Origin: Bacillus sp. RO3
GTDB taxonomy: Bacteria; Bacillota; Bacilli; Bacillales; Bacillaceae_B
Assembly (NCBI RefSeq): GCF_012911895.1
Contig: NZ_JAAXCV010000028.1
Location: forward strand, 62,001 to 126,000
Direction of reading: 5' to 3'
DNA length: 64,000 bases
Shown in pieces: positions 1-64,000 of the stretch. The notes beneath the pieces are model-generated. The model did no database searches. It was not told the origin of the DNA and worked only from the letters and a program-made list of their open reading frames with translations. A program made the translations under genes and the position numbers. How positions within the stretch are numbered: the first letter of the stretch is position 1; every line of letters starts with the position of its first letter.

Positions 1-847
1 ATTGAGTAACCTGAAATTGTGATAAGGTTTTGCCAAATTGCTTTCTTTCTTTCGAATACTGCAGTGCTTTCTCATATGCAGCCTGGGCAACACCGACAGC
101 CATGGCCCCGATACCGATCCTGCCTCCGTCCAGGGTAACCAGGAACTGCTTGAATCCTTCCCCTTGCTTCCCTAAGAGATTTTCTTTTGGAACTTCTACA
201 TCTTCAAGAACCAACTCAGTCGTATTGGATGAATGAAGTCCCATCTTTTCATAATTATCGATTACCGAAAAGCCTTTGGCACTGGTTGGAACGATGATTG
301 CGCTGATTTCTTTATTTCCATTGTTTCTCCCCGTAATAGCGGTCAAGGCCAGATGGTTGGCATAACTGGCATTGGTTATATAACACTTATTTCCGTTGAT
401 GACCCATTTATCACCCTTGTCTTCAGCTGTGGTCTGGGTTCCACCTGCATCGGAACCTGCATTGGGCTCAGTCAGACCGAAAGCACCGAATGATTCCCCT
501 GTACAGATGGGGGTCAAGTACTCCTCTTTTTGTTCATGAGTACCAAATAGGTTGATGGGCGCTCCTCCCAGTGAGATATGAGCAGAGTACGTAATACCGG
601 TTGAAGCACAGGCACGGCTAAGCTCTTCGGTGACGATGGCGAAGCTGACCGTATCGGCACCTGCCCCTCCATATTCCTCGGGAAACGGAAGCCCCATCAT
701 TCCCAGGTCTGAAAGCTTCTTAAAAATTTCTTTTGGGAATTCCTTTGAACGGTCACGGTCTAAAGCTCCAGGAGCCACCTCTTCATCAGCAAATTCCCTG
801 ATTGTCTTTTTTATCATTGCCTGTTCTTGTGTTAAGTCGAAATTCAT
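1..847 (-). CDS. Acyl-CoA dehydrogenase (partial, cut by window edge)
   Basis: FAD-dependent acyl-CoA dehydrogenase; the family catalyses alpha,beta-dehydrogenation of acyl-CoA thioesters and passes electrons to ETF. About 282 N-terminal residues are visible; a full protein is about 380 aa, so the C-terminal helical domain with the catalytic base lies outside the window. The signature GLTEPNAGSDAGG is at about residues 122-134. The ATG at 847 follows a strong AAGGGGG site. The upstream region has a promoter with FadR-like and cre-like sites, as expected for a fatty-acid degradation gene. It resembles the AcdA/MmgC type; the exact substrate cannot be told from this part. Confidence 0.93.
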   Translation of the reverse strand, partial: MNFDLTQEQAMIKKTIREFADEEVAPGALDRDRSKEFPKEIFKKLSDLGMMGLPFPEEYGGAGADTVSFAIVTEELSRACASTGITYSAHISLGGAPINLFGTHEQKEEYLTPICTGESFGAFGLTEPNAGSDAGGTQTTAEDKGDKWVINGNKCYITNASYANHLALTAITGRNNGNKEISAIIVPTSAKGFSVIDNYEKMGLHSSNTTELVLEDVEVPKENLLGKQGEGFKQFLVTLDGGRIGIGAMAVGVAQAAYEKALQYSKERKQFGKTLSQFQVTQ

Positions 848-898
848 CCTTATCCCCCTTGTTTAACTTGATGACTGAAAGCCTTGTCTCCGTCTCCA

Positions 899-912
899 TA
901 ATAGCGCTTTCA
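899..912 (-). promoter_or_regulatory. cre-like (CcpA) operator
   Basis: On the minus strand the site reads TGAAAGCGCTATTA, close to the CcpA operator, with the ideal half-site TGAAAGCG. It lies between the putative transcription start and the dehydrogenase start codon, a position where CcpA would act as a roadblock. Inferred from sequence only. Confidence 0.5.
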
Positions 913-932
913 AACATTGTCAGCGCACGTTG

Positions 933-950
933 TGAATGCGCTCTCATCCT
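933..950 (-). promoter_or_regulatory. FadR-like operator
   Basis: The stretch TGAATGCGCTCTCATCCT matches most defined positions of the Bacillus FadR dyad as remembered (TGAATGANTANTCATTCA): the left half is perfect and the right half has two changes. It sits directly downstream of the -10 box of the dehydrogenase promoter. FadR represses beta-oxidation genes and is released by long-chain acyl-CoA. Confidence 0.5.
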
Positions 951-951
951 T

Positions 952-981
952 ATTATAAGAGGTGATGGTGAATTTTCTCAA
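952..981 (-). promoter_or_regulatory. Sigma-A-type promoter of the acyl-CoA dehydrogenase
   Basis: Minus-strand -35 TTGAGA (981-976) and a consensus -10 TATAAT (957-952) with an 18-bp spacer. Transcription would start near 945, inside the FadR-like dyad. Confidence 0.6.
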
Positions 982-1009
982 CTTTAAAAAACTTTTAAAT
1001 TTTCAGAAG

Positions 1010-1558
1010 TTATAGTGATATAAAGACAAGGAGAAGAACCGTTCCTGCCACACCTGAAAAAGTAAAATAGGCCGACTTCCATTTCAATCCGGCACCCACC
1101 CACAGTAAACAATTCGAAAACAAGGTTATATACATAGGTGTAGAACGTCCATTCATGAACACATCCGTTGCTTCAATAGATACCAGAAGAAATATAAATG
1201 CTGAAGCCAGGTAGATGAGCAAGGGAGATTTTTGTTTTCTAGTATAATAAATTCCTAATCCTACTAATAATACGACAAAACTTGCCAAAATCGTTGTTTG
1301 CAAAACGATTGACAATTCAGTAAAATAAATGACAAATAATGAAATCGCTATCGCACCGATGGACAACAAAAAGTCTGTGAGAATGAATGTTCTTTTGTTA
1401 TCCTCCCTGACATACGGATCCATGCCCTCACCACCGGTATATAATGCAAGGAGATAGTCACAATAATGCTCTGGAAGCATGTTGGTTTGCTTCCAAAGTT
1501 GAATTTCATTTACGATCACTTCTTTTCTTGAAGCTTTTCCTGTGTTCAATGTTGTCAC
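1010..1558 (-). CDS. Hypothetical multi-pass membrane protein
   Basis: Not recognised. The 182-aa protein has a soluble N-terminal part of about 58 residues containing LPEHYCDYLLALY, followed by about five hydrophobic segments near residues 60-80, 84-105, 112-131, 141-158 and 162-182. Charged linkers such as TRKQK separate them. No enzyme motif is visible. It lies between the sigA terminator and the acyl-CoA dehydrogenase with its own spacing on both sides, so it is probably transcribed alone. Small polytopic proteins of this kind are common in Bacillaceae and often of unknown function. Confidence 0.75.
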   Translation of the reverse strand: MTTLNTGKASRKEVIVNEIQLWKQTNMLPEHYCDYLLALYTGGEGMDPYVREDNKRTFILTDFLLSIGAIAISLFVIYFTELSIVLQTTILASFVVLLVGLGIYYTRKQKSPLLIYLASAFIFLLVSIEATDVFMNGRSTPMYITLFSNCLLWVGAGLKWKSAYFTFSGVAGTVLLLVFISL

Positions 1559-1631
1559 ACCTTTATTTGTTGAATCCTTTATGTACTTTCGTCAAAGAAG
1601 GCTGAATCTCCTTTTTTTAGACAAAAAAAAA

Positions 1632-1656
1632 CTACCTCTACGTACTATAGAGGCAG
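1632..1656 (-). terminator. Intrinsic terminator of sigA
   Basis: Inverted arms CTGCCTCTA / TAGAGGTAG followed on the minus strand by a run of nine or more T, placed ten bases after the sigA stop codon. Confidence 0.9.
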
Positions 1657-1665
1657 CAACATATT

Positions 1666-2796
1666 CTATTCCAAAAAGTCCTTTAATCGCTTGCTTCTGC
1701 TTGGATGACGAAGCTTTCTAAGAGCTTTTGCTTCTATCTGACGGATACGCTCACGTGTCACCCCGAAGACTTTACCGACTTCTTCGAGTGTACGTGTTCT
1801 TCCATCATCAAGGCCAAAGCGGAGACGAAGAACATTTTCTTCACGGTCAGTCAACGTATCCAATACATCTTCAAGCTGTTCTTTTAGAAGTTCGTAAGCG
1901 GCATGCTCTGAAGGAGATTGTGCTTCTGCATCTTCAATGAAGTCACCCAGATGAGAATCATCTTCTTCACCAATCGGTGTTTCAAGGGAAACCGGTTCTT
2001 GTGCAATCTTAAGGATTTCCCGAACCTTTTCAGGTGTCAGATCCATTTCTTCTGCAATTTCTTCCGGCGCCGGTTCACGACCTAAATCCTGCAATAACTG
2101 TCTTTGTACACGAATAAGTTTGTTGATGGTTTCGACCATATGAACCGGGATACGGATGGTTCTCGCCTGGTCTGCGATGGCACGGGTGATGGCCTGGCGA
2201 ATCCACCATGTTGCATACGTACTGAACTTGTATCCTTTACGGTAATCAAACTTTTCCACTGCTTTGATCAGACCCATATTCCCTTCTTGAATAAGGTCTA
2301 AAAATAACATGCCACGGCCAACATAACGCTTAGCAATACTTACAACCAGTCTAAGGTTCGCTTCAGCAAGGCGTCGCTTTGCTTCTTCATCGCCCTCTTC
2401 AATCCTCTTGGCAAGGTTGATTTCTTCCTCTGCAGATAAAAGGTCAACTCTTCCAATTTCTTTCAGGTACATACGGACAGGGTCATTGATCTTGACTCCG
2501 GGAGGAACACTTAAGTCATTAAGGTTGAATTCTTCTTCCTCTTCTTTTTCTAACTCTGTGGCACCTGGATCATCATCTTCATCATTCTCATTGATGATTT
2601 CGATACTTTGTTCACCTAATTGTTCGTAAAATTCATCCATTTGATCGGAATCTAACTCAAACCCCGATAATTTATCGGCGATATCTTCGTATGTGAGAAC
2701 TCCTCTTTTCTTTCCTTGGTTCACTAAAAATTCTTTCACCTGATCAACAGTTAATTCTGACGCTATTTGTTTGGAACGCGCTGACTTTTCAGCCAT
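1666..2796 (-). CDS. sigA: RNA polymerase primary sigma factor SigA (RpoD)
   Basis: Housekeeping sigma factor, 376 aa from the ATG at 2796 after GGAGGGG. The longer frame opening at a TTG at 2814 is rejected because its first codons are the ribosome binding site itself. An acidic stretch near residues 60-90 is followed by region 2 ([17 protein letters not shown], then [17 protein letters not shown]) and region 4 with the helix-turn-helix [18 protein letters not shown] near the C terminus. Length and order match B. subtilis SigA. It is the last gene of yqxD-dnaG-sigA, 34 bp after dnaG. Confidence 0.99.
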
Positions 2797-2829
2797 TTGT
2801 TCCCCTCCTTCCAACTTCCTTACAAAACT

Positions 2830-4641
2830 TTATAGAGACTTACGTAGCTGTAAGATTTCCATTGCTATTTGTGCTTCTTTCCGATAATCCTTTAATCGTT
2901 CTGCTTCTTTTCTTTCCACTTCTTTTTCTCTTATCTTCAACATCTTTTGATGTTTTAACACCTGATTGACATAGTCCAGTAATTCCTGATCGGTACATTC
3001 TTCGCTTAAAGACATCATTTCAATGTCCGTGACGATCCGTCTAAGTCTCTCATCAGGGAGATACCCGATAAAAGCACTTGAGCTTGGAGGTAGACCTTCT
3101 TCATAATAACCCAATAAATAAGTAATGATAGCCTGATGTTCATCAATATTAAGGTTAGTACCTGCAAGCCACTCCTGAACCTTATAAGCGATGGCAGGGT
3201 CCTTCAGCATATAGGCAATCAATCTTCTCTCAGCCGTTTGATATGCGGGTAATAATTTAGTCTGAGTCTGCCTGGTGAAATTCCCTTGCATACCTATCTG
3301 TTTAGAAGGTTTAGACTTCCGTGTACCTGGACCTTCGAGTTCTGATAGCTGCTGTTGAAGAGCTTCTAAAGACAAATCGAACTCATCGGCTAAATGCCTT
3401 AAATAATAATCCTTTTCAACGGCCTTACTGAGGTGGGTAATTTCCTTAAGTATGTCTTCTATATACTTAAGGCGATCTCCTTCATCATTTAAGTTTTTAT
3501 TCAGCTTATAGTATCGAAGTTTAAATGCCATGAACGTTAAGCTGGCCCCTATTACATCTTGTTGAAACTTTGCTGCGCCATAGTTGGAAATGTAGTCATC
3601 AGGGTCCATTTGCTCAGGTATTGTTGCCACACGAATGTTCAATTGATGTTTGTTAAGGAGATTCCCGGCCCTGAAAGCCGCTTCCACTCCAGCAGAATCG
3701 CCATCATAACAAATGACGATAGAATCTGTTAAGCGTTTAAGAAGCCCGATTTGCTGTTCTGTTAACGAGGTACCCATTGTGGCAACCCCATTTTCCACCT
3801 CGGCTTCACTTGCTGAGATGACGTCGGCAAATCCTTCGAACAGAATGGCCTGCTGTTTTCTTCTAATCATTGATCGTGCGCCGTGATAATTGTAAAGGAT
3901 GCTGCTTTTATTAAAGATTTTCGTTTCTGGACTGTTTAAGTATTTCGGTTCATCATCTGAATTGATGCTTCTTCCTGAAAAAGCGACTGTGTTCCCTTTC
4001 GTATCCACAATGGGGAACATGATTCTTCCCCTGAAGCGATCTAAGAACGAGTTATCTCGTTCCCTTCTCACGAGAAGGCCGGCAGCTTCCATCAACTCAA
4101 GGGAATAGCCTCGTTTTTGAAGGAATTTAACCGTGAAGTCCCAGCTTGGAAGTGACCAACCGATTTGAAACTTTGTAATGCTTTCAGTTGTAAAGCCCCT
4201 GGAGAGTAAATATTCCAGAGCTTCCTGACCCTCCTTTGTATTTAAAAGGAGATGATGGTAGAATTTACTTAATAGCCCGTGAGCCTCCATCATTTGCTTT
4301 TCATCTTCCTGGGGAGGGAGCTCCCTTTCTGAAGAAGAAGTTTGAATGGAGATTTCTTCCCCAACTCTGGACCCGAGGTTTTGCGCTGCTTCAAGGAAGG
4401 TTAAGCCATCCACATCCATTAGAAACGTAAACGCATTCCCCCCAGCTCCACATCCAAAGCAGTGAAAGATCTGTTTATCAGGTGAAACAGAAAAAGATGG
4501 AGTGTTCTCTCCATGAAACGGACACAAACCAAAATAATTGCGTCCCTGCTTCTTTAGTTGTACATAGTCACTGACAACATCTACGATATCGGTTGACGAT
4601 AAAATTTTATTCAACTTATCTTCAGGGATTCTTTCAGACAC
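2830..4641 (-). CDS. dnaG: DNA primase DnaG
   Basis: Synthesises RNA primers at the replication fork. The 603-aa protein has an N-terminal CHC2 zinc ribbon (LCPFHGENTPSF, then HCFGCGAGG), a TOPRIM core with EGFADVISA and ICYDGDSAG holding the metal-binding acidic residues, and a C-terminal helicase-interaction region rich in charged residues. The start is GTG (GTG TCT GAA) after AGGTGAT. It lies between yqxD and sigA, as in B. subtilis. Confidence 0.99.
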   Translation of the reverse strand: MSERIPEDKLNKILSSTDIVDVVSDYVQLKKQGRNYFGLCPFHGENTPSFSVSPDKQIFHCFGCGAGGNAFTFLMDVDGLTFLEAAQNLGSRVGEEISIQTSSSERELPPQEDEKQMMEAHGLLSKFYHHLLLNTKEGQEALEYLLSRGFTTESITKFQIGWSLPSWDFTVKFLQKRGYSLELMEAAGLLVRRERDNSFLDRFRGRIMFPIVDTKGNTVAFSGRSINSDDEPKYLNSPETKIFNKSSILYNYHGARSMIRRKQQAILFEGFADVISASEAEVENGVATMGTSLTEQQIGLLKRLTDSIVICYDGDSAGVEAAFRAGNLLNKHQLNIRVATIPEQMDPDDYISNYGAAKFQQDVIGASLTFMAFKLRYYKLNKNLNDEGDRLKYIEDILKEITHLSKAVEKDYYLRHLADEFDLSLEALQQQLSELEGPGTRKSKPSKQIGMQGNFTRQTQTKLLPAYQTAERRLIAYMLKDPAIAYKVQEWLAGTNLNIDEHQAIITYLLGYYEEGLPPSSSAFIGYLPDERLRRIVTDIEMMSLSEECTDQELLDYVNQVLKHQKMLKIREKEVERKEAERLKDYRKEAQIAMEILQLRKSL

Positions 4642-4684
4642 GATTTATCACCTGTTTTATTTACCCTTTTAATCCATTCTGTAC

Positions 4685-5161
4685 TTATTCTGATTCTCCT
4701 GCAATTTCCGACAAGATTTTATTGAAAGAAGTACAAAATGCTTCTCTGTCTTCATTTGTAAAAGGCTTGGGACCTTTACCATAATTTCCTTTTCGACGTT
4801 CTTTTGCTGCGACGTATCGATAATCCAGTGCGGTTACTATACTCTCTTCCCTGTAGGCTTTTCCCCTGGGAGAGATGGCATAAACTTTTTTTGGTAAGAC
4901 CAGGGACGCCAATCCAATATCCTGGGTGATTAATACATCTCCTGACTGAACATGATTCATAATGTACAGGTCAGCCGCTTCTTTGGAACTATCCACATAT
5001 ACCCATCTGCCTTGATCAGGCGTGTTTTTCCTATGGGCATGGGAAGCAACAAAGACAACCTCAAAGCCATAACCTCTTGTGATTTTAATGATTTCCTGTT
5101 TTACAGGACAAGCATCTGCATCTACATATACAGTGGGCTTATGTTCGTTCTTACTAACTAT
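4685..5161 (-). CDS. yqxD: YaiI/YqxD family protein (UPF0178, NYN-like)
   Basis: DUF188/UPF0178 protein of about 158 aa. The family motif VDADACPVK lies close to the N terminus, followed by VASHAH, QDIGLA and the C-terminal GNYGKGPKPFT. The fold belongs to the PIN/NYN-like group, but its activity is not established. The frame carrying the motif has no ATG, GTG or TTG before the GTG at 4996, which would delete the motif. An in-frame stop limits the N terminus to a few codons, of which an ATA at 5161-5159 stands nine bases after GGAG. The start is therefore either a rare ATA or a sequence error. First gene of the dnaG-sigA operon. Confidence 0.85.
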   Translation of the reverse strand: MVSKNEHKPTVYVDADACPVKQEIIKITRGYGFEVVFVASHAHRKNTPDQGRWVYVDSSKEAADLYIMNHVQSGDVLITQDIGLASLVLPKKVYAISPRGKAYREESIVTALDYRYVAAKERRKGNYGKGPKPFTNEDREAFCTSFNKILSEIAGESE

Positions 5162-5214
5162 TCTACATCACTCCGTATTTTCCTTCTCTCTTTATGAACT
5201 TTCCATGAGAATTG

Positions 5215-5295
5215 ATTAAAATTGTCGAATTTTAATTGAGACGAGACTTGACATATCACAATAATTAGTTTATTCCTTAAGAGTTTAGTCTAAAC
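5215..5295 (-). repeat. Two perfect dyads in the yqxD-dnaG-sigA leader
   Basis: 5215-5236 is ATTAAAATT-GTCG-AATTTTAAT (nine-base arms). 5283-5295 is GTTTAG-T-CTAAAC (six-base arms). Both lie between the -10 box and the first gene, in a leader of about 160 nt. They could form hairpins or bind a dimeric repressor; which is not known. Confidence 0.6.
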
Positions 5296-5325
5296 CTATT
5301 TTAAATATTTTTATCACAATTTTTT

Positions 5326-5354
5326 ATTATAGTATAATCGGACAAGTTTGACCA
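5326..5354 (-). promoter_or_regulatory. Promoter of yqxD-dnaG-sigA
   Basis: Minus strand -35 TGGTCA (5354-5349), 17-bp spacer, perfect -10 TATAAT (5331-5326). This is the best sigma-A match between ppsR and yqxD. Confidence 0.6.
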
Positions 5355-5410
5355 CTATAAAAACTCATTAAAAGTAAGCTTTCTTATCAAAAAATCACTA
5401 TGATCCAAAA

Positions 5411-5452
5411 AAGAATGATTCTAGCCCATTAACACAGGACAGAATCATTCTT
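5411..5452 (-). terminator. Intrinsic terminator after ppsR
   Basis: Twelve-base arms AAGAATGATTCT / AGAATCATTCTT followed on the minus strand by T residues, six bases after the ppsR stop. It separates ccpN-ppsR from the dnaG-sigA operon. Confidence 0.9.
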
Positions 5453-5457
5453 TTTCG

Positions 5458-6267
5458 TTAATCGTTTGAATGATGATAGATATTGGTAATGACATTGGCC
5501 GTCTCTTCAACAGCTTTATTGGTTACGTCGATCACGTGACAACCAATCCGGTCCGCAATCTTCTCGAAATACTTCAACTCATCTTCAATTCGCTTGATAT
5601 TGGCATAACTGGCCTGGTCATTGAGACCCAGGGACTTCAACCTTTCTCGACGAATCGTATTTAACTTCTCGGGGCTGATTTTTAATCCGAAGCACTTCTT
5701 AGGCGAAACCATAAACAATTCTTCAGGTGGATCGACTTCAGGTACCAGCGGGACATTGGCAACCTTGATCCTCTTCAGTGCAAGGTATTGTGACAATGGC
5801 GTTTTCGAAGTCCTGGAAACACCCACCAATACAATATCTGCCCTGAGTATGCCCCGTGGATCCCTTCCATCGTCATACTTTACGGCAAACTCTATCGCTT
5901 CTACTTTCTTAAAGTAATCATCATCAAGCTTCCTTACAGTACCAGGCTCGAATAATGGCTTTTTTTCGTAAGCTGATTGATATTTATCCATCAGTGGACC
6001 GATAATATCAAAGGCGTATAATTCTTCCCTTTCCGCCTCTGTCTTAATATATGCACGCATATCCGGTTTTACGAGAGTGTAAACAATGAGACCCTGATTT
6101 AATTTTGCGAGGGAGATCACTTCATCGATATGCTCTAAGTCCTCTACATACGGAAAGCGTTTAATGACCGTATTGGAACCATTGAATTGGCTAATCGCAG
6201 CTTTTGTGACTAGTTCGGCAGTTTCACCTACCGAGTCGGATACAACATAGATGATCGGTTCTTTCAC
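5458..6267 (-). CDS. ppsR: Pyruvate, phosphate dikinase / PEP synthase regulatory protein
   Basis: Bifunctional kinase/phosphorylase of the DUF299 family (B. subtilis YqfL), which controls PPDK or PEP synthase by ADP-dependent phosphorylation and Pi-dependent dephosphorylation. The 269-aa protein begins with the family N terminus ([11 protein letters not shown]) and has the nucleotide-binding loop [15 protein letters not shown] near residues 147-161, followed by VPLVPE. Start is GTG after GGTGGTGAA. It follows ccpN by 16 bp, so both genes of gluconeogenic control are cotranscribed, as in B. subtilis. Confidence 0.96.
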
Positions 6268-6283
6268 GATCGTTCACCACCTT

Positions 6284-6910
6284 CTAATATTCATCTGCTA
6301 ATGCTACAAATGCTTTCGTAATATTGGTCTTCGTAATTCTTCCTATGACCTCTAAGTCGCCTTTTTCCGTCTTCTTAACCACAGGAACGGAATCAATTTG
6401 CTTATGAATCAAATCTTTGGCTACGCCTATTAACTGGTCATCTTTCTCACAGACCGTAATATTAGGCATACGTGTCATAATGATATTCACCGGAAGGGTG
6501 CTGAGTTCCTGCTTTCCGATGCTGGCTCTCAGAAGATCTTTCCGGGAAAGAACCCCGACTAAATACGTATTCGTATCCACAACAAACAACGTTCCAACGT
6601 CCTCAAGGAACATTGTGACGATGGCATCATAGACCGATACATTTTCGTTCACCACTACAGGGATCGATTGATAATCTTTAACATATATTTTGTTCAGGTT
6701 TTCTGTCAATAGCTGTGTACCGGTTTTACCTGTATAGAAATAACCCACTCTTGGACGGGCATCCAAGTAGCCTGCCATGGTTAAGATGGCCAAGTCAGGC
6801 CTTAGTGTCGCTCTGGTCAGGTTTAATCGATCGGCAATTTGTTCTCCAGTAATGGGTCCGTTGTCTTTCACTATTTGTAAGATATGTTCTTGACGCTTAT
6901 TAAGTTCGAT
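6284..6910 (-). CDS. ccpN: CcpN: transcriptional repressor of gluconeogenic genes (HTH + CBS pair); start unclear
   Basis: CcpN represses gapB and pckA on glycolytic substrates. An N-terminal winged helix-turn-helix (ELNKRQEHILQIVK, then TGEQIADRLNLTRATLRPDL) precedes two CBS domains. The first canonical in-frame start is a GTG at 6871, which would cut into the HTH. Homologous sequence continues upstream as TIELNKRQ. A GTG at 6920 would give the expected beginning (V-S-T-I-E-L) only if one A of a two-A run near 6913-6914 were absent. Otherwise an ATC at 6910, nine bases after AGGTGG, may be the start. Coordinates use the ATC. Confidence 0.88.
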   Translation of the reverse strand: MELNKRQEHILQIVKDNGPITGEQIADRLNLTRATLRPDLAILTMAGYLDARPRVGYFYTGKTGTQLLTENLNKIYVKDYQSIPVVVNENVSVYDAIVTMFLEDVGTLFVVDTNTYLVGVLSRKDLLRASIGKQELSTLPVNIIMTRMPNITVCEKDDQLIGVAKDLIHKQIDSVPVVKKTEKGDLEVIGRITKTNITKAFVALADEY

Positions 6911-7099
6911 TGTTACTCACCACCTAACGGACAAAGGATTTATGTTATACTTTATATGAAATATTATATACTATTAAAAGAAAATGAAAAGAGCATATTA
7001 TCATTCATTTGTGTCAACACTATATTTTAAATTTCACTTAACACAGAGTATCTTTTTTTGATTTAAACTTCAAATCTTTTCACTTACCTTGATCAGTTG

Positions 7100-7128
7100 T
7101 TGTAATTATTTCTTTATCATGATAAAAT
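7100..7128 (+). promoter_or_regulatory. Promoter of the glycine T-box leader
   Basis: -35 TTGTAA (7100-7105), 17-bp spacer, -10 TAAAAT (7123-7128), about 25 bases ahead of the first leader helix. Confidence 0.55.
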
Positions 7129-7149
7129 GTCTTCATCTTACAACCAATA

Positions 7150-7345
7150 TTGCTATGAAGGATCAATAAGTACTTGCTGCTCGTAAGCGACCAGGGATGG
7201 TGAAAGCCTGGAAAGCAAGGAAACGGCAATCCCGAGCTATTTTACATGTAAAAGTGGGTATGCATGAACATGTGTATCAACTAGGGTGGAACCGCGAGTA
7301 TCAAGCTCGTCCCTAGGCTATTTGCCTAAGGACGAGCTTTTTTAT
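7150..7345 (+). promoter_or_regulatory. Glycine T-box riboswitch
   Basis: Leader that senses uncharged tRNA-Gly and antiterminates the synthetase gene. The universal T-box sequence AGGGTGGAACCGCG is at 7283-7296, which pairs with the tRNA acceptor end. The terminator has arms AGCTCGTCC (7304-7312) and GGACGAGCT (7330-7338) followed by six or more T. A GGC glycine specifier candidate lies at 7225-7227 in an A-rich Stem I loop. The Stem I boundaries were judged by eye. Confidence 0.93.
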
Positions 7346-7381
7346 TTTAGTTACATATATGATGAAAAAGGAGTGACTTTT

Positions 7382-8755
7382 ATGTCAATGGAAAAAGTAG
7401 TGAATTTAGCCAAGCATCGGGGATTTGTATTCCCTGGGTCGGAAATTTACGGTGGTCTCGCTAACACATGGGATTACGGACCGTTAGGTGTAGAACTAAA
7501 AAACAATATTAAAAAAGCCTGGTGGAAAAAATTCGTTCAGGAATCCCCATATAACGTGGGTCTTGATGCAAGTATTCTAATGAACCCCCAAACCTGGGTA
7601 GCTTCCGGTCACGTTGGAAACTTCAACGATCCAATGATTGACTGTAAGCAATGTAAAACACGTCATCGTGCTGATAAAATCATCGAGAATGCCCTTGAAG
7701 AAAAAGGAATCGACATGATCGTTGACGGCCTTTCCTTCGATAAAATGGAAGAAATCATCAAAGAGCATGATATTGCCTGTCCTGATTGTGGAAGCCACGA
7801 TTTCACCGATATCCGCCAATTTGATCTCATGTTCAAAACCCACCAAGGTGTAACGGAATCTTCTACAAATGAAATCTATTTACGCCCTGAAACGGCACAA
7901 GGAATCTTTGTAAACTTTAAAAACGTTCAGCGTTCCATGCGTAAGAAAATGCCTTTTGGTATTGCACAGGTCGGAAAGAGTTTCCGAAATGAAATTACAC
8001 CTGGAAATTTCACATTCAGAACACGTGAATTCGAACAAATGGAACTGGAATTCTTCTGCAAACCTGGTGAAGACCTGGAGTGGTTCTCTTACTGGCGTGA
8101 ATTCTGTAAAAACTGGTTATTAACACTTGGTATGAGTGAAGATAATATGCGCTTGCGCGATCATGACCAAGATGAATTATCTCACTACAGTAATGCGACG
8201 ACGGATATAGAATACAAGTTCCCATTCGGCTGGGGAGAGCTTTGGGGCGTGGCTGATCGCACAGACTTTGACCTGAAGCGTCATATGGAGCATTCAAATG
8301 AGGACTTCCACTACATGGATCCACAAACAAATGAAAAATATGTTCCATACTGTATCGAACCTTCCCTGGGAGCAGACCGTGTAACTCTTGCATTCCTCTG
8401 CGATGCTTTCGAAGAAGAAGAGCTTGAAAACGATTCACGCACAGTGCTACGTTTTCACCCGGCACTGGCTCCGTTTAAAGCAGCCGTCCTGCCGCTCTCC
8501 AAAAAACTGTCTGACGATGCATTCAAAGTATATGAAGAACTGTCACAAGATCTTATGATCGACTTCGACGAAACGGCATCAATCGGAAAACGCTACCGTC
8601 GTCAGGACGAAATCGGTACACCATACTGTATCACATTTGACTTTGACTCACTAGAAGACCGTCAAGTAACCGTACGTGACCGTGACACGATGGACCAAGT
8701 CAGAATGCCCATCAGCGAAGTAAAAGCATTCTTACAGGGAAAAATTAAGTTTTAA
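7382..8755 (+). CDS. glyQS: Glycine--tRNA ligase, single-chain (eukaryote/archaeal type)
   Basis: Class II aminoacyl-tRNA synthetase that charges tRNA-Gly. The 457-aa protein begins [21 protein letters not shown], contains a CKQCK...CPDCG zinc-like insertion near residues 80-140, motif 2 ([21 protein letters not shown]) and motif 3 ([10 protein letters not shown]), and ends with an anticodon-binding domain. ATG 7382 follows AAGGAG by eight bases; the upstream in-frame codons lie inside the T-box and are rejected. It stands alone on the plus strand where B. subtilis has the two-subunit glyQ-glyS between recO and ccpN. Confidence 0.97.
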
Positions 8756-8758
8756 ACC

Positions 8759-9441
8759 CCTAAAGCGGAGGCGGCTCGTTCAGAGGCGACAAGCATAAGA
8801 CGACCCTGCCGGAAAGGCGCTCTTTGCCTTTTTGACAGGGTTGACTTATGACCTCGAGCCTCTAGCCGCCGGAGCTGGCAGAATCCTAAAGCGGAGGCGG
8901 CTCGTTCAGCCCCGACAAGCATATCTGGAAAATCCCTGAAGGCGCTTTTTGCCTTTAGGGATTTTTTAGATATGACCTCGAGGGGCTAGCCGCCGGAGCT
9001 GGCAGAACCTAAAGCGGAGGGGCTTTGCCCAGAGGCGACAAGCATAAGTCAAACATACCGGAAAGGCGTTCTTTGCCTTTTTGGTATGTTTGACTTATGA
9101 CCTCGAGCCTCTAAGCCCCGGAGCTGGCAGAACCTAAAGCGGAGGCGGCTCGTTAAGAGGCGACAAGCATAAGACGACCCTGCCGGAAAGGCGCTCTTTG
9201 CCTTTTTGACAGGGTTGACTTATGACCTCGAGCCTCTAGCCGCCGGAGCTGGCAGAACCTAAAGCAAAGGGGCTTTGCCCAGAGGCGACAAGCATAAGTC
9301 AAACATACCGGAAAGGCGTTCTTTGTCTTTTTGGTATGCTTGACTTATGACCTCGAGCCTCTAAGCCCCGGAGCTGGCAGAATCCTAAAGCGGAGGCGGC
9401 TCGTTCAGAGGCGACAAGCATAAGACGACCCTGCCGGAAAG
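8759..9441. repeat. Tandem array of five and a half ~123-bp palindromic repeats
   Basis: Copies lie at 8759-8881, 8885-9005, 9008-9130, 9133-9255 and 9258-9380, with half a copy at 9384-9441, separated by AA or AAT. Each begins CCTAAAGC and ends CCGGAGCTGGCAG. Between these are three nested inverted stems around a constant apex (AAGGCG / TTTGCCTT) and constant joints CGACAAGCATA and TATGACCTCGAG. Stem 1 is GGCGGCT/AGCCGCC or GGGGCTT/AAGCCCC; stem 2 is AGAGGC/GCCTCT or AGCCCC/GGGGCT; stem 3 exists in three unrelated but self-complementary versions. The array fills the gap between convergent glyQS and recO. No coding frame is evident. Similar palindromic intergenic repeats exist in Bacillaceae as I recall, but I cannot assign a named family. 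Confidence 0.95.
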
Positions 9442-9569
9442 AGCTTGTTATGGTACATTTCGAGTTTTATTGGTCTATATTTACGTTTTTCGGCCACTTT
9501 CCCTGATTATTGTGTCAAAATGTGAACACACATTAAGAAATTCTCTTATAGGAACGAAAATAAAAAAAT

Positions 9570-9597
9570 GGACCCATTCCACAAAATGAATGGGTCC
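9570..9597. terminator. Terminator downstream of recO (bidirectional)
   Basis: Arms GGACCCATT / AATGGGTCC with A-runs on one side and T-runs on the other, 36 bases after the recO stop. It could stop transcription from either side. The 9442-9569 stretch before it holds no feature I can support. Confidence 0.85.
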
Positions 9598-9632
9598 TTT
9601 TATATAATCACAAGCAGCAAAGCTAAAATAAA

Positions 9633-10385
9633 CTAGAATAAGTCCTTTAGGTTATCCATCTGGTCTAAAAACCTTCTGGATTTTAATGTTAAACCTGAAT
9701 TTTCATCGTAATAAGTCCTGATTACCCGCTTCAATTGAAGTTTTGTTTCATCTTTTACCGAGATATTTCCCAATCGATTGATATCGAAATAGTAAAACAA
9801 CCTCAAAAGCTTCACGGTGCTTTGTGAGATCGGCATATGATGAGGATCTTCACTTAGGCAGCGATGACAGATGAATCCATTTTCTTTAAAGGAAAAGGAA
9901 AATTCACCGTCCGCTTCCCCGCACACTGCACATCCATTTAGATGAGGATACAATCCCAATACAGGCAGCATTTTCATTTCAAATATATGCATGAGTATCT
10001 CAGGATCATGGTCTTCATTTAAATATTGAATGGTCTTATATAGTAATTCAAAAAGAAAAGGGTTCGGCTTACGGTCCTCCGTCGCTTTATCGAGAAGATC
10101 CACGATGTAAGTGGCATAAGCCGTCTTAAACAAGTCTTCCCTTACATGTCTTAATGACTCAACCATCTCTCCCTGTTGAAGGGTACCAAGCCCACTTCCT
10201 TTAATGAAAAGGAAATAACCGTATGTAAACAATTGTGAAATGGCGGATAGACGGCTATTGGGTTTTTTGGCCCCTCTAGCCATCAATCCGATCTTTCCAA
10301 ATTCCCGTGTGTATATGGTAATAATTTTATTCGACTCACCGTAATGATTCGTTCTGATAACGATTCCTTCACACTTCTGTAGCAT
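9633..10385 (-). CDS. recO: DNA repair protein RecO
   Basis: Recombination mediator that, with RecR, loads RecA on SSB-coated DNA. The 250-aa protein has an N-terminal OB fold ([18 protein letters not shown]) and a C-terminal zinc-binding part with CAVCGEAD and ICHRCL. ATG 10385 follows GGGAGGTGG; an upstream in-frame start at 10427 has no ribosome binding site. It lies 45 bp after yqzL. Confidence 0.97.
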
Positions 10386-10430
10386 ACAGCCACCTCCCGA
10401 CTTCCATCCACCCGGGTGATGACACACTTA

Positions 10431-10574
10431 TCACGTTAAAGGAAAATCAACTTCCGCTGTTTCTTCTTCAAAGCTATAGGGATCGTCAACCGACTCCTTC
10501 TCTAGCTCCTTAAAAAGTAAATAGGTATCTATACTACCTGTCTGCGAAAAAAATTTCCATGTTAAGTCTAACAT
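10431..10574 (-). CDS. yqzL: YqzL family small protein
   Basis: A 47-codon gene starting MLDLTWKFFSQTGSIDTY, which I recognise as the YqzL family that precedes recO in Bacillus. AAAGGTGGG stands six to seven bases before the ATG. The rest is acidic (ELEKESVDDPYSFEEE). Function unknown. It lies between era and recO. Confidence 0.9.
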   Translation of the reverse strand: MLDLTWKFFSQTGSIDTYLLFKELEKESVDDPYSFEEETAEVDFPLT

Positions 10575-10685
10575 AAAAAACCCACCTTTCTGGATTTAAA
10601 CTAGCAAGACTTCATAAGCTTTCTTGTGATTAGAATGAGCATTTTCTCTTTAAAAAATGTGGTCTAAATATTGTAAATTCGTCAA

Positions 10686-12030
<1,345 letters not shown>

Positions 12031-12167
12031 TTACTACAACTTCACCAAAAGAAAATGGGCTGTTATCATTTTGTAATAAAATAGTTAGATAATTCAAACT
12101 ATTTATCGATTTTGTCCTATGCTCATATATTCTATACAAGTAGAAGAACGTTTTCAAATGAATTAAA

Positions 12168-12207
12168 GGCTGAAGGGAAGAAATCCTGCAATTTCTTCCC
12201 TTCAGCC
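12168..12207. terminator. Long perfect inverted repeat between dgkA and cdd
   Basis: Seventeen-base arms beginning GGCTGAAGGGAAG with a six-base loop. On the minus strand TTTAATT follows, so it is a plausible terminator after dgkA, and cdd-era would then need its own promoter in 12000-12165. The T-tract is weak on both strands. Confidence 0.6.
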
Positions 12208-12243
12208 TCCATTTTTCACCTATTCGCATCTTTTCTAAGCCCG

Positions 12244-12642
12244 TCAACGAGTCAAAATGAGCTCAAGCAGCTTGGGGATAAAGATTATCCCCCCCACAAT
12301 GGCAGTTCCGACGGCAAAAAGTAAAACAGCTCCCGAAGCAAGATCCTTTGCCGCTTTCGCCAATGGATGGTAGCCTGATTGAGAAAGATCGACTGCCTTT
12401 TCAATCGCAGTGTTCATGGTCTCCAGGGCAAGCACTGCAAACACCAGGATGACGAGGACGATCCATTCCATCGCTGAAACAGAAAGAAGATACGCTGCGA
12501 TGAAAACAACAAGCCCTACACAGGAGTGGATTCTGAAATTCTGCTCGGAGGACCAGACAGATTTAATCCCTTCTGCTGCATATCCAAAGGATTTCAGGAA
12601 CCTGAACAGTCCGAATTTATTCCCTTTTGAGTCCATATTCAT
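12244..12642 (-). CDS. dgkA: Undecaprenol / diacylglycerol kinase family protein
   Basis: Small trimeric-type membrane kinase; in Gram-positive bacteria the family phosphorylates undecaprenol to recycle the cell-wall lipid carrier. The 132-aa protein has [10 protein letters not shown], the family catalytic signature, near residues 80-90, with three hydrophobic segments around it. Its start lies inside the end of ybeY (26-base overlap), so the two are coupled. Confidence 0.95.
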
Positions 12643-13090
12643 CTAAGATATCCTTCTGTCTCTGAAACATCTTCTTTTCGTCTTCCTCTTCCATATGATC
12701 ATATCCTAGTAAATGCAGGAATCCGTGAAGAGCAAGAAACCCCAGTTCCCTGGAAAATGAATGATTGTATTCTTCTGCCTGCTCTTTCGCCCTGTCGATG
12801 GAAATGATGATATCTCCGAGAATCCGGGGAAGTTGAGCACCGATAATTTCGACTTCATCCTCTCCCAATTCTTCAAGGGCAAACGAAATGACATCCGTCG
12901 GCTGGTCCTTATGACGATATTCCCGATTGATTTCCCTGATTCTCTCATTCGTTACAAATGTAACCGACACTTCACTGTCATCTTCAACTTCTTCCTTTTG
13001 TGCTGCAAAGTTCAGGATTGTTTGCACAAGATTTGTTTCTTCTTCGGTTACTTTTTCTGTTTCATCTATAAAGTCGATCAATAATGTCAT
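12617..13090 (-). CDS. ybeY: Endoribonuclease / rRNA maturation factor YbeY
   Basis: Zinc-dependent RNase involved in 16S rRNA 3'-end maturation (B. subtilis YqfG). The 157-aa protein carries the zinc motif [11 protein letters not shown] at residues 122-132 and the family segment DQPTDVISF. It overlaps pgpH by four bases upstream and dgkA downstream. Confidence 0.98.
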
Positions 13091-15252
13091 TCTTCTTCTC
13101 CTTTTTCTTTTAGTTCCGGATATTCAATTCTCGGATGAAAGATCCCATTTAAGGTCTCACATAGGGACCTTTTAACCGTCTCTAATTGTTTCAAAGAGAT
13201 ATCACATTCGTTAAACTGACCATCCTGAAGCCTGTCTTGGACGATGGAATGGACAAGCTGTTGAATCTCCCCTTGTGTAGGTGATTTCTTCGATCTGACA
13301 GCCGCCTCGACACTATCGGCGATGCTGATAATGGCAGCTTCTTTCGTTTGGGGTTTAGGACCCGGGTATCGATATTCTTCTTCCTTAACATCTTTCCCTT
13401 GATCCTTTGCCTTATAATAGAAATATTTCAGCAAGGTCGTTCCATGATGCTGCTCGGCAATATCGACAATCTCCTTTGGAAGCTTGTGTTTCCTTAGCAT
13501 TTCTGCCCCATCCGAGGTATGACTGATGATGACATCCCTACTCGTTTCAGGGGATACCCTGTCATGGGGATTTTCCATATTTAATTGATTTTCGATGAAG
13601 AAATGAGGTCTTTTAGACTTCCCGACATCATGATAGTAGCACCCTACTCTTGCCAGGAGGCCATTCGCCCCAATGGATTCACAGGCAGCTTCTGCCAGGT
13701 TTGCCACCATGACACTGTGGTGATAAGTGCCGGGAGCATCGGTCAATAGCTTCTTTAATAAAGGTTGAGTTGGACTGGACAGTTCCACCAGTCTCATGGA
13801 AGAAAGGATTCCGAACCCGGCCTCGAAAAAGGGCAGGAATCCGATCGTCAGGATGGAAGAACTGATCCCTGAGACCAGTGCAAATACCAGATAATACACA
13901 TACTCGCTGGTGGAATAGGATGTTCCGCTTAGTAAAACTAAAAACGCCAGAATCAATATATTGACCAACGAGACGTAGATTCCCGCCCTGAGTATATTCG
14001 AGCGCTGATTACGACTAACGAGAAACAAGATACCTGATACACCACTGAATAATGTGTAAATGGCAATCTCCATATCGATGGAACCTGAGAAACGGTCATG
14101 ATAGACGATACTCGAACAAGCTGCCATAATGAACACCATCATCATGGCTATCCGTTCATTCAATAATATCCGCAGGATCATCCCGGTGAAAGCAGCTGGA
14201 AAAATAAAGGAAATATCATGGATATCCAGTTGCTCGATCAAACCTACAATCTTCATGATCAAAAGCGAGATGACGAACACAATGCTGGTCAAGATAAGAT
14301 AATTTTGTTTCCTTTCTTCTGTCACTTCCAGAGTGTAGAAGAAATAATACAGTGAACTGATCACGACGAGTACAAAAAGGGCGAGCCCAATATACGGCTT
14401 AAACGAGGACGTATTTTCGACCATCCCTAACGATTTCATGATTCTGTATTCTTTTGGAGTAATCAGCTCCCCATCTTCTACAATGACCCCTCCTTCAATG
14501 ATTTCTACCGATTGCACATTGGCTACGGCAAGCTTCTTTAATTCATCGGTTTTCTCTGCATCGAAATATAAGGTCGGCTCAAGAGCAACGTTCCCGAGTT
14601 TAACAGCGGCATTGGATAGTTCGCCTATAAACGTATAGTCTGTGATCCTTTGTTCTAAGTTTAACCTCGCTTCCCTCAATTCCTCTTCTTTTACACCGTT
14701 TTGCATGATGATCTTCATTTGAGTGGAAACAATTGTTTCCACTCTCTCCAAATCTTCATCGGTGGCCAGCAGGAGGATTTTTAATACAGAGTCATTCAAT
14801 TGGTTGGTTACATTGTTATTTTTATCTTTAGGTAGCTTTGCTTTAAGCAGCTTCAACTGCTCATTGATATCCACTTGGGCTGTTGGTTTAAGTTCCTCTG
14901 ATTCAGCCTTCTGAGGAGCAGATTCATTCTTTACTTCTTTTACACTTTCAATGAGGGAACGGAGTAAGGAAATGGAGTTGTCGATCGCCCCTTCTTTAGG
15001 GGTGTACACGTTCCCGACTTCATCCTTCGCCTCTTGCTGCTTCTTCTCAGTTGCCTCTTTATCGATGAACTTCTTTGGAGCCCTTATCGTTGTAGGGGCT
15101 TCTTCATACAGGTTAATATCCAGGGTTTTCGGTTTTACATTTCCATATAGGACACCGAAAACAATGATGCCAAGCAACACAAATAAGAGATTGGTAAATA
15201 GTCGGTAGCTAAGAAAGCTCCTTATTTTGAATAGAAATGGGTGCGTTTGCAT
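13087..15252 (-). CDS. pgpH: 7TM-HD receptor, cyclic-di-AMP phosphodiesterase PgpH
   Basis: Membrane HD-domain protein (B. subtilis YqfF); PgpH-type proteins hydrolyse c-di-AMP. The 721-aa protein has an N-terminal anchor near residues 20-40, a long extracytoplasmic domain to about 280, a cluster of seven hydrophobic segments to about 480, and a cytosolic HD domain with [12 protein letters not shown] and [11 protein letters not shown]. It is first in pgpH-ybeY-dgkA; phoH upstream has its own terminator. Confidence 0.95.
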
Positions 15253-15375
15253 AAAGAACCCCCTGTTATGTATGTACGATTTAATCCAGCAGGAAAATGA
15301 GAAAAAAACAATCTAGCAATTATGTAAAATCATAACAGTTTTTAATGTAATTATCTATGTTTAACCCAATAAAAA

Positions 15376-15434
15376 AGATTGATCCCTGCATGCGTCACCT
15401 TACTGAAGGCTAGGTGAATACAAAGGATCAATCT
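15376..15434 (-). terminator. Intrinsic terminator after phoH
   Basis: Ten-base arms AGATTGATCC / GGATCAATCT with an inner CACCT/AGGTG helix, followed on the minus strand by six T residues. It closes the yqfC-yqfD-phoH unit before the pgpH promoter region (15253-15370). Confidence 0.88.
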
Positions 15435-15444
15435 CTATATCCTA

Positions 15445-16404
15445 TTACGTTTCGATTGTTTCATATGCATCGATTATTTTTGCAACCAACGGATGACGGA
15501 CCACATCCGCCTGATCAAGATAAATAAACGATACTCCTTTTACATCTTTTAATATTCTTTCAGAAGAAATCAACCCTGATTCGCTTCCTCTCGGCAGATC
15601 CACTTGAGAGCGATCCCCCGTGATGATCATCTTAGAATCAAACCCAAGTCTGGTTAAGAACATCTTCATCTGAGCTTTCGTGGTGTTTTGGGCTTCATCA
15701 AGAATGACAAAGGCGTCATCCAGTGTGCGACCTCTCATATAAGCAAGAGGAGCGATTTCAATGGTCCCTCTTTCAATCAACCGGGCTGTATGCTCAGCAC
15801 CAAAGACATCATGCAACGCGTCATAAAGGGGACGCAGATAAGGGTCAACCTTTTCCTTCAAGTCACCCGGCAGGAAACCGAGACTCTCCCCTGCTTCCAC
15901 TGCCGGTCTTGTAAGGATGATTTTTTTCACCTGACTGTTCTTTAGAGCATGCACGGCCATCACAACAGCCAAATACGTTTTACCTGTACCAGCAGGGCCG
16001 ATCCCAAACACCATATCGTGTTTTTTGATGGCCTGGATGTATTGACGTTGCCCCAGGGTTTTGACCCTGATGGGTTTGCCTTTAGCATTTTTCGTAATTT
16101 CTTCATTATACAAGTCTGTAAAGTATTCAAGTGTGCCTTGCTTGCCCATTTCCAATGCATAATGGACATCTCTCTGGCCTATATTAATTCCCTTTCGTAT
16201 CACTGCTACGAGTCGATCTGAAACATCAAGAGCTAGACTTACATCTTCTTCCTTACCTGAAACCAGCAATTCTTCGCCTCTTGTTACAATCGAAACGTTT
16301 AATTCCTGTTCTATCAATTTTAGGTGAGAATCTGAAACACCGAACAAAGCAATGGCTTCATTTGGGTTTTCAAGTTGTAATTTCATTAAGATTTCATCTG
16401 GCAT
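15445..16404 (-). CDS. phoH: PhoH family ATPase
   Basis: P-loop ATPase related to the helicase superfamily; its cellular role is poorly defined and often placed in RNA metabolism next to YbeY. The 319-aa protein has Walker A GPAGTGKT (136-143), Walker B FVILDEAQNT and the downstream MIITGDRSQVDLP. An N-terminal KH-like region covers about residues 1-75. It lies three bases after yqfD. Confidence 0.95.
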   Translation of the reverse strand: MPDEILMKLQLENPNEAIALFGVSDSHLKLIEQELNVSIVTRGEELLVSGKEEDVSLALDVSDRLVAVIRKGINIGQRDVHYALEMGKQGTLEYFTDLYNEEITKNAKGKPIRVKTLGQRQYIQAIKKHDMVFGIGPAGTGKTYLAVVMAVHALKNSQVKKIILTRPAVEAGESLGFLPGDLKEKVDPYLRPLYDALHDVFGAEHTARLIERGTIEIAPLAYMRGRTLDDAFVILDEAQNTTKAQMKMFLTRLGFDSKMIITGDRSQVDLPRGSESGLISSERILKDVKGVSFIYLDQADVVRHPLVAKIIDAYETIET

Positions 16405-16407
16405 TCG

Positions 16408-17595
16408 TTAGTCTCCTTGAATAATTGGTTGTCCTACCGCAATGTCTTCTAATACTTTAAAGTGAATTGTTACCCTAACTTTACCATTCTCAACCTTCTC
16501 TTGCAAAATTTTTTCACCTGTGATTTCCGCATCTTCCGGTAACTGAGACTCCAAGTTACTCCTTGCAAGCTTTTTGGCGGCGTTTACAGCTTCTGATTTT
16601 GTATACGTTCTTTCCACATCTTCCTTTTCTTTTATGCTTCTATCCATATAATATACAGGGAGATCCCATTTGAGGAAGCGTAGATTCTTTTGATTCTCTT
16701 CCGTAATCGATTGTTTATATTCATTCTTACCGAATCCCCAGACTTGAATGGCAAATGACCCGACCCCTACATAATGCTTCCTTTTTTCATTGCCGCTAAA
16801 CACGACAAATTGCGTTTTCAAAGGCAGATCCACTGAAGATTTGTACCAGGTCTCCCCCATTATTTTCGCTTTGGCCGCCACCCCTTTAGGATTGTCTTCA
16901 TGGCCGATCAATCCGGATACCAGGAGCTGACCTTCGCTTACATAGTCATTTACGTTCACCTGAGGATCACCCTCTTCTACAAACATCTGAGTGATGATGG
17001 CTTTCTTTTTTGCGACGATATGCTGAAGCCCTGAGGTCTCAGGAGGCTCAGGAGCATTCTTTTCCACCACTTGAAACTGGAAGGTTGTCCCTTGCAATTC
17101 CACCCCTACCCACGTGATATTGTCCATCCTGAACGATAGCTCCCTTTGAATATCTTCCACATCAGGGAGGGAAAATTGCATTTGTCCCCTGGACACCCCC
17201 ATTTTATCGAGCTCTTTTCGAATACTATGCTCTGTTTGGGGTGACGCACCCTTTATCTGGATATCCCACACCATGTTGGAGAGCAGGAACACGATGACGA
17301 AGAAAGCAAGTCCACCAATCATAAACCCTGAATTCTTCAGGGAGCGCTTAAAGAGAAAGGGAATCCCTTGACCCCTTAGAAACGTCACTTTACACTCTGA
17401 TGTCCGAACCGCTCTTCTGAAGTTATGTACATCTTCTAAGGATAGATAAAATGTGATGGTCTCTGTACCCGCTCTCTTTACATTCCAAATCATGATACCT
17501 GACCGGAGCAATTGATTAATGACCCTTTCGATTAACCTGCCTTCCATTTTTACAAATACCTTTCCCTTCAAAAAGGTAACCCACTGATTCTTCAA
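16408..17595 (-). CDS. yqfD: Sporulation protein YqfD
   Basis: 395-aa protein with one membrane segment (GLAFFVIVFLLSNMVWDIQI, near residues 103-122) and a large domain beyond it. The YqfD family is linked to sporulation, expressed in the mother cell in B. subtilis, with a mild spore phenotype. It follows yqfC by 12 bp and precedes phoH, the conserved order. Confidence 0.93.
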   Translation of the reverse strand: MKNQWVTFLKGKVFVKMEGRLIERVINQLLRSGIMIWNVKRAGTETITFYLSLEDVHNFRRAVRTSECKVTFLRGQGIPFLFKRSLKNSGFMIGGLAFFVIVFLLSNMVWDIQIKGASPQTEHSIRKELDKMGVSRGQMQFSLPDVEDIQRELSFRMDNITWVGVELQGTTFQFQVVEKNAPEPPETSGLQHIVAKKKAIITQMFVEEGDPQVNVNDYVSEGQLLVSGLIGHEDNPKGVAAKAKIMGETWYKSSVDLPLKTQFVVFSGNEKRKHYVGVGSFAIQVWGFGKNEYKQSITEENQKNLRFLKWDLPVYYMDRSIKEKEDVERTYTKSEAVNAAKKLARSNLESQLPEDAEITGEKILQEKVENGKVRVTIHFKVLEDIAVGQPIIQGD

Positions 17596-17607
17596 ATCAT
17601 TCCCCCC

Positions 17608-17892
17608 TCATTGTTCTAAATAGGTCACTTCAACGATTTTTCCCTGCAGGAGAATTTCTTCAGGGAGTATCATCTTGATGACAAATTGCTCACCTTTTAT
17701 TAATAGTTGACCCTGTTTTAATAGAAGTCTTACTTCTCGATCGGTAAAGGTCAACAAACCTCGATGGTTTTCTATATAAATATGGATTTGTCCAATCATA
17801 GTGACGCGAGGAAGGTCCATCATGACATCTTCAGGTAGATCCATCTTTTGTGTCATCCACTTTCTCATCTGTTGTACCCAGCTTTTAGCCAT
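17608..17892 (-). CDS. yqfC: Sporulation protein YqfC
   Basis: 94-aa protein of the YqfC/YabP-like sporulation family. It contains MDLPEDVMMDLPRVTMIG and a run of beta-strand-like segments. ATG 17892 is preferred, ten bases after a GGGGG site; an ATG at 17913 has no site. The ribosome binding site lies in the 3' arm of a terminator-like hairpin (17901-17940). Confidence 0.93.
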   Translation of the reverse strand: MAKSWVQQMRKWMTQKMDLPEDVMMDLPRVTMIGQIHIYIENHRGLLTFTDREVRLLLKQGQLLIKGEQFVIKMILPEEILLQGKIVEVTYLEQ

Positions 17893-17940
17893 AAAAAAAG
17901 AACCCCCTTTCATCTCATATTTATGAAATGAAAAGGGGTT
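17893..17940 (-). terminator. Terminator-like hairpin overlapping the yqfC ribosome binding site
   Basis: On the minus strand AACCCCTTTTCAT pairs with ATGAAAGGGGGTT (inner mismatches tolerated), followed by seven T that end at the yqfC ATG. It lies ten bases after the upstream gene stop. It looks like a terminator for floA and the YqfB-position gene, yet also covers the yqfC Shine-Dalgarno. Confidence 0.8.
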
Positions 17941-17949
17941 TCATCACTC

Positions 17950-18402
17950 TTATTTTTGATGGTGCCGTTTTTTTGATCTTGGAGGTCCAAATACCTCCGA
18001 AAAGATAAATCCCTTGACGATATCCTCTTCCTTTTTAAAATCAAGGGAGAGGGAGGAACCTCTCTTTCGTATATTCTGAGCCCTTGTTTGATGAGCTTCC
18101 AGTCTACGGGAGTATCGTTCTCTCTGTTCCAGGCTCACTGACGCTGCTTCTTTTTTCTTTTCTTCAAATCTGGTTTGAATCGATGAAGCAGCCTCTCTCA
18201 ATGGTTCTTTAAATTCTCTTGGCTCTCTCCTCGCCGATCTTTCTCTCTCTATTTCCTGCTGTTCAGGCTGAGTCGAGACAGGGGAAGAGGACTCCGATTG
18301 AATCGGTTTTTGCCTTACCGGTTTATTTGGAGGAGTCTCTTTCACTTTATTGAAAATCGACGTAATGAGACCGATCAGTATCGCTATGATTATAGGTTCC
18401 AT
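17950..18402 (-). CDS. Hypothetical protein in the yqfB position
   Basis: 150-aa protein: an N-terminal hydrophobic segment (IIIAILIGLITSIF, residues 3-16), then a very polar, low-complexity region rich in Gln, Glu, Arg and Ser to about residue 120, probably disordered or coiled. The tail EDIVKGFIFSEVFGPPRSKK looks more ordered. No domain is recognised. It occupies the slot of yqfB between floA and yqfC, but sequence identity with YqfB is not claimed. Confidence 0.8.
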   Translation of the reverse strand: MEPIIIAILIGLITSIFNKVKETPPNKPVRQKPIQSESSSPVSTQPEQQEIERERSARREPREFKEPLREAASSIQTRFEEKKKEAASVSLEQRERYSRRLEAHQTRAQNIRKRGSSLSLDFKKEEDIVKGFIFSEVFGPPRSKKRHHQK

Positions 18403-18431
18403 GGAGAAAACTCCTTTCTCACAGGGGGAAA

Positions 18432-19439
18432 TTACTTATCTTTAGAGTTCTTCGGATCCTGTTTATCCCCGGTTAGTTTCCCGATTGAGTCTCTCATTTC
18501 TGTATCAGCATCGATATTCTTTAAGTTCATATAGTCCATCACACCGATATTCCCTGATCGCAATGCTTCAGCCATGGCAAGTGGTACTTCGGCTTCTGCT
18601 TCCACAACCTTCGCCCGCATTTCCTCTACTTTTGCTTTCATTTCCTGCTCATTCGCAACAGCCATCGCTCTTCTTTCTTCAGCTTTAGCCTGTGCAATGT
18701 TCTTATCTGCTTCCGCTTGTTCTGTTTGGAGTTCTGCCCCGATATTCTTGCCGATGTCAACATCCGCAATATCAATGGAGAGGATTTCAAATGCCGTACC
18801 TGCATCCAGACCTTTTGACAGTACCGTCTGAGAGATCAGGTCTGGATTTTCTAAAACCTTCTTATGGTTGTCAGATGAACCGATTGTCGATACAATCCCT
18901 TCCCCTACACGGGCAACGATCGTTTCTTCACCGGCACCCCCGACCAGTCGGTCAATATTTGCACGGACCGTAATACGTGCTTTCGCTTTCACTTCAATCC
19001 CATCCATGGCCACACCCGCAATGAAAGGTGTTTCAATCACTTTAGGATTAACACTCATCTGAACCGCTTCAAGTACGTCACGTCCTGCAAGGTCGATCGC
19101 CGCACAGCGTTCAAAGGTAAGTTCGATATTCGCTCGGTGGGCCGCAATCAATGCATTCACCACTCTGTCAACATTACCTCCTGCTAAATAGTGACTTTCC
19201 AGCTGATTGATGGTGACCGTGATTCCGGCTTTATGCGCTTTGATTAATGGGTTGATGACACGACTCGGGATGACACGTCTCAACCTCATCCCCACCAGGG
19301 TGAAGATACTGATCCTCACTCCCGCTGCAATCGCTGAAATCCACAGCATGACTGGTACAAATGTAAATAAAACGGCTAGTAATATGACTCCCACCACAAT
19401 GGCGACGAGCAATAAGATCGTACTTGGTCCAATAACCAT
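18432..19439 (-). CDS. floA: Flotillin-like protein FloA
   Basis: Bacterial flotillin (YqfA) that organises functional membrane microdomains. The 335-aa protein has an N-terminal membrane segment ([20 protein letters not shown], about 9-28) followed by a second hydrophobic stretch, the SPFH-type domain, and an Ala/Glu-rich coiled coil ([20 protein letters not shown]). It follows yqeZ by 21 bp; the NfeD-type protease and flotillin pair is conserved. Confidence 0.97.
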
Positions 19440-19460
19440 ATTCTTTTACCTCCTGAATAA

Positions 19461-20771
19461 TTATGAAATATCTCTTACAACAATCCTTGATCCTTCCACT
19501 TTCACGATCTTGACTTTCTCATTGGCTTGAATGAATCCACCCTCTGTCACGGCGTCAATTCTTTCATCATCGACAATTACAGTTCCAGACGGCCGTAAAG
19601 GTGTTTTCGTTACACCTTCTTTACCGATCAATTCCAATCGATTAATGTTTGATACATATCCACTTTCGGTACTTGTGGAATCTTTGAGGATGATTTTGTT
19701 GAATAGTTTCATTTTTTTACCAAACACCTTTACAAATATGATCATTGCAGCAACGGCAATAAATAAAGCGATAAGAAGAGAAATTCCCATTTGCACTACA
19801 TCGCCTCCTGCCAGAATAATACTTGCGAGAATCGCACCGATTCCAAGACCCCCTGCAATGCCCCCAGGGAGGAAGAATTCCGCCACGATAAGAGCAATCC
19901 CAATGAGGAAAAGAATGATGGTTTCATATCCCGCAAGCCCAGCTACTAAATGTCCATAAAAGAATAATACAAGGGAAATCAATCCGATAGAACCGGCAAT
20001 CCCAAAACCAGGTGAGTACAACTCAACGATCAGGCCGAGGCTCGCCAACGACAGAAGGATTGGCACCACGACCGGATTGGTAATAAACCGTGCCAGCTTC
20101 TCGGCGAAGGTCTCTTCCACATTTACAACGGAAGCTCTCTCTACGCCAAGGGTTTCATATAGTGCATTCAAATTGGAGACCGTTCCTTCTGAATAGCCGA
20201 CCTGCTCCGCTTCCTTTGAACCCAGGGTCAGTAATTCACCTTTTTCAATCCCCAATTCCTCGATCACCACTGATTCATCAGCCATTGCCAAAGCCACTTG
20301 AGGATCTCTGCCGTTTGATTCAGCTGCACTCTTCATGGCAGAAAGCCAGTAGCTCTGAGCTTTCTTATCGGCGGCATTCCCTGCCTGATCAATCACTGCG
20401 GCAGAACCGATCTGACCATTGGGAACCATATAGATTTCATCTGCGTGAAGGGAAATGAATGCACCTGCCGATAAAGCATTATTATTGACAAAGGCAACCG
20501 TCTTCGTCTCCACCCCGTCAAGTAGCTGACCAATGTCACCGGCTGCCGTCACCAGACCTCCAGGTGTATCGATATCAAAAATAATCAATTCAGCATTGTT
20601 TTCTTCAGCCTCACTTATTGCCCGCTCCAGAAAAGCATGCAGTCCTTTCTCCACTTCTTTTTGAATGGGTATGACGTATACGTTCTTTTCATTCTCAGCG
20701 AAGCTCAACAAGGGCTGTAAACAACTTAATCCAAGAATCATCATGAAAAATAGAAGTAAACCTTTTTTCAA
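19461..20771 (-). CDS. yqeZ: NfeD family membrane serine protease (YqeZ)
   Basis: 436-aa ClpP-class membrane protein. It has a signal peptide (KKGLLLFFMMILGLSCL), a ClpP-like protease domain with DTPGGLV and the nucleophile region NNALSAGAF, a block of four to five hydrophobic segments (about 230-350) and a C-terminal NfeD OB-fold domain (GKEGVTKTPLRPSGTV). The family works with flotillins in the membrane; B. subtilis YqeZ is linked to resistance to the peptide sublancin. First gene of yqeZ-floA. Confidence 0.94.
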   Translation of the reverse strand: MKKGLLLFFMMILGLSCLQPLLSFAENEKNVYVIPIQKEVEKGLHAFLERAISEAEENNAELIIFDIDTPGGLVTAAGDIGQLLDGVETKTVAFVNNNALSAGAFISLHADEIYMVPNGQIGSAAVIDQAGNAADKKAQSYWLSAMKSAAESNGRDPQVALAMADESVVIEELGIEKGELLTLGSKEAEQVGYSEGTVSNLNALYETLGVERASVVNVEETFAEKLARFITNPVVVPILLSLASLGLIVELYSPGFGIAGSIGLISLVLFFYGHLVAGLAGYETIILFLIGIALIVAEFFLPGGIAGGLGIGAILASIILAGGDVVQMGISLLIALFIAVAAMIIFVKVFGKKMKLFNKIILKDSTSTESGYVSNINRLELIGKEGVTKTPLRPSGTVIVDDERIDAVTEGGFIQANEKVKIVKVEGSRIVVRDIS

Positions 20772-21037
20772 CGCAACCCCCTCGTTTCAGGTAATATTCA
20801 TTGATACCCTATGTACGGATGACCCGCTAAGATAGTTTCAACTTTTTTAAAAATGTTTCCAAAAAGCGCGACTACCACAGCACAAGGTCCATCATCATCA
20901 AATGAGGTGACGTATGTTGATGATAAGGGGACTTTATGATCATCTCCTCCTTTCATTATCAACTTCCCCGCACATATTTTCAACCTTCACCTGCTTATTT
21001 TCCATCACCATTGCCTGTATCCTGCCAAAAATAAAAA
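20772..21037 (-). other. Gene-poor gap between yqeZ and yqeY; weak small ORF
   Basis: A minus-strand frame 20798-20983 (61 codons, or about 52 from an inner ATG after GGGGAAG) encodes a protein with DDDGPCAVVVALFGNIF. I do not recognise it and its start signal is ordinary. A GGAGGAG stands nearby but leads only to a 23-codon frame. The gap should also hold the yqeZ promoter, which I could not place. Confidence 0.3.
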
Positions 21038-21065
21038 AACCGGAAAGCCATTGGGCTTCCCGGTT
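21038..21065 (-). terminator. Intrinsic terminator after yqeY
   Basis: On the minus strand AACCGGGAAGCC, a four-base loop, then GGCTTTCCGGTT followed by T residues, ten bases after the yqeY stop. It ends the rpsU-yqeY unit. Confidence 0.92.
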
Positions 21066-21074
21066 TCTTTAATC

Positions 21075-21521
21075 TTATGATAGATGTTGAAGAACAAGTT
21101 TGTTGACGAGAGCTCCATCGGCTTTCCCTTTTAATTTAGGCATGATTGCTCCCATCACTTTGCCCATGTCGGCTTTAGAAGTAGCACCTACCTCAGTTAC
21201 TGTTTCTTGAACAATGGCTGAGACTTCTTCTTCTGAAAGCTGCTTTGGCATATATATTTCGACGTAAGTCAGTTCTGTTTGAATTTTTTCAACGAGGTCG
21301 TCACGACCAGCGTTTTGAAATTCTTGGAGGGAGTCTTTCCGTTGCTTCACTTCTCGAGAAAGGACAGTCAACTCTTCGTCTTCAGAGAGTTCCTGTTTCC
21401 CATGTTTAATCGCTTCATTTTGAAGTGAAGCCTTAAGCATACGAATAACAGAAAGCTTCTCTTTTTCTTTATTTTTCATCGCTTGTTTCATATCATCATT
21501 TAAACGATTGAGAAGACTCAT
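21075..21521 (-). CDS. yqeY: GatB/YqeY domain protein
   Basis: 148-aa YqeY protein; the domain resembles the tRNA-binding tail of GatB. Typical N terminus [19 protein letters not shown] and C-terminal [19 protein letters not shown]. Its function as a stand-alone protein is unclear, but it is conserved beside rpsU. It lies 14 bp after rpsU. Confidence 0.96.
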
Positions 21522-21535
21522 ACTTTCACCCTCTC

Positions 21536-21709
21536 TTAGAACTTACGCTTTCTTGCAGCTTCTGATTTCTTTTTGCGTTTTACGCTTGGCTTTTCATAAA
21601 ATTCGCGCTTTCTAAACTCTTGTAAAGTTCCTGTTTTAGAAACTGAGCGTTTGAAGCGACGAAGAGCATCTTCAAGCGATTCGTTTTTACGAACAACTGT
21701 TTTTGACAT
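21536..21709 (-). CDS. rpsU: 30S ribosomal protein S21
   Basis: 57-aa basic protein [20 protein letters not shown]... ending [14 protein letters not shown], typical S21. ATG 21709 follows GGAGGGAAAGAG; an upstream in-frame codon at 21733 would start inside the ribosome binding region. First gene of rpsU-yqeY, preceded by a leader of about 200 nt. Confidence 0.99.
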
Positions 21710-21950
21710 CTCTCTTTCCCTCCCTCCGAACACACTACACTTACATGTTCAAGTCAAGAAATGGTTTGTACCAATTTCTTAAGACGCAAGCTTAAGCGAA
21801 CGTCCTTTACTTCACCAATAGGTTATGGCTTTGCCCTTGGATCATTGTCACAAGGGGACAGAAAGTGTATGTCTTTCTTGGATGAATTCTTTACTTTGTA
21901 AAGAAATCCATGTACTTTGCCATTATAATATATGATATGCAATAGGTCAA
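21710..21950 (-). promoter_or_regulatory. rpsU promoter and long folded leader
   Basis: Promoter on the minus strand: -35 TTGACC (21950-21945), 17-bp spacer, -10 TATAAT (21927-21922), giving a leader of about 205 nt. The leader has a perfect TTCTTTAC-TTT-GTAAAGAA hairpin (21887-21905), a CTTAAG...CTTAAG element (21778-21796) and AAGAAATGG / CCAATTTCTT (21756-21780) about 50 nt before the start codon. The length and folding suggest post-transcriptional control; this is inference. Confidence 0.6.
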
Positions 21951-22041
21951 CAATTTATCATAAATCACTACTGTAATTAGGCATGTCTCACTCATTTCCC
22001 CCATACATTTGTAAAAAGCCTGCTGGTTTGGGGGGATATTC

Positions 22042-22974
22042 ATGATTCTACATATCATCGCGTTTATTTTTTTTATACTATGTTTTTTGCTTGGAATGAC
22101 TTGGCTGCGGTCAGGGCTTTTTAATATTGCCAATCAGAAAATAAAGAAATGGCTTCATTATTTAACGGAAACCCCTGGTAAGGGTGTCCTTACGGGAACC
22201 GTTGTGACAGCCTTTATACACAGCAGCTCTGCCGTAATGGTCCTCACTGTCGGCCTTGCTTCATCGGGCTTGATACCCTTCAGGCAGACGATCGGAATCA
22301 TGCTCGGTTCAAATATTGGAACGACGTTCACCCTTGAGATGTTCACAATGGACATGAATTACCTTATCGTCCCTTCCATGGTCATTGGATGCATCCTGTA
22401 TTTTTCCCGCACCCCATCTATCAGAAGTACGGGAATGATATGTATCGGGTTCGGACTAATCTTTACGTCCATCCGCGCCATTCAGTGGCTTGCTACTCCT
22501 CTAACGACCCATCCATCCTTGCGTGCATATATCGTTGAGGTAAACGAGCACGTTCTGCTGGCTCTTGGAATCGGCTGTGTATTAACGGCCATCATTCAAT
22601 CCAGCACTGTGGTGACAGGAGTGACAATGGGATTTCTGGCTGTTGGTTCCATCGATCTGCACGCTGGAATCACCATTATGCTGGGAGCGAATGTAGGAAC
22701 CTGCATTACCGCTTTTATTGCAAGTATCGGTGGTGGTATACAAGCAAAATTGACGGCTTACGCCCACATATGGCTGAACGTGATCGGGGTTGCCCTTTTT
22801 GTTCCGTTTATCCCATTACTGGCATGGTCGGTGAAGGCTTTAGCAAGTGAACCGGACTTGCAATTGGCTCACGCCAGTGTCATATTCAATCTTTTATGCT
22901 CGGTGCTTGTTCTTCCTTTCGCCAATCGATTCGCCCGTTTTATAGAAAGAATTCATCTACCAAAAAAAAGCTGA
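22042..22974 (+). CDS. yqeW: Na/Pi-cotransporter family protein (YqeW/NptA-like)
   Basis: 310-aa polytopic protein of the Na+/phosphate symporter family, without a PhoU tail. Two inverted repeat halves each carry the family motif: FIHSSSAVMVLTVG near residues 60-73 and IIQSSTVVTGVTMG near 190-203, plus GSNIGTT and GANVGTC. About eight hydrophobic segments. ATG 22042 lies after GGGGGGAT. It is divergent from rpsU and convergent with deoC. The transported ion is inferred from the family. Confidence 0.93.
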   Translation: MILHIIAFIFFILCFLLGMTWLRSGLFNIANQKIKKWLHYLTETPGKGVLTGTVVTAFIHSSSAVMVLTVGLASSGLIPFRQTIGIMLGSNIGTTFTLEMFTMDMNYLIVPSMVIGCILYFSRTPSIRSTGMICIGFGLIFTSIRAIQWLATPLTTHPSLRAYIVEVNEHVLLALGIGCVLTAIIQSSTVVTGVTMGFLAVGSIDLHAGITIMLGANVGTCITAFIASIGGGIQAKLTAYAHIWLNVIGVALFVPFIPLLAWSVKALASEPDLQLAHASVIFNLLCSVLVLPFANRFARFIERIHLPKKS

Positions 22975-22993
22975 ACGGTCATCCCCGTTCAGC
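22970..22993. terminator. Shared terminator between yqeW and deoC
   Basis: Arms GCTGAACGG / CCGTTCAGC with a six-base loop; eight T follow on the minus strand and ATCTTTCTT on the plus strand. It serves both convergent genes. Confidence 0.9.
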
Positions 22994-23003
22994 ATCTTTC
23001 TTA

Positions 23004-23675
23004 TTAATAGTCAGAGTCACTTGTTAGACCTTGTACAATTTTCACACCTGAGCTTGCTCCTAAGCGCGTAGCTCCTGCGTCGATCATTGCCTGTGCATCT
23101 TCAGCAGAGCGAACGCCACCTGATGCTTTCACACCGATATCTGGTCCCACTGTTTTTCTCATAAGAGCGATATCTTCTACAGTCGCCCCACCTGTTGAGA
23201 AGCCTGTAGATGTTTTTACATAGTCTGCTCCAGCTTCTACAGCCAGTTGACAGGCTTTCACTTTTTCTTCATCTGTAAGGAGACACGTCTCAATGATTAC
23301 CTTTGAAAGTGCTTTTCCTTTAGAAGCTGCGACAACCGCTTCTATATCACGTTTCACTAACTCGTGATCACCGCTTTTTAGTGCGCCGATATTGATGACC
23401 ATATCTACTTCTGTAGCACCTTTTTCGATTGCATCTTTCGTTTCGAATGCTTTCGTTTCAGGGGTAGAAGCTCCAAGCGGGAATCCGATTACGGTACACA
23501 CTTTTACTTCAGTACCGCTTAATAATTCACTTGAGTATTGAACCCATGTCGGGTTAACGCACACAGAAGCAAACTTGAATTCTTTCGCTTCCTGGCAAAG
23601 TACTTCTACTTGGTCTTTCGTTGATTCTGGTTTAAGTAAAGTATGATCAATCATACTTGCAATATTCTTAGTCAT
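23004..23675 (-). CDS. deoC: Deoxyribose-phosphate aldolase
   Basis: Splits 2-deoxyribose 5-phosphate into glyceraldehyde 3-phosphate and acetaldehyde. The 223-aa TIM barrel has IDHTLLKPE at the N terminus, [19 protein letters not shown] and the Schiff-base lysine segment [11 protein letters not shown], then GVKASGGVR. It stands alone here; no nupC or pdp follows. Confidence 0.98.
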
Positions 23676-23952
23676 TCATTATCTCTCCTTTAGCAGTTGT
23701 CCGTACCTCTCCTATCATAACAAATCAAAGAGAAAAAGACGAGTATTTCTTATTAGCATCTCCAAAAAAAGAAAACCTTTTCATTTTTTCAATCTCTTTT
23801 CTTAAGGTATTTTTCAAAAACGTTGCTGCCGCTATAAGGAGAGTATTCGTTGATTACACGGAGAGGTCTCTGTTTCCCCAGGGGCGTGAGTGATTCATTT
23901 CTATTTTCTTCTTTTAACTAGCAGCACACTTTACGAAAAGAACAAATAAAAA
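23676..23952. other. Gene-free gap between deoC and the alpha-glucosidase
   Basis: About 280 bases upstream of deoC. AT-rich, with no ORF, tRNA or strong dyad that I can support. It should hold the deoC promoter; no convincing deo operator was seen. Confidence 0.5.
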
Positions 23953-23978
23953 CACCCCCTGAACTTTATTCGGGGGTG
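23953..23978 (-). terminator. Intrinsic terminator after the alpha-glucosidase
   Basis: Arms CACCCCC / GGGGGTG and a T-rich tract on the minus strand, nine bases after the stop codon. Confidence 0.92.
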
Positions 23979-23987
23979 CACTTTCTA

Positions 23988-25652
23988 TTAGTGTAAACGA
24001 TATACTCTCGCCTCGTACGGTTTAAGAGTGAATGTACTTACCTCTTTATGGCTGTCCACAACATAGTTGTTCAACAGAAGATTCTGAGAAGAAACGGTGA
24101 GTTCACCAAGGTCACAAACGGCTTCTTTAGTGGAGAGGTTTGTAATGACAATCATGGATTGGTCATCTCCAGTACGGGTATACGCATAGATTTGCTTGTC
24201 TTTTTCAAGTAGCAGGTCATAGATTCCGTACGTGAAAACATTTTCATCCTTCTTTAGTTGGATCATTTTCTTATAGAAATTCAGAATGGAGTTTTCGTCA
24301 TTTTCCTGTGCTTTAACATTGATGGTTTTATAGTTTGGATTCACTTTCATCCACGGCGTACCATTTGTAAACCCGCTGTTCTCAGCATCAGACCATTGCA
24401 TCGGTGTCCTGCTGTTATCACGGGAAGATGCCCAGATGATTTCCATGATTTCTTTATGTGATACCCCTTCTTCTCGCTTCAGACGGTAAAGGTTCTTTAC
24501 TGCTATGTCGTCATAATCTTCAATGGATGGGAATTGAACATTGGTCATTCCGATTTCTTGACCCTGATAAATGAACGGTGTTCCCTGCATTAAGAAATAC
24601 ATGGTTGCCATGGCAGTGGCGCTTTCTCTCCAATATTCTTCATCGTTCCCCCAGGTGGAAACAACGCGGGGCTTATCATGGTTTTCAATGAACAGTGCAT
24701 TCCACCCGTTGCCTTCAAGTCCTTTTTGCCAGCGTGTCAGTACCTTCTTTAATTCCACAATATCCAAGTCGGGGTTGGTTTCAGCGTCCCATAAACCAAG
24801 ATGTTCAAATTGGAAGATCATATCCATCTTACCGTTTTCTTTTCCAACCCATAGTTCTGCTTCATCCGCTTTCACACCATTTGCTTCTCCAACAGACATG
24901 ACATCATAGTTTCCATATGTCCGATCTTTAAATTCTTGCAGGAACGTGTGGATTCCTTTCTGGTTCATATGCATATCGAAAGAAGAGACGTACTTTTCCT
25001 TTTTCGGATTCGGCATATCAGGGAGACCCGGGCGCTTCTTAATATGGCTGATGGCATCGATTCTAAATCCGTCGATCCCCTTGTCAAGCCACCAGTTAAC
25101 CGTGTCATAGAGGGCGTCCCGGACTTCTTCGTTTTCCCAGTTCAAATCCGGCTGCTTGGTAGAGAATACGTGAAGGAAATATTGATCCGTTTCTTCATCA
25201 TACTCCCAGGCAGATCCACCAAAAATGCTCTCCCAGTTATTCGGCTCTTTCCCTTTCACTCCATCTCTCCAAATATACCAGTCCCGCTTAGGACTGTTTT
25301 TAGAACTTTTGGACTCGATGAACCAAGGGTGTTCATCACTCGTATGGTTAAGTACAAGGTCGATGATCAGCTTCATCCCTCTCTTATGGACTTCATTAAG
25401 AAGTTGGTCGAAATCTTCCATCGTCCCGAAGTCCTCCATGATATCCTGATAATCAGAGATGTCATATCCATTATCATCATTTGGGGATTTATACATCGGA
25501 CAAATCCAGATTACATCGATGCCTAATTCTTTTATATAATCCAATCGTTGGATGACTCCTTGCAGATCGCCGATACCATCACCGTTTGAATCTTGAAAAC
25601 TTCTTGGATAAATTTGATATCCTACTGCTTCTTTACGCCATGCTTTTTTCAT
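23988..25652 (-). CDS. Alpha-glucosidase, GH13 (MalL/oligo-1,6-glucosidase family)
   Basis: Cytosolic alpha-glucosidase of GH13 subfamily 31, 554-555 aa. Catalytic set, counting from the first ATG: nucleophile Asp200 in GFRIDAISH, acid/base Glu257 in SVGEANG, and Asp327 in ENHDKP. Conserved region I is DLVLNHTSDEHPW. An Ala follows the nucleophile where alpha-1,6-specific enzymes usually have Val, which points to maltose or alpha-1,4 substrates. Two adjacent ATGs occur (25655 and 25652); the second has better spacing from GAGGTG. Two LacI-family-type operators upstream suggest carbon control. No sugar transporter gene adjoins. Confidence 0.95.
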   Translation of the reverse strand: MKKAWRKEAVGYQIYPRSFQDSNGDGIGDLQGVIQRLDYIKELGIDVIWICPMYKSPNDDNGYDISDYQDIMEDFGTMEDFDQLLNEVHKRGMKLIIDLVLNHTSDEHPWFIESKSSKNSPKRDWYIWRDGVKGKEPNNWESIFGGSAWEYDEETDQYFLHVFSTKQPDLNWENEEVRDALYDTVNWWLDKGIDGFRIDAISHIKKRPGLPDMPNPKKEKYVSSFDMHMNQKGIHTFLQEFKDRTYGNYDVMSVGEANGVKADEAELWVGKENGKMDMIFQFEHLGLWDAETNPDLDIVELKKVLTRWQKGLEGNGWNALFIENHDKPRVVSTWGNDEEYWRESATAMATMYFLMQGTPFIYQGQEIGMTNVQFPSIEDYDDIAVKNLYRLKREEGVSHKEIMEIIWASSRDNSRTPMQWSDAENSGFTNGTPWMKVNPNYKTINVKAQENDENSILNFYKKMIQLKKDENVFTYGIYDLLLEKDKQIYAYTRTGDDQSMIVITNLSTKEAVCDLGELTVSSQNLLLNNYVVDSHKEVSTFTLKPYEARVYRLH

Positions 25653-25680
25653 CATAACACCTCATCAAAGTATAGTAAGA

Positions 25681-25713
25681 TACAAACGCTTACATTTAAT
25701 GCAATCGTTTGCA
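25681..25713 (-). promoter_or_regulatory. Pair of LacI/CcpA-type operators upstream of the alpha-glucosidase
   Basis: 25700-25713 TGCAATCGTTTGCA and 25681-25694 TACAAACGCTTACA share the central CG and AANCG...TT design of LacI-family operators; the first is close to a perfect dyad. Their centres are 19 bp apart, about two helical turns, starting about 25 bases before the gene. They could bind CcpA, a local maltose repressor, or both. Confidence 0.6.
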
Positions 25714-25864
25714 CTATCAATTTAAAAAAAAGACCTATTCCTATTTCATTTATTTAATTAACAATAACAGTTTACAACCTTCTTCTACACTAATCAATAG
25801 ATAATTTGATTCTACACCAAAAAGACAGTGGTTACAAAGTATTATTGTAGAAAAATAAAAAAAA

Positions 25865-25887
25865 GACACCCTTTTCATTCAGGTGCC
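25865..25887 (-). terminator. Terminator after mtaB
   Basis: On the minus strand GGCACC, a ten-base loop, then GGGTGTC and eight T. It ends the dnaJ-prmA-rsmE-mtaB unit. Confidence 0.85.
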
Positions 25888-25895
25888 TTCTTCCA

Positions 25896-27230
25896 TTAGA
25901 TCACGGCTTTTTCTTCTGATTCTTCCAGGACACGTACAAATTGACCTTCGTTTAACGGATAGCCTGCCTTGGTGATTTTCACTTTTACAAGCTTCCCAAC
26001 CATATCCTCTGTTGCAGGGAATACCACTTTCAGGTAATTGTCCGTATATCCTACATATAGATCTTCTTGATAAATCTCTTCAGGTATTACTTCCAGCACT
26101 TCGTTTTCGAACCCGGAAGCATATTCTTTCGCTAATTGATTCGAAAGTTCGATTAGACGATGAACACGTTCATTCTTGATATCTTCATCAATCTGGTCGT
26201 CCATGCGTGCAGCAGGCGTTCCAGTCCGCTTCGAATACGGGAACACATGCAATTCAGAGAACTTATGTTCATTGATGAAGTTATAGGTTTCCATGAATTC
26301 TTCTTCTGTTTCGCCAGGGAAACCGACAATGACATCTGATGTAACAGCAAGTCCCGGAAGAGCCTTCTTAAGCTTTTCCAAACGCTCTGCAAAGAATTCC
26401 ATCGTATACTTTCTACGCATTCTCTTAAGGACTGTGTTGGACCCCGATTGAAGTGGAATATGCAGGTGCCTTACAACGATGTTGGATTGATCGATCACTT
26501 CAATGACTTCGTCTGTGAGCTGGCTGGCTTCGATGGAAGAAATCCTGATCCTCTTCAGACCTTTGACTTTTTGCTCCAGGTCTTTAAGGAGCATAGCAAG
26601 GTTGTAGTCTTTCATATCTTCACCGTATCCGCCAGTGTGGATGCCTGTCAGGACGATCTCTTTGTATCCGGCATCTACAAGCTGTTGAGCTTGATTGATG
26701 ACCTCTTCCGGATTACGGGATCTCATCAGCCCACGGGCCCACGGAATGATACAGAACGTACAGAAGTTGTTGCAGCCTTCCTGGATTTTAAGAGAAGCAC
26801 GAGTACGATCCGTGAAGGCAGGGACATCCAATTCTTCATAAACACGGTTCTTCATAATGTTGGTGACACCATTGATCGGTTGACGTTCTTGTTTGTATTC
26901 TTCGATGTACGTAAGCATCTTTCTTCGATCTTGTGTTCCTACCACGACATCAACGCCGGGAATGGCCATGATTTCAGCAGGAGATGTTTGGGCATAGCAT
27001 CCTGTTACACATATGACCCCATCAGGATTTTTCCTAATGGCACGACGAATGACCTGCCTGCTTTTCTTGTCTCCTGTATTCGTTACCGTACACGTGTTGA
27101 TGACATATACATCTGCGATTGAATCATACTCTACACGTTCATATCCTTCTTCTTTGAATAGTTGCCAAATGGCTTCTGTTTCGTAGTGGTTCACTTTACA
27201 CCCAAGAGTGTGAAACGCTACTGATGGCAT
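25896..27230 (-). CDS. mtaB: tRNA t6A37 methylthiotransferase MtaB
   Basis: Radical-SAM enzyme that converts t6A37 to ms2t6A in tRNAs reading ANN codons (B. subtilis YqeV). The 444-aa protein has an N-terminal UPF0004 domain with cluster cysteines in LGCKVN, NTCTVT and VTGCYAQ, the radical-SAM loop CNNFCTFC and a C-terminal TRAM domain. ATG 27230 follows GAGGTGAT, which overlaps the rsmE stop; a longer in-frame start at 27326 would lie inside rsmE and is rejected. Confidence 0.96.
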   Translation of the reverse strand: MPSVAFHTLGCKVNHYETEAIWQLFKEEGYERVEYDSIADVYVINTCTVTNTGDKKSRQVIRRAIRKNPDGVICVTGCYAQTSPAEIMAIPGVDVVVGTQDRRKMLTYIEEYKQERQPINGVTNIMKNRVYEELDVPAFTDRTRASLKIQEGCNNFCTFCIIPWARGLMRSRNPEEVINQAQQLVDAGYKEIVLTGIHTGGYGEDMKDYNLAMLLKDLEQKVKGLKRIRISSIEASQLTDEVIEVIDQSNIVVRHLHIPLQSGSNTVLKRMRRKYTMEFFAERLEKLKKALPGLAVTSDVIVGFPGETEEEFMETYNFINEHKFSELHVFPYSKRTGTPAARMDDQIDEDIKNERVHRLIELSNQLAKEYASGFENEVLEVIPEEIYQEDLYVGYTDNYLKVVFPATEDMVGKLVKVKITKAGYPLNEGQFVRVLEESEEKAVI

Positions 27231-27235
27231 TACAA

Positions 27236-27982
27236 TCACCTCATAAGTTCTAATTGATAGCTGATGGCTGAGAGGACATACAATGGAGCAGTCTCCGTCC
27301 GTAAGATTCTTGGGCCCAGCCCACATGGGATAAAACCTTCGCTCTTACACATCTCTACTTCTTTTTCTGTCAATCCACCTTCAGGACCGAATACGACCAG
27401 GACACTTTGTCCATGATCGATCGTTGACAATACCTTTGAAAGATTTCCTTTTTCTCCGGCTCTGGCCTCTTCTTCATATGCGATAAGTTTATAATCAAAC
27501 TGTTCTTGGACTAATTGTTTCAATGAAATGGGGGCAGATACTTCGGGAACAAGGAGTCTGTGAGACTGTTCCGCGGCTTCCTTGACAATTTTCTCCCAGC
27601 GCTCTACCTTTTTCTTTGCTTTCTTTTCGTCCCATTTCACAATGGAGCGATCGGCATTAAAAGGGATAAATTGAGTGGCTCCAAGCTCGGTTCCCTTTTG
27701 GAAAATCAACTCCAATTTATCCCCTTTCGGCAGTCCGCTCGCAATGGTTACTTTAATTGGCAATTCTTTCGTCGATGTTTCCCATTTTACTATTGATAAC
27801 TCCACTGCGTCACTGGAAATCGTTTCAATACGGGCAATCGCTGATGCCTGATCCTTGAAAACGACATATACCTCATCTTCTTCCTTCATTCTCATGACAC
27901 GGATCATATGATGGTAGTCGTCTCCCGTAATCATTACCGGATCATTTTCTCGATATGTGTCTTCAATAAAATATCGTTGCAT
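27236..27982 (-). CDS. rsmE: 16S rRNA (uracil-1498-N3)-methyltransferase RsmE
   Basis: SPOUT-class methyltransferase for m3U1498 of 16S rRNA (B. subtilis YqeU). The 248-aa protein has the N-terminal PUA-like region and the SPOUT signatures VFGPEGGLTEKE and LGPRILRTETAPLY. It lies between prmA and mtaB with short gaps. Confidence 0.97.
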   Translation of the reverse strand: MQRYFIEDTYRENDPVMITGDDYHHMIRVMRMKEEDEVYVVFKDQASAIARIETISSDAVELSIVKWETSTKELPIKVTIASGLPKGDKLELIFQKGTELGATQFIPFNADRSIVKWDEKKAKKKVERWEKIVKEAAEQSHRLLVPEVSAPISLKQLVQEQFDYKLIAYEEEARAGEKGNLSKVLSTIDHGQSVLVVFGPEGGLTEKEVEMCKSEGFIPCGLGPRILRTETAPLYVLSAISYQLELMR

Positions 27983-28014
27983 TCAGCTTCAACTCCACTG
28001 TTTTTACTTTCAGA

Positions 28015-28956
28015 TTACAAAGGTTTTCTGGCAATGATCGCCACCCAGTCCTCCATGACCATGATTTCTTCGATCTTAAAGCCGGCGGATTCCAATGAAT
28101 CACGTACTTCCTGCTTCTTAGGCTGGATGATTCCAGAGGTGATAAAGTACCCACCCGGTTTCACTAGTTCAAAGGCATCTTGTGTGAAGCGCAAAATAAT
28201 TTCAGCCAGGATATTCGCTACGATCACATCGGCTTGCCCGTTGACGCCATTCAATAAATTATTCGCCTCAACCGTCACAGCATCTTGGACTTTATTCAGC
28301 TTCACGTTCAATCTGGCGGAACGGACAGCTACTTCATCAAGGTCATACGCTCTTACGTTGTCTGCTGCTAACAGTGCAGCAGCAATCGATAATACACCTG
28401 AACCTGTTCCCACATCGATGACCGAATCTTGTTCTTTGACGATCCGCTCAAGTGCTTGGATACACATAACCGTTGTAGGGTGAGTACCTGTTCCAAATGC
28501 CATGCCAGGATCCAATTCAATGATGAGTTCATCACTATGGACAGGAGTATAGTCTTCCCAGGTAGGAACAATCGTGAACTTATCGGAAATTTTTACGGGA
28601 TGGTAATATTTCTTCCAAGCCGTTGCCCATTCTTCCTCATTCACTTCGGAAATCTCCACTTTGTTTTCACCAATGTCGATATCATAGGTGACTAAGTTCG
28701 TGATCCCCTGTTTAATTTCATCCACTGTTTCCCCGAGAAAACTATTTACAGGTAAATATGCCTTCACCAATACACCCTCAGCCGGGTAATCATCAGGATT
28801 GAGTTGGTAGATCTCACCAAACATATCTTCTCTTTCCTTCATTAATTCCGCGGGGTCTTCAATGACCACACCGCTTGCTCCTGATTCATGAAGAATGTTT
28901 GAAATCGGCTCAATTGCTTCATTCGTAGTAAGAATACTAATTTCTGACCATTTCAT
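28015..28956 (-). CDS. prmA: Ribosomal protein L11 methyltransferase PrmA
   Basis: SAM-dependent methyltransferase that modifies ribosomal protein L11. The 313-aa protein has an N-terminal substrate-binding domain (about 1-100) and the catalytic core with [27 protein letters not shown] and NLLNG / VANILAEII. It starts 23 bp after dnaJ. Confidence 0.98.
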
Positions 28957-28979
28957 TGATCTACCAACTCCGTTCTGAG

Positions 28980-30107
28980 TTATTCGCCTTTAAAGGCTTT
29001 TTTTACTTTATCAAAAAAACTTTCATGCTGTTCGTCCGGCACCTGTCCGCTGATATCAGCAAATTCTCTTAGTAACTGCTTTTGCTTATCCGTCAATTTA
29101 GAAGGGGTTACCACCTTCACCTGGACGTGCTGATCACCTGTACCATATCCACGTACGTTCGGCACTCCCTTACCTTTCAAACGGAATCTTGTGCCGGTTT
29201 GAGTGCCTGCCGGTACTTTAAGCTTTACTTTTCCATGCAGAGTAGGGACTTCGATTTCATCACCCAATGCCGCTTGTGCAAACGTCACAGGCATTTCGCA
29301 ATAAATGTCATCTCCATTACGCTCGAAGAAGTCATGTGAGCGGACATGGAACACAACGTATAAGTCTCCAGCCGGTCCTCCATTTATTCCTGGTTCGCCC
29401 TGCCCGGTGACACGCAGCTGCTGCCCGTCATCGATTCCAGCAGGGATCTTAACTGAAATCTTACGGCGCTTCTGTACTTTACCTGCCCCGCCACAAGTAG
29501 AACATTTCTCCTTAATTTGTTTACCCGTACCGTTACAGTAGTGACAAACGCGTCTGTTCACAATGCGGCCGAAAGGTGTATTCTGTTCCACATTTAATTG
29601 ACCCGATCCGTTACAGTGAGAACATGTATGAACCTTGGTTCCAGGCTTCGCACCTGAGCCATGACAAGTGTCACATTCCTCTTCTCTCGGAATCTCGATC
29701 TCTGTTTCTTTTCCGAATACCGCTTCTTCAAATGTCAGGGACATCGTATACTGAAGATCGGCACCTTGTCTAGGTGCATTCGGATCTCTTCTACGGCCGC
29801 CGCCGCCACCGAAGAACGTATTGAAGATATCTTCAAAACCACCGAAACCGCCTCCGCCAAAGTCTCCGCCTCCGCCGAAACCTTGGTTAGGATCTGTATG
29901 ACCAAAGCGATCATATTGAGCCCGTTTCTGATCATCACTCAATACTTCGTAAGCTTCCGATATTTCTTTGAACTTTTCATCTGCATCCGCTTCTTTATTA
30001 ATATCCGGATGATATTTTTTAGAGAGCTTGCGGTATGCTTTCTTCATTTCGTCTTTTGAGGCGTCTTTTCCGACCCCAAGAACCTCATAATAGTCCCGTT
30101 TACTCAT
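28980..30107 (-). CDS. dnaJ: Chaperone protein DnaJ
   Basis: Hsp40 co-chaperone that stimulates DnaK ATPase. The 375-aa protein has the J domain with HPD at 33-35, a Gly/Phe-rich linker (about 77-105), four zinc-finger repeats [24 protein letters not shown] and CSTCGGAG, then the C-terminal substrate domains. A terminator separates it from dnaK, so its level can differ from that of dnaK. Confidence 0.99.
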
Positions 30108-30249
30108 TAAAACACCACTCCCGAATCCTTTGCATAAAGGTTATTTTAACATTGAGCTTCGCCTATTATCAATAAAAACTCAACATTCGTTACGATTGAT
30201 TTTATCTATCGGATGAAAGCATCATCTCAGGTCTCTTTCAATCATAGAA

Positions 30250-30285
30250 AAAGTCAAAGCCAAGAACCGCCCTGACTTTGACTTT
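30250..30285 (-). terminator. Terminator between dnaK and dnaJ
   Basis: Ten-base arms AAAGTCAAAG / CTTTGACTTT around a 16-base loop, with T residues on the minus strand, 16 bases after the dnaK stop. Confidence 0.88.
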
Positions 30286-30300
30286 TTCTTTCATACTTTA

Positions 30301-32166
<1,866 letters not shown>

Positions 32167-32169
32167 TTA

Positions 32170-32724
32170 TTATTGATTGACCTTCACCATTGAAGGACGG
32201 ATTACTCTGTCTTTCAGTTTGTAGCCCTTCTGGAATTCCTCGACTACAACATTGCTCTCGAAGTTTTCATCTTCAATTTGCATGACAGCTTGATGCAAAT
32301 GGGGATCAAATTCTTGACCTACCGCTTCAATCGGTTCTACTCCCTCTTTCTTAAGGGCTTCCACAATGCTTCTGTGAACCATTTCCATTCCTTGCAGCAG
32401 GGTCTTCGTCTGATCATTATCTGCTTCTATATTTAAAGCGCGCTCGAAATTATCAAGTGCCGGCAGGATATCCGTGATAAGTCCCTGAGCACGGTATTTC
32501 TCCTTCGCTTCGCTCTCTACATTTACACGACGGCGGAAGTTATCGAAATCTGCCCTTAGGCGAAGATAACGGTTTTCAGAATCATTCAGCTTTTCTTCCA
32601 GTTGTGAAAGCTCATCTGACTCTTGCTGCTCTTCCACTTGAGGCTCTTCAGCGAATACTTCTTCAACGACCTCGCTGTTTTCCTCTTTCGCTTCTTGCTG
32701 TTTTTGTTTCGTTTCTTCAGACAT
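32170..32724 (-). CDS. grpE: Nucleotide exchange factor GrpE
   Basis: Releases ADP from DnaK. The 184-aa protein has an acidic coiled-coil N terminus, [12 protein letters not shown] and the C-terminal beta domain [23 protein letters not shown] 32724 follows AAGGAGG by eight bases; a GTG three codons earlier lies too near that site. Confidence 0.98.
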
Positions 32725-32820
32725 AACATTCACCTCCTTAAAAATGTACGAACATTCGAAGACACCGGAAGGCGCTAATAAGGGCTTCCGGGCCTTATTT
32801 TCCTTTATACAATATGTCCA

Positions 32821-33858
32821 CTAATCTTCACTTTGATACAGTTTCGTAAGAACCTTGGACATATCATTTGAGAAGAAATTCAGTAAACTTACCACTCGGG
32901 AATACTCCATCCGGGTAGGCCCGATAATCGCAATGGAACCTAACTGTTCTTTGCCAATCGAATAAGTAGCGGTTATAAGACTGCAATTCTCCATGGCAAG
33001 ATGATCATTTTCTTTCCCAATCTTAATATTCAATCCTGTAGCGGAAGGACGAATCAGGTTGTAGATGCTCTCTTCCTGTTCTATCATTTCAAGGAGCATT
33101 CGGACCTTGTGGACGTCATTGAACTCAGGTTGATTAAGTATATTGGTTTTCCCTCCAAAGAACAGCTTATCGGTGACCGATGGATTAAAGGAATCCGTAA
33201 TCGAGTGCAGGATAAAATCATAGTTCTGGATATGCTCCCTTAGCAGAAGAGCGACTTCCTTGAAAATTTTATCATTCAATTCACTGATCGGAACACCGGC
33301 TAACCGGTCATTTAAGATAAGCACGAGCTTCTCGAGCTCGGCAGCATCCATTGTAGGCGGGATCTGGAACAGTTTATTTTCAACATGTCCGTTATCCGTC
33401 ACGATGATGGCAATGGCTGTATCCTTGTTCAGTGGAATCAGTTGAATCTTTTTCAGCTTGTTCTCCTTTAAATCGGGTCCTAATACGATTGTCGTGTAAT
33501 TTGTCAGCTCGGATAAGATCTTCGCAGACTTCTGGACCACTTTCTCCAGTTCATAAATCCGCTCAGTAAAGATGGAGCGTAATGCATGAACATCATTTTT
33601 CTTTAACTTCTGAGGAGAAAGCAAGTGATCCACATAATAACGATAACCCTTCTCAGAAGGAACCCGGCCTGAAGAAGTATGTGTTTTTTCAATGAAACCC
33701 AGGTCCTCCAAATCAGCCATTTCATTACGAATCGTGGCTGAGCTGAATGAAATCTCATCCTTTTTGGACAAGCTTCTGGAACCTACAGGCTGAGCTGATA
33801 GGATAAAATCATCAATAATGACTTGAAGAATTAGAAGTTGTCGATCTGTTAACAACAT
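32821..33858 (-). CDS. hrcA: Heat-inducible transcription repressor HrcA
   Basis: Repressor that binds CIRCE and is kept active by GroEL. The 345-aa protein has an N-terminal winged helix ([20 protein letters not shown]) and a GAF-like C-terminal part. First gene of hrcA-grpE-dnaK. A CIRCE element stands 13 bases before its start codon, so it controls itself. Confidence 0.98.
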
Positions 33859-33870
33859 TCATCACCCCTG

Positions 33871-33897
33871 TTAGCACTCTCTTCTGATGAGTGCTAA
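33871..33897 (-). promoter_or_regulatory. CIRCE operator
   Basis: Perfect inverted repeat TTAGCACTC-N9-GAGTGCTAA, the HrcA binding site, located at the start of the hrcA transcript. Confidence 0.98.
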
Positions 33898-33908
33898 ATC
33901 TAATTAAT

Positions 33909-33937
33909 AAATTATCAAATCAGAAAAGGGATGTCAA
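33909..33937 (-). promoter_or_regulatory. Sigma-A promoter of hrcA-grpE-dnaK
   Basis: Minus strand -35 TTGACA (33937-33932, consensus), 17-bp spacer, -10 TAATTT (33914-33909). CIRCE lies immediately downstream. The -35 box lies just upstream of, and on the same strand as, the end of hemW. Confidence 0.8.
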
Positions 33938-33941
33938 TATA

Positions 33942-35078
33942 TTAGATTACACCCAGAAAAGATTGGAATACTTCGTTCCCTAAAAAGCGTCCCTGTTTCG
34001 TAAGGGAGACCCGTTCTTCGCTTACTGTGATCAACTTCCTCTTTTCCATCTCTTCTATGGACGAACCGAAGATCGATTCTATACGACAGCCGAATTTATC
34101 CCGGAAGACCGATTGACTTACACCCTCTACCTTGCGCAACCCAAGGAACATTTCTTCTTCCATCATTTCGGCTTTCGTTACCTCATGGGTTTGGATGGTA
34201 GGCAGGGAGCCTTCTGCAAGGGGATCCATATATTTTTTTAGTGGACCGTAATTGGAATAACGTACCCCGTTTATATATCCGTGGGCTCCTGCTCCTAAAC
34301 CATAATATTCATTATTGTCCCAATACACGAGGTTGTGTTTGCTTTCAAACCCAGGTTTGGCAAAATTACTGATTTCGTATTGATTGATCCCGTATTTCTC
34401 CATCGTTTCAATTAAAATTTCGTACATGGCTGCCTCTTGATCTTGCGAAGGCAGGGACAACTTCCCTTTTCTCATCAGATTATAGAAGACCGTTTTAGGC
34501 TCCACAATCAGTGAGTACGCAGAGTAATGAGGGAGGTCGAGATCAAGTGCTTTCTTCAAAGTATCCTGAAAATCTTCCTCTGTTTGCTTCGGCAGGCTGT
34601 AGATTAAATCGATACTGATATTTGAGAACCCGACTTTTTGAGCCGCTTCCACTGACGTATAGACATCTTGGCTTTTATGGGTGCGGCCGATTCCTTTCAG
34701 GAGCTCATCATTGAATGACTGGACCCCGAAGCTCAACCGATTCACACCGTGATCTTTTAAGACACGGAGCTTGTCTTCTGTTAAATCGCCCGGGTTTGCT
34801 TCAAACGTGAATTCACCATGTTCATAGGGTAAGTGGGTGGTGATCGTTTCACATAATGTATCAAGCTGATTCGCGTTTAGGGAGGTAGGAGTTCCGCCGC
34901 CCACAAAGATGGTATCCAGCTTATCCCCTGAATCCAACCTGACTCTCTGCTTGATTTCGTTCTCTAAGCTTAGTAGATACCCATCCACTGGCTGTCCTTG
35001 TAAAAAAACTTTATTGAAATCACAATAATGACAAATATGTTCACAAAAAGGTATATGAATATACGCTGATCTTACCAA
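33942..35078 (-). CDS. hemW: Heme chaperone / radical SAM protein HemW
   Basis: HemN-like radical SAM protein of 378 aa, now regarded as a heme chaperone rather than coproporphyrinogen oxidase. CEHICHYCDF gives the cluster cysteines 12, 16 and 19; GGGTPTSL and VNRLSFGVQSF follow. It lacks the long N-terminal extension of true HemN. It follows lepA, whose terminator lies between them. Confidence 0.95.
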   Translation of the reverse strand: MVRSAYIHIPFCEHICHYCDFNKVFLQGQPVDGYLLSLENEIKQRVRLDSGDKLDTIFVGGGTPTSLNANQLDTLCETITTHLPYEHGEFTFEANPGDLTEDKLRVLKDHGVNRLSFGVQSFNDELLKGIGRTHKSQDVYTSVEAAQKVGFSNISIDLIYSLPKQTEEDFQDTLKKALDLDLPHYSAYSLIVEPKTVFYNLMRKGKLSLPSQDQEAAMYEILIETMEKYGINQYEISNFAKPGFESKHNLVYWDNNEYYGLGAGAHGYINGVRYSNYGPLKKYMDPLAEGSLPTIQTHEVTKAEMMEEEMFLGLRKVEGVSQSVFRDKFGCRIESIFGSSIEEMEKRKLITVSEERVSLTKQGRFLGNEVFQSFLGVI

Positions 35079-35109
35079 ATCTATCCCTCCTCAGGGGCAT
35101 TCATAGAGA

Positions 35110-35155
35110 AAAGGGGGTAAGCAGTGCCTGCACATACAAGCCACTTTCCCCCTTT
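35110..35155 (-). terminator. Terminator after lepA
   Basis: On the minus strand AAAGGGGG pairs with CCCCCTTT across a 30-base loop that itself contains a small hairpin; a short T tract follows. Confidence 0.75.
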
Positions 35156-35168
35156 ATCGTCCATACTA

Positions 35169-37001
35169 TTACTTCTTGTCCGTATCGTCCATTTTCAAGA
35201 CGGCCATGAAGGCTTCTTGAGGAACTTCGACATTCCCTACGGATTTCATTCGCTTTTTACCTTCTTTTTGTTTATCAAGAAGTTTACGTTTACGTGAGAT
35301 ATCCCCACCGTAACATTTTGCCAATACATTCTTCCGGATCGCCTTGATCGTCGACCTTGCAACAATCTTCTGTCCGATCGCTGCCTGGACCGGAACTTCG
35401 AATTGTTGTCTCGGAATGAGCTCCTTTAACTTCTCTACAATGAGCTTCCCTCGTTCGTACGCAAAATCCCGGTGAACGATAAAGCTCAGTGCATCCACAT
35501 TCTCACCGTTTAAAAGAATATCCATTTTCACAAGCTTGGATTCTTTATATCCGATCAGCTCATAATCAAAGGAAGCATACCCTTTTGTGTTGGACTTCAG
35601 TTGATCGAAGAAATCATACACGATTTCAGCGAGAGGGATTTCGTAAATGATATTTACACGTGTATCATCCATATACTGCATGTCGATGAAATGACCACGT
35701 TTCCCTTGGCAAAGCTCCATGACGGCACCGACGTAATCGTTCGGAACCATGATCGTCGCTTTTACGTAAGGCTCTTCCACATGATCCACTTTTTGCGGAT
35801 CTGGCATCATGGATGGATTATCCACTTTCACTTCTTCACCATCTGTCAATTTAACATGATAAATAACACTTGGTGCTGTTGTGATCAGGTCAATCTTGAA
35901 TTCGCGTTCAATACGTTCCTGAATGATCTCCATATGAAGAAGTCCAAGGAATCCACAGCGGAAGCCAAACCCGAGTGCTTGAGATGTTTCCGGCTCATAC
36001 TGAAGTGCCGAGTCGTTCAATTCAAGCTTCTCCAGGGCTTCCCTCAGATCGTTATATCGGTTTGAATCAATTGGATATAATCCGCAATAAACCATTGGAT
36101 TCAGTCGGCGATAACCCGGCAATGCTTCCTCTGCAGGATTTTTCGCCAGGGTGATCGTATCACCCACTCGGGTATCCCCGACATTCTTGATCGCTGCCGT
36201 TAAGTAACCAACATCTCCGACCGTCAGTTCTTTTTGGCCTGTCGCTTTCGGAGTGAAGACTCCTATTTCTGTTACCTCAAATTCTTTCCCGGTTGCCATC
36301 ATTCGAACCTTATCCCCTACTTTGACGCTCCCCTCCATCACACGGATGTAGGCAACAACGCCTCGATAGGCATCATATAATGAGTCAAAGATAAGGGCTT
36401 TTAATGGAGCATCGGGATCTCCCTCGGGTGCTGGAACCTTCTCAACAACCTGTTCAAGGATCTCTTCAATCCCGATCCCCGCTTTAGCTGAAGCGAGGAC
36501 CGCTTCTGATGCATCCAGACCGATGACATCTTCCACTTCCTGGCGAACTCTTTCCGGATCGGCTGCAGGAAGATCGATTTTATTGATGACTGGAAGGATC
36601 TCCAGGTTATTATCTAGTGCAAGATAGACGTTTGCCAATGTTTGTGCTTCAATCCCCTGAGCAGCATCCACTACAAGGACGGCACCTTCACAAGCAGCTA
36701 AACTGCGAGATACTTCGTATGTAAAGTCGACGTGTCCCGGTGTATCAATCAGATGGAAGATATATTCCTCTCCATCCTTTGCCTGATACTTTAATTGCAC
36801 TGAATTTAATTTGATGGTGATTCCACGTTCTCTCTCAAGATCCATTGAATCTAGTAATTGCTCTTTCATTTCACGTGCCGTCAATGCTTTCGTTTTCTCC
36901 AATATACGATCGGCAAGGGTAGATTTCCCATGATCTATATGAGCAATAATGGAAAAGTTTCTAATTCTCGATTGTCTTTCTAATTTCTCTTCACGGTTCA
37001 T
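35169..37001 (-). CDS. lepA: Elongation factor 4 (LepA)
   Basis: Ribosome-bound translational GTPase. The 610-aa protein has G1 [10 protein letters not shown]2 ERERGITI, G3 DTPGHVDF and G4 NKIDLP, and a C-terminal domain ending [16 protein letters not shown]-like. ATG 37001 ([10 protein letters not shown]) fits the family N terminus and follows AGGAG; a start nine codons earlier has no such site. Confidence 0.98.
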
Positions 37002-37155
37002 TATACGTTCAACTCCTGTTATTTCCACACATGTACACTATTTTGAATTATAGCAGTAGACTATATATTATTCAATGTAAACTGAAGGGCTATACGGAAT
37101 TGTCGATTTTCACAAAACAGAAAAGACCGGAACCATTCCCGATCTTCTCTCACCA

Positions 37156-37494
37156 CTATATCAACGAAGCGATAAAGTTCACTATTTCATTGGTGATACT
37201 TTCAATGGTATTCGCCAATGCCTTCCCGATGGAAGAAAATACATTAAAGGCTTTCATGTCTTCCAACTCGGCTTTCTTTTCGCTCAGAGATTTGGATTCT
37301 ACTTCATGGCCAAGGAATGAGGCTTCTACATTTCCTTCATCGTCCTGACTCACCCCTACCGGTGAAGTGAACTTTTGGGGTTCGTGCCCCTTCATTTCCA
37401 CAATCCCTTCGTTGGCATATTGCATTCCCAGGAGGACCCCGATAAATAGTGCTGACAGCAGCAGTCCACATTTAAAGAAGAATTTGATCATCAT
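37156..37494 (-). CDS. yqxA: YqxA family (DUF3679) membrane protein
   Basis: 112-aa protein with one N-terminal membrane segment (CGLLLSALFIGVLLGMQYA, residues 9-27) followed by a polar segment and a C-terminal amphipathic stretch (ESITNEIVNFIASLI). It lies between spoIIP and lepA as yqxA does in B. subtilis; function unknown. A small terminator-like hairpin lies just past its stop at about 37123-37142. Confidence 0.88.
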   Translation of the reverse strand: MMIKFFFKCGLLLSALFIGVLLGMQYANEGIVEMKGHEPQKFTSPVGVSQDDEGNVEASFLGHEVESKSLSEKKAELEDMKAFNVFSSIGKALANTIESITNEIVNFIASLI

Positions 37495-37510
37495 TCGTTC
37501 ATCCTTTTCT

Positions 37511-38719
37511 TTATTGACTTAGAGCCGGAATGACTGGTGAGTGATTCACCTTCTCAGCCTTCCAATAATAATCAGCGAATACGTCTGCAAAGGCCTGGGC
37601 GGTTCGTTCCAATTCTTCGAAGGTATTATCGACTCCGCCAAACTCCAATAACATGGCGTTACCTGATAGATCTTGATTGAATTTCCCGTTCGTCCCGCTC
37701 CCCTTTTTGGCGATGACTCCCCTTGAGATCCCTTTGTATTTAGATTCCAGCAGTGTATGAAGTTCCTTTGCCACCTTTAAATTCGCCTCATAGTTCGGAT
37801 GTTCTTCACCAACGACAAAGGCAAGCTTAGCATAGGACTTTCCGTTGATGGTTCCCGTCGTGATGGCCCTTCGCTGGGAATCCCGGTGGATGTCAACAAG
37901 ATACAGTAAGTCTTTATTGCTCGTCATGGCCGCCTGCACCAAAGGTCGTGACTCCTGATAAGCAGCCCAGTAATCCAACCCCTTATTGTTTAAATTCTTA
38001 ATCACATCGGTTTTATCAATGCTCGTTCCGATTCCAAGGTCCTCTAAGTTCTTCTTCACCATATCCCCCACTTTGGTGACATTGATTTTTGAGTGCATGG
38101 CTGAATCAGGATTTGTGACCCCAGACAAATAGGGAAGATAGGATTCACGGGTATGGGTAAAGTAGAGGTGTACCGTTTTTTTATTCCCTGTGGATAAAGG
38201 AGGGGACACATCTCCACTTTTTTGATGGGGTTCTTTAAGTCCGTCCACGTTTTTGAGGGGGGCTTCATTTCCTGCTTCAAGAGCTTCAGGGGGTGGCACG
38301 GATTCCATGGGCATATTCGTGAAATCCGTCCCTTCCCCAGCTACCAGAATCTCTCCATCGAAAATGGAGAACCCTGGAAGCTCTCTCCCCAATAAGCTGC
38401 GGGGATCTTCAAAGCTTACATTGGTAGCTACTTGAAAGAAGATGGAGGTCAAGCTGGGTAAAGCCTGTTCCTCTTCCGTCAATATCTGATTGAATGACCT
38501 GTTTTCCATTGCCAGGATCTTATATAGTGCCTCACCCTTCACATTGGATGCCGCTTCATTAAGTGAATTCGAAGTAATTCTGTATTCAGGATTCAGGGAA
38601 GTGAGGATGCCCGTTACAGAAAAAATGGCAAGCATACCAACAACGAAGATCAACATTCCTCTCAGTATCGTTGACATATTAATCGCTACTACATAGTTCG
38701 ACGAGTTATACGGCCTCAT
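37511..38719 (-). CDS. spoIIP: Stage II sporulation protein P (SpoIIP)
   Basis: Peptidoglycan amidase/endopeptidase of the SpoIIDMP engulfment machine. The 402-aa protein has an N-terminal membrane anchor (STILRGMLIFVVGMLAIFSV, about 15-34), a variable linker with Pro and Glu, and the amidase domain with LYFTHTRESY (zinc His, Glu), VDIHRDSQRR and LLEFGGVDNT. It follows gpr after a 470-base gap and precedes yqxA. Confidence 0.97.
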   Translation of the reverse strand: MRPYNSSNYVVAINMSTILRGMLIFVVGMLAIFSVTGILTSLNPEYRITSNSLNEAASNVKGEALYKILAMENRSFNQILTEEEQALPSLTSIFFQVATNVSFEDPRSLLGRELPGFSIFDGEILVAGEGTDFTNMPMESVPPPEALEAGNEAPLKNVDGLKEPHQKSGDVSPPLSTGNKKTVHLYFTHTRESYLPYLSGVTNPDSAMHSKINVTKVGDMVKKNLEDLGIGTSIDKTDVIKNLNNKGLDYWAAYQESRPLVQAAMTSNKDLLYLVDIHRDSQRRAITTGTINGKSYAKLAFVVGEEHPNYEANLKVAKELHTLLESKYKGISRGVIAKKGSGTNGKFNQDLSGNAMLLEFGGVDNTFEELERTAQAFADVFADYYWKAEKVNHSPVIPALSQ

Positions 38720-39143
38720 TCTCTCACCCTTTCCTTCAATCTACTCTAGTACAATGTATGACATTGATAGAGATGGTAGAACTATATTTAATAGTCAGTA
38801 TGAGGTTTTTGGATGAAAGTTAAACGGCAGAATCTATTATTTTGGTAGATGGGTGAAGTATTTGAATTAAAGATCAATAGCTGAAGGATAGTGATATGGG
38901 TGGGGTTTCCAAGAGAGGGAATGACGATGTTCATGGCGAGTAACCCCTTTCTGCTAAAAATCCAGCCTTTTACCTCTTATTGAAAGGTTCAGCAGCATAT
39001 TATTATTAGGAAGCCCGTCATCTTTTTGCCTGTAAGTGAAAATGAACCTATATCAGGTACACGTTCTTTCAACACGACCTGATTGAGGGGCCAGTATGTT
39101 CAAGATCTGAAACCACTGCCTCACATATTCAGCAATCCAAAAA
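38720..39143. other. Gene-free gap between gpr and spoIIP
   Basis: No ORF with a ribosome binding site, no RNA gene and no strong dyad was seen in these 420 bases, apart from the gpr terminator at the end. The spoIIP promoter should lie here; I could not place it with confidence. Confidence 0.5.
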
Positions 39144-39174
39144 CGCCTCAAGGACCTTTCCTGTCCCTGAGGCG
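39144..39174 (-). terminator. Terminator after gpr
   Basis: Arms CGCCTCA / TGAGGCG extended inward by GGAC/GTCC, followed by TTTTTGG on the minus strand, about 18 bases after the gpr stop. Confidence 0.9.
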
Positions 39175-39191
39175 CTTCCTTCATCTGCAAT

Positions 39192-40301
39192 CTATCTCGT
39201 CTGATACCCCGTATTCTCCTGATCAACCGCATCATGGAGTGCAGCGTTCAGCCCGCTTGCAATAAGATTTGCCATGTCTTCCATGAACACATCCACCTCT
39301 TTAGGTGTGACCATCAAGTTATGGCCGATGGGAGTCAATACTTCATGAATCAGTTTTCGTTTTTCCTGATCTTCCAGAGTTCCAACTATCCCCATAAACG
39401 TTTGACGATGCTGTTCTTCAGGAAGATCTTCCTCTGTTAATTTCCTTCTCTCACCGAAACTTAGTCCTGCCGGTGCGAGGGATCTGGACGGGCGCCCTCC
39501 TTCTCTCATCTCTTTCCCGAAATGCTTTAATAGAAAGTCAACCGTATCACTCACAATCGTTACTGCATCCAGTACGGTGGGAACCCCGATGGCAATTACC
39601 GGAACACCTAACGTCTCCTGGTCCAGCCCTTTTCGTTTGTTCCCTACACCCGATCCCGGATGTATACCGGTATCTGAAATCTGAATGGTGGAATTGACGC
39701 GTTCAATGGAACGGGAAGCCAGTGCATCAATAGCGATAATAAAATCGGGTTTGGATTTCTCCACAACACCAAAAATGATATCGCTCGTCTCGATACCCGT
39801 CAGACCCATCACACCTGGTACAAGGGCACTGACCGGTCGATACCCCTCTTCCACTGACTCCGGATGCAGTTCAAATAAATGTCTCGTGACAATAATATCC
39901 TCACAGACTCTTGGACCTAACGAATCTGGCGTCACATTCCAGTTTCCAAGTCCTACAATTAAACAGCTTGCATTTTTACTGATTTTATTTTCCATTAAAA
40001 AATGGTTGAATTCTTTTGCAAAGACCTTTTCGACCTTTTGTTGAAGCTCTGCATCTTCCTGGCGGATCCCATGGGCCTCGATGGTTAAATAGTTGCCGGG
40101 TTTTTTCCCGATTTTTTCTTCTCCCTCAGGTGTGACGGTGACGAGGGAAACTTTCACTCCATCTTCTTCTTTCTCTTTAATCATGACTCCCTGAATAGAT
40201 GATGTATCCTCCGCTTGATCATTGACCACCATTTCCCTTGCTTCGACGGCAAGATCGGTACGAACGGAATATTTACTGTAATCGATTTCTTCATTTTTCA
40301 T
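39192..40301 (-). CDS. gpr: Germination protease GPR
   Basis: Aspartate-like protease (family A25) that degrades small acid-soluble proteins during spore germination. The 369-aa zymogen has the autocleavage region [11 protein letters not shown] near residues 11-21, so the first 16 residues form the propeptide. [16 protein letters not shown] and [10 protein letters not shown] are family segments. It is divergent from rpsT. A sigma-G promoter is expected but not placed. Confidence 0.98.
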
Positions 40302-40398
40302 TTGAACTCTACCTCCGCTTCAAGATCTTATCTGCTATTTTTTTATGTTTACCTTTTTGGTATAGGTTCATTCACTCGTTTAATTTCACGACAGAGTA

Positions 40399-40427
40399 TT
40401 GCAATATCATAGTTCGTTTGATAAAAT
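40399..40427 (+). promoter_or_regulatory. Promoter of rpsT
   Basis: -35 TTGCAA (40399-40404), 17-bp spacer, -10 TAAAAT (40422-40427). The leader of about 70 nt carries a small ATCGAG...CTCGAT hairpin (40458-40480) just before the ribosome binding site. Confidence 0.65.
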
Positions 40428-40502
40428 ATCATTTGTTCTTATTGTTTAGGAATTTAAATCGAGTCACATAGAATCTCGATCCTTTTATAGGAGGTGACAG
40501 GA

Positions 40503-40754
40503 ATGCCAAACATTAAATCAGCTATCAAGCGTGTAAAAACTAGCAACGAGCGTAACGCTCAAAACGCTGCTGTAAAATCTACAATGCGTACTGCAATCAA
40601 GAAAGCAGAAGCTGCGACTGCAAACAGCGCAGATAACGCAAAAGATTTAGTGACAGAAGCGGTACGTCAATTAGACAAAGCAGCTCAAAAAGGTCTTATC
40701 CACAAAAACGCTGCAGATCGTCATAAGTCTCGCCTTATGAAAAAAGCGAACTAA
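40503..40754 (+). CDS. rpsT: 30S ribosomal protein S20
   Basis: 83-aa Lys/Ala-rich helical protein, [18 protein letters not shown]..., typical S20. ATG 40503 follows AGGAGGTGA; a GTG three codons upstream is part of that site. It is alone on the plus strand between gpr and holA. Confidence 0.99.
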
Positions 40755-40756
40755 TT

Positions 40757-40796
40757 AAAAAACCCACCCGGCTTTAAAGCCGGGTGGGTTTTTTAA
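40757..40796. terminator. Bidirectional terminator of rpsT and holA
   Basis: Near-perfect palindrome: six A, arms CCCACCCGGCTTT / AAAGCCGGGTGGG, six T. It works on either strand for the two convergent genes. Confidence 0.97.
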
Positions 40797-40803
40797 TTGT
40801 AAA

Positions 40804-41847
40804 TCATGTAAAACTCTTTTCATGAAGTTTAAATAGGAACATTTCAATCATCAGTTCTTTTTTGATTTTTCCTGTTTTGATTTCGTAATCTCCCTGTGCC
40901 AACAATTCGATGATGTGGGCGAGCTGTTTATCGTTGAAATGTTTTGCCTGTCCTGCTGCAAGTTTGACCCGGAAAGGGTGGACTTTTAAATAAGATGCTA
41001 TTTTTTGCTGCCCATATCCCTTTCTTGACAGTTCCTTTGTTCCGTAAATAAGTCTGAACTGGCCTGCCAGTATCGATAAGATTTTCAACGGCTCCTCGTT
41101 TTGCTTGAGCAGATCATAATAAATTCTAAGTGCCTCATCAATCCTTCTATGAACAACTTTATCCACCAGTGCAAAAATATTTTGTTCCAGGGAGCGGGCT
41201 GTTAAGCGTTCAACCACTTCCATGTCGATTCTGTTGGTATCACTTGCGTATAAGGAAAGTTTGTCCAGCTCCTGTGTAAGCATCATCAGATTGGTTCCAG
41301 CCAGCGCCAGCAATGATTCAATGGCGCTCTCGTCGATTTGAACGCTATTTGACGCGGCTCTTTCCCTTACCCACGATTTTAACTCATGCTCATTCAGCTT
41401 TTTGGCTTCTATGACTTCTGCCAGTTTTTTCAAGGACTTGGTGATTTTTTTACGCTCGTCCAATTTTTCATAATTAGCTGCAATGACCAGAACAGTATAA
41501 GGCGCAGGTGATTGTATGTATTGTTCCAATCGTTTAATATTATGCTCAACCTTTCCCTTTGTTTTTTCAGCTGTTAAAAAAACAGGGTTTTGGATGATGA
41601 CGACCCTTCTCTCTCCCATAAACGGAAACGTTTCTGCATCTTCTATCGCCACTTCCACAGGTGTCTCTTCCATGTCATAGCTTGAAAAGTTAAAATCCAT
41701 CTCTTCCTCCGAAAGGGAGCTCGAGACAATCCTTTGTTTCGTTTCATTAATAATAAATGACTCATTTCCGTAAACTAAGTATACGGGTGCGAATTGAGAT
41801 TTTTCTATTTTTTTCCATGCATCAATAACCAAGTCAGCACTCTCCAT
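40804..41847 (-). CDS. holA: DNA polymerase III delta subunit
   Basis: Clamp-loader subunit that opens the beta ring. The 347-aa protein has an N-terminal AAA+-like domain without Walker A (PVYLVYGNESFIINET) and a C-terminal collar domain (FRLIYGTKELSRKGYG). It corresponds to B. subtilis YqeN, between rpsT and the comE operon. Confidence 0.95.
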   Translation of the reverse strand: MESADLVIDAWKKIEKSQFAPVYLVYGNESFIINETKQRIVSSSLSEEEMDFNFSSYDMEETPVEVAIEDAETFPFMGERRVVIIQNPVFLTAEKTKGKVEHNIKRLEQYIQSPAPYTVLVIAANYEKLDERKKITKSLKKLAEVIEAKKLNEHELKSWVRERAASNSVQIDESAIESLLALAGTNLMMLTQELDKLSLYASDTNRIDMEVVERLTARSLEQNIFALVDKVVHRRIDEALRIYYDLLKQNEEPLKILSILAGQFRLIYGTKELSRKGYGQQKIASYLKVHPFRVKLAAGQAKHFNDKQLAHIIELLAQGDYEIKTGKIKKELMIEMFLFKLHEKSFT

Positions 41848-41945
41848 TATCTTTTCTCTACTCTATGGTAAAAAAGCTTTTTGGTTTTGACAAGTGGTAA
41901 AGGGGACATCCGTCTGTTAGGACACCCCCTATATCTATATTAACG

Positions 41946-42036
41946 CTGACGGAGAAGACCTAGGAACCTTATCCGTCAGGCGGTATTTCCTTTGTAATGA
42001 TTAGTGTCACCCACGATGGGGAACTTATAGGTGACA
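41946..42036. repeat. Two inverted repeats between holA and yqzM
   Basis: CTGACGGA / TCCGTCAG (41946-41979, inner CCTAGG palindrome) and TGTCACC / GGTGACA (42005-42036). They lie in the 277-base gap between divergent holA and yqzM. No T-tract follows, so they are not ordinary terminators. Confidence 0.6.
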
Positions 42037-42124
42037 ACTCTTGTCAGTAAAGGAAAAAGTAAAGGGAAGTATAGATTTTTTACAGGCGATGTTCTATACT
42101 AGAATAGAAATAGGAGGGGTAGTT

Positions 42125-42259
42125 GTGAATCAATTTGAAAAGAATGTACAATCAAAAAGAAATGATGCAGTAGATTCAGGCGTAGGCTTTATTGTTTCTT
42201 TTGGATTCTTTGCTACGATGTTCGTTATTGCAACTGTTATTAAGTTCATTGGCTCTTAA
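42125..42259 (+). CDS. yqzM: YqzM family small membrane protein
   Basis: 44-aa protein MNQFEKNVQSKRNDAVDSG followed by one hydrophobic helix, recognised as YqzM of Bacillus. The GTG at 42125 follows AGGAGGGG; an upstream in-frame start at 42041 would add an unrelated stretch. It is placed between holA and comEC as in B. subtilis. Function unknown. Confidence 0.9.
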   Translation: MNQFEKNVQSKRNDAVDSGVGFIVSFGFFATMFVIATVIKFIGS

Positions 42260-42268
42260 TGAAAGATA

Positions 42269-42378
42269 GGAGGCAGACCATCAAAAGATTCCGGTTTATT
42301 CAATTTCCATATATGGTACTTGTGTATCATACGGATGGGTTGAATGCCTGATTCTTTACAATCGGTCTGCCTCTTTTT
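42269..42378 (+). terminator. Long imperfect hairpin with T-tract after yqzM
   Basis: GAGGCAGACC (42270-42279) pairs with GGTCTGCCTC (42364-42373), followed by TTTTT. An inner ATTCAA (42298-42303) / TTGAAT (42340-42345) helix and CCATATATGG add structure. The roughly 84-base interior is much longer than a normal terminator loop. It could terminate yqzM and, less well, comEC. Confidence 0.65.
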
Positions 42379-42409
42379 CATTAGCGCTTAATTTGTTTTG
42401 TTTTACATC

Positions 42410-44689
42410 CTATGGCAGGTGGGCTGAAAACGTTCCTTGTCTATCACGAAAACGGTAGGTGATCGCTCCATTCTCCCCCGTTATGAAGATGACGATTCCC
42501 CTGTTCTTTAATCGGTCCATCACTTCTCTATGAGGGTGTCCGAAACGGTTGCTTTCTCCTGCAGAGATCACGGCCACAGATGGATTGATTTCATCAAGGA
42601 ACTCTTCTGACGTACTTGTATCACTTCCGTGATGACCCACTTTTAACACATCAACCTGCAAATCAAATGTTTCAATCAACTCTCTTTCCCCCTGCTCTTC
42701 CATATCTCCGGTCAACAGCCATTTCATAGAACCAATTTCTCCATACAACACAATGGAATCATTGTTCCCTTCGTAAGTATCGTCCTTGGGAGAAACGATG
42801 TGCAGCCCATTATGGGCACCTGCCCAATGATATGGAACCTTCACTTCCTTTACAGGAATTCCTTTTCCCCTGGAGACATTTACAATGTTCTTCATTCCTT
42901 GTTTTTCTTCGCTATTAGGGCTGATTAAGATTTCTTTCACGTTCATCTCTGCAATGACCGCTTCCGCTCCCCCGATATGATCCATGTCCCCGTGGGTTAA
43001 AATCAGCCCGTCCAGGGAAGAAATACCTTTACTTTTCAAGAAGGGTACTAGAATGTCTTCTCCTACAGAAAAGGGATTGATTTTCTCCTCCCATTTTTCC
43101 TTCTGGAACTGCACTTCCCCTCCAGTATCAATAAGGTAAGTCCCCCGATTGTATGGGAGTTTGATCAACGCAGCATCCCCCTGTCCTACATCTATAAAGA
43201 CGACTTCCCCATAGGGATTATAGGTGTTGATCAGAAGATGGATGGTTAGACAAAGAAGGAATAACAAACCGGAAAGCCAATAGTGCCGTTGTTCCATGAG
43301 AACGAACACACTAAAAAGCAGTATGAGATAGACAAGCATGAAGAGGAAGGATGGTCTTCCCATGACGATGGTGCTATAAGGAAATGATGCAGTGAAGGTG
43401 GAGATCCATTGGATACCATCTAAAAGTTCTGTATAGACTAGCATCAACCACTCAACAGATTCAATGGAGTATATGAAAAAGACGAAAATAGAGAGAGGAA
43501 GGACAATGAAAGAGAAAAGCGGGACGTATAGAAGGTTTGTAATGAAGCCGATCACAGAGAATTCATAAAAATGATAAATGATGATAGGGAAGGAAGATAG
43601 CTGAGCGACAAGTGTCACTTTCCATAACTGTGCCATGGATGAAGTAGTCTTCGCTATAGCTGCAGAGGATACCACCAGTGAAAAACTCACCATAAAGGAC
43701 AACTGAAACCCTACATTGAATACAGAAAATGGCTCGAATACTATACATAGAAGCAGTACGATTGCAAAACTGTCGATGACGCGCAGGTGGCTTGCAACTT
43801 TCCTGCTTAAAAGGATTACAATCAGCATGGAAGATGCCCTGATAACAGATGGAGATGCGCCTGTCAGTATGATATAACTTAAAAGAAAACCAATCGCTAT
43901 CCATGTAACCGCTTCTTTTGTTATACCGATCCTTAATAAAAAGTAGTAAAGAATCGTAAAAATCAACCCGACGTGAAGCCCTGAAATCGCCAGCAAATGA
44001 ACGACACCCAATTCCCTGAATGCCTTCATCGTTTCTTCTGAGATCATGCCTGTTTCTCCGAATATCAACGCCTGGGTCACCCCTGCCGTTGAAGGTGGAA
44101 ATTCTCTTTCGATTTTTTTCAGTCCATTGAATCTCAGATGGATCAGGGTGTGTTTCCACGTGCTCTGATCTTCACATTTATCGAACCGCTTTACATCTAG
44201 AATCCAATAAACACCCTGATGGGATAAATACTTTTTATAATGAAACAAGTTTGGGTTTTTATTCGGCTTCGGTTCTGAAAGTTCTCCTTTCACTTCACAA
44301 CTGAAACCGGCTTTTATTCCTTGAAACCGCCGTTTTTCTGTTTCTGTTGAGAAGAAATGGCGCACAAGAACCTTCTCATTTTTTATTCGGGCAAGGGAAA
44401 CAAAGGTATTTCCGTCTATGTTGGGGATATCCTCGATGACGAATTGGAAAACGTCCGTTTCAGTCTGAGGTGACAGATCGGTCTTCTGTCTTTTTTCTTG
44501 AATAGTGGCATTTAGAAAGGAAAAACATAGGACCGCGAAGCAGAGATAAAGACCAAGGTAGGTGGTCTTTCTGAGGATGAGGGAAAGAATATGCAGGGAA
44601 AGAACAGCAGCACCCCAATGAAATTGAAGTGCCAATAGCGTCCCTGACAATGCTGAAATCGCCAAATCAAGGCATATTCCCTTATTCAT
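42410..44689 (-). CDS. comEC: DNA internalization competence protein ComEC
   Basis: Inner-membrane channel for single-stranded DNA uptake. The 759-aa protein has an N-terminal hydrophobic and OB-fold region, the Competence domain (LLAISGLHVGLIF near residue 235) with about seven to eight membrane helices, and a C-terminal metallo-beta-lactamase nuclease-like domain (ILTHGDMDHIGG, VGHHGSDTST). The start overlaps comEB by eight bases. Confidence 0.97.
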   Translation of the reverse strand: MNKGICLDLAISALSGTLLALQFHWGAAVLSLHILSLILRKTTYLGLYLCFAVLCFSFLNATIQEKRQKTDLSPQTETDVFQFVIEDIPNIDGNTFVSLARIKNEKVLVRHFFSTETEKRRFQGIKAGFSCEVKGELSEPKPNKNPNLFHYKKYLSHQGVYWILDVKRFDKCEDQSTWKHTLIHLRFNGLKKIEREFPPSTAGVTQALIFGETGMISEETMKAFRELGVVHLLAISGLHVGLIFTILYYFLLRIGITKEAVTWIAIGFLLSYIILTGASPSVIRASSMLIVILLSRKVASHLRVIDSFAIVLLLCIVFEPFSVFNVGFQLSFMVSFSLVVSSAAIAKTTSSMAQLWKVTLVAQLSSFPIIIYHFYEFSVIGFITNLLYVPLFSFIVLPLSIFVFFIYSIESVEWLMLVYTELLDGIQWISTFTASFPYSTIVMGRPSFLFMLVYLILLFSVFVLMEQRHYWLSGLLFLLCLTIHLLINTYNPYGEVVFIDVGQGDAALIKLPYNRGTYLIDTGGEVQFQKEKWEEKINPFSVGEDILVPFLKSKGISSLDGLILTHGDMDHIGGAEAVIAEMNVKEILISPNSEEKQGMKNIVNVSRGKGIPVKEVKVPYHWAGAHNGLHIVSPKDDTYEGNNDSIVLYGEIGSMKWLLTGDMEEQGERELIETFDLQVDVLKVGHHGSDTSTSEEFLDEINPSVAVISAGESNRFGHPHREVMDRLKNRGIVIFITGENGAITYRFRDRQGTFSAHLP

Positions 44690-45251
44690 TAAAGAGTTTT
44701 ATGTATTCTTGTTCATAATGAGTAATCTTGTCATCTTCCATGCCCTGCTTTCTCAAGTCTTCCATCATTCGAAGCATCAAAGAGGCTTTTTCTCTATGAT
44801 GAACATCCATGCTGCTTTCATGAAAAGACACTTTCTCCACATGTACTCCGGCCTTTTCAAATAATTCAACTGCATAGGGATGATTTTTATAATCTTTGGC
44901 ATAATACACCGTTTTAATCCCTGCTTGAATAAGGGCTTTACAACATTGTAAACATGGGAAGTGAGTGACGTATATATCTGCGTTCTGTGTTCCCACCCCG
45001 AATTTTGAGCATTGCAACAGGGCATTCATCTCAGCGTGGATCGTCCTCACACAGTGATTGTCAATGACGTAGCACCCTTCATCTATGCAATGATCCCCTC
45101 CTGCAATGGACCCGTTATAGCCTCCTGCAATGATGCGCTTATCACGTACGATCGTAGCCCCTACGGCAAGCCGTGTACATGTACTCCTTAGGGCAAGGAG
45201 TTGACTTTGAGCCATAAAATATTGATGCCAGGCGATTCTTCCCATCTTCAT
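44682..45251 (-). CDS. comEB: ComE operon protein 2 (dCMP deaminase family)
   Basis: 189-aa member of the dCMP deaminase family with the zinc motifs HAEMNALLQC and PCLQCCKALI, and an N-terminal GYNGSIAGGDHC. In B. subtilis comEB is not required for transformation. It lies between comEA and comEC, overlapping the latter. Confidence 0.96.
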   Translation of the reverse strand: MKMGRIAWHQYFMAQSQLLALRSTCTRLAVGATIVRDKRIIAGGYNGSIAGGDHCIDEGCYVIDNHCVRTIHAEMNALLQCSKFGVGTQNADIYVTHFPCLQCCKALIQAGIKTVYYAKDYKNHPYAVELFEKAGVHVEKVSFHESSMDVHHREKASLMLRMMEDLRKQGMEDDKITHYEQEYIKLFNE

Positions 45252-45327
45252 TCTCCCCTCTATTTTTTGGCTTTCATATTCCTTGATTCTTGTTTAAGTG
45301 TATATAGACTGGCTATTGTTCGTCAAT

Positions 45328-45930
45328 TCATTGAACGGAAATATATTCTTTTAACTTTTCAAATGTTTTTTCACCGATCCCAGAAATATTCTTAATGTCA
45401 TCAATAGATGAAAATGGCCCGTTTTCTTCCCGGTATTGAACGAAGGATGAAGCTTTAGCAGGTCCGATACCTGGCAAGGTCTCGAATTCCTCCTGGGAAG
45501 CAGTATTGATGTTGATCTTATCTTTGGAAGGTTCGGACCCGTTGAGTGCTGAAATCTGCGGAGGCGTTTCAATTTCTCCAATACGAGGGACATAGATCAT
45601 CATTTCATCTGCCACCTTCACCGCTAAATTAATGACCTTTTTATCCGCTTGTTCAGTGAACCCTCCGGCACGGTCGATGACGAATTTCAATCGATCCCCT
45701 TGTCTTACTTCGTATAACCCTGGCCTGACGACCTCCCCCTTCACATCTACATACACTTTATCGACCGTTTTCACTTCCTCAGGCTCTTTTTTTTGTTGTA
45801 CAGTTACTGCTGCAATAGAATCCTCTTCAATAGGAGGAGAAGAAGTTTTTAATACATATGCAATCAAGACAATGCCACAAATCACAAGAATCACAAGAAT
45901 CGTCCGGTACTTTTCAATTATGGTCTGCAC
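45328..45930 (-). CDS. comEA: Competence DNA receptor ComEA
   Basis: Membrane-anchored double-stranded DNA receptor. The 200-aa protein has an N-terminal transmembrane segment (TILVILVICGIVLIAYVL, about 10-27), an SLBB domain (VDVKGEVVRPGLYEVRQGDR) and a C-terminal helix-hairpin-helix pair (INTASQEEFETLPGIGPAKA, then ISGIGEKTFEKLKEYI). First gene of comEA-comEB-comEC. A ComK box could not be confirmed by eye. Confidence 0.98.
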   Translation of the reverse strand: MQTIIEKYRTILVILVICGIVLIAYVLKTSSPPIEEDSIAAVTVQQKKEPEEVKTVDKVYVDVKGEVVRPGLYEVRQGDRLKFVIDRAGGFTEQADKKVINLAVKVADEMMIYVPRIGEIETPPQISALNGSEPSKDKININTASQEEFETLPGIGPAKASSFVQYREENGPFSSIDDIKNISGIGEKTFEKLKEYISVQ

Positions 45931-46010
45931 AGGAAATCACCTCTAATGGAATATTCATTGCAAGGAATTCATAAGTTTTAGGAGAGAGTGTGATAGAAGG
46001 AGGGCTGCAT

Positions 46011-46832
46011 ATGAAAATAGGTATCATTGGAACGGGGAACATGGGGAAAATCATTATAGAAGCTCTCATTGAATCAAAAGCGATTTCTCCTTCACATCTT
46101 TATATCACCAATCGTTCCTTAAAAAAAGCCGAGGATATAAAGGAAAAATGGAATAAACTGAATGTAAGCCATTCAAATGAAGAAGTGATCGCATCATCCG
46201 ACTTAATCTTCATTTGTGTTAAACCACACGATGTTTTTGATGTGATTCAGGAGAATAAGAAATGCTTCACAAAAGACAAATGCGTCGTTTCCATAACCAG
46301 TCCCGTAAGCGTAGATCAGTTAGAATCCTTGCTGTCCAGTTCCTGCGCACGATTTATACCCAGCATCACCAACCGTGCATTGAGCGGGGTATCACTTTTG
46401 ACATATGGAAGTCGGTGTTCAGATAAATGGAGGAAGGATTTAACCAGACTTGCCGAGCATATTTCCACACCTGTCGTGATTGGGGAACATGTAACACGGG
46501 TGGCTTCTGACATTGTCAGCTGCGGACCGGCGTTCTTCAGTTATGTCACGCAGAGATTCATTGATGCTGCGGTGGAAGTGACAGACATAGACAGGGAAAC
46601 GGCTACCGTTCTGGCATCCGAAATGCTTGTTGGTCTTGGGGATTTATTAAAGAAGAAGGTTTATACATTACCGACTCTTCAGGAGAAGGTGTGTGTAAAA
46701 GGCGGAGTGACGGGTATTGGTATTTCTGTCATGGAAAGAGAATTAGGGGATGTTTTCGAGAAGTTATTCGAAGCAACACAAGAAAAATTCGTGGATGATA
46801 TTGAAGGGACGAAATCTCAATTTGGAGTCTAG
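46011..46832 (+). CDS. comER: ComER, pyrroline-5-carboxylate reductase-like protein
   Basis: 273-aa ProC-family protein with a Rossmann motif GIIGTGNMGKI at the N terminus, SDLIFICVKPHDV, and the family C terminus CVKGGVTGIGISV. It is divergent from the comE operon; in other bacilli comER influences sporulation entry and biofilm, and competence only weakly. ATG 46011 follows GAAGGAGG by seven bases; the earlier in-frame start at 45990 is rejected. Confidence 0.93.
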   Translation: MKIGIIGTGNMGKIIIEALIESKAISPSHLYITNRSLKKAEDIKEKWNKLNVSHSNEEVIASSDLIFICVKPHDVFDVIQENKKCFTKDKCVVSITSPVSVDQLESLLSSSCARFIPSITNRALSGVSLLTYGSRCSDKWRKDLTRLAEHISTPVVIGEHVTRVASDIVSCGPAFFSYVTQRFIDAAVEVTDIDRETATVLASEMLVGLGDLLKKKVYTLPTLQEKVCVKGGVTGIGISVMERELGDVFEKLFEATQEKFVDDIEGTKSQFGV

Positions 46833-46931
46833 AGAGGCTCCTTTTTTATATTTCGACAACATTTTTGTTTTTCCTTCTTTTTTCCGCCCCATTTGTAAGG
46901 TTTTTTCTATTTTGTGCGGAGTGCAAAACAA

Positions 46932-46971
46932 AAAGCCGGTCCATCCTTTTTTAAGGATGCAATCCGGCTTT
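46932..46971. terminator. Terminator after yqeM
   Basis: AAAGCCGG / CCGGCTTT with an inner CATCCTT/AAGGATG helix; on the minus strand T residues follow. Probably also used by comER from the other side. Confidence 0.88.
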
Positions 46972-46974
46972 CCA

Positions 46975-47721
46975 TCATTTCTTCAAACAAGTGAAGAAAA
47001 TTCTTTCACTTTGGTCAGAAGGGGCTTCATTCCTAAAATCCGCAGTGATATTCAGTATTTCGAACCCGGCTTCCTTTAACCATTCCTTTATGGTCAAAAT
47101 CGGGTACGTGCGCTGTTTGTGAAGCTCTTCAACTCTTTCATACTGACCCGTTTCATCATGTTTAACGAAGAAGGTCAGCTCATGCTCTACACTATTCGGC
47201 AGCTCCCCCGGGAAGCAATCCCATATGTAAGAGACCTGTTCATCCGTATGGGTAAACGTCTGATTGATGAATATTTGCGTCATTTTAAAGATGGAGTGTA
47301 CATCAAACAGAAATAAGCCATCTTGTTTCAGATGAGAATATACTCGATTGAATGTATTCACCACATCCATTTCGTCCTCTAGGTAATTGAGAGAATCACA
47401 AAAAATCGTAATGACATCGTATTCACCAAGTGAATCGAGCTGCGACATGTCCTGTTGAAAAAGGGGAAGCTTAACGTTCATTTCCAAAGCCTTTTCTTTC
47501 GCAACATGCAGCATATCTTCAGAAAGATCCACCCCCGATACATCGTATCCTTCACCGACAAGGCGCAGGGATAATTCCCCCGTGCCACATGCTAAATCAA
47601 GGACACGGTTTCCATCGATTCCATAAGTGTCAGCCTGCCTATTGAAAAACTCAAGCCAGCCGTCGTACGGGACGTCCTGCATTAAATAATCGTACACATA
47701 AGCAAAACGCTCATAACTCAT
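46975..47721 (-). CDS. yqeM: Class I SAM-dependent methyltransferase YqeM
   Basis: 248-aa methyltransferase with motif I VLDLACGTGELSLRL, motif II VSGVDLSEDML and the YVYDYLMQDVPYDGW N terminus of the YqeM family. Substrate unknown. It is last in the yqeG operon, one base after rsfS, next to ribosome-related genes. Confidence 0.93.
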   Translation of the reverse strand: MSYERFAYVYDYLMQDVPYDGWLEFFNRQADTYGIDGNRVLDLACGTGELSLRLVGEGYDVSGVDLSEDMLHVAKEKALEMNVKLPLFQQDMSQLDSLGEYDVITIFCDSLNYLEDEMDVVNTFNRVYSHLKQDGLFLFDVHSIFKMTQIFINQTFTHTDEQVSYIWDCFPGELPNSVEHELTFFVKHDETGQYERVEELHKQRTYPILTIKEWLKEAGFEILNITADFRNEAPSDQSERIFFTCLKK

Positions 47722-48075
47722 TTAATGGGTCTCACCTTGTTCAATTTCGACGAAGGATGCATCTCCCCATAATCGTTCAAGATTATAGTAGCCTCTCTCT
47801 TCTTTATGGAAAATGTGAGCGACTACATCACCCAGGTCAACTAAGATCCAACGCGCCTGATCAAAGCCTTCCAGACGTTTGACTGTGTAGCCCTGTTCTT
47901 CAGCTTTGTCTTTCAATTCACGGGCAATGGCCTGTACCTGCTTGTCTGAATTTCCGTGACAGATCAGGAAGTAATCTGCAATTAAGGAAACCCCTTTCAT
48001 GTCTAATACCACAATATCTTCAGCACGCTTATCATCAGCGGCCTTAAACGCTAATTCAACTAAATTTTGTTCCAT
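47722..48075 (-). CDS. rsfS: Ribosomal silencing factor RsfS
   Basis: 117-aa protein (YqeL/Iojap family) that binds L14 and blocks subunit joining in starved cells. Family segments VVLDMKGVSLIADYFLIC and RWILVDLGDVVAHIFHKEER. It directly abuts yqeM and follows yqeK. Confidence 0.98.
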   Translation of the reverse strand: MEQNLVELAFKAADDKRAEDIVVLDMKGVSLIADYFLICHGNSDKQVQAIARELKDKAEEQGYTVKRLEGFDQARWILVDLGDVVAHIFHKEERGYYNLERLWGDASFVEIEQGETH

Positions 48076-48079
48076 TCCT

Positions 48080-48646
48080 TCATCTCCCCTTATTTAAAAT
48101 TAATCCGTTATAAAAGCGGAATGTATCCGGATAAATTGCTTGATTTTTTTTCATCAGAAACGTCATCGTATTTTGAAGAGCCTTTAACAGGGCCTGATCG
48201 AGCGACCCTTTGGCAAGTTCCCTTACTTCTTCCACCCCTGGAAATTGGCGGTTCGGTTCGATGTAATCGGCTAAATAAACCACTTTATCAAGGATGGTCA
48301 TTTCTTCTTTTCCTGAAGTGTGATAGCGGATGGCATTTAATATATCTTCATCCTCTATCCCTACCTCGCGCTTGACAAGAAGCGCTCCGACCGGTGCGTG
48401 CCAAAGTTCACTATGATACAGCAGAAGTTCACGAGGCATCTTCTCTTCTACAATGATTCTCTTCATCTCTTGTTTGTCACGGAACTTTGCATAGTCGTGA
48501 AAAATGGCAGCTAGTTCTGCCTTTTTCTCATCTGCTCCGTACCGCTTAGCAAGCTCTATACTTGTTTCCATGACACCACATGTGTGTATATAGCGATGCT
48601 CGGTCAAATGGCTTTTCACGATTTCCAAGGCTTTTTCCCTATTCAT
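48080..48646 (-). CDS. yqeK: HD-domain bis(5'-nucleosyl)-tetraphosphatase YqeK
   Basis: 188-aa HD-superfamily protein; the YqeK family hydrolyses Ap4A symmetrically to ADP. The metal-binding residues are in YIHTCGVMETS, FHDYAKF and LWHAPVGA. Its start overlaps the end of nadD by eight bases, a conserved pairing that links it to dinucleotide turnover. Confidence 0.96.
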   Translation of the reverse strand: MNREKALEIVKSHLTEHRYIHTCGVMETSIELAKRYGADEKKAELAAIFHDYAKFRDKQEMKRIIVEEKMPRELLLYHSELWHAPVGALLVKREVGIEDEDILNAIRYHTSGKEEMTILDKVVYLADYIEPNRQFPGVEEVRELAKGSLDQALLKALQNTMTFLMKKNQAIYPDTFRFYNGLILNKGR

Positions 48647-49208
48647 ATAACTTCTCCTCCTTTATGAATCGATACACTTCATCAGGGACGAGGTAGCGGA
48701 CCGATTGTCCCTTTTTCACTGTATTCCGGATGTAGGAGGAAGAAATGTCAATGGACGGTACATCGATTAACTGTACATCAAAAGAAGTCTCACGGGAATA
48801 AGAAGGACGGTTGACACCAATGAATTTCACCATTCTTTGAAGATCTTCGATGCGATACCATTTCGGAAGATATTCAATCATATCCCCGCCGATAATGAAG
48901 GAAAAATCTGTGTTCTCTTCCCTCTCGGTTAGTAGCTTAATGGTGTCATAGGTATAAGAGGCCCCCTCCCTTTCCAATTCGATTCGTTCTATGGAAAAGC
49001 AGGGGTTCCCCTTGATCGCCTGCTGCAGCATGAATACGCGCTGCTCTACCGACACACTCTCATCCGCCTGTTTATGCGGGGGAACATGATTTGGAAGGAA
49101 TCGGACTTCATCCAACCCTGCCTTCTTCAACACTTGCTCCGCAATGACCAAATGCCCCATATGTGGAGGGTTGAATGTCCCTCCCAAGAGTCCTACCTTT
49201 TTTTTCAT
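48639..49208 (-). CDS. nadD: Nicotinate-nucleotide adenylyltransferase
   Basis: NAD biosynthesis: nicotinate mononucleotide plus ATP gives deamido-NAD. The 189-aa protein has GGTFNPPHMGHL at 9-20 (nucleotide-binding HIGH-like motif) and DVPSIDISSSYIR at the C terminus. It lies between yhbY and yqeK. Confidence 0.98.
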   Translation of the reverse strand: MKKKVGLLGGTFNPPHMGHLVIAEQVLKKAGLDEVRFLPNHVPPHKQADESVSVEQRVFMLQQAIKGNPCFSIERIELEREGASYTYDTIKLLTEREENTDFSFIIGGDMIEYLPKWYRIEDLQRMVKFIGVNRPSYSRETSFDVQLIDVPSIDISSSYIRNTVKKGQSVRYLVPDEVYRFIKEEKLYE

Positions 49209-49219
49209 TATGTCAACCC

Positions 49220-49513
49220 TTATCGTGGCAGGATTAATTGCTTGTTTTCTTTTGATTCCTTGTAAAGGACGATCGTATTTCCGATTATTTGGACAATCTC
49301 GGCTCCTACACCTTTGGATAATTCGTCCGCCACTTCTTTTTTATCCATATCACAGTTTTGGAGAATGCTGATTTTCATCAATTCTCTCACTTCAATGGCT
49401 TCTCCGATGGTTTTGATCATATTTTCATTCACTCCGCCTTTCCCTACTTGAAAGACAGGATTTAAATGATGTGCTTCTGAACGTAAATATCTTTTTTGTT
49501 TACCTGTTAACAT
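49220..49513 (-). CDS. yhbY: RNA-binding protein YhbY (YqeI)
   Basis: 97-aa CRS1/YhbY (CRM) domain protein associated with the pre-50S ribosome. Typical LTGKQKRYLRSEAHHLNPV and QVGKGGVNENMI (the loop that contacts RNA). It overlaps aroE by 14 bases. Confidence 0.97.
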   Translation of the reverse strand: MLTGKQKRYLRSEAHHLNPVFQVGKGGVNENMIKTIGEAIEVRELMKISILQNCDMDKKEVADELSKGVGAEIVQIIGNTIVLYKESKENKQLILPR

Positions 49514-50345
49514 GTTGACCTCCTAGTTGTTGTAAAACGGTATTTTTCATTGTGGAGTAGGATGGAAAAATTCCTGTCCATTTCTCAAATGAAAGGGCTC
49601 CCTGATACACAAACATATCAAGACCATTTTGAGTAAGGGCACCTTTTTGTTTTGCCTGTTTTAATAATTCGGTTTCCAAAGGATTGTAGATGATATCACT
49701 GACGATGCTCCCCATTTTTAAATGGGGGATCTTCAAAGGAACCTCCTCTACACGGGGGTACATTCCCATGGAGGTGGTCTGGATAATGACATCGTATTGA
49801 TTCAACATGGATTCTGCTGATTGAAGGGGGAGGAAATCAGAATCGATGTTGAAAGAGCACCCTTCGATCATCTTCTCTGCCCTTTGTGCAGTCCTGTTGG
49901 TCACGTCCACTTGCTTCACTCCAAGAGAAGCAAGGGAATAGTAAATGGCCCTTGCAGCTCCGCCAGCACCGATCACCAGCATCGTTTTATTCTCTAGATT
50001 GTCCCCTGCTATATTCTTCAGGCCTTCAACAAATCCAAGACCGTCTGTATTATAACCGATCAATTTCCCGTTTTCGTTGACAATTGTATTCACAGCACCG
50101 ATTGCTTCTGCCAGGGGATCAATCTCATCGAGAAGGGGCATGACATGTTCCTTGTGAGGAACCGTCACATTCACCCCTTTAATCCCTAACGCCTTTATTC
50201 CACCAATCGCCTCGGAAAGCTCCTCTTTCTTCACGTGAAATTTAACGTAAGAAGCATCGATCCCACACTCCCTGAATGCACTATTGTGCATCAGAGGAGA
50301 CATCGAATGAGCAATCGGGTCCCCTATAACACCATACAGAGCCAC
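49500..50345 (-). CDS. aroE: Shikimate dehydrogenase (NADP+)
   Basis: Reduces 3-dehydroshikimate in aromatic amino acid synthesis. The 281-aa protein has IGDPIAHSMSPLMHN, VTVPHKEH (catalytic Lys), NTIVNENGKLIGYNTDG and the Rossmann loop VIGAGGAARA. It is housed in the ribosome-assembly operon, as in B. subtilis. Confidence 0.98.
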   Translation of the reverse strand: MALYGVIGDPIAHSMSPLMHNSAFRECGIDASYVKFHVKKEELSEAIGGIKALGIKGVNVTVPHKEHVMPLLDEIDPLAEAIGAVNTIVNENGKLIGYNTDGLGFVEGLKNIAGDNLENKTMLVIGAGGAARAIYYSLASLGVKQVDVTNRTAQRAEKMIEGCSFNIDSDFLPLQSAESMLNQYDVIIQTTSMGMYPRVEEVPLKIPHLKMGSIVSDIIYNPLETELLKQAKQKGALTQNGLDMFVYQGALSFEKWTGIFPSYSTMKNTVLQQLGGQHVNR

Positions 50346-50355
50346 AGAACCCCTC

Positions 50356-51456
50356 CTAGATTAATGATTTTCTCAGGAAAACACTGACGCCTTTAGGCAC
50401 ATGGGCAGCGATGGTCGCTCCGGCTTCATTCACTGTAATCCATCCTAATCCTGAGAAGACGATATCCGTTTTTGCTTCTTTGATTCTAAATTCATGCCTG
50501 ATGAGTGGAGGGAAGGTATCCATGTCATCTTTTCTTGGCGGCTGCAATAATTCACCTGCATGGTTCTTATAGAGTTCATCGGCCTTTTCAATCTTCGTTC
50601 GGTGAATCGATAACTCATTTGAGAAATAGCATGTAAAAGGCTGACGCTCCCCTGCCATGAAATCAAAGCGCGCGAGTCCACCGAAGAACAGGGTCTGTTC
50701 CGGATTCAACTGGAACGTTCTAGGCTTGATTTCTTTTTTCGGGGTTATGATTTTTAAATCCTGTTTATCAACAAAGTGAGCCATCTGGTGATGATTGATG
50801 ATCCCTGGCGTATCAATGAGTGAATGATCATCATCCAATGGGATTTGAATCATATCCAGAGTCGTACCAGGAAAGTGTGAAGTGGTAATCACATCTTGTT
50901 CACCGGAGACATGTTTGATGATCCGGTTTATGAACGTTGACTTTCCTACGTTTGTACACCCAACAACATACACGTCTTTTCCATTGCGGTAGTGTTCAAT
51001 TGCTTCGATCGCTTCACTAATTCCCTGCCCTTTTGCTGCACTGACCAACTGGACATCTATAGGTTTCAATCCTAATTGGCTGGCTTCATGCTTCATCCAG
51101 TGAATCAATTTGGAATGTTTCACCGACTTTGGAAGCAGGTCCACTTTGTTTCCTATTAACAGGATGGGGTTGGCTCCTACAAAACGGTGTAATCCAGGCA
51201 GCCAGCTCCCATTGAAATCAAATATATCAACGACCTTGACGATCAATCCTTCTGAATCACCAAGTTCATTTAGAATTTTTAAGAAGTCGTCATCCGTTAA
51301 CGGGACATCCTGAACTTCATTATAATGCTTTAATCTAAAACAACGTTGACAAATGATTTCCTCTTTTTGAAGAGCTGAAGGAGGTGCATACCCCATGCCT
51401 TCCTTATTCTCTGTCTGGATTTCAACACCGCATCCTATACATACAACTTGACTCAC
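50356..51456 (-). CDS. yqeH: Ribosome biogenesis GTPase YqeH
   Basis: Circularly permuted GTPase for 30S assembly. The 366-aa protein has an N-terminal zinc finger (CIGCGVEIQ, ICQRCF), then G4 NKVDL before G1 GCTNVGKST and G3 DTPGI, the permuted order. The C terminus is the nucleic-acid recruitment domain. Its start overlaps yqeG by four bases. Confidence 0.98.
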   Translation of the reverse strand: MSQVVCIGCGVEIQTENKEGMGYAPPSALQKEEIICQRCFRLKHYNEVQDVPLTDDDFLKILNELGDSEGLIVKVVDIFDFNGSWLPGLHRFVGANPILLIGNKVDLLPKSVKHSKLIHWMKHEASQLGLKPIDVQLVSAAKGQGISEAIEAIEHYRNGKDVYVVGCTNVGKSTFINRIIKHVSGEQDVITTSHFPGTTLDMIQIPLDDDHSLIDTPGIINHHQMAHFVDKQDLKIITPKKEIKPRTFQLNPEQTLFFGGLARFDFMAGERQPFTCYFSNELSIHRTKIEKADELYKNHAGELLQPPRKDDMDTFPPLIRHEFRIKEAKTDIVFSGLGWITVNEAGATIAAHVPKGVSVFLRKSLI

Positions 51457-51974
51457 TTTTTATCCTCCCACTCAAGCATGCCTTTCCGCTTGAAGAACTT
51501 CATTATTCTGCGTTCCACTCGACGATTGAATTTTGTAATGAACCCATCTGATTGGGCAACGGGAACAACCAGGATGGTATGGAAGCCGCTTCGGTTTCCT
51601 CCCAACACATCCGTTAACAGCTGGTCTCCAATCACGACTGATTCTTCCTTTTTCACACCCATTTCCTGGATGGCCCTTTTGAAAGCCCGTCCCATCGGCT
51701 TACGGGCTTGGAAGATAAATGGCACACCCAAAGGTTCGGCAAATGCTCCCACACGGTTTTTATTATTATTGGATACAATCGTCACTAGGATTCCGTTTTC
51801 CTGCATCTCTTTGAACCACTGGATCAATTTAGGGGTGGCATTGGGACGATCCCATTCCACCAGAGTATTATCCAGATCTGTAATGATTGCTTTAATTCCT
51901 TTTTCTTTTAAATATTCCGGACGTATACTAAAAATATCCTGGACCTGTTCATCGGGTAAAAATTGCTTTATCAC
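51453..51974 (-). CDS. yqeG: HAD-family phosphatase YqeG
   Basis: 173-aa HAD subfamily IIIA phosphatase. Motif I is ITDLDNTLVEWD, motif II IVSNNN, and motif III region KPMGRAFKRAI with VIGDQLLTDV. Substrate unknown; the related mitochondrial Gep4 dephosphorylates phosphatidylglycerophosphate. First gene of the eight-gene operon ending with yqeM. Confidence 0.96.
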   Translation of the reverse strand: MIKQFLPDEQVQDIFSIRPEYLKEKGIKAIITDLDNTLVEWDRPNATPKLIQWFKEMQENGILVTIVSNNNKNRVGAFAEPLGVPFIFQARKPMGRAFKRAIQEMGVKKEESVVIGDQLLTDVLGGNRSGFHTILVVPVAQSDGFITKFNRRVERRIMKFFKRKGMLEWEDKK

Positions 51975-52000
51975 TTGCTACACCTCGAATTTCTATCAAT

Positions 52001-52030
52001 TATATAGTTTTAAGTGTTTAAACTTGTCAA
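52001..52030 (-). promoter_or_regulatory. Promoter of the yqeG operon
   Basis: Minus strand -35 TTGACA (52030-52025), 18-bp spacer, -10 TATATA (52006-52001), about 26 bases before the yqeG start. It drives yqeG-yqeH-aroE-yhbY-nadD-yqeK-rsfS-yqeM. Confidence 0.7.
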
Positions 52031-52222
52031 TGTCTTGTTCGTACACATCCATTGTCCCTGTTCAACACAATTCCTTCTATAGTCTCTTTTTAACCTATAA
52101 CAGATTAATGATAACCAATTTCTCCTATAGATTCAAAAAAAATCACATATATTCAAGGAATTCAATAAATATTCCCAAGGCGAATAAATATTTTTCGACA
52201 ATTTTCTTATTCCATGCCTATC

Positions 52223-52321
52223 TGTGGATAACCTTATTCACATTATACAGAACATAGAAACCGCATATTTACCAGTTATATACAAGTTAACCACAACTTA
52301 TCCACCAGGAATTGTGGATAA
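52223..52321 (+). promoter_or_regulatory. Cluster of four DnaA boxes upstream of sda
   Basis: Perfect TGTGGATAA at 52223-52231 and 52313-52321, plus TTATCCACC at 52298-52306 and TTAACCACA at 52287-52295, each one base from consensus. The cluster lies 115-210 bases before sda. DnaA control of sda is established in B. subtilis. The rest of the 51975-52434 gap is AT-rich with no other feature supported; a weak promoter (TTGTTC, 17 bp, TAAAGT, 52330-52358) may serve sda. Confidence 0.9.
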
Positions 52322-52434
52322 CGGAACGCTTGTTCTAAAAAAATAATTTTGGTAAAGTTTAATTACTACTAAAAAACGTATAAGAACCCTTAATCGAAAT
52401 ACACAAAAATGATGATGATTTGGAGGTGGCATTT

Positions 52435-52575
52435 ATGAGGAAATTATCGGACGAACTGTTGATTGATTCTTATTTCAAAGCGTTGGAGTTGAAACTCAAT
52501 ACAGAATTCATTCGCCTCATCGAAATGGAAATTCACCGTCGATCCCTTACAAATAAAATAAAAGCTACATCGTAG
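52435..52575 (+). CDS. sda: Sporulation inhibitor Sda
   Basis: 46-aa antikinase that blocks KinA/KinB autophosphorylation when replication is perturbed. The sequence [20 protein letters not shown] and then [14 protein letters not shown] match the Sda helical hairpin. ATG 52435 follows GGAGGTGG. A strong terminator follows. The DnaA boxes upstream tie it to replication initiation. Confidence 0.96.
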
Positions 52576-52592
52576 AATACTAACATGAAACG

Positions 52593-52622
52593 GGACGGAT
52601 TTGTATCAAATCCGTCCTGTTT
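52593..52622. terminator. Shared terminator of sda and psd
   Basis: Eleven-base arms GGACGGATTTG / CAAATCCGTCC with a three-base loop, followed by TGTTTTT on the plus strand. It ends where psd ends on the other strand. Confidence 0.93.
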
Positions 52623-53405
52623 TTACTTAATGAAATCGCCAATCGTTTCCCCGACTGTAACATTTCTCGGTATTTCTTTATTCCGTGAAAATTGAAAGCG
52701 ATCCTTCTCAAATAAAAGGATGACAGTGGAACCGAAGCTGAAGTAGGCAACCTCTTCTCCTTGCTTCCATTCTTTCCGCTCATGAACATAATCAACGCTA
52801 TTGACAAACATGGCCCCTACTTTTACAACTGCCACTTTTCCCTTTTCGTGCCCAAGCTCCGTAATCGATCGGTAATTTTTTGAAAGTGCTTCTTTACCGT
52901 ATAATAACCCAAGCTCATTAACCGGATAAGAGTGCTGCCCGAGTGACCATCTCCCGAGGACCTTACCTGTTATGGGACTGTGAATGCGGTGATAATTGGC
53001 AGGACTCAAATAAAATACAGCGAATTCTCCCCCTCCATAATCAGAAGCTTTCTCTTTACTGCCAAGCATATCAAGAATGGAATACGTCTTTCCCTTCACT
53101 TCTATTTCCAGTTCATCTGAAATGATGCCGGTACTGGCCATGAGTCCATCTACGGGACTTACCGCATGGTTTTCGCTATATTCCACAACCCTTGCATCTT
53201 CCCTAAGGTTTCGAATGAAAAAGTCGTGCAAGGTTTTATAGTCAGATACTTGACCTTCCATTTCATTTATATCTATGTTGTATGTTTTGATAAAGGATGA
53301 TATAAACGGTCTGCTCAACGGGGACTGGACAAATTTCCTGATCATAAATGAGGACCACTTTTTATTGGTCAGTTCGATAAATAGACGATAGATGGATTGT
53401 TTCAT
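52623..53405 (-). CDS. psd: Phosphatidylserine decarboxylase proenzyme
   Basis: Makes phosphatidylethanolamine from phosphatidylserine. The 260-aa proenzyme self-cleaves at FGST (224-227), giving a pyruvoyl alpha chain from the Ser. VSPVDG and NYHRIHSPITGKV carry the catalytic Asp and His. It is divergent from pssA, so both steps of phosphatidylethanolamine synthesis are side by side. Confidence 0.97.
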   Translation of the reverse strand: MKQSIYRLFIELTNKKWSSFMIRKFVQSPLSRPFISSFIKTYNIDINEMEGQVSDYKTLHDFFIRNLREDARVVEYSENHAVSPVDGLMASTGIISDELEIEVKGKTYSILDMLGSKEKASDYGGGEFAVFYLSPANYHRIHSPITGKVLGRWSLGQHSYPVNELGLLYGKEALSKNYRSITELGHEKGKVAVVKVGAMFVNSVDYVHERKEWKQGEEVAYFSFGSTVILLFEKDRFQFSRNKEIPRNVTVGETIGDFIK

Positions 53406-53610
53406 GCTATTTCCTCTCCATTTTCAAAAAACGATTTTTCACAGTTTAATAAGTATATAATAAAACAATCTTATATACTATATGTATAAGAATCTTTTTT
53501 CACCGGCAGATAGTGGTTATCCTGTCCTTGCTGCCAATCATCCAATCTGTAGGTGAGTCAGGAATTATGTTCAATCTTGAGCAAACTTAATATTAAGGAG
53601 TGAGGTATGC

Positions 53611-54150
53611 TTGTTTCTCTCCGAAGTCGTCGATCAAACTTTCAAAAAGCTGAAAACACAAACGGCCAATCTCATTACCCTGTCCAACTTGTCATTAGGT
53701 GGATTTGCCATTATCTCTATTCTTCATAACCAACTGAATTTAAGCCTGTTGTTAATTTTCATTGCCGCGTTAACAGACCGCTTTGACGGGATGGTTGCAA
53801 GGAGACTGAACATTGAATCCGAGTTAGGGAAACAGTTGGATTCAATGAGTGATCTCATTTCGTTCGGTGTTGCACCTGCACTGCTCCTGTACACTGCCGT
53901 CCTGAATCAATTTGATGTGCCCGGAATGTTTTTTACGATATTTTACATCGGATGCGGAGCTTTTCGGCTGGCACGCTTCAACATTTCAGAAAATGACGGC
54001 TATTTTACCGGACTTCCCATCACCGTAGCCGGATGTTTACTCACTTTGTGCTATTTCGCCATCCCCTTTGTTGCAAGTGTACTGATATTGTCCATGACGA
54101 TCATCCTTTCCATTTTAATGATCAGTCCATTCACATTCAGAAAGGTATAA
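53611..54150 (+). CDS. pssA: CDP-diacylglycerol--serine O-phosphatidyltransferase
   Basis: Membrane CDP-alcohol phosphatidyltransferase of 179 aa with about six hydrophobic segments. The motif DRFDGMVARRLNIESELGKQ...DSMSD gives the D-x2-DG-x2-AR-x8-G-x3-D-x3-D signature. The start is TTG at 53611, after AAGGAGTGAGG; an ATG four bases earlier is out of frame. It supplies psd. Confidence 0.93.
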   Translation: MFLSEVVDQTFKKLKTQTANLITLSNLSLGGFAIISILHNQLNLSLLLIFIAALTDRFDGMVARRLNIESELGKQLDSMSDLISFGVAPALLLYTAVLNQFDVPGMFFTIFYIGCGAFRLARFNISENDGYFTGLPITVAGCLLTLCYFAIPFVASVLILSMTIILSILMISPFTFRKV

Positions 54151-54156
54151 AAATGT

Positions 54157-54192
54157 ACAGAGCCCTGTTCACAGATTTGAACAGGGCTCTGT
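54157..54192. terminator. Terminator after pssA
   Basis: Fifteen-base perfect arms ACAGAGCCCTGTTCA / TGAACAGGGCTCTGT with a six-base loop, seven bases after pssA. It also sits 28 bases past the YjcZ-type gene from the other strand. Confidence 0.92.
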
Positions 54193-54219
54193 TTCGATAT
54201 CAGGTACGTACTTATCATA

Positions 54220-54357
54220 TCAGCAATTATGATAGTACCACCATCCACCAAATAGGAAGAGTAAGATTAGTAATACAACCACTAAAGCAAAGTAGAATCC
54301 CCCTCCGCCATAGTAACCTGGATAGACTGGTCCATAACAAGGGTATCCATACGGCAT
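54220..54357 (-). CDS. YjcZ family small sporulation-type membrane peptide
   Basis: 45-codon gene MPYGYPCYGPVYPGYYGGGG followed by a hydrophobic helix (FALVVVLLILLFLF) and GGWWYYHNC. The Gly/Tyr-rich start plus one helix is the YjcZ pattern of tiny Bacillus sporulation proteins, some found in spores. AGGAGG stands seven bases before the ATG. It is divergent from sigK, whose region is active in the mother cell. Confidence 0.85.
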   Translation of the reverse strand: MPYGYPCYGPVYPGYYGGGGFYFALVVVLLILLFLFGGWWYYHNC

Positions 54358-54564
54358 TACAATACCTCCTCACTTACGTTTACTACCAGTATATGTACAT
54401 AGGGAAAGAGCGTATAGGCATTTTTCGATAATTAGTATGATTCTGGAAAAGAAACTTAGCCTTTTCTTTGATTACTTTCCAGGGACATGCAAGGACACCC
54501 CTTTTATTTCATAAGAATGAGTATAGGCTTAAGTCCTCATTTAAGTCCTCATGGAGGTGTATAC

Positions 54565-55281
54565 ATGTCTGGAGTTCTAACAGCACTGGGGTATTTCTTC
54601 AAGGAGTTAATTTTCCTCGTTTCTTACGTTAAGAATAATGCTTTTCCTCAACCACTGTCATCATCGGATGAAAAGAAATATTTAAGACTGATGGCAGAAG
54701 GTGATGAGCATGCGCGTAATATGCTCATTGAACATAATCTGCGACTGGTTGCTCACATCGTCAAGAAATTCGAAAACACAGGCGAAGACCCAGAAGATTT
54801 AATTTCCATCGGGACCATCGGACTGATCAAGGCAATCGAGAGTTATTCTGAAGGAAAGGGAACAAAGCTTGCTACGTACGCGGCAAGATGTATCGAGAAT
54901 GAAATCCTCATGCACCTCAGGGCCCTCAAGAAAACAAAAAAAGATGTGTCTCTTCACGATCCCATCGGCCAGGACAAAGAAGGAAATGAAATCAGCTTGA
55001 TTGATATCTTAAAATCTGAAAGTGATGATGTCATCGATACGATTCAATTAAGCATGGAGCTCGAAAAGGTTAGAAAATACATTTGTGTCCTGGATGAAAG
55101 GGAAAAGGAAGTCATCGTGGGGCGGTTCGGGTTGGATCTGAAAGAGGAAAAAACCCAGAGGGAGATCGCAAAGGAACTAGGGATATCGAGAAGTTATGTA
55201 TCCCGTATAGAGAAAAGAGCACTGATGAAGATGTTTCATGAATTTTACCGGGAAGAGAAAGAAAAACGGAACAAATCTTAA
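54565..55281 (+). CDS. sigK: RNA polymerase sporulation sigma factor SigK (pro-sigma-K)
   Basis: Late mother-cell sigma factor of 238 aa. Region 2 is [20 protein letters not shown] and [20 protein letters not shown]; region 4 has [20 protein letters not shown]. The hydrophobic N terminus ([20 protein letters not shown]) is the pro-sequence normally removed by SpoIVFB. ATG 54565 follows GGAGGTG; an upstream in-frame start is rejected. The gene is continuous, not split by a skin-type element. Confidence 0.97.
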
Positions 55282-55283
55282 AG

Positions 55284-55310
55284 AAAAGCGATCCACTACC
55301 GGATCGCTTT
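55284..55310. terminator. Terminator after sigK
   Basis: AAAAGCGATCC, six-base loop, GGATCGCTTTT, three bases past the sigK stop and just past the small ORF on the other strand. Confidence 0.92.
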
Positions 55311-55320
55311 TCTTTACTCT

Positions 55321-55398
55321 CTATTCAACACTCACTTCTGCGGCAATGATTAACCCGATCACAGATGTTACGATAAGACCCATTATCATTGAAAACAT
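55321..55398 (-). CDS. Putative 25-residue membrane peptide
   Basis: Short ORF MFSMIMGLIVTSVIGLIIAA followed by EVSVE: one hydrophobic helix with an acidic tail. GGGAGTG stands eight bases before the ATG. Not recognised. The size and hydrophobicity recall small membrane peptides or type I toxins, but no antisense RNA gene is evident. It is last in the small-gene cluster 55321-56143, beyond that cluster's terminator. Confidence 0.45.
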   Translation of the reverse strand: MFSMIMGLIVTSVIGLIIAAEVSVE

Positions 55399-55567
55399 CT
55401 TTATTTCACTCCCTTTTTGAGTAGCCATTGTTTTTGCTCTCCTTACTAATAATGTATCACGAAAATCCGGTGATTCCCCTCCCATTCGTGAACAACTTAT
55501 AACTAAAGATTGACAGATATGTGACGGCAGTATGGAAGGTTTAAAGAGTTCAGTGATCACACAAAAA

Positions 55568-55594
55568 AGAGGACCCCTCAATAAGGCATCCTCT
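55568..55594 (-). terminator. Terminator of the yrzI small-gene cluster
   Basis: On the minus strand AGAGGA ... TCCTCT with a GG/CC inner pair, followed by TTTTTTG, ten bases past the 21-codon ORF. Confidence 0.85.
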
Positions 55595-55603
55595 TTCTTC
55601 ATG

Positions 55604-55669
55604 CTATTTTTCATCCCGTTTCTTCTTTTTATGGAAGAAAGCGGACCAGACAATAATATTTAAAAACAT
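55604..55669 (-). CDS. Short YrzI-like ORF (21 codons), possible truncated paralogue
   Basis: MFLNIIVWSAFFHKKKKRDEK. It lines up without gaps with the first 21 residues of yrzI next door (M-x-L-N, hydrophobic core, F, K-K-x-K, E), then stops. AGGTGGG stands before the ATG. It may be a truncated tandem copy of yrzI or a minimal functional version. Confidence 0.5.
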   Translation of the reverse strand: MFLNIIVWSAFFHKKKKRDEK

Positions 55670-55692
55670 CTTTCCACCCACCTCTCACTTCG

Positions 55693-55752
55693 TTAGGCAG
55701 TGTCCTTCTCTACCCATAGCGCATTCATCATTTTCTCCTGTACATAAATCAT
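55693..55752 (-). CDS. Possible 19-codon ORF between yrzI and its short paralogue
   Basis: MIYVQEKMMNALWVEKDTA, eight bases after GAGGAG. An overlapping 24-codon frame starts inside the same site. Not recognised; kept at low confidence because only the ribosome binding site and position support it. Confidence 0.3.
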   Translation of the reverse strand: MIYVQEKMMNALWVEKDTA

Positions 55753-55787
55753 TTCTCATTCTCCTCTCCCTATTTTGATCTCATACA

Positions 55788-55928
55788 TTAGAATAATTGC
55801 GACATGTATTGGTTCTTCGTTTTTACATTTTCAAAAGACTTTGAAACCACTTCATTGTGTGCCGCTTCTTCAAACGTTTTTTCTTTCTTATTAAACGTAA
55901 CCGTTATAAATAAAAGATTCAGTGTCAT
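55788..55928 (-). CDS. yrzI: YrzI family small protein
   Basis: 46-aa protein MTLNLLFITVTFNKKEKTFEEAAHNE..., matching the Bacillus tandem small-protein family that includes B. subtilis YrzI, by N-terminal pattern, length and position after yrhC. AAAGGGGTGAT lies just before the ATG. A hydrophobic N terminus is followed by a charged helix. Function unknown. It is read from a promoter at about 56190 through a leader with two terminator hairpins. Confidence 0.8.
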   Translation of the reverse strand: MTLNLLFITVTFNKKEKTFEEAAHNEVVSKSFENVKTKNQYMSQLF

Positions 55929-55974
55929 AAATATCACCCCTTTCAAAAACCCTGAGAAATCTGCAGGGCATACT

Positions 55975-56040
55975 AAAAAGCCACAAAGAGACCGGTCCTT
56001 GTGGCACAAAAAACCACAGGGACCTGCATTCTCCCTGTGG
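55975..56040 (-). promoter_or_regulatory. Tandem terminator hairpins with interchangeable arms (attenuator-like)
   Basis: In transcript order: arm 1 CCACAGGGA (56040-56032), arm 2 TCCCTGTGG (56022-56014) and six T; arm 3 CCACAAGGA, arm 4 TTTGTGGC (to 55980) and five T. Arms 1:2 and 3:4 each form a terminator. Arm 2 extended (GGTCCCTGTGG) also pairs with arm 3 extended (CCACAAGGACC), 10 of 11 bases, which would break both terminators. That is the layout of a transcription attenuator; the signal is unknown. Confidence 0.7.
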
Positions 56041-56062
56041 CTGTCATTTAATAGATGTAAAA

Positions 56063-56143
56063 TTAAGCGTAAAGCATTCCACAAGCGGTCGAATGATGAA
56101 AACAATATGAAGTTGTGCTTCTATTATCAATAAACATGATCAT
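56063..56143 (-). CDS. Putative 26-codon leader ORF upstream of yrzI
   Basis: MIMFIDNRSTTSYCFHHSTA then CGMLYA. A strong GGGAGG stands about ten bases before the ATG. It contains two Cys, two His and several Ser/Thr codons. It ends 22 bases before the first hairpin arm, which is earlier than in classical peptide attenuators. It may be a leader peptide or a small protein of its own. Confidence 0.5.
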   Translation of the reverse strand: MIMFIDNRSTTSYCFHHSTACGMLYA

Positions 56144-56185
56144 GTTCTTCGACCTCCCTTTTGTGATTTTTTCCTTACATTGGTT

Positions 56186-56214
56186 AGTATATCCAATTTC
56201 CATTTGAAAGTAAA
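56186..56214 (-). promoter_or_regulatory. Promoter of the leader ORF-yrzI unit
   Basis: Minus strand -35 TTTACT (56214-56209), 17-bp spacer, -10 TATACT (56191-56186). A strong match just after the yrhC terminator, so the unit is separate from the mccAB operon. Confidence 0.7.
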
Positions 56215-56266
56215 CCACTTTCCTCATTGTTTTTTCTACAAATTTCCACTTTATTTTATTTAAGAC

Positions 56267-56295
56267 AAAAAAAACGAGTCCTCAATGAGAACCCG
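56267..56295 (-). terminator. Terminator after yrhC
   Basis: Ten-pair stem CGGGTTCTCA / TGAGGACTCG (two wobbles) followed by eight T on the minus strand. It closes yrrT-mtnN-mccA-mccB-yrhC. Confidence 0.88.
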
Positions 56296-56306
56296 CTTTA
56301 CGTGAT

Positions 56307-56546
56307 TTATTCATCTGCTGATTGCAGATCATTTTTATACTTAATGGCCTTTGTAAAAAATAGTAGTGACAATCCGAGTAAAACGACAGTCCCTGTCATG
56401 AGGGTGATCATTTTACCTGGTGTAACGGTTTCAGTTGGAATAATGACCCCTAAATACATAAAGACACTAAGCGCAAGTAACGTAAAACCAAATCGCTTGA
56501 AGTCGTTCATTTTTTGCTGTATGGTTCTCTTTTTTGCGTTCTTCAT
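56307..56546 (-). CDS. yrhC: YrhC family small membrane protein
   Basis: 79-aa protein with a basic N terminus (KNAKKRTIQQKMNDFKRFG) and two hydrophobic segments (FTLLALSVFMYLGVI and MITLMTGTVVLLGLSLLFF). It matches YrhC by position after mccB and by layout. ATG 56546 lies seven bases after AGGTG; a TTG two codons earlier is less likely. Function unknown. Confidence 0.85.
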   Translation of the reverse strand: MKNAKKRTIQQKMNDFKRFGFTLLALSVFMYLGVIIPTETVTPGKMITLMTGTVVLLGLSLLFFTKAIKYKNDLQSADE

Positions 56547-56648
56547 GTGCAATCACCTACTTTAGAACTAGTAAACTCTCATTCTATGGTAACATACCGA
56601 TCCATGTAACCTGTCATGTAATTGATACCAGTTCTGCCAGTAAACGAT

Positions 56649-58711
<2,063 letters not shown>

Positions 58712-58729
58712 CTGTTCAATCCCCCTTTT

Positions 58730-58835
58730 AAAAAAAGACTGACCCGCCCGTCCATTCTCCCATACATATGAATGGCATGTTCGTTGAACACATCCGTTCC
58801 ATATGAATGAGGATGGAAGGAAATCCGGGTCAGCC
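58730..58835 (-). promoter_or_regulatory. Large terminator-like hairpin between mtnN and mccA
   Basis: Minus-strand arms GGCTGACCCG (58835-58826) and CGGGTCAGTC (58746-58737) followed by seven T. The roughly 80-base interior folds back further (TTCCATCC...GGGAGAATGGA, GTGTTC-AAC-GAACAT at the apex). It stands inside the operon, directly before the mccA ribosome binding site, so it could reduce or regulate expression of mccAB relative to yrrT-mtnN. Confidence 0.7.
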
Positions 58836-58849
58836 TTATAATCCCTTTA

Positions 58850-59542
58850 TTAAGCGGACTTTACTATGCTCATGACCATTTTGGCCGAGTGCAGCGCTGC
58901 CTTTTCTAAGTATTGTTCGAAAGAAACATCTGATTTCTTACCTGCAATATCAGATAAAGATCGAATGATGACAAATGGTACATTGAACTGATAAGCGACT
59001 TGAGCAATGGCTGCCGCTTCCATTTCAACCGCCTGAAGATCAATGAATTTGTCACGGATTGCATCGACACGCTTAGGATCGTTCATAAATGAATCTCCCG
59101 TTGCGATTAATCCTGACACCACTTGTGCATCCCCAAGTTCTTTCACGCTGTCAATGGCTGTCTTCATTAAGCTCTCGTCTGCTTTAAAAGCTGCCGGAAG
59201 CTGTGGCACCTGGCCATATTCATATCCAAATGCCGTTACATCCACATCATGATGTCTTACTTCTGTCGAGATGACGACATCACCAACATATAGCGAAGGA
59301 TCGAATCCTCCTGCTGACCCAGTGTTGATGATGCAGTCTGGCTTGAAATGCTGCAATAAAACAGCTGTTGACATGGCTGCATTCACTTTACCGATTCCTG
59401 ACCGTAGTAAGATCACTTCTTTCCCACTCATGGTACCACTTGTATATTCACACCCTGCGATTGTTTCGACTTCAGGATTTGAAATATTTTCTCTCAGTAA
59501 GGCCACTTCTTCTTCCATTGCTCCGATGATGGCGATTCTCAT
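58850..59542 (-). CDS. mtnN: 5'-methylthioadenosine/S-adenosylhomocysteine nucleosidase
   Basis: Cleaves MTA and SAH to adenine and the thioribose part, feeding methionine recycling. The 230-aa protein has [43 protein letters not shown] (purine-nucleoside phosphorylase fold with catalytic Glu) and [12 protein letters not shown]. It follows yrrT by 15 bp. Confidence 0.98.
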
Positions 59543-59557
59543 TGCTAAAACCTCTTT

Positions 59558-60196
59558 CTACTGTTTAGTCGCCTCCATAATCCACACAAAGGTATTCAAC
59601 TGCTTAAATGTGACTGAAAAACCATTCTGGTGTAATAACTCTCTAAGAACATCCAGTGTTGTATAATATTCCCGATTTAAGTCTTCAGCCAGATTATGAT
59701 ACTTTTGATTGATTGCCTGGGATATGGCGGCTTGATAGTGCTGATCCGTTTCAAACATCGTATCGGCAAATACTATTTTACCACCTTCTCTAAGGAGCTT
59801 TCCATATATGCGGAAAGCTTTTCCCTTTTCTTCATCAGTCAAGTGATGAAATGCATATGAGCTCACAATGGAATCTGCCTCTCCTTTTAGAGAAAAGTCG
59901 AGGAAATCTCCATCCATGAATGTAACGTGTTCACCAAGCTTCTGCATCCCTATCGCTCTCATTTCAGGTGAAGGCTCAAAAGGAACGACCTCCAGTCCCG
60001 CTTCCAACAATCGTTTGGTCAGGTTTCCCGTTCCAGGACCAAATTCAATGACTCTTCCGGCTGAACGTGACACCACTTCATCAAGAATGGATTCATAATG
60101 CTCGAATACTGCCTGATATTCAACATCCTTACCGGTCACTGTGTCGTCATAAGAATCTGCCCAATCCTGGAACAAATCCAAAAATTCTCTCCCCAT
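59558..60196 (-). CDS. yrrT: Putative SAM-dependent methyltransferase YrrT
   Basis: 212-aa class I methyltransferase with VIEFGPGTGNLTKRLLEAG (motif I), VPFEPSPEM and SIVSSYAFHHLTDEEK. Its substrate is unknown; its place at the head of the SAM/SAH recycling operon suggests sulfur metabolism. ATG 60196 follows AGAGGTG; a GTG three codons upstream belongs to that site. Confidence 0.94.
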   Translation of the reverse strand: MGREFLDLFQDWADSYDDTVTGKDVEYQAVFEHYESILDEVVSRSAGRVIEFGPGTGNLTKRLLEAGLEVVPFEPSPEMRAIGMQKLGEHVTFMDGDFLDFSLKGEADSIVSSYAFHHLTDEEKGKAFRIYGKLLREGGKIVFADTMFETDQHYQAAISQAINQKYHNLAEDLNREYYTTLDVLRELLHQNGFSVTFKQLNTFVWIMEATKQ

Positions 60197-60219
60197 GTTT
60201 AGCACCTCTGATGCATTAA

Positions 60220-60238
60220 GTTTATAATTCCTATAAAC
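60220..60238 (-). promoter_or_regulatory. Dyad upstream of yrrT (candidate CymR operator)
   Basis: Perfect inverted repeat GTTTATA-ATTCC-TATAAAC (19 bp) 24 bases before yrrT. The yrrT operon is repressed by CymR in B. subtilis, and TATAGGAATTAT within this dyad resembles CymR sites as I remember them. A possible promoter (TTTACA, 17 bp, TTATAG) overlaps it. Confidence 0.5.
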
Positions 60239-60383
60239 ATACTATGAATTAAATGTAAAACTGTTATTAAATTATCATATTCCCTTGATGAATTCAACAA
60301 ATATTATTTGTAAATTTCGTGTTCCGGCTCTAAAATAAGGAGGACAAACCTGACGATGATAGATAAATGAGGAGGAAGACCGT

Positions 60384-60590
60384 ATGAATATTTCATTCGA
60401 TTTAATAGAAGATAAAGTCGAGTTTTTTGAATCAGATAGCTTACGTACCCTTGAAAAGAAGGTGGATGAACAAATCCAGCATAATAAAGCGATCATGCTT
60501 AGCGTTCATCACGTAAATCATGCCGTGTCCATCGATGAAAATGGCAGGAGGTTGTATAGCGCATCGGTACATTTCAAAGTGAAAAAATGA
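60384..60590 (+). CDS. yrzA: YrzA family (DUF2536) small protein
   Basis: 68-aa protein MNISFDLIEDKVEFFESDSL..., with AIMLSVHHVNHAVSIDE and GRRLYSASVHFKVK. It matches the DUF2536/YrzA family of bacilli. AGGAGGAAG lies before the ATG. It is divergent from yrrT and convergent with yrrS. Function unknown. Confidence 0.85.
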   Translation: MNISFDLIEDKVEFFESDSLRTLEKKVDEQIQHNKAIMLSVHHVNHAVSIDENGRRLYSASVHFKVKK

Positions 60591-60602
60591 TTCATCAAAA
60601 AA

Positions 60603-60624
60603 GGCTCTTCCATTTGGAAGAGCC
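60603..60624. terminator. Shared terminator of yrzA and yrrS
   Basis: GGCTCTTCC / GGAAGAGCC with a four-base loop, A-run on one side and TTTTTC on the other. Confidence 0.93.
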
Positions 60625-60638
60625 TTTTTCATCACCTA

Positions 60639-61334
60639 TTAATCTTTATCATTTTCCACTAATTCCTGCACTTTGGTAGGCTGCCATCCTTTGCCGTCCA
60701 CCCATTGCAGGTACACTCTGTATGGCGTTTTGGTATCTTTGGCTGTAACGGTTGCCATGGATTTCTGAGGACCGCCATTTCCTTCGATATACCAAACCGT
60801 CATATTCTCTTCAGGAATGCCTGTTGCATAAGAAGTGGCTTTCACTTTTTCCTGCCAGTCGACAGATCCCAAATCATAAGAGGATACGTGCTCACCCGTT
60901 TGCTCGGTTCCAATCGGTTTCCAATCAGGATGCACCATTGTTTTCTCTACATTGGGTTCGTCACTTTCTTCCACTTTTAATTCATTTTGATCTTCACCCT
61001 CTAATTTAACAGTGTCCTGTTCTTCATCAGTAGCTTCGTCCTTTTGTTTCTCTTCATCTTCTTTTTGCTTTTCATCTTCTTTATCTTCCGCCGTATTCTT
61101 GTCCTCTTCTAAGGAAACGGCATTTTCATCTTTTTTATCGTTCGTATCACTTTTGTCTGTATCTTTGGTTTGCGAATCCGAAACATCAGATGACGCCTTT
61201 TCATCGCCGCCTCCCAACACGATCGTGGCGCCAACAACGACAATCAATAAAAGGACGATCGCGATCATAATGTTCAAGATTTTATTTGTATTCTTTTTGG
61301 ATCGTTTATCTAATCGAGATTGGTATTTCGACAT
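60639..61334 (-). CDS. yrrS: YrrS family (DUF1510) protein
   Basis: 231-aa single-pass protein: basic N terminus (KYQSRLDKRSKKNTNK), a membrane segment (ILNIMIAIVLLLIVVVGATI, 20-39), a long acidic Lys/Glu/Asp-rich linker to about 120, and a conserved C-terminal domain (PDWKPIGTEQ, GSVDWQEKVKATSYAT). DUF1510; adjacent to pbpI in B. subtilis too. It probably acts at the cell envelope. Confidence 0.93.
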   Translation of the reverse strand: MSKYQSRLDKRSKKNTNKILNIMIAIVLLLIVVVGATIVLGGGDEKASSDVSDSQTKDTDKSDTNDKKDENAVSLEEDKNTAEDKEDEKQKEDEEKQKDEATDEEQDTVKLEGEDQNELKVEESDEPNVEKTMVHPDWKPIGTEQTGEHVSSYDLGSVDWQEKVKATSYATGIPEENMTVWYIEGNGGPQKSMATVTAKDTKTPYRVYLQWVDGKGWQPTKVQELVENDKD

Positions 61335-61471
61335 TGCGTTCCCTCCCTATTATCCTAAATATTTTAACATGATAGGAGGAAAAGAATAAAGCGAAACATT
61401 ATCCATCTAAGACGGTTTCATTTACTCTAAGAAGAAAAGGATCATAGTCCCAGGACCTTCGTACAATTCAT

Positions 61472-63229
61472 TCAATTGTTTTCAAGATGATAAACGGCGT
61501 CTACGCTATCCTTATATATCGGATATATTCCACCTTCATCCAGCTTTACATCCATGTTAACCGCAACCAGGGCATATCGAGGATGTTCAAAAGGAAAATA
61601 TCCAGCGAACCATTTATTGTACAATTCATTTTCTTTCTTCTCTTCACCGCGGTACTTACCTGTTTGGGCCGTTCCCGTTTTACCGGCAATGGTGTAGGCC
61701 GCCGTCTGGAGATAGGGAGCCGTCCCCTCAGGAGAGTTCACCACACCTCTTAAATACTGTTGCAGTTTCATCGCTGTATAGGGTGTAATCGTATCACCTT
61801 CCATCTTCTGTTTGGGGAAGGAAAACATCTTTGTTCCATTCTGGTACTCTACTGCTGAAACGGCACTCACCTGATATTTCTCTCCGCCCCTGGCAATGGT
61901 GGCCATCATATTGGCAATGCCGAGGGGAGAGACGCGAACTTCTTGTTGACCAATCCCCGTTTGGGAAACGAGTTTGGGTTCATCTCTGTGTTCTTGAGAC
62001 GCGAAGATCCTTCCTTCGCTCACTTGAAGTTGTGGAAAGTCCTCATAATGAAAGACATTCCCTTTCCAGGCGATATCACCAAGCAAACCGATCTTTTCAG
62101 CATACTCATCAAGAAGGTGGTCATCCTTATCTGTCAGTTCATTGGCCAAATCCGCAAACGTCCGGTTACAGCTGACGGCAAGACTCGTTTTAATATTGAT
62201 ATCTCCGTGGGCCTTCTCTGCACGATCTCCCCGAATATCTTCATCACACGCAAACAACCTGCTTTCATCGGCGATTCCCTCGTCCATGGCTGCAGCCGCA
62301 ACAACAGTCTTAAAAACAGAGCCGGGGATTAACGCTTTAAGCATGTAATTCGTTGCCCCACCGCTAAACGGATCACTGCTTTTCATGACAGGCCGGGACA
62401 CACTGGCGACAATTTCGCTTTTTTGAATATCAAGAAGCAGAAGCCCTCCTTTTTGGATGCTATACGTATTTGCAACTTCTTCCAAAGCCTGCTGCATCTT
62501 CCCATCAATCGTCGTTTTCACATTGAGGGGATAAAAGGGATTGGCAGGGGCAAGGTATTTAACATCAACCCCGAATAAAGGGCCGCCCCTTGCATCCACA
62601 TGATAAATCAGTTTCGCTTCCTCTTCTGCTACAAGCCATTCATCAAAGCTTTCTTGAAGGCCTGACACTCCAATTTTCTGATTAGCCCCCTTTACTTTAT
62701 CGGGGTAACGCTCATGAAACACATCAGCATTTTCCCCGGTCACACCGATCAGCTGAGAAGCAGGGACTTCATTCCTTCTGAACTTTTTTGTGAGGGCAAA
62801 CACCCCCTGTATTTCAAGGGCATTAATTTCGTTCATCTGGCTTTCTGTCAGCTGAAGGGGTTCCTTCCCACCGAATACGATGGGCCCTTTTGCGTGTTCA
62901 AGCCTGGATTGAATGGTTCCGGTGGGCACTCCCATGATGCGGGCTACTTCATCTAGAGGCCAGTCCATTTTCTTCAGGAATGGGAACAGCACCAGCACAT
63001 TTTTCTCCTGGTATGTAAGAGCCTCCCCGTTTCGATCGAGGAATTCTCCGCGGCCTTCTTCGATTACCAATTGCTGGGTTCGTTGGGATACACTTTCCTC
63101 GAGGAGATTGATTTTATGTTTAGAATAGGATTCTGTTTGAAATAATTGCAATTGCATCAGCCTACCAGACAAGAGAAAAAAACATAGTAATAGGAAGATG
63201 CTGAGTAACCTGATTCGTTTTCTTTTCAT
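61472..63229 (-). CDS. pbpI: Class B penicillin-binding protein PbpI (PBP4b)
   Basis: 585-aa D,D-transpeptidase. N-terminal anchor RLLSIFLLLCFFLLSGRLMQ (7-26), dimerisation domain, then the catalytic motifs SVFK (304-307, Ser304), SCN (353-355) and KTGT (517-520). In B. subtilis PbpI (YrrR) is expressed in sporulation under sigma-F; that control is not visible here. It lies between greA and yrrS. Confidence 0.96.
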   Translation of the reverse strand: MKRKRIRLLSIFLLLCFFLLSGRLMQLQLFQTESYSKHKINLLEESVSQRTQQLVIEEGRGEFLDRNGEALTYQEKNVLVLFPFLKKMDWPLDEVARIMGVPTGTIQSRLEHAKGPIVFGGKEPLQLTESQMNEINALEIQGVFALTKKFRRNEVPASQLIGVTGENADVFHERYPDKVKGANQKIGVSGLQESFDEWLVAEEEAKLIYHVDARGGPLFGVDVKYLAPANPFYPLNVKTTIDGKMQQALEEVANTYSIQKGGLLLLDIQKSEIVASVSRPVMKSSDPFSGGATNYMLKALIPGSVFKTVVAAAAMDEGIADESRLFACDEDIRGDRAEKAHGDINIKTSLAVSCNRTFADLANELTDKDDHLLDEYAEKIGLLGDIAWKGNVFHYEDFPQLQVSEGRIFASQEHRDEPKLVSQTGIGQQEVRVSPLGIANMMATIARGGEKYQVSAVSAVEYQNGTKMFSFPKQKMEGDTITPYTAMKLQQYLRGVVNSPEGTAPYLQTAAYTIAGKTGTAQTGKYRGEEKKENELYNKWFAGYFPFEHPRYALVAVNMDVKLDEGGIYPIYKDSVDAVYHLENN

Positions 63230-63297
63230 TTTGTCACCTCGTCCCCATTGTTGACGAGTTTTTAGGTAAATAACCTATTTTACCCCATAAAAAAAGA

Positions 63298-63313
63298 GGC
63301 TCATCTATGAGCC
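63298..63313 (-). terminator. Terminator after greA
   Basis: On the minus strand GGCTCAT, two-base loop, ATGAGCC, extended by GAGG/CTC, followed by seven T; 12 bases past greA. Confidence 0.9.
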
Positions 63314-63325
63314 CCTCCTGCAAAA

Positions 63326-63802
63326 TCAGCTTACTTCCACAATTTTCACATTCATTTCCCCGCCTGGAGTTTGAACGCTGACTTCTGCGCCTACTTTATG
63401 ACCAAGAAGGCTTTTCGCGATTGGTGAATCATTTGAAATCTTTCCTTCAAATGGATCAGCTTCTGCGCTTCCAACGATCGTGTACGTTTCCTTGTCCCCA
63501 TCCGGCAGTTCAACGAATGTCACTTTTTTACCTAATTGCACTGTATCTGAATTCATATCATCTTCTTGAATGATTTTCGCATTGCGAATCATGTTTTCCA
63601 AAGTGGAAATACGGCCTTCAACAAATGCTTGTTCATCTTTCGCTGCATCGTACTCTGAGTTCTCGGATAAATCCCCGAAGCTTCGAGCAATTTTAATACG
63701 CTCTACTACTTCTTTACGTTTAACCGTTTTCAAATTCTCCAGTTCTTTTTCTAATTTCTCTTTACCTTCTGCTGTCATAGGAAATACTTTTTCTGTACTC
63801 AT
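63326..63802 (-). CDS. greA: Transcription elongation factor GreA
   Basis: Rescues backtracked RNA polymerase by stimulating transcript cleavage. The 158-aa protein has an N-terminal coiled coil ([19 protein letters not shown]...[15 protein letters not shown], with the acidic tip) and a C-terminal FKBP-like domain ([20 protein letters not shown]). ATG 63802 gives the family N terminus STEKVFPMT; a GTG four codons upstream is closer to the ribosome binding site. Confidence 0.98.
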
Positions 63803-63879
63803 GACCCTCTTCACTCCTTTTTCTATCTAAGAGCTTCCCAAGCTCTTTATGTAACCATCTCGCTGGCTATGTAAAGGTA

Positions 63880-63915
63880 GGGAATGGAAAGAGGACGATC
63901 CCTCTCTCCATTCCC
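63880..63915. terminator. Inverted repeat upstream of greA
   Basis: GGGAATGG / CCATTCCC with inner GAGG/CCTC pairs. On the plus strand TGTTTCTTT follows. Probably the terminator of the gene upstream of greA, beyond the window (udk in B. subtilis). The remaining 63916-64000 shows no gene. Confidence 0.6.
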
Positions 63916-64000
63916 TGTTTCTTTACAATGTGGGAAAATGTAAAATCTGTCCTATATGTCTTTATCTATGCTATCGTATTACAAAAATGACTTTTGTTCA

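Follow-up and report, generated by a model that had tools for sequence, protein, structure and literature searches.

The window, a stretch of 64,000 nucleotides from a Rossellomorea genome (Bacillus sp. RO3), carries between glyS and recO an array of a long hairpin-forming unit (Table 1). Positions 8759-9444 hold five full copies of a 117-bp core and a 58-nt partial copy with a period of about 125, and TRF places the array at 8759-9441 with a period of 125 and 5.5 copies, in keeping with the tandem array of compensatory stems described in the original prediction. As delimited by a profile built from the array copies, the core runs over 117 nt from AAAGCGG to GGAGCTGG, 8-9 nt lie between cores, and the distance from the stop codon of glyS to the first core copy is 7 nt. 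The downstream gene, recO, was matched in 36 of 36 genomes of the genus. Past the partial copy and ahead of the terminator, positions 9444-9540 contain additional sequence with motifs like TTATTGGTCTATAT and CGGCCACTTT, and related TTATTGGGCCACTTT repeats are found at glyS-recO in two congeners (L047 and L059); this sequence is probably another intergenic repeat.

Table 1. Features of the glyS-recO region (positions in the window)
Feature	Position	Strand	Remark
glyS (glycine--tRNA ligase), upstream gene	7286..8755	+	ORF; product name from sequence
Core copy 1, type A: CGGCT outer, AGAGGC middle, CCCTG inner stem	8762..8878	+	
Spacer CAGAATCCT between copies 1 and 2	8879..8887	+	CCT end equals upstream flank ...CCCCT
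Core copy 2, type B: CGGCT, AGCCCC, ATATCTGGAAAATCCC	8888..9002	+	
Core copy 3, type C: GGGCTTTGCC, AGAGGC, CATACC	9011..9127	+	
Core copy 4, type A	9136..9252	+	
Core copy 5, type C	9261..9377	+	
Trailing partial, core positions 1-58, cut just beyond the start of the apical hairpin	9387..9444	+	
glyS-recO terminator: A-run followed by a hairpin, inverted repeat TAAAAAAATGGACCCATTC/GAATGGGTCCTTTTATATA	9561..9606	.	
recO, downstream gene, antisense to the array	9633..10427	-	ORF; name from sequence

Fold and covariation of the unit

When folded alone, every copy of the array forms one long nested hairpin of about -60 to -69 kcal/mol, with z = -6 to -8 against dinucleotide shuffles, none of 200 of which is equally stable. 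The stem exchanges named in the original prediction are present in the sequence: the outer stem is either GGCGGCT/AGCCGCC or GGGGCTT/AAGCCCC, the middle stem either AGAGGC/GCCTCT or AGCCCC/GGGGCT, and the inner stem is of the CCCTG, CATACC or ATCCCT type. Covariation was evaluated on an alignment (A1) of 51 diverse full-length copies, which were drawn from three sequenced genomes and from neighbouring loci; most of these copies come from other sites of the genus. RNAalifold predicted 35 pairs in this alignment, 26 of them with two-sided compensatory changes. By a pair counter, 94.0% of the cells are paired as compared with 79% in shuffles, 265 cells as compared with 77 are altered on both sides, and the covariation score is 0.417 as compared with 0.144; none of 500 shuffles reaches any of these measures, and the score falls to about 0.11 if the partners are slid by one column. 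The joints CGACAAGCATA and TATGACCTCGAG are unpaired and conserved, and these joints and the apical GAAAGGCG..TTTGCCTTT are nearly invariant. The claim that a folded form is what is conserved therefore holds against all the shuffles and all the slid controls.

Which strand folds, and as which nucleic acid? With the mostly-G-T pairs excluded, G-T cells outnumber A-C cells 131:46, and recent changes between related copies lead from Watson-Crick to G-T pairs 42 times and to A-C pairs 10 times when read on the + strand, which points to the + strand as the folding one. It is to be noted that C/T changes exceed A/G changes at unpaired columns too, so that part of the G-T excess may be mutational. 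The orientation of the element to the neighbouring transcripts is mixed, being antisense to both in 19 cases, co-oriented with one and antisense to the other in eight, and co-oriented with both in six, and the G-T-tolerant strand is usually antisense to the neighbouring genes. Such inconsistent transcription of the + strand by the neighbouring genes argues for single-stranded DNA over RNA. Hairpin-templated correction of both arms together was considered as a source of the covariation and rejected: changes between strains comprise 80 single-arm and seven two-arm ones, and compensatory change is thus mostly stepwise.

Distribution and relation to known repeats

The element is by no means confined to glyS-recO. 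The genome of the window gives 74 blastn matches and, in a profile search, about 83 copies in 41 loci. A pattern scan of named genomes found it in R. aquimaris, R. vietnamensis, R. arthrocnemi and Rossellomorea sp. AcN35-11, and at least one match is present in 32 of the 34 congeners searched. At an order-wide cut-off of E <= 1e-4, the covariance model R1 finds full-length matches in 147 of 199 genomes and in 74 of 97 genera of the order, among which weak matches may be other hairpins and the best exceed 80 bits. In two complete congeners, 106 and 114 matches pass E <= 1e-6; two genomes from other families reach 115 and 43, and some genera have only one or two copies. The kinship with palindromic intergenic repeats of Bacillaceae, pointed to in the original prediction, is found at the level of the genome, the genus and the order. 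In the genus g11, single copies are located at atpG-atpD or in an rluB-resA-like region; there is then no fixed ancestral gene, and a conserved single-copy RNA gene was rejected as the ancestor. A copy between atpG and atpD, within the ATP synthase operon, was observed in two species of another family (L148, L152). Three contigs of the window's own assembly (C20, C23 and C29; loci L009, L014, L016 and L038) end inside the element, which thus breaks assembly. Phages, viral contigs and plasmids were rejected as carriers: phages gave no match, 2.9 million viral contigs gave one match at a contig end, and the element is almost absent from plasmids, a single plasmid-like replicon of 690 kb being the exception. 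The window has no Rfam match at the gathering score, and a looser threshold yields nothing but sub-threshold microRNA-like noise on the array. Literature searches by sequence motif and by topic retrieved no paper describing the hairpin repeat.

How does the element compare with repeats that have names? REP sequences and REPINs are palindromes of 20-40 bp, tagged with GTAG or CGTC at one end, that go with RAYT (TnpA-REP) transposases (PMC3733652, PMC2817692, PMC3116915). Like them, the element is an abundant, interspersed and non-autonomous palindrome; unlike them, it is 117 nt instead of 20-40 nt long and is also carried by genomes without a detected Y1_Tnp gene, and inspection of A1 finds neither GTAG nor CGTC at a stem end, the ends of the core being AAAGCGG/GGAGCTGG. 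BOX of Streptococcus pneumoniae, whose description also mentions ERIC, has a variable number of boxB between boxA and boxC, boxA-boxB(n)-boxC, and is likened to our element by description, as a small, composite and intergenic repeat that folds stably and contains tandem units in varying number (PMC3049150). The difference from BOX is that here the entire hairpin is the tandem unit, the ends of arrays are truncated, and the orientation follows replication; instead of the BOX order there are head-to-tail full hairpins with a 5' partial, and separate end modules are absent. ERIC, an enterobacterial palindrome of about 127 bp, is similar in length, palindromic nature and intergenic position but occurs in other bacteria and has another sequence, and we know of no tandem arrays or polar truncation of it. 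In PMC2267715, bcr1, Bant-1 and Bhal-1 are presented as intergenic stem-loop repeats of Bacillus genomes, Bhal-1 being 74 bp long with 36 copies, and by this description they are like our element. Going by the title of its original paper, bcr1 is reportedly confined to the B. cereus group. Group IIC introns insert just downstream of intrinsic terminators, a preference which the element resembles, but it has no Rfam intron match, its distribution requires no reverse transcriptase, and it is far smaller. As for terminal inverted repeats, a feature of MITEs, the ends of the element are only imperfectly inverted (AGC/GCT). The element is a widespread and apparently unnamed family of palindromic interspersed repeats of the REP/ERIC/BOX kind, lacking the REP and BOX features looked for and compared with the Bhal-1 group by description; we have not seen its polarity and replication orientation described for REP, ERIC or BOX.

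Gain, loss, polarity and replication

The glyS-recO site has no array in four congeners, for example L058, in which TAAAACC is directly followed by ATAAAAAACAGGCCC, and L045 has one 125-bp insert at this empty point. The empty site in the congeners adjoins the A-run of the terminator. In a recO tree, the empty genomes are scattered within the filled clade, beside close relatives with one to four copies. Because the three unit types (A, B and C) and the CAGA-CCT style of spacer are found again at this site in different species, we take the empty sites to reflect at least four complete losses and regard repeated insertion at one point as less likely. In three pairs of filled and empty sites, 125 bp are inserted without a clear target duplication (none in L021/L118, none clear in L045/L058, possibly ACAG in L017), and the element as inserted measures roughly 122-125 nt. 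Such clean insertions into empty sites make it unlike the remnant of an insertion-sequence end, an outcome which the original prediction had named as speaking against it. Arrays change their unit content within a species as well: the glyS-recO units are A B C A C in the strain of the window and B C A B A in G061 of the same species, with the partial at the same junction in both. Comparison of 38 arrays with G061 reveals that copy number often differs (1 vs 6, 1 vs 4, 2 vs 0) with an unchanged truncation point, and in the sister species G014 the array start is unchanged and the truncation point is different. The upstream and downstream flanks of two arrays are joined differently in G000 and G061 (L010 vs L098 and L112), which represents either recombination between arrays or misassembly.

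The arrays are polar. They start at core position 1 (95 arrays) or 2 (five) in 100 of 102 cases, the other two beginning at contig ends, and none begins with a truncated copy. At the other side, 66 of the 100 arrays close with an incomplete copy that can be recognised as derived from the array's own units. Of these 66 partials, whose lengths are lower bounds, 57 measure less than 45 nt and so do not extend past the base of the inner stem, as compared with about 20 under uniform truncation (binomial p = 5e-21; as the 100 arrays include those of related genomes, which share ancestry and are not independent, this and the other p-values are optimistic). No truncated unit was seen inside an array in the window genome. 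Moreover, at its 3' end the first spacer agrees with the sequence that flanks the array upstream at that site, with 75 consecutive matches as compared with 42 expected in 27 arrays, a value as high in none of 20,000 shuffles (p = 5e-5). The tandem copies were thus made in place, local flank included.

The + strand of the element is opposite to the leading strand, as inferred from GC skew of the sampled loci and not from a mapped origin, in ratios of 50:5 in G147, 20:1 in G161 and 31:7 in G061, for which the skew puts the origin near 1.1 Mb, and the bias is weaker in G017 (29:13) and G032 (32:17). As most genes lie on the leading strand, genes or terminators could themselves underlie this bias. 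Where the paired genes diverge or converge, so that their direction is neutral, the ratios are 15:1 in G147 and 9:2 in G061, together 24:3 (p = 5e-5), and of the three exceptions, two are copies embedded in another palindromic repeat. Tandem copies are more numerous at loci of the majority orientation than at the others, with 1.93 vs 1.15 (p = 0.017) and 1.81 vs 1.24 (p = 0.038), and 2.23 vs 1.33 (p = 0.17) in a third comparison. As judged from skew, the orientation of the element follows replication, not transcripts.

Many copies end beside an intrinsic terminator or another hairpin. In the window genome, an antisense terminator is located within 120 nt on the right of 15 of 36 arrays, and a sense terminator on the left of none of the 36. 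G147 has two subfamilies whose 3' tails are conserved, and where a terminator was detected, the antisense terminator lies 61-67 or 40-46 nt from the core (16 of 26 copies), a sense terminator being on the left in only 1 of 26; nearly all copies in this genome stand alone, keep a conserved 3' tail and lack a trailing partial. One G147 subfamily has a conserved 3' tail of about 62 bp with a DnaA-box-like TTATCCACA, terminating at terminators (L236, L242, L244, L246, L250, L264, L268, L269, L271 and L287). Another landing site for the hairpin element is a second palindromic repeat of about 130 bp that is present in several bacterial families, GCGGAAGG..CTCGACTCCTGCGGGA..GGACAGGTGAGACCCC..GCGGAAAGCGAG..CTGCAGCGGAAATCAAC. 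The element is found inside this repeat (..ACTCCTGCGGGA..GGACAG^GTGAGACCCC..), inserted at the foot of the inner hairpin or close to it, at five loci of the window genome (L017, L021, L029, L037 and L040) and at three in other genomes (L118, L147 and L153).

Possible ways of multiplication

How could such a hairpin multiply in place? Our tentative reading is that a selfish, non-coding and interspersed hairpin of DNA may well have expanded locally into the array, amplified by slippage of the nascent lagging strand. During lagging-strand synthesis, the new strand, which would be the + strand of the element, would be copied up to a hairpin in the template, such as an intrinsic terminator, and stall there. 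Having just copied the element, the stalled strand could fold into the long hairpin, and its 3' end would then fall back to a few bases before AAAGCGG and recopy the element. Each slip would add one unit, with a spacer composed of the 3' end of the element and a few bases of the local upstream flank, and recopying would often get no further than the base of the inner hairpin and so leave the trailing partial copy. Whole units might further be gained or lost by exchange between the repeated 5' arms, and loss would be the reverse slip. Pairing would be kept by amplification and retention of only those copies which fold well on the + strand. Thus, a single slip step could account for the head-to-tail arrangement, the spacer with its bases from the flank, the constant starting point, the orientation dependence and the reason why pairing is kept. 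That the nascent lagging strand folds back and thereby causes the expansion is our inference; its basis, established as far as sequence can establish it, consists of the structure, the polarity, the flank spacers, the replication orientation, the change in copy number from strain to strain, the total losses and, at many sites, the adjacency to hairpins or terminators. It is possible, but more doubtful, that the element is selfish DNA which expands without an enzyme of its own: it would then need nothing but a good fold on the nascent lagging strand, host replication would duplicate it, and the covariation would arise from selection for DNA that folds well, and not for an RNA. Dispersal falls outside the slippage model and would need template switching between stalled forks or an enzyme acting in trans.

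That a single-stranded-DNA transposase works in trans at forks, preferring hairpins or terminators, to move a non-autonomous MITE- or REP-like element, with the arrays as products of secondary recombination, is a possibility to be taken seriously. It would accommodate the clean 125-bp insertions into empty sites, where target duplication is not evident, and the repeated hits in the second palindromic repeat, at the same internal point in two families. The conserved tails of the G147 copies at near-fixed distances to terminators fit as well, and these tails and single copies look like ordinary transposition with defined ends, slippage alone giving no such tails. Orientation linked to replication is known for IS200/IS605 and is likewise in line with transposition. 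As to a REP-associated transposase, which the original prediction suggested looking for elsewhere in the genome, REP-type (Y1/RAYT-like) transposases are indeed encoded there, at three Y1_Tnp loci, but no element is near any of them, and no RAYT gene flanked by copies was found at these loci. Nor was a transposase gene found near the elements, and Y1_Tnp was not detected in seven genomes with at least 18 copies (G102, G106, G115, G118, G141, G158 and G161); RAYT was rejected as the mobiliser on these grounds. A transposase in trans also sits poorly with the near absence of the elements from plasmids and phages, and it leaves the polar partial copies and flank-derived spacers unexplained, which are what slippage of the nascent strand would produce.

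Retroposition of an RNA is improbable. An antisense transcript of the element, reverse transcribed from the nascent lagging strand by terminators in a group IIC-like manner, with early stops at RNA hairpins truncating the 3' ends, would fit the terminator adjacency, the orientation and the truncation polarity. However, RVT_1 is undetected in element-rich genomes such as G043, G053, G067, G147 and G161, and on this ground reverse transcriptase was rejected as the mobiliser; an RNA of this kind would call for the strand opposite to the G-T-tolerant one, and the window has no match to a group II intron or other Rfam family. Since G161 is rich in elements without detectable Y1_Tnp or RVT_1, neither of the two is required now. 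The structured RNA put forward in the original prediction is not especially likely either, the G-T-tolerant strand being mostly antisense and the orientation following replication instead of transcripts. An element that serves the host, either as a functional structured RNA or in cis-regulation from a 3' position, would suit the deep covariation, the strand-specific wobble tolerance and the position of some copies directly after stop codons, yet it is hardly to be expected with so inconsistent an orientation to transcripts, repeated complete loss at glyS-recO and copies per genome from one or two to more than 100. A candidate protein-binding or chromosome-organising site with replication polarity, suggested by the near-uniform orientation around two chromosomes and the conserved unpaired joints, is very improbable in view of patchy occurrence, one or two copies in some genera and frequent loss.

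A repeat carried by most of the sampled genera in a thoroughly studied group of bacteria is thus apparently nameless, and annotation, RNA discovery pipelines and assemblies meet it unrecognised. Strong covariation, as this element illustrates, need not imply a functional RNA. Slippage at hairpins is usually studied with artificial palindromes or triplet repeats; if lagging-strand slippage is indeed at work here, the orientation, local spacers and truncated ends of these arrays would be a natural record of it.
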